NCBI GenBank assembly: GCA_030615365.1
Contig: JAUWZM010000109.1
Coordinates: forward strand, 1-7,180
DNA length: 7,180 nt
From: Candidatus Aerophobota bacterium
GTDB taxonomy: Bacteria; Aerophobota; Aerophobia; Aerophobales; B3-G15
Direction: 5' to 3'
The notes under the pieces are model-generated. The model had not been told where the DNA came from. It worked only from the letters and a program-made list of their open reading frames with translations, and ran no database searches. Both the position numbers and the translations under genes were made by a program. Shown here piece after piece: positions 1 through 7,180 of this stretch (the stretch's first letter is position 1; every line of letters starts with the position of its first letter).

Positions 1-157
1 ATTTCCTTACCTCGATATCAAGCTCTATTAACTACCAAAACCTTATTTTCAAAAAACGATCATAAGAAAAATTCTATTTTTTACCTTACTAATTTCTTGC
101 ATTTATCTTTCATATTTACCATAAAACTTTTGACATTACCCAGGAACGCTTACCTTT
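1..157. other. A/T-rich leader before the truncated methylase; no recognisable gene
   Basis: This stretch is very A/T-rich. It contains no identifiable gene, although one forward frame (positions 1-165) happens to stay open up to a TGA at 163-165. Its translation is rich in Phe, Leu and Ile and resembles nothing I know. None of the three forward frames encodes the helicase or the sequence before motif I that should precede the methylase at 158. A weak promoter-like pair can be drawn (TTGCAT at 97-102, CATAAA at 120-125, 17-bp spacer), but it is too poor to call. Confidence 0.4.
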
Positions 158-2209
158 TTGGCTGAGGCAGCTAAATTAGCTGTAAAAGAATTTGTCTCCA
201 AATATGGCGGAGGAGGAAAAGAAGAATTCATCAAAAAGCACATCCTTGAAAATTTCTATGCCTTTGAGCTGATGATGGCACCTTACGCAATTGGACACTT
301 AAAAATGTCTTTTCTCCTGGAAGAACTTGGTTATAAACTCCAAAAGGACGATAGGTTTAAACTTCACCTTACCAATACCTTAGGGATGGAGGAACTTGCT
401 CAAACTGAACTTCCCGGTACGGAATCCCTATCTGAAGAATCTCGTTCAGCAACCGAAATTAAGAAAGAGCAGCCTATTTTGGTAATACTTGGTAACCCGC
501 CATATTCTGGAATATCAGCCAACAAAGGGAAATGGATAGAGGATTTACTGAAGAAAGGTTATATTCGCTCCGATAAAAGTAAAGATGAAGGATATTATAA
601 AGTTGATGGTAAACCTTTGGGTGAGAGGAACCCTAAATGGCTTCAGGATGATTATGTAAAGTTTATTCGTTTTGCCCAGTGGAAAATTGACCAGGCGAGT
701 GAAGGGGTTTTAGGATTCATCACTAATCATAGTTACCTTGATAACCCAACTTTCAGAGGTATGCGGCAGTCGTTGATGGGTAGCTTCGATGAGATTTACA
801 TCCTCGATTTGCACGGCAACAGCTTGAAAAAAGAGAAATGCCCTGATGGTTCAAAAGATGAAAATATCTTTGACATCCGACAGGGAGTGGCTATTACTCT
901 CTTTATAAAAAAGAAAGGGGAGAAGAAAGAATGCAAGGTTTATCACTCAGAAATTTGGGGATTGAGAGAAGTAAAGTATGAATGGCTTTTGGAAAATGAT
1001 ATAAAAACAATAAAAAAATGGCAAAAAATCTCACCGAAATCTGAATTTTATCTTTTTATTCCAAGAGATGAAGAACTTTTGGAAAGGTATAAAAAGTATC
1101 CAAGAATAACGGAAATATTCCCTCTTAATGGCGTTGGAATGACAACAGCCAGAGATCGGTTTGTTATAGATAGAGATAGAAAAACGTTAGAGAATAGAAT
1201 ACGCCTTTTCAAAAATAGCAAATATTCAGATGATGACCTCCATGTATTCTTCCAGATAAATAAAAAGAAAGGCTGGAGTATTAGAAAAGCCTGGAATATG
1301 CTTCAGCCAATTTTAGATTCAGATTTAGATAATTTTATCTTACCAGTTCTTTATCGACCTTTTGATGTTCAGTGGATTTTTTATCACGATTCTGTTGTTT
1401 GGCGAACGGTAAAAAGAGTTATGCGTCATATGATGCAGGAGAATTTGGGGTTAGTTACAGTTAGACAAGTTGCGGAAGGTATTTTTGATCATGTTTTTGT
1501 AACTGGCAATATTATTGAAAGTCGTGTAACGCTAAGCAACAAAGGAATTGCATTTCTCTTTCCTCTCTACGTCTACCCCGATACAAACAAAAAAGACCTA
1601 TTCAGCCAGGCGAAAAAGCCAAATGAAAGACAACCCAACATTAATCCAGAGCTTTTTGCTACCCTTTCCGAGGTTTATAAAAAAGAACCAACACCGGAGG
1701 AAGTTTTTTATTACATCTATGCTATTCTCTACTCCAATATCTACCGAACTAAATACGCCGAGTTTCTAAGAATAGATTTTCCAAGAATTCCCTTTACAAA
1801 AGATTACAAATTATTTAGTAAGATGGCTGAATATGGAAGAAAGCTGGTTGATTTACATTTGCTTAAATCAATAGAATTTAACCCACCCATTGCTAAATTT
1901 CAGGGCAGGGGTGATAGTAAAGTTGAAAGATTGAGGTATGATGAGGAGGAAAAGCGTATTTATATCAGTCAAGCTCAATATTTTGAGGGGATTACAAAAG
2001 AAGTGTGGCAGTACCAGATCGGTGGTTATCAGGTTTTAAATAAGTCGCTGAAAGATAGAAAGGGAGAAAGATTATCTCTTGAAGATATAAAGCACTACTG
2101 CAAGGTTGTAACATCCTTAGAAAAGACTATAGAAATCCAAAAAGAAATAGATGGTTTGTATTTTGAAGTTGAAAAGGGAATTGTTGAATTTGCAGAAGTC
2201 GTAAAATAA
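158..2209 (+). CDS. Type ISP-family adenine-N6 DNA methyltransferase/specificity polypeptide, 5'-truncated
   Basis: The product resembles the methyltransferase and target-recognition half of single-chain type ISP restriction-modification enzymes, which normally carry nuclease, SF2 helicase, methylase and specificity domains in one long chain. Visible here are an N-terminal helix segment typical of the region after SAM motif I (residues 1-60), catalytic motif IV NPPY at residues 113-116 (adenine-N6 class), a segment near residues 186-206 containing FITNHSYLDNPTFRG, and a C-terminal specificity region ending with YQIGGYQVLNKSLKDRKG near residue 640. The TTG at 158 is only a formal start. In-frame codons before it (140-157) read P-G-T-L-T-F, the tail of motif I (normally D-P-x-x-G-T-L-T-F), and an in-frame TGA at 131-133 closes the frame. 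Nuclease, helicase and the Asp of motif I are absent, so activity is doubtful. Family assignment is confident; treating it as a 5'-truncated relic is an inference. Confidence 0.85.
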   Translation: MAEAAKLAVKEFVSKYGGGGKEEFIKKHILENFYAFELMMAPYAIGHLKMSFLLEELGYKLQKDDRFKLHLTNTLGMEELAQTELPGTESLSEESRSATEIKKEQPILVILGNPPYSGISANKGKWIEDLLKKGYIRSDKSKDEGYYKVDGKPLGERNPKWLQDDYVKFIRFAQWKIDQASEGVLGFITNHSYLDNPTFRGMRQSLMGSFDEIYILDLHGNSLKKEKCPDGSKDENIFDIRQGVAITLFIKKKGEKKECKVYHSEIWGLREVKYEWLLENDIKTIKKWQKISPKSEFYLFIPRDEELLERYKKYPRITEIFPLNGVGMTTARDRFVIDRDRKTLENRIRLFKNSKYSDDDLHVFFQINKKKGWSIRKAWNMLQPILDSDLDNFILPVLYRPFDVQWIFYHDSVVWRTVKRVMRHMMQENLGLVTVRQVAEGIFDHVFVTGNIIESRVTLSNKGIAFLFPLYVYPDTNKKDLFSQAKKPNERQPNINPELFATLSEVYKKEPTPEEVFYYIYAILYSNIYRTKYAEFLRIDFPRIPFTKDYKLFSKMAEYGRKLVDLHLLKSIEFNPPIAKFQGRGDSKVERLRYDEEEKRIYISQAQYFEGITKEVWQYQIGGYQVLNKSLKDRKGERLSLEDIKHYCKVVTSLEKTIEIQKEIDGLYFEVEKGIVEFAEVVK

Positions 2210-2291
2210 TATCTAAAGCAAAGTATGAAGATAGAATATTACAATTAATATATCTGGAAAAACAAACTTTTTACTATGAAGGAGTAAATCT

Positions 2292-3272
2292 ATGGATACC
2301 ATTGGGAGAATTGTCTTTCAAATTGGGGTGATTGCTGCCAGCATTGTTCCTCTCATTTGGGTTCTCGGCGTTGCCTTTCTTGGAAAAGCAATTGAAAAAG
2401 GCAAAAAGTCCTCACAGGAGAAAACAAAGAAGGATTTGACAAAAATAAAGAAGCAATTTGAGAAAGCAGAGAAGGACTTCAAAGAAGCTAAAAAAACCGC
2501 AGAATCTTCAAAAATCGAAAAAGCACAGAAATCACTTGCCCAAATTAGCAAACAAAAACAAAAATCTCAGAAAAACCTTCAAAGAATCAAAAAAAAATAT
2601 GAACTTCTTACGATTAACAAAGCAGTAGTTATTCCCTTTTTCGGATCAGTTGCGTTAATAATACTGGGAAAAATTATAGAGATAAATTCCTTGGGATTAA
2701 ATATTAGAGCAGTTATACTAATCGTCTCTGCTATTACTCTTTTCCTATTATTTAAAAGGATCTTTGGAATTATGGGTCTCATTCAAGAACTTTCAATCCC
2801 TTCGGAAGAGGCGAGCTTCAAGCAGATGGCGGAAGCGCTTAAATATGCTCTTGCTGAGCATAAAAAGGAGAAAGAGCCAGAAGTTAAATTGGATTTTACG
2901 ACCTCTTTTCCTCGGCAAGCAAAGGTGAGTGAAGAAATTAAAGTCGAATTTAAGCTTATCTTGACCAAAGGCAAATTCCTTGAAGATACAGAAGTTTGGT
3001 TTTTTGCTCCACCTGGATTTGACTTTTCCGGTGGCTCAAGAAAATGGCACCAGAACAAGGACCACGATATACCAAATGCTTTAACAACCAATGTAGAGAT
3101 TGGTAATATGCAAAAGGGGATGAGTGATCCTGCAGAAATCACAATTATAATCCCTGGAAATCCAGGGAAGTACCCAATGATTTATTGTATATATGGTAAG
3201 GGCTATTACAGCGGAGACGTCCATATCGAAGATGCGTTTGTCGTTACCGAAGAAAGCGAAAGTGAAAGATAG
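2292..3272 (+). CDS. Membrane protein with long Lys-rich coiled coil and C-terminal beta-rich domain, function unknown
   Basis: I do not recognise this 326-residue protein. It has an N-terminal hydrophobic helix (about residues 6-31), a strongly basic, Lys/Glu/Gln-rich helical stretch that should form a coiled coil (about 33-108), two further membrane helices (about 111-129 and 138-155), and a soluble C-terminal region (about 199-320) with alternating hydrophobic residues and Gly/Pro turns, suggesting a beta-sandwich. By the positive-inside rule the basic coiled coil should be cytoplasmic, and with two more membrane passes the C-terminal domain would be cytoplasmic too. The start is well supported: AAGGAG at 2279-2284 lies 7 nt before ATG 2292. 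It sits 82 nt after the truncated methylase and directly before a HicB remnant. A role as a defence accessory is possible from position alone, but no motif supports it. Confidence 0.75.
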   Translation: MDTIGRIVFQIGVIAASIVPLIWVLGVAFLGKAIEKGKKSSQEKTKKDLTKIKKQFEKAEKDFKEAKKTAESSKIEKAQKSLAQISKQKQKSQKNLQRIKKKYELLTINKAVVIPFFGSVALIILGKIIEINSLGLNIRAVILIVSAITLFLLFKRIFGIMGLIQELSIPSEEASFKQMAEALKYALAEHKKEKEPEVKLDFTTSFPRQAKVSEEIKVEFKLILTKGKFLEDTEVWFFAPPGFDFSGGSRKWHQNKDHDIPNALTTNVEIGNMQKGMSDPAEITIIIPGNPGKYPMIYCIYGKGYYSGDVHIEDAFVVTEESESER

Positions 3273-3275
3273 GGG

Positions 3276-3447
3276 CATATCTCTACCAAAATAAGCTCTG
3301 GTTATATGGGTCAGGTTAGTGGAATGGCCAGAGGTAATAACTGAAGGAAATACTTTAGAAGAATGCAGGGAAATGCTTAAAGATGCTTTGTATGAGATGA
3401 TAAAGGCATACCAGCAGCAGGAAAAAGAAATTCCCATTTTTATTTAA
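3276..3447 (+). pseudogene. HicB-like antitoxin remnant, frameshifted and lacking a start
   Basis: From GTG 3319 to TAA 3445-3447 one frame encodes 42 residues beginning VEWPEVITEGNTLEEC and continuing with an amphipathic helix and KEIPIFI. This matches the HicB partial-RNase-H-fold pattern (x-E-x-P-x-V/C-x-T-x-G-x-T-L-E-E-A/C). Immediately upstream, but one frame off, 3294-3317 reads S-S-G-Y-M-G-Q-V, the strand that normally precedes it. Dropping the single A at 3318 joins them as GYMGQV-VEWPEV, in perfect register with the usual GYxAEVPELPGV. Upstream of that the frame runs into the stop of the preceding gene (3270-3272) with no start codon. HicB normally neutralises the HicA mRNA interferase; no hicA-like gene is visible beside it. 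It is probably a decayed copy, although a sequencing indel could explain the frameshift but not the missing start. Confidence 0.6.
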
Positions 3448-3666
3448 CACTTTTGCCAGCCTAATTTCCGCATTATGAATGACAAAATTCAATGCTCGTA
3501 ATATTTTGTGAGTTTATTAGTCACCGTTTTGCATTTTTGAAAGAATGAGCCTTATAAATAAAAACGATTTCGCTCATCGAAATTCTCTAAAAAATCCTTA
3601 TTTTTGTAAAAGTTGAGTCAGGATAAAGTAGCAGTTAAAAAGTGCAAAAATGAACTTTTGGTGTAA

Positions 3667-3687
3667 AATAGTTTAGTTGTAACTATT
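3667..3687. repeat. Inverted repeat, 7-bp arms, possible operator
   Basis: AATAGTT (3667-3673) and AACTATT (3681-3687) are perfect inverted copies around a 7-nt centre. The element lies about 70 bp upstream of the first -35 box, between two copies of the TGAACTTTT motif. A dimeric regulator site is possible, but palindromes of this size also occur by chance in A/T-rich DNA. Confidence 0.35.
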
Positions 3688-3719
3688 CAGGCATCCTGGT
3701 TTAGTTTATTAAATCTGCT

Positions 3720-3741
3720 ATGAACTTTTCTCGAACTTTTT
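3720..3741 (+). promoter_or_regulatory. Tandem 11-bp direct repeat upstream of the first -35 box
   Basis: TGAACTTTT at 3721-3729 and CGAACTTTT at 3732-3740 share eight identical bases and are spaced exactly 11 bp apart, one helical turn. The second copy ends 16 bp before the -35 hexamer at 3757. An identical TGAACTTTT occurs at 3651-3659. Head-to-tail half-sites with an 11-bp period beside a -35 box are typical of OmpR/PhoB-type response regulator sites, but no such regulator is seen in the window. Confidence 0.4.
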
Positions 3742-3756
3742 ATCTAAAATTTTCTC

Positions 3757-3784
3757 TTGACTGTTTGAAGAATTGCGTTATACT
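3757..3784 (+). promoter_or_regulatory. Promoter P1 of the RiPP operon (sigma-70 type)
   Basis: TTGACT (3757-3762) and TATACT (3779-3784) are each one base from the sigma-70 consensus and are separated by 16 bp. Transcription would start near 3791, giving a leader of about 110 nt before the radical SAM gene. Confidence 0.55.
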
Positions 3785-3825
3785 ATTACTTAGACCTTAC
3801 TGGAAAATCGTACTTTTTATAAAAT

Positions 3826-3850
3826 AACTTTGAAAAAACTTTTTAAAGTT
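3826..3850. repeat. Inverted repeat abutting the second promoter
   Basis: AACTTT (3826-3831) and AAAGTT (3845-3850) are inverted copies, and the run of A and run of T inside them extend the symmetry. The element ends one base before the -35 box at 3852. It could be an operator, or a weak A-U hairpin in the transcript from P1. The low complexity limits confidence. Confidence 0.3.
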
Positions 3851-3851
3851 C

Positions 3852-3880
3852 TTGACATCTGTCTTTCAATATAATATATT
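3852..3880 (+). promoter_or_regulatory. Promoter P2 of the RiPP operon (sigma-70 type)
   Basis: TTGACA (3852-3857) matches the consensus -35 exactly and is followed after 17 bp by TATATT (3875-3880). Transcription would start near 3887, leaving only about 15 nt before the radical SAM start codon. The Shine-Dalgarno run GGAAGGTG (3888-3895) would still lie inside the transcript. Confidence 0.6.
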
Positions 3881-3901
3881 TTAAGGTGGAAGGTGTTCTT
3901 G

Positions 3902-4987
3902 ATGAATAATCCAAAACAAAACATATCCTCCAAGAAATATCTGGACACTGATTTGGATGAATTTTATTTTCAATGGCACATTACTGAAAGATGCAATCTC
4001 CGGTGTATCCACTGCTATCAAGAAGGGTATAATATCCGGTCTGAGTTTTCTCTTACTCAACTTAAAAGAATTGCCGATCAGGTTATCCTTGCTTTAAAGA
4101 AGTGGCATAAGAGGGGGAGAATTGCTTTAACAGGTGGAGAGCCTTTTCTGAAGAAAGAGCTATTTCCCCTTATGGAGTACCTGGAACAAAACGAATATAT
4201 CTGGAGAATTGGAATACTTACTAACGGAACCCTGATAGATGAAAAAATAGCGGATAGATTGACAACTTTTCAAAAATTGTATTATATCCAGATTTCTCTG
4301 GATGGTGCGTCAGAAGAAACCAATGATCTTATCAGGGGAAAGGGATCCTATAAGAAAGCCATAGATTCTTTCAGACTCCTTCATCGGAAAGGGATAAATA
4401 CACGGCTGATGTTCACTGTGCAAAAAAGGAATCTTCAGGAGGTTCCTTCACTGATTGATCTTGCTATAAAAGAGAAGATAGATACTCTTACTATTGAGAG
4501 GTTTGTACCGGAGGGGAAAGGTTCTGAAATTAAAGATTGGTTTCTTACAAAAGAAGAGGTTCATAACCTATTTCAATATGTTTCCTGGCGTTCCGATACA
4601 GAATATCAAAAAAAGACTCCTCTGAAAATATTAAAGTATCGAACCCTATGGGCGAATATTGACCCTGAAAGAGCAAAGACTACTGATGTTCCTTTGGAAA
4701 TTGACTTAGGTGGTATGTGCTCTATCGGAATAGATAGCCTTACCATACTCCCAGATGGCACTGTGCTTCCCTGTCGGAGGTTGCCCATTCCTATTGGAAA
4801 CCTAAAAAACGATTCTATCTTTAAAATATGGTATACTTCAGATCTCCTATGGAAAATCAGGAACAAGAATAATCTGAAGGGTAAATGCAATGGATGTGAT
4901 TTAATTCCCCGGTGCAGCGGGTGTCGAGCAACAGCCTATGCTATAACTGGCGATTATCTAGCAGAGGACCCACAATGCTGGAAGTAG
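3902..4987 (+). CDS. Radical SAM/SPASM peptide maturase
   Basis: This 361-residue enzyme should cleave S-adenosylmethionine reductively and use the resulting radical to modify a ribosomal peptide in the cytoplasm. The radical SAM 4Fe-4S site is C31-x3-C35-x2-C38 (CNLRCIHC), with the SAM-binding GGEP motif at 78-81. The C-terminal SPASM domain is complete: C273-x12-G286-x4-C291, then C329-x2-C332-x5-C338-x2-C341 and C359, enough to hold two auxiliary clusters. This layout is that of PqqE, anaerobic sulfatase maturases and sactipeptide/ranthipeptide synthases. ATG 3902 is preferred over the in-frame GTG at 3893 because GGAAGGTG (3888-3895) is properly placed only for the former; TTG 3899 remains possible. 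It lacks a fused RRE domain, and the next gene supplies one. The adjacent Cys-rich precursor makes a thioether-forming role the leading inference, but C-C or other crosslinks cannot be excluded. Confidence 0.93.
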   Translation: MNNPKQNISSKKYLDTDLDEFYFQWHITERCNLRCIHCYQEGYNIRSEFSLTQLKRIADQVILALKKWHKRGRIALTGGEPFLKKELFPLMEYLEQNEYIWRIGILTNGTLIDEKIADRLTTFQKLYYIQISLDGASEETNDLIRGKGSYKKAIDSFRLLHRKGINTRLMFTVQKRNLQEVPSLIDLAIKEKIDTLTIERFVPEGKGSEIKDWFLTKEEVHNLFQYVSWRSDTEYQKKTPLKILKYRTLWANIDPERAKTTDVPLEIDLGGMCSIGIDSLTILPDGTVLPCRRLPIPIGNLKNDSIFKIWYTSDLLWKIRNKNNLKGKCNGCDLIPRCSGCRATAYAITGDYLAEDPQCWK

Positions 4988-5271
4988 ATAAAGTATTGCA
5001 ATTGAAAGAGGAGTTTATTCTCTATAAACTGGAAGTGGATAAGGGAATGTTTTGGTTGTTCAATATTGAAAACGGAGATTCATTCAAACTAAACGAAACC
5101 TCTTACCACATATTATCTTTGTTTGACAGGAATAGGAGTATAGGAGAAATATACAAGTACATTCTTGATAACTATTCTAATACAGATTCCGATGTAGTTT
5201 TAAAAGATTTTGAGGAATTGATGGAGAGAATGAAAAAAGAAAATATATTTGAAGAAAGGAGGTGTGAATAA
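4975..5271 (+). CDS. PqqD-like RiPP recognition element protein
   Basis: This 98-residue protein matches the PqqD fold, a small winged-helix module that binds the leader of a RiPP precursor and delivers it to the radical SAM enzyme. The diagnostic pattern is visible: two beta strands with an aromatic/aliphatic core (WLFNIENGD near residue 25), then the FKLNETSYHILSLFDRN segment where the Asn-Glu-Thr turn leads into the first helix, then SIGEIYKYILDNY and a final amphipathic helix with VLKDFEELMERMKKENIF. ATG 4975 is chosen because AGAGGA (4963-4968) lies 6 nt upstream and the resulting protein has family length. The longer frame from 4912 adds residues encoded entirely inside the SPASM domain of the preceding gene. 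It overlaps that gene by 13 nt, and its TAA overlaps the precursor ATG (TAATG), showing translational coupling. Confidence 0.88.
   Translation: MLEVDKVLQLKEEFILYKLEVDKGMFWLFNIENGDSFKLNETSYHILSLFDRNRSIGEIYKYILDNYSNTDSDVVLKDFEELMERMKKENIFEERRCE
5255..5262 (+). promoter_or_regulatory. Strong Shine-Dalgarno site of the precursor peptide gene
   Basis: AAAGGAGG, continuing into TG, ends 8 nt before ATG 5271. It is the best match to the 16S rRNA 3' end in the operon; the last two genes have no clear site. This decides the start of the small gene and fits a need for more substrate than enzyme. Confidence 0.75.
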
Positions 5272-5423
5272 TGGTGGAAGAAAGAGACAGAGAGTCTCGC
5301 CATGTTTACAAGAAACCTGTGTTTGTAAAAGAGAAGGGGCTTACCTTCCCAAAGGAGATCATAGAAAAATTCAATGGTAGGCGGTTTTGTGTCCAATGCA
5401 GCAGTTGTCATGGGTGTAAATAA
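5271..5423 (+). CDS. RiPP precursor peptide with C-terminal CX2CX2CX2C core
   Basis: This small gene encodes 50 residues from ATG 5271 to TAA 5421-5423. The N-terminal part is highly charged (MVEERDRESRH). A middle segment, VYKKPVFVKEKGLTFPKEI (residues 12-30), has the KP-x-V/I and LTFP character of leaders that pair with an RRE protein. The C-terminus FCVQCSSCHGCK places Cys at 40, 43, 46 and 49, exactly three apart, with RR at 37-38 just before it as a plausible processing or modification boundary. Evidence that it is real: the strongest ribosome binding site in the operon, TAATG coupling with the PqqD-like gene, a position directly after the maturase and recognition genes, and no overlap with a better frame except its last 14 nt. 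The same Cys spacing occurs in the sactipeptide thurincin H, but there the thioether acceptors follow the Cys residues, whereas here only Lys follows. An alternative is a small metal- or Fe-S-binding peptide. Confidence 0.85.
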   Translation: MVEERDRESRHVYKKPVFVKEKGLTFPKEIIEKFNGRRFCVQCSSCHGCK

Positions 5424-6255
5424 GGATGTATCCAAAATAGAAACTGCAATTCAACGTAGCGTAATCTCTCTGAGTCAAATAGCCAAGGACTTTATTCTCA
5501 AGGGGATTGAACTTACCCGAATTTGCAGAGTAGCGGTACTTTTGAAAGAAAGTGGGGTAAATCCTGCTACCATTTTTTACCATAAATTAGCCGAAAAATG
5601 CATTGATATGCAAAGAGATGATGGCGGCTGGACGGATGTAGTAGAGACGATGTGGTGTACTGCTCTTCTAAATCTTTTTAGTGAACTCTCAAATCCTGTA
5701 AAGAAGGCATTTAAGTGGCTAAGGAGCCAGAAGTGTAACGGAGGCGGTTGGGGTAAATCCATAAGGGATTCCGCTCGTATTCCTGTAACCGGACTCCTCC
5801 TATATCTGCTTCCCCAACTCTCATCCGATGAGGATCTTAAGTGGCTGGAAGGTAAATGGTATCAGGAAGGGAAGCTTGAACCGCGCTTGACCTATAAAGC
5901 GGCTCTTACTTTGATGGCGTTTCGGAAGAATGACTATTATCCGGAAAATCAGGGTCTTATTTCAAAGACTGTTCGCTGGCTATCTGGTCAACAGAATGAT
6001 GACGGGGGATGGGGTCCGTGGAAAGGACATCCAGTTGGAAGTGACCCCTGGTGCACGGGAATCGATATGGTGGGACTTCTTCAGTATTCTGATAAAATCT
6101 CTCAAAAAGTATTATGGAAATCCTTGAAATGGCTTAGAGAGAAACAGCTTCCGAATGGGCTTTGGCCTTATCATTATATTGAGGAAGGGAGCAGTTGGGC
6201 TCTATATGCTTTGGCCATGGGATATAGTTTATTAAATGGAAGAGAAATTGACTAG
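5410..6255 (+). CDS. Small alpha/alpha-toroid protein with prenyltransferase/squalene-cyclase repeats
   Basis: The 281-residue product consists of helical repeats carrying QW-type turns: QRDDGGW (residues 68-74), QKCNGGGW (107-114), QQNDDGGW (194-201) and KQLPNGLW (246-252). These define the alpha/alpha-barrel shared by squalene-hopene cyclases, protein prenyltransferase beta subunits and related toroids. It is less than half the size of squalene-hopene cyclases, and I see no DxDD acid motif, so terpene cyclisation is unlikely. D212-x2-C215 after the third turn and H255 after the fourth lie where farnesyltransferase beta subunits hold zinc (D-x-C and H), a loose analogy only. ATG 5410 lies inside the last codons of the precursor gene and has no ribosome binding site, implying coupling. 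In-frame starts at GTG 5389 and ATG 5374 would lengthen the protein by 7 or 12 residues into the precursor core. Context suggests action on the modified peptide; the reaction is unknown. Confidence 0.8.
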   Translation: MGVNKDVSKIETAIQRSVISLSQIAKDFILKGIELTRICRVAVLLKESGVNPATIFYHKLAEKCIDMQRDDGGWTDVVETMWCTALLNLFSELSNPVKKAFKWLRSQKCNGGGWGKSIRDSARIPVTGLLLYLLPQLSSDEDLKWLEGKWYQEGKLEPRLTYKAALTLMAFRKNDYYPENQGLISKTVRWLSGQQNDDGGWGPWKGHPVGSDPWCTGIDMVGLLQYSDKISQKVLWKSLKWLREKQLPNGLWPYHYIEEGSSWALYALAMGYSLLNGREID

Positions 6256-7054
6256 AGAGTTAGAAAAAATAATCATTAAGAATATAAGAGAAATTCCTGA
6301 AGTCCCATTATCGTTTTTACTCTCAGGAGGGATTGATTCTTCTCTTGCATTAGCAATTCTTCATAAAGTATATCCTGAAGTGTCAATTTCAACATTCACT
6401 CTGGCTAAATCAAATGATTATCCAGACATAGTTTTTGCTCGTAAAATAGCCAATTTATTTGAGACAGAACATAATGAGATAGTTCTCTCTGATGAGGAAT
6501 ACAGCAAATTTCTCGGCGAATATAATAAAGTCAAACGATATGATTTTAAGGGTGATATAAATGTATATATCCTTTGCTGTTTTGCTAAAACATTTAGTAG
6601 TATAGTTGTTACTGGTGATGGGGGAGATGAGTGTTTTGGTGGATATTGGCTTCATAAGTATCCCTTGGGGTATAAGGAGGCTGGAATGATTAAATCCTTC
6701 GAAGAAATCCATCTCACCCCAAGAAAATACTTGAGGGAAATGGTTAATATGGGTTTTAGGGACTTTTTATACAAAGAAAAATCACAAAAAGAAGATTACG
6801 ATACTGTATGGGAATATTTTGTGAAGATTATGGCGCCAAGACATCTTGCTCCTTTATTGCATACTGCAAAGGTCTTAAACATTGAGATTTATACTCCACT
6901 CTTTTCTGAAAGACTCACAAATTTTATGAGAAATCTTCCGTATAGGGAAAGAGTTGGGAGAAAGATAGAAAAGGAGTTGGCTTCAATGTATTTGCCTAAA
7001 TCAATCGTAGAAAGAGAAAGTATAGGATTTGATGTAGCACTAGGAGCCTGGTGA
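6236..7054 (+). CDS. Stand-alone asparagine-synthetase-like ATP-dependent amide ligase
   Basis: This 272-residue protein corresponds to the synthetase half of class B asparagine synthetases, which adenylates a carboxylate and lets an amine attack it. The PP-loop LSGGIDSS (residues 29-36) and the second ATP-site signature TGDGGDECFGGY (126-137) are intact. The N-terminal glutaminase domain with its Cys nucleophile is absent, as it is in function for lasso-peptide cyclases and beta-lactam synthetases, which form intramolecular amides. In the C-terminal motif, family members read R-x-K-x-G-F with a catalytic Lys; here it is R-E-S-I-G-F, and the protein stops 10 residues after this motif (LGAW), where relatives continue for tens of residues. 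A one-base shift at the end would add only about 11 codons. ATG 6236 overlaps the toroid gene by 20 nt with no clear ribosome site. An isopeptide- or amide-forming role on the precursor is inferred from context; reduced or altered activity is possible. Confidence 0.85.
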   Translation: MEEKLTRELEKIIIKNIREIPEVPLSFLLSGGIDSSLALAILHKVYPEVSISTFTLAKSNDYPDIVFARKIANLFETEHNEIVLSDEEYSKFLGEYNKVKRYDFKGDINVYILCCFAKTFSSIVVTGDGGDECFGGYWLHKYPLGYKEAGMIKSFEEIHLTPRKYLREMVNMGFRDFLYKEKSQKEDYDTVWEYFVKIMAPRHLAPLLHTAKVLNIEIYTPLFSERLTNFMRNLPYRERVGRKIEKELASMYLPKSIVERESIGFDVALGAW

Positions 7055-7115
7055 AAAACCCCCTTAAATTTCATTACATTTTTATCTGAACTTTGTTCTT
7101 TCTCAAGTAAAATAT

Positions 7116-7144
7116 TTGACAAAAATCCTTATCCATAGTATAAT
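7116..7144 (+). promoter_or_regulatory. Perfect-consensus sigma-70 promoter for a gene beyond the window
   Basis: TTGACA (7116-7121) and TATAAT (7139-7144) are separated by exactly 17 bp, the ideal arrangement. Transcription would begin near 7151 and run off the right edge. A near-copy of the motif found upstream of the RiPP operon, TGAACTTTG, lies at 7087-7095. No terminator hairpin is visible between the ligase stop at 7054 and this promoter. Confidence 0.7.
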
Positions 7145-7180
7145 AGAAGCGATTTTGAAGTTAAAAAATACTTATGATAA

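Follow-up and report, generated by a model that had tools for sequence, protein, structure and literature searches.

Several described systems have parts in common with the locus analysed here. The PQQ and mycofactocin pathways combine a PqqD-type RRE with a radical SAM/SPASM enzyme and, in parallel with relatives of our locus, include a glycosyltransferase and MBL-fold proteins; a radical SAM/SPASM enzyme, an RRE and a Cys-rich core likewise mark the sactipeptides and ranthipeptides, in which a thioether links Cys to an alpha (or beta/gamma) carbon, and the ACGX system acts on a small Cys peptide with ACGX repeats. Lasso peptide pathways share the combination of an RRE with a YxxP leader and an AsnB-type amide-forming enzyme, and PMC12710340 gives W/Y/LxxP/L/I as the recognition sequence for RRE groups including PqqD, McjB, FusE and StsC. 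In the window, i.e. the whole analysed stretch of 7,180 nucleotides, five ORFs on the plus strand at 3902-7054, each overlapping or abutting its neighbour, are very likely to produce a single peptide that is small and heavily modified. We propose, with a probability of roughly 0.7, that they represent a new RiPP family in which a radical SAM enzyme would introduce crosslinks and a toroid and a ligase would together form a C-terminal amide, with glycosylation as a putative further step in relatives.

The first gene (3902..4987, with an alternative GTG start possible at 3893) encodes a radical SAM/SPASM peptide maturase of 361 aa, assigned by Pfam, alignment and NCBIfam (Radical_SAM 89.2 bits against a gathering cut-off of 29.5; SPASM 41.8 against 21.5). 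It is overlapped by the gene for a PqqD-like RiPP recognition protein of 98 aa (4975..5271; PF05402, 39.9 against 23.4), which abuts that of the precursor peptide (5271..5423; 50 aa with four Cys, a YxxP leader motif and the C-terminal core FCVQCSSCHGCK). The precursor gene is in turn overlapped by that of an alpha/alpha toroid with the class II terpene-cyclase fold (~5410..6255, with start candidates at 5374, 5389 or 5410; SQHop_cyclase_C 36.7 against 26.1), and the last gene (6236..7054) encodes an AsnB-type amide ligase of 272 aa (PF00733, Asn_synthase 99.7 against 21). The overlapping five-gene set read by the first-pass annotation was recovered in full, with Pfam scores above the gathering cut-offs, and homologues and recurrence rule out chance ORFs (identity to the window 45-57% for the radical SAM protein and 33-64% for the toroid). 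An Rfam search of the window gave no match. No GT4 glycosyltransferase is encoded within the window, where only 126 bases of the record follow the ligase gene; any counterparts of the downstream genes of relatives would fall outside that range.

In the radical SAM protein, the CX3CX2C motif at 31/35/38 and Cys 273, 291, 329, 332, 338, 341 and 359 are invariant over 11 aligned rows. None of the 25 NCBIfam matches listed for it reaches its family cut-off, the best being TIGR04340 (ACGX system; 196.8 bits against 400, over residues 20-361 of 361), and a match to a characterised RiPP family was not seen among them. The precursor has no Pfam family at E<=1 and a sole, insignificant NCBIfam match (E 0.13). 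It has 27 close matches, itself among them, and a profile of 14 precursor sequences gave 1105 matches at E<=0.1. The best-scoring 130 of these, a choice which biases core invariance upward, all have the ten-residue pattern C-x-Q-C-x-x-C-H-x-C, with Q, H and the four Cys invariant and a CXXCH inside the core, and all carry the YxxP leader motif, placed 27 residues upstream of the core in 119; 119 of the 130 end in R or K. Asp and Glu are absent from the core in 128, while in the other two an acidic residue stands where the core varies or in a tail added to it; as a rule, then, the only carboxyl left to donate an acyl group is the C-terminal one. At one divergent locus (L030) the core is CFGCTNCNCN. 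Such near-constancy suggests one defined molecule (a signal or cofactor) and speaks less for an antibiotic that diversifies. The precursor is recurrent, conserved in leader and core and encoded beside modifying enzymes, as expected of RiPPs in general, and the combination of PF05402 above its cut-off with a YxxP motif that fits W/Y/LxxP/L/I is that of RRE-dependent RiPPs.

In the case of the ligase, SGGIDSS and GDGGDECFGGYW are present, including the PP-loop and the GDGGDE motif. Pfam and alignment find no N-terminal glutaminase (GATase) domain, as had been claimed from the sequence, and at 79.8 bits the protein stays below the TIGR01536 cut-off (267.1) for Gln-dependent asparagine synthetase. 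Nine full-length relatives start with MC[G/A]ICG, like glutaminases (the domain scan covers the L008 protein alone), and the L008 protein passes the Gln-hydrolysing Asn synthase cut-off (329.9 against 267.1 bits). Because of these starts, carboxamide formation is likelier than closure by an amide bond, one of the two options suggested earlier. At L030 an AsnRS/AsnA-like protein adjoins the toroid in place of the AsnB-type ligase, so that acyl-adenylate chemistry may be what is required. The toroid itself is a single domain of about 281 aa. Over 137 aligned rows (131 distinct), the column that corresponds to the DXDD catalytic Asp of class II terpene cyclases (column 85, mapped via a weak 7-bit segment) lacks the conserved Asp and holds E42 V37 P29 I10 L10 T6 S2 and one other; since this position varies, terpene cyclase activity is disfavoured. 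R126, D127, K170, H214 and H262 are conserved residues particular to the toroid.

The gene set recurs. Sixteen toroid loci were found in 15 genomes assigned to distantly related bacteria and archaea. The radical SAM gene was recovered at 12 of them, the PqqD gene at 13, the precursor at 14, an AsnB-type ligase gene at 15 and a gene for a GT4 glycosyltransferase at 14, and the missing genes are all at contig ends apart from one ligase (that of L030). The claim of a five-gene system holds as far as recurrence goes; the usual set is larger, with GT4 and often a large metallohydrolase, and in relatives GT4 and variable enzymes lie downstream. A scan anchored on the radical SAM protein (389 genomes, about 5 candidates scored per genome) gave five genomes matching at E<=1e-95; four of these also have the toroid, and in the fifth (G106), which has no toroid match, the radical SAM gene runs off the contig end. 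Absence of toroid and ligase from most related clusters was not seen. Three further genomes (G007, G009, G260) have the toroid without a radical SAM match in the scan, and their contigs start inside the cluster. The literature searched, judged by title and abstract, describes no system with this gene set, in line with the view that no named class has it. The section of PMC9062424 examined holds no matching cluster, and within the searched part of the literature 'SynChlorMet' is not mentioned and papers with 'ACGX' look unrelated.

The named hosts belong, by their assignment, to Levybacteria, Deltaproteobacteria/Desulfobacterales, Bacteroidales, KSB1, Methanophagales, Thermoplasmatota and Methanoperedens. 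The family appears to move horizontally: a levybacterial and a deltaproteobacterial locus (L001 and L002) share 84-93% in the radical SAM protein, toroid, AsnB, GT4 and precursor (72% in PqqD), although misbinning could mimic such transfer, as the 12 named hosts are MAGs and L001 lies on an 8.6-kb contig. The toroid has no match in known phages and plasmids, and IMG/VR yields no toroid, one weak radical SAM match (31%) and one distant MBL relative (L046). The parts of the cluster co-diverge to different degrees. Mirror-tree correlations of the radical SAM protein are 0.90 with PqqD, 0.94 with the precursor and 0.84 with GT4, and that of toroid with AsnB is 0.74 (permutation p ~2e-4 each); the radical SAM-AsnB value is weak (r=0.18, p=0.12) and is depressed by the split between short and full-length ligases. 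Toroid and ligase thus resemble a cassette that can be exchanged on a radical SAM-PqqD-peptide-GT4 core, a picture that is not clean since toroid and GT4 (0.69, p 4e-4) and radical SAM protein and toroid (0.48, p 0.001) are still correlated.

From the gene set, its recurrence, the conserved core and leader, the toroid fold and the co-divergence, we infer the following route. Once the PqqD-like protein has bound the YxxP leader, the radical SAM/SPASM enzyme would be offered the core at the C-terminus, CxQCSxCHGC(R/K), and would install thioether or carbon crosslinks in it. Ligase and toroid would work as a pair, the ligase turning the C-terminal carboxylate into an acyl-AMP and forming an amide. 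With ammonia as the likeliest nucleophile this would be a carboxamide, and the toroid could serve as substrate chamber or co-catalyst. In relatives the GT4 enzyme may glycosylate the peptide, and the near-constant core points to a single product that could be a signal or a cofactor.

The same chemistry could also serve another function, namely that of a secreted bacteriocin of the sactipeptide or ranthipeptide type that kills competitors and whose accessory genes are unusual. This is possible, although we consider it unlikely: radical SAM/SPASM enzyme, RRE and small Cys-rich peptide are all there, and the enzyme resembles several NCBIfam peptide maturases (all below cut-off), yet bacteriocin cores usually diversify and this one is nearly constant across the assigned phyla. 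An ABC transporter pair after GT4 at L006 and a MATE protein ahead of the radical SAM gene at L012 make export, and hence an antibiotic role, conceivable in some hosts, whereas inspection by eye of the remaining 14 loci, with ORFs partly scanned and many contigs short, brought up no transporter. R-M methylase genes, which may but need not point to an anti-phage defence role, are over-represented in the flanks (5 observed against 0.52 expected), and lanthipeptide clusters too adjoin restriction-modification genes (PMC12715929). A reading in which the peptide ligates a metal or haem and the enzymes finish it into a redox cofactor, in the style of PQQ or mycofactocin, seems rather improbable: the constant core, with four Cys and one His, has the c-type haem motif CXXCH in all 130 precursors, and the radical SAM protein scores 175.6 bits against the haem b synthase AhbD (cut-off 500), but SPASM proteins generally cross-match AhbD, and no dehydrogenase partner was noticed, nor, in passing, a signal peptide or haem-lyase gene.

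A ligase acting as a lasso-type macrolactam synthetase, with a lactam-closed peptide as product, is less probable still. The MC[G/A]ICG starts of the nine full-length homologues are unlike inactive lasso cyclase domains; with Asp and Glu lacking from the core in 128 of 130 precursors, the side-chain acceptor on which lasso rings are built is missing, and no peptidase, B2-type included, was recognised among the ORFs viewed, part of which were scanned by HMM. In its favour are the PqqD-like RRE, YxxP leader and AsnB-type enzyme common to lasso pathways (PMC12710340) and the 139.4 bits of the L008 ligase against NF033535, though the cut-off is 525. The idea that toroid and ligase have nothing to do with the peptide and are mere passengers draws on their mutual co-divergence, higher than that of either with the radical SAM protein, as if exchanged between cores; it is highly improbable, given that 15 of the 16 loci located by means of the toroid also hold the AsnB-type ligase, that the genes overlap in the window and that the divergent L030 cluster keeps its toroid.

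It is hard to place the nucleotide- or DNA-type accessory proteins of relatives within a RiPP pathway, and they count against the proposed family. Metallohydrolases in these operons are MBL-fold RNase Z-like or HD-like, and a DNA-methylase-family protein occurs in the same operons. The HD-like assignment of a 600-aa accessory protein is tentative, its sole basis being H and HD motifs that are conserved over five rows (one partial); its predicted structure is of low confidence (pLDDT 61), without a Foldseek match at E<=0.001 or a solved sequence relative at E<=0.1, and the L001 copy has as sole, weak Pfam hint methyladenine-glycosylase (18.3 bits against a cut-off of 25). It has no match in plasmids or phages, nor the MBL protein in plasmids; accessory-protein relatives elsewhere are few (2 of 192 genomes; 1 of 183 besides G008), in surroundings unremarkable by eye. 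It is a speculative and doubtful extension that the peptide serves as intracellular signal or cofactor for exchangeable metallohydrolase effectors and the DNA-methylase-family protein, i.e. a RiPP-dependent immune or stress system in defence islands of bacteria and archaea.

If the proposed RiPP family is real, it would be an undescribed one with more than 1000 public precursor sequences, spread over genomes with bacterial and archaeal assignments, and would suggest a peptide-chemistry role for a stand-alone squalene-cyclase-like toroid; it poses the question which single molecule stays constant across both domains while tailoring enzymes swap. The ACGX system, the nearest by its radical SAM model, differs, as here there is one constant CxQCSxCHGC core with toroid, ligase and, in relatives, GT4. 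Compared with sactipeptides and ranthipeptides, the locus has a toroid, an AsnB-type ligase, a discrete PqqD-like protein and a constant core. It departs from lasso pathways in its radical SAM enzyme, in having no B2 peptidase recognised among the ORFs viewed and in its core without acidic acceptor in 128 of 130 precursors, and from the PQQ and mycofactocin pathways in its four-Cys core, toroid and AsnB-type ligase. The toroid, finally, is set apart from squalene-hopene cyclase, drimenyl diphosphate synthase and MstE by the variation at the position aligned with their catalytic Asp and by its single 281-aa domain.

The five genes that the first-pass annotation had singled out (3902..7054) are present in the window as it described them, namely as a single overlapping block of ORFs on the + strand. 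They encode a radical SAM/SPASM enzyme (rSAM, 3902-4987), a PqqD-like protein (4975-5271), a Cys4 peptide of 50 aa (5271-5423), a toroid (~5410-6255) and an AsnB-type protein of 272 aa (6236-7054). The four enzymes have Pfam assignments above the gathering score and the peptide matched no Pfam family. The closest NCBIfam model for the rSAM enzyme is TIGR04340, yet the match (196.8 bits) falls far short of the cut-off of 400.

The gene set recurs in 16 loci from other genomes, 12 of which were recovered from GTDB species genomes via the toroid alignment and four in later searches (three from genomes of the class of genome G008, and another copy in the Thermoplasmatota genome). The toroid, being the query, is found in all 16, the AsnB-type ligase in 15, a GT4 glycosyltransferase in 14 (split into two pieces in L005), the precursor in 14, PqqD in 13 and rSAM in 12, one of these being a 46-aa end fragment. 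The absent rSAM, PqqD and precursor genes are those of L007, L009, L010 and L011, whose contigs start within the cluster; in L009 the start of the contig encodes a short rSAM tail, behind a stop codon, that the search missed, and the genome of L011 carries an rSAM and a PqqD-like gene at the end of a different contig. GT4 is absent only in L003 and L030, where the contigs end at that point, and L030 alone lacks the ligase, having an AsnRS/AsnA-like protein (PF00152, 95 bits; NCBIfam models below cut-off) next to the toroid.

An rSAM-anchored scan (about five candidates scored per genome) yielded matches at E<=1e-95 in 5 of 389 genomes. Four of these have the toroid as well; for the fifth, G106, the search yielded none, and its rSAM gene is cut by the contig end. 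Three toroid genomes (G007, G009 and G260) had no rSAM match in this 389-genome scan because their contigs are cut. In the class of genome G004 the rSAM scan returned G004 itself (1/345). Toroid scans gave 7/389, 1/389, 1/58 and 1/1 genomes, the centre genome counted in each, and the system is therefore rare and patchy. The hosts of the 12 GTDB loci are MAGs, and some of the contigs are short (L001, 8.6 kb), so that single host assignments may be wrong; other loci are on long contigs (L004, 299 kb; L030, 173 kb; L002, 123 kb).

With the window peptide as query 27 matches were obtained, itself included, and a 14-sequence profile gave 1105 matches at E<=0.1 from 1892 candidates. Conservation was counted over 130 precursors that are the best-scoring members of the family (the best 120 of the 1105 being listed), because of which the conservation of the core is overstated: C-x-Q-C-x-x-C-H-x-C occurs in all 130, its second position is usually V, R or L, the second Cys is followed by S in 127 and then by S or G, the last Cys is preceded by G in 128, and the final residue is R in 101 and K in 18. 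In the alignment of 14 distinct peptides (window and loci), L030 departs with CFGCTNCNCN. A [YW]xxP motif is present in all 130 leaders; it precedes the core by 27 residues in 119 sequences, by 28 in 10 and by 34 in one. This motif fits the W/Y/LxxP/L/I recognition sequence that PMC12710340 reports for RRE groups including PqqD, McjB, FusE and StsC.

Based on established family behaviour, the PqqD-like protein would bind the YxxP leader and the rSAM enzyme would crosslink the core. As the core lacks Asp and Glu in 128 of the 130 precursors, the acyl donor of the ligase is likely the C-terminal carboxylate of the core, usually that of R or K. The ligase itself is short in the window, L001-L005 and L029 (the L003 copy stops early near a contig end) and full-length, starting with MC[G/A]ICG, in L006-L012, L031 and L032; the L008 protein, the one scanned, has a GATase domain and scores above the cut-off for glutamine-hydrolysing asparagine synthase. 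These full-length relatives argue for glutamine-derived ammonia, and hence for a carboxamide as the product that the ligase would form. That L030 has an AsnRS-like protein in its place suggests a need for acyl-adenylate chemistry, although an AsnRS paralogue might also serve for self-immunity. In L006 GT4 is followed by an ABC ATPase with an ABC-2 permease (10803-12739), and in L012 a MATE-family protein (581-2023) is encoded upstream of rSAM; these are possible exporters, and inspection by eye noticed no transporters in the other loci.

Pairwise identities indicate that the cluster is modular: rSAM diverges jointly with PqqD (0.90, n=12), the precursor (0.94, n=12) and GT4 (0.84, n=9), and the toroid with AsnB (0.74, n=11), while the values are 0.48 for rSAM and toroid (p 0.001) and 0.18 for rSAM and AsnB (p 0.12), in a comparison that left out L007, L009-L011 and L031. 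The clearest exchange is seen in L001 and L002, in which rSAM, precursor and GT4 resemble those of L008 and toroid and ligase those of the window. The correlation between toroid and GT4 (0.69, p 4e-4) speaks against a clean split of the two modules.

GT4 and the hydrolases are known from the relatives only. A metallo-beta-lactamase-fold (MBL) protein of ~1000-1100 aa with weak RNase Z similarity occurs in 8/16 loci (a partial 667-aa ORF in L011; with TPR-like repeats, below cut-off, in L004), a protein of ~600 aa in which H/HD motifs are conserved in 5/16, a small and sometimes non-adjacent P-loop protein in 7/16 and an N4/N6 methylase-family protein in 4/16. The two copies in the Thermoplasmatota genome G005 (contigs C22, L005, and C71, L029) differ in that one has the 600-aa protein and the other the MBL protein. 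On an IMG/VR contig there is a distant MBL relative (L046, 4907-8200); a C5 DNA methylase and a protein of the phage-integrase family are encoded <4 kb from it. In the operon methylase-family proteins of L008 (4171-4911), L012 (3959-4672) and L031 (709-1440), DGPYG was seen by eye in place of the usual DPPY, and their substrate may therefore not be DNA. L032 (418-10797) is a variant with HD dGTPase-like, PHP, AAA and second radical SAM proteins beside toroid and GT4, and L030 (3-5473) a divergent cluster with an amidohydrolase-GNAT fusion, the AsnRS/AsnA-like protein and the toroid on one strand. That strand of L030 also has the beginning of a gene for a possible B12-binding radical SAM protein, neither domain of which reaches the Pfam cut-off.

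Upstream of the cluster, the window encodes a type IIG restriction-methylase relative (158-2209, ISP/IIG type; PADLOC PDLC03610, 1.1e-176) that aligns only with positions 368-1072 of the 1096 in the model; the 157 bases which the window has upstream of it do not show the N-terminal part. Between it and the cluster lie a 326-aa protein (2292-3272) that contains hydrophobic segments and one rich in Lys/Glu, and for which the Pfam/NCBIfam scan gave no family above cut-off, and a 42-aa fragment of the HicB-like family UPF0150 (3319-3447), which scores 22.8 bits against a Pfam cut-off of 27.3. Elsewhere, with flank proteins chosen by eye for PADLOC, the flanks hold type IIG genes at L001 and L003, a type III methylase at L010, type I genes at L004 (a specificity subunit) and L032 (a restriction fragment), an HmaB/HmaC pair at L029, a DruE-like protein at L031 and an OLD/AriA-like ATPase at L005; the G106 rSAM adjoins ResIII and methylase genes. 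The upstream shikimate dehydrogenase of L006 and UvrD helicase of L002 do not fit. The Eco57I and N6_N4_Mtase families, picked after the data had been seen, lie within 10 kb in 5 of 17 flanks (16 loci and the G106 rSAM) against 0.52 expected (Poisson 2e-4), or, with G106 dropped, in 4 against 0.49 (0.0016), given 179 matches in 59 Mb of 16 genomes and excluding the four in-cluster methylases and the window's own gene. According to PMC12715929, lanthipeptide clusters show the same tendency to sit near restriction-modification genes, and such a position is therefore not enough by itself to make the cluster a defence system.

None of the NCBIfam, Pfam and PADLOC models scanned captures the gene set, nor is it described in the open-access literature as searched by title and abstract (subscription papers and bioRxiv lying outside this scope). 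The proposal of a candidate new RiPP class stands, with its chemistry and function putative, and the cluster is filed as belonging to a known kind of system, that of rSAM-dependent RiPP biosynthesis.
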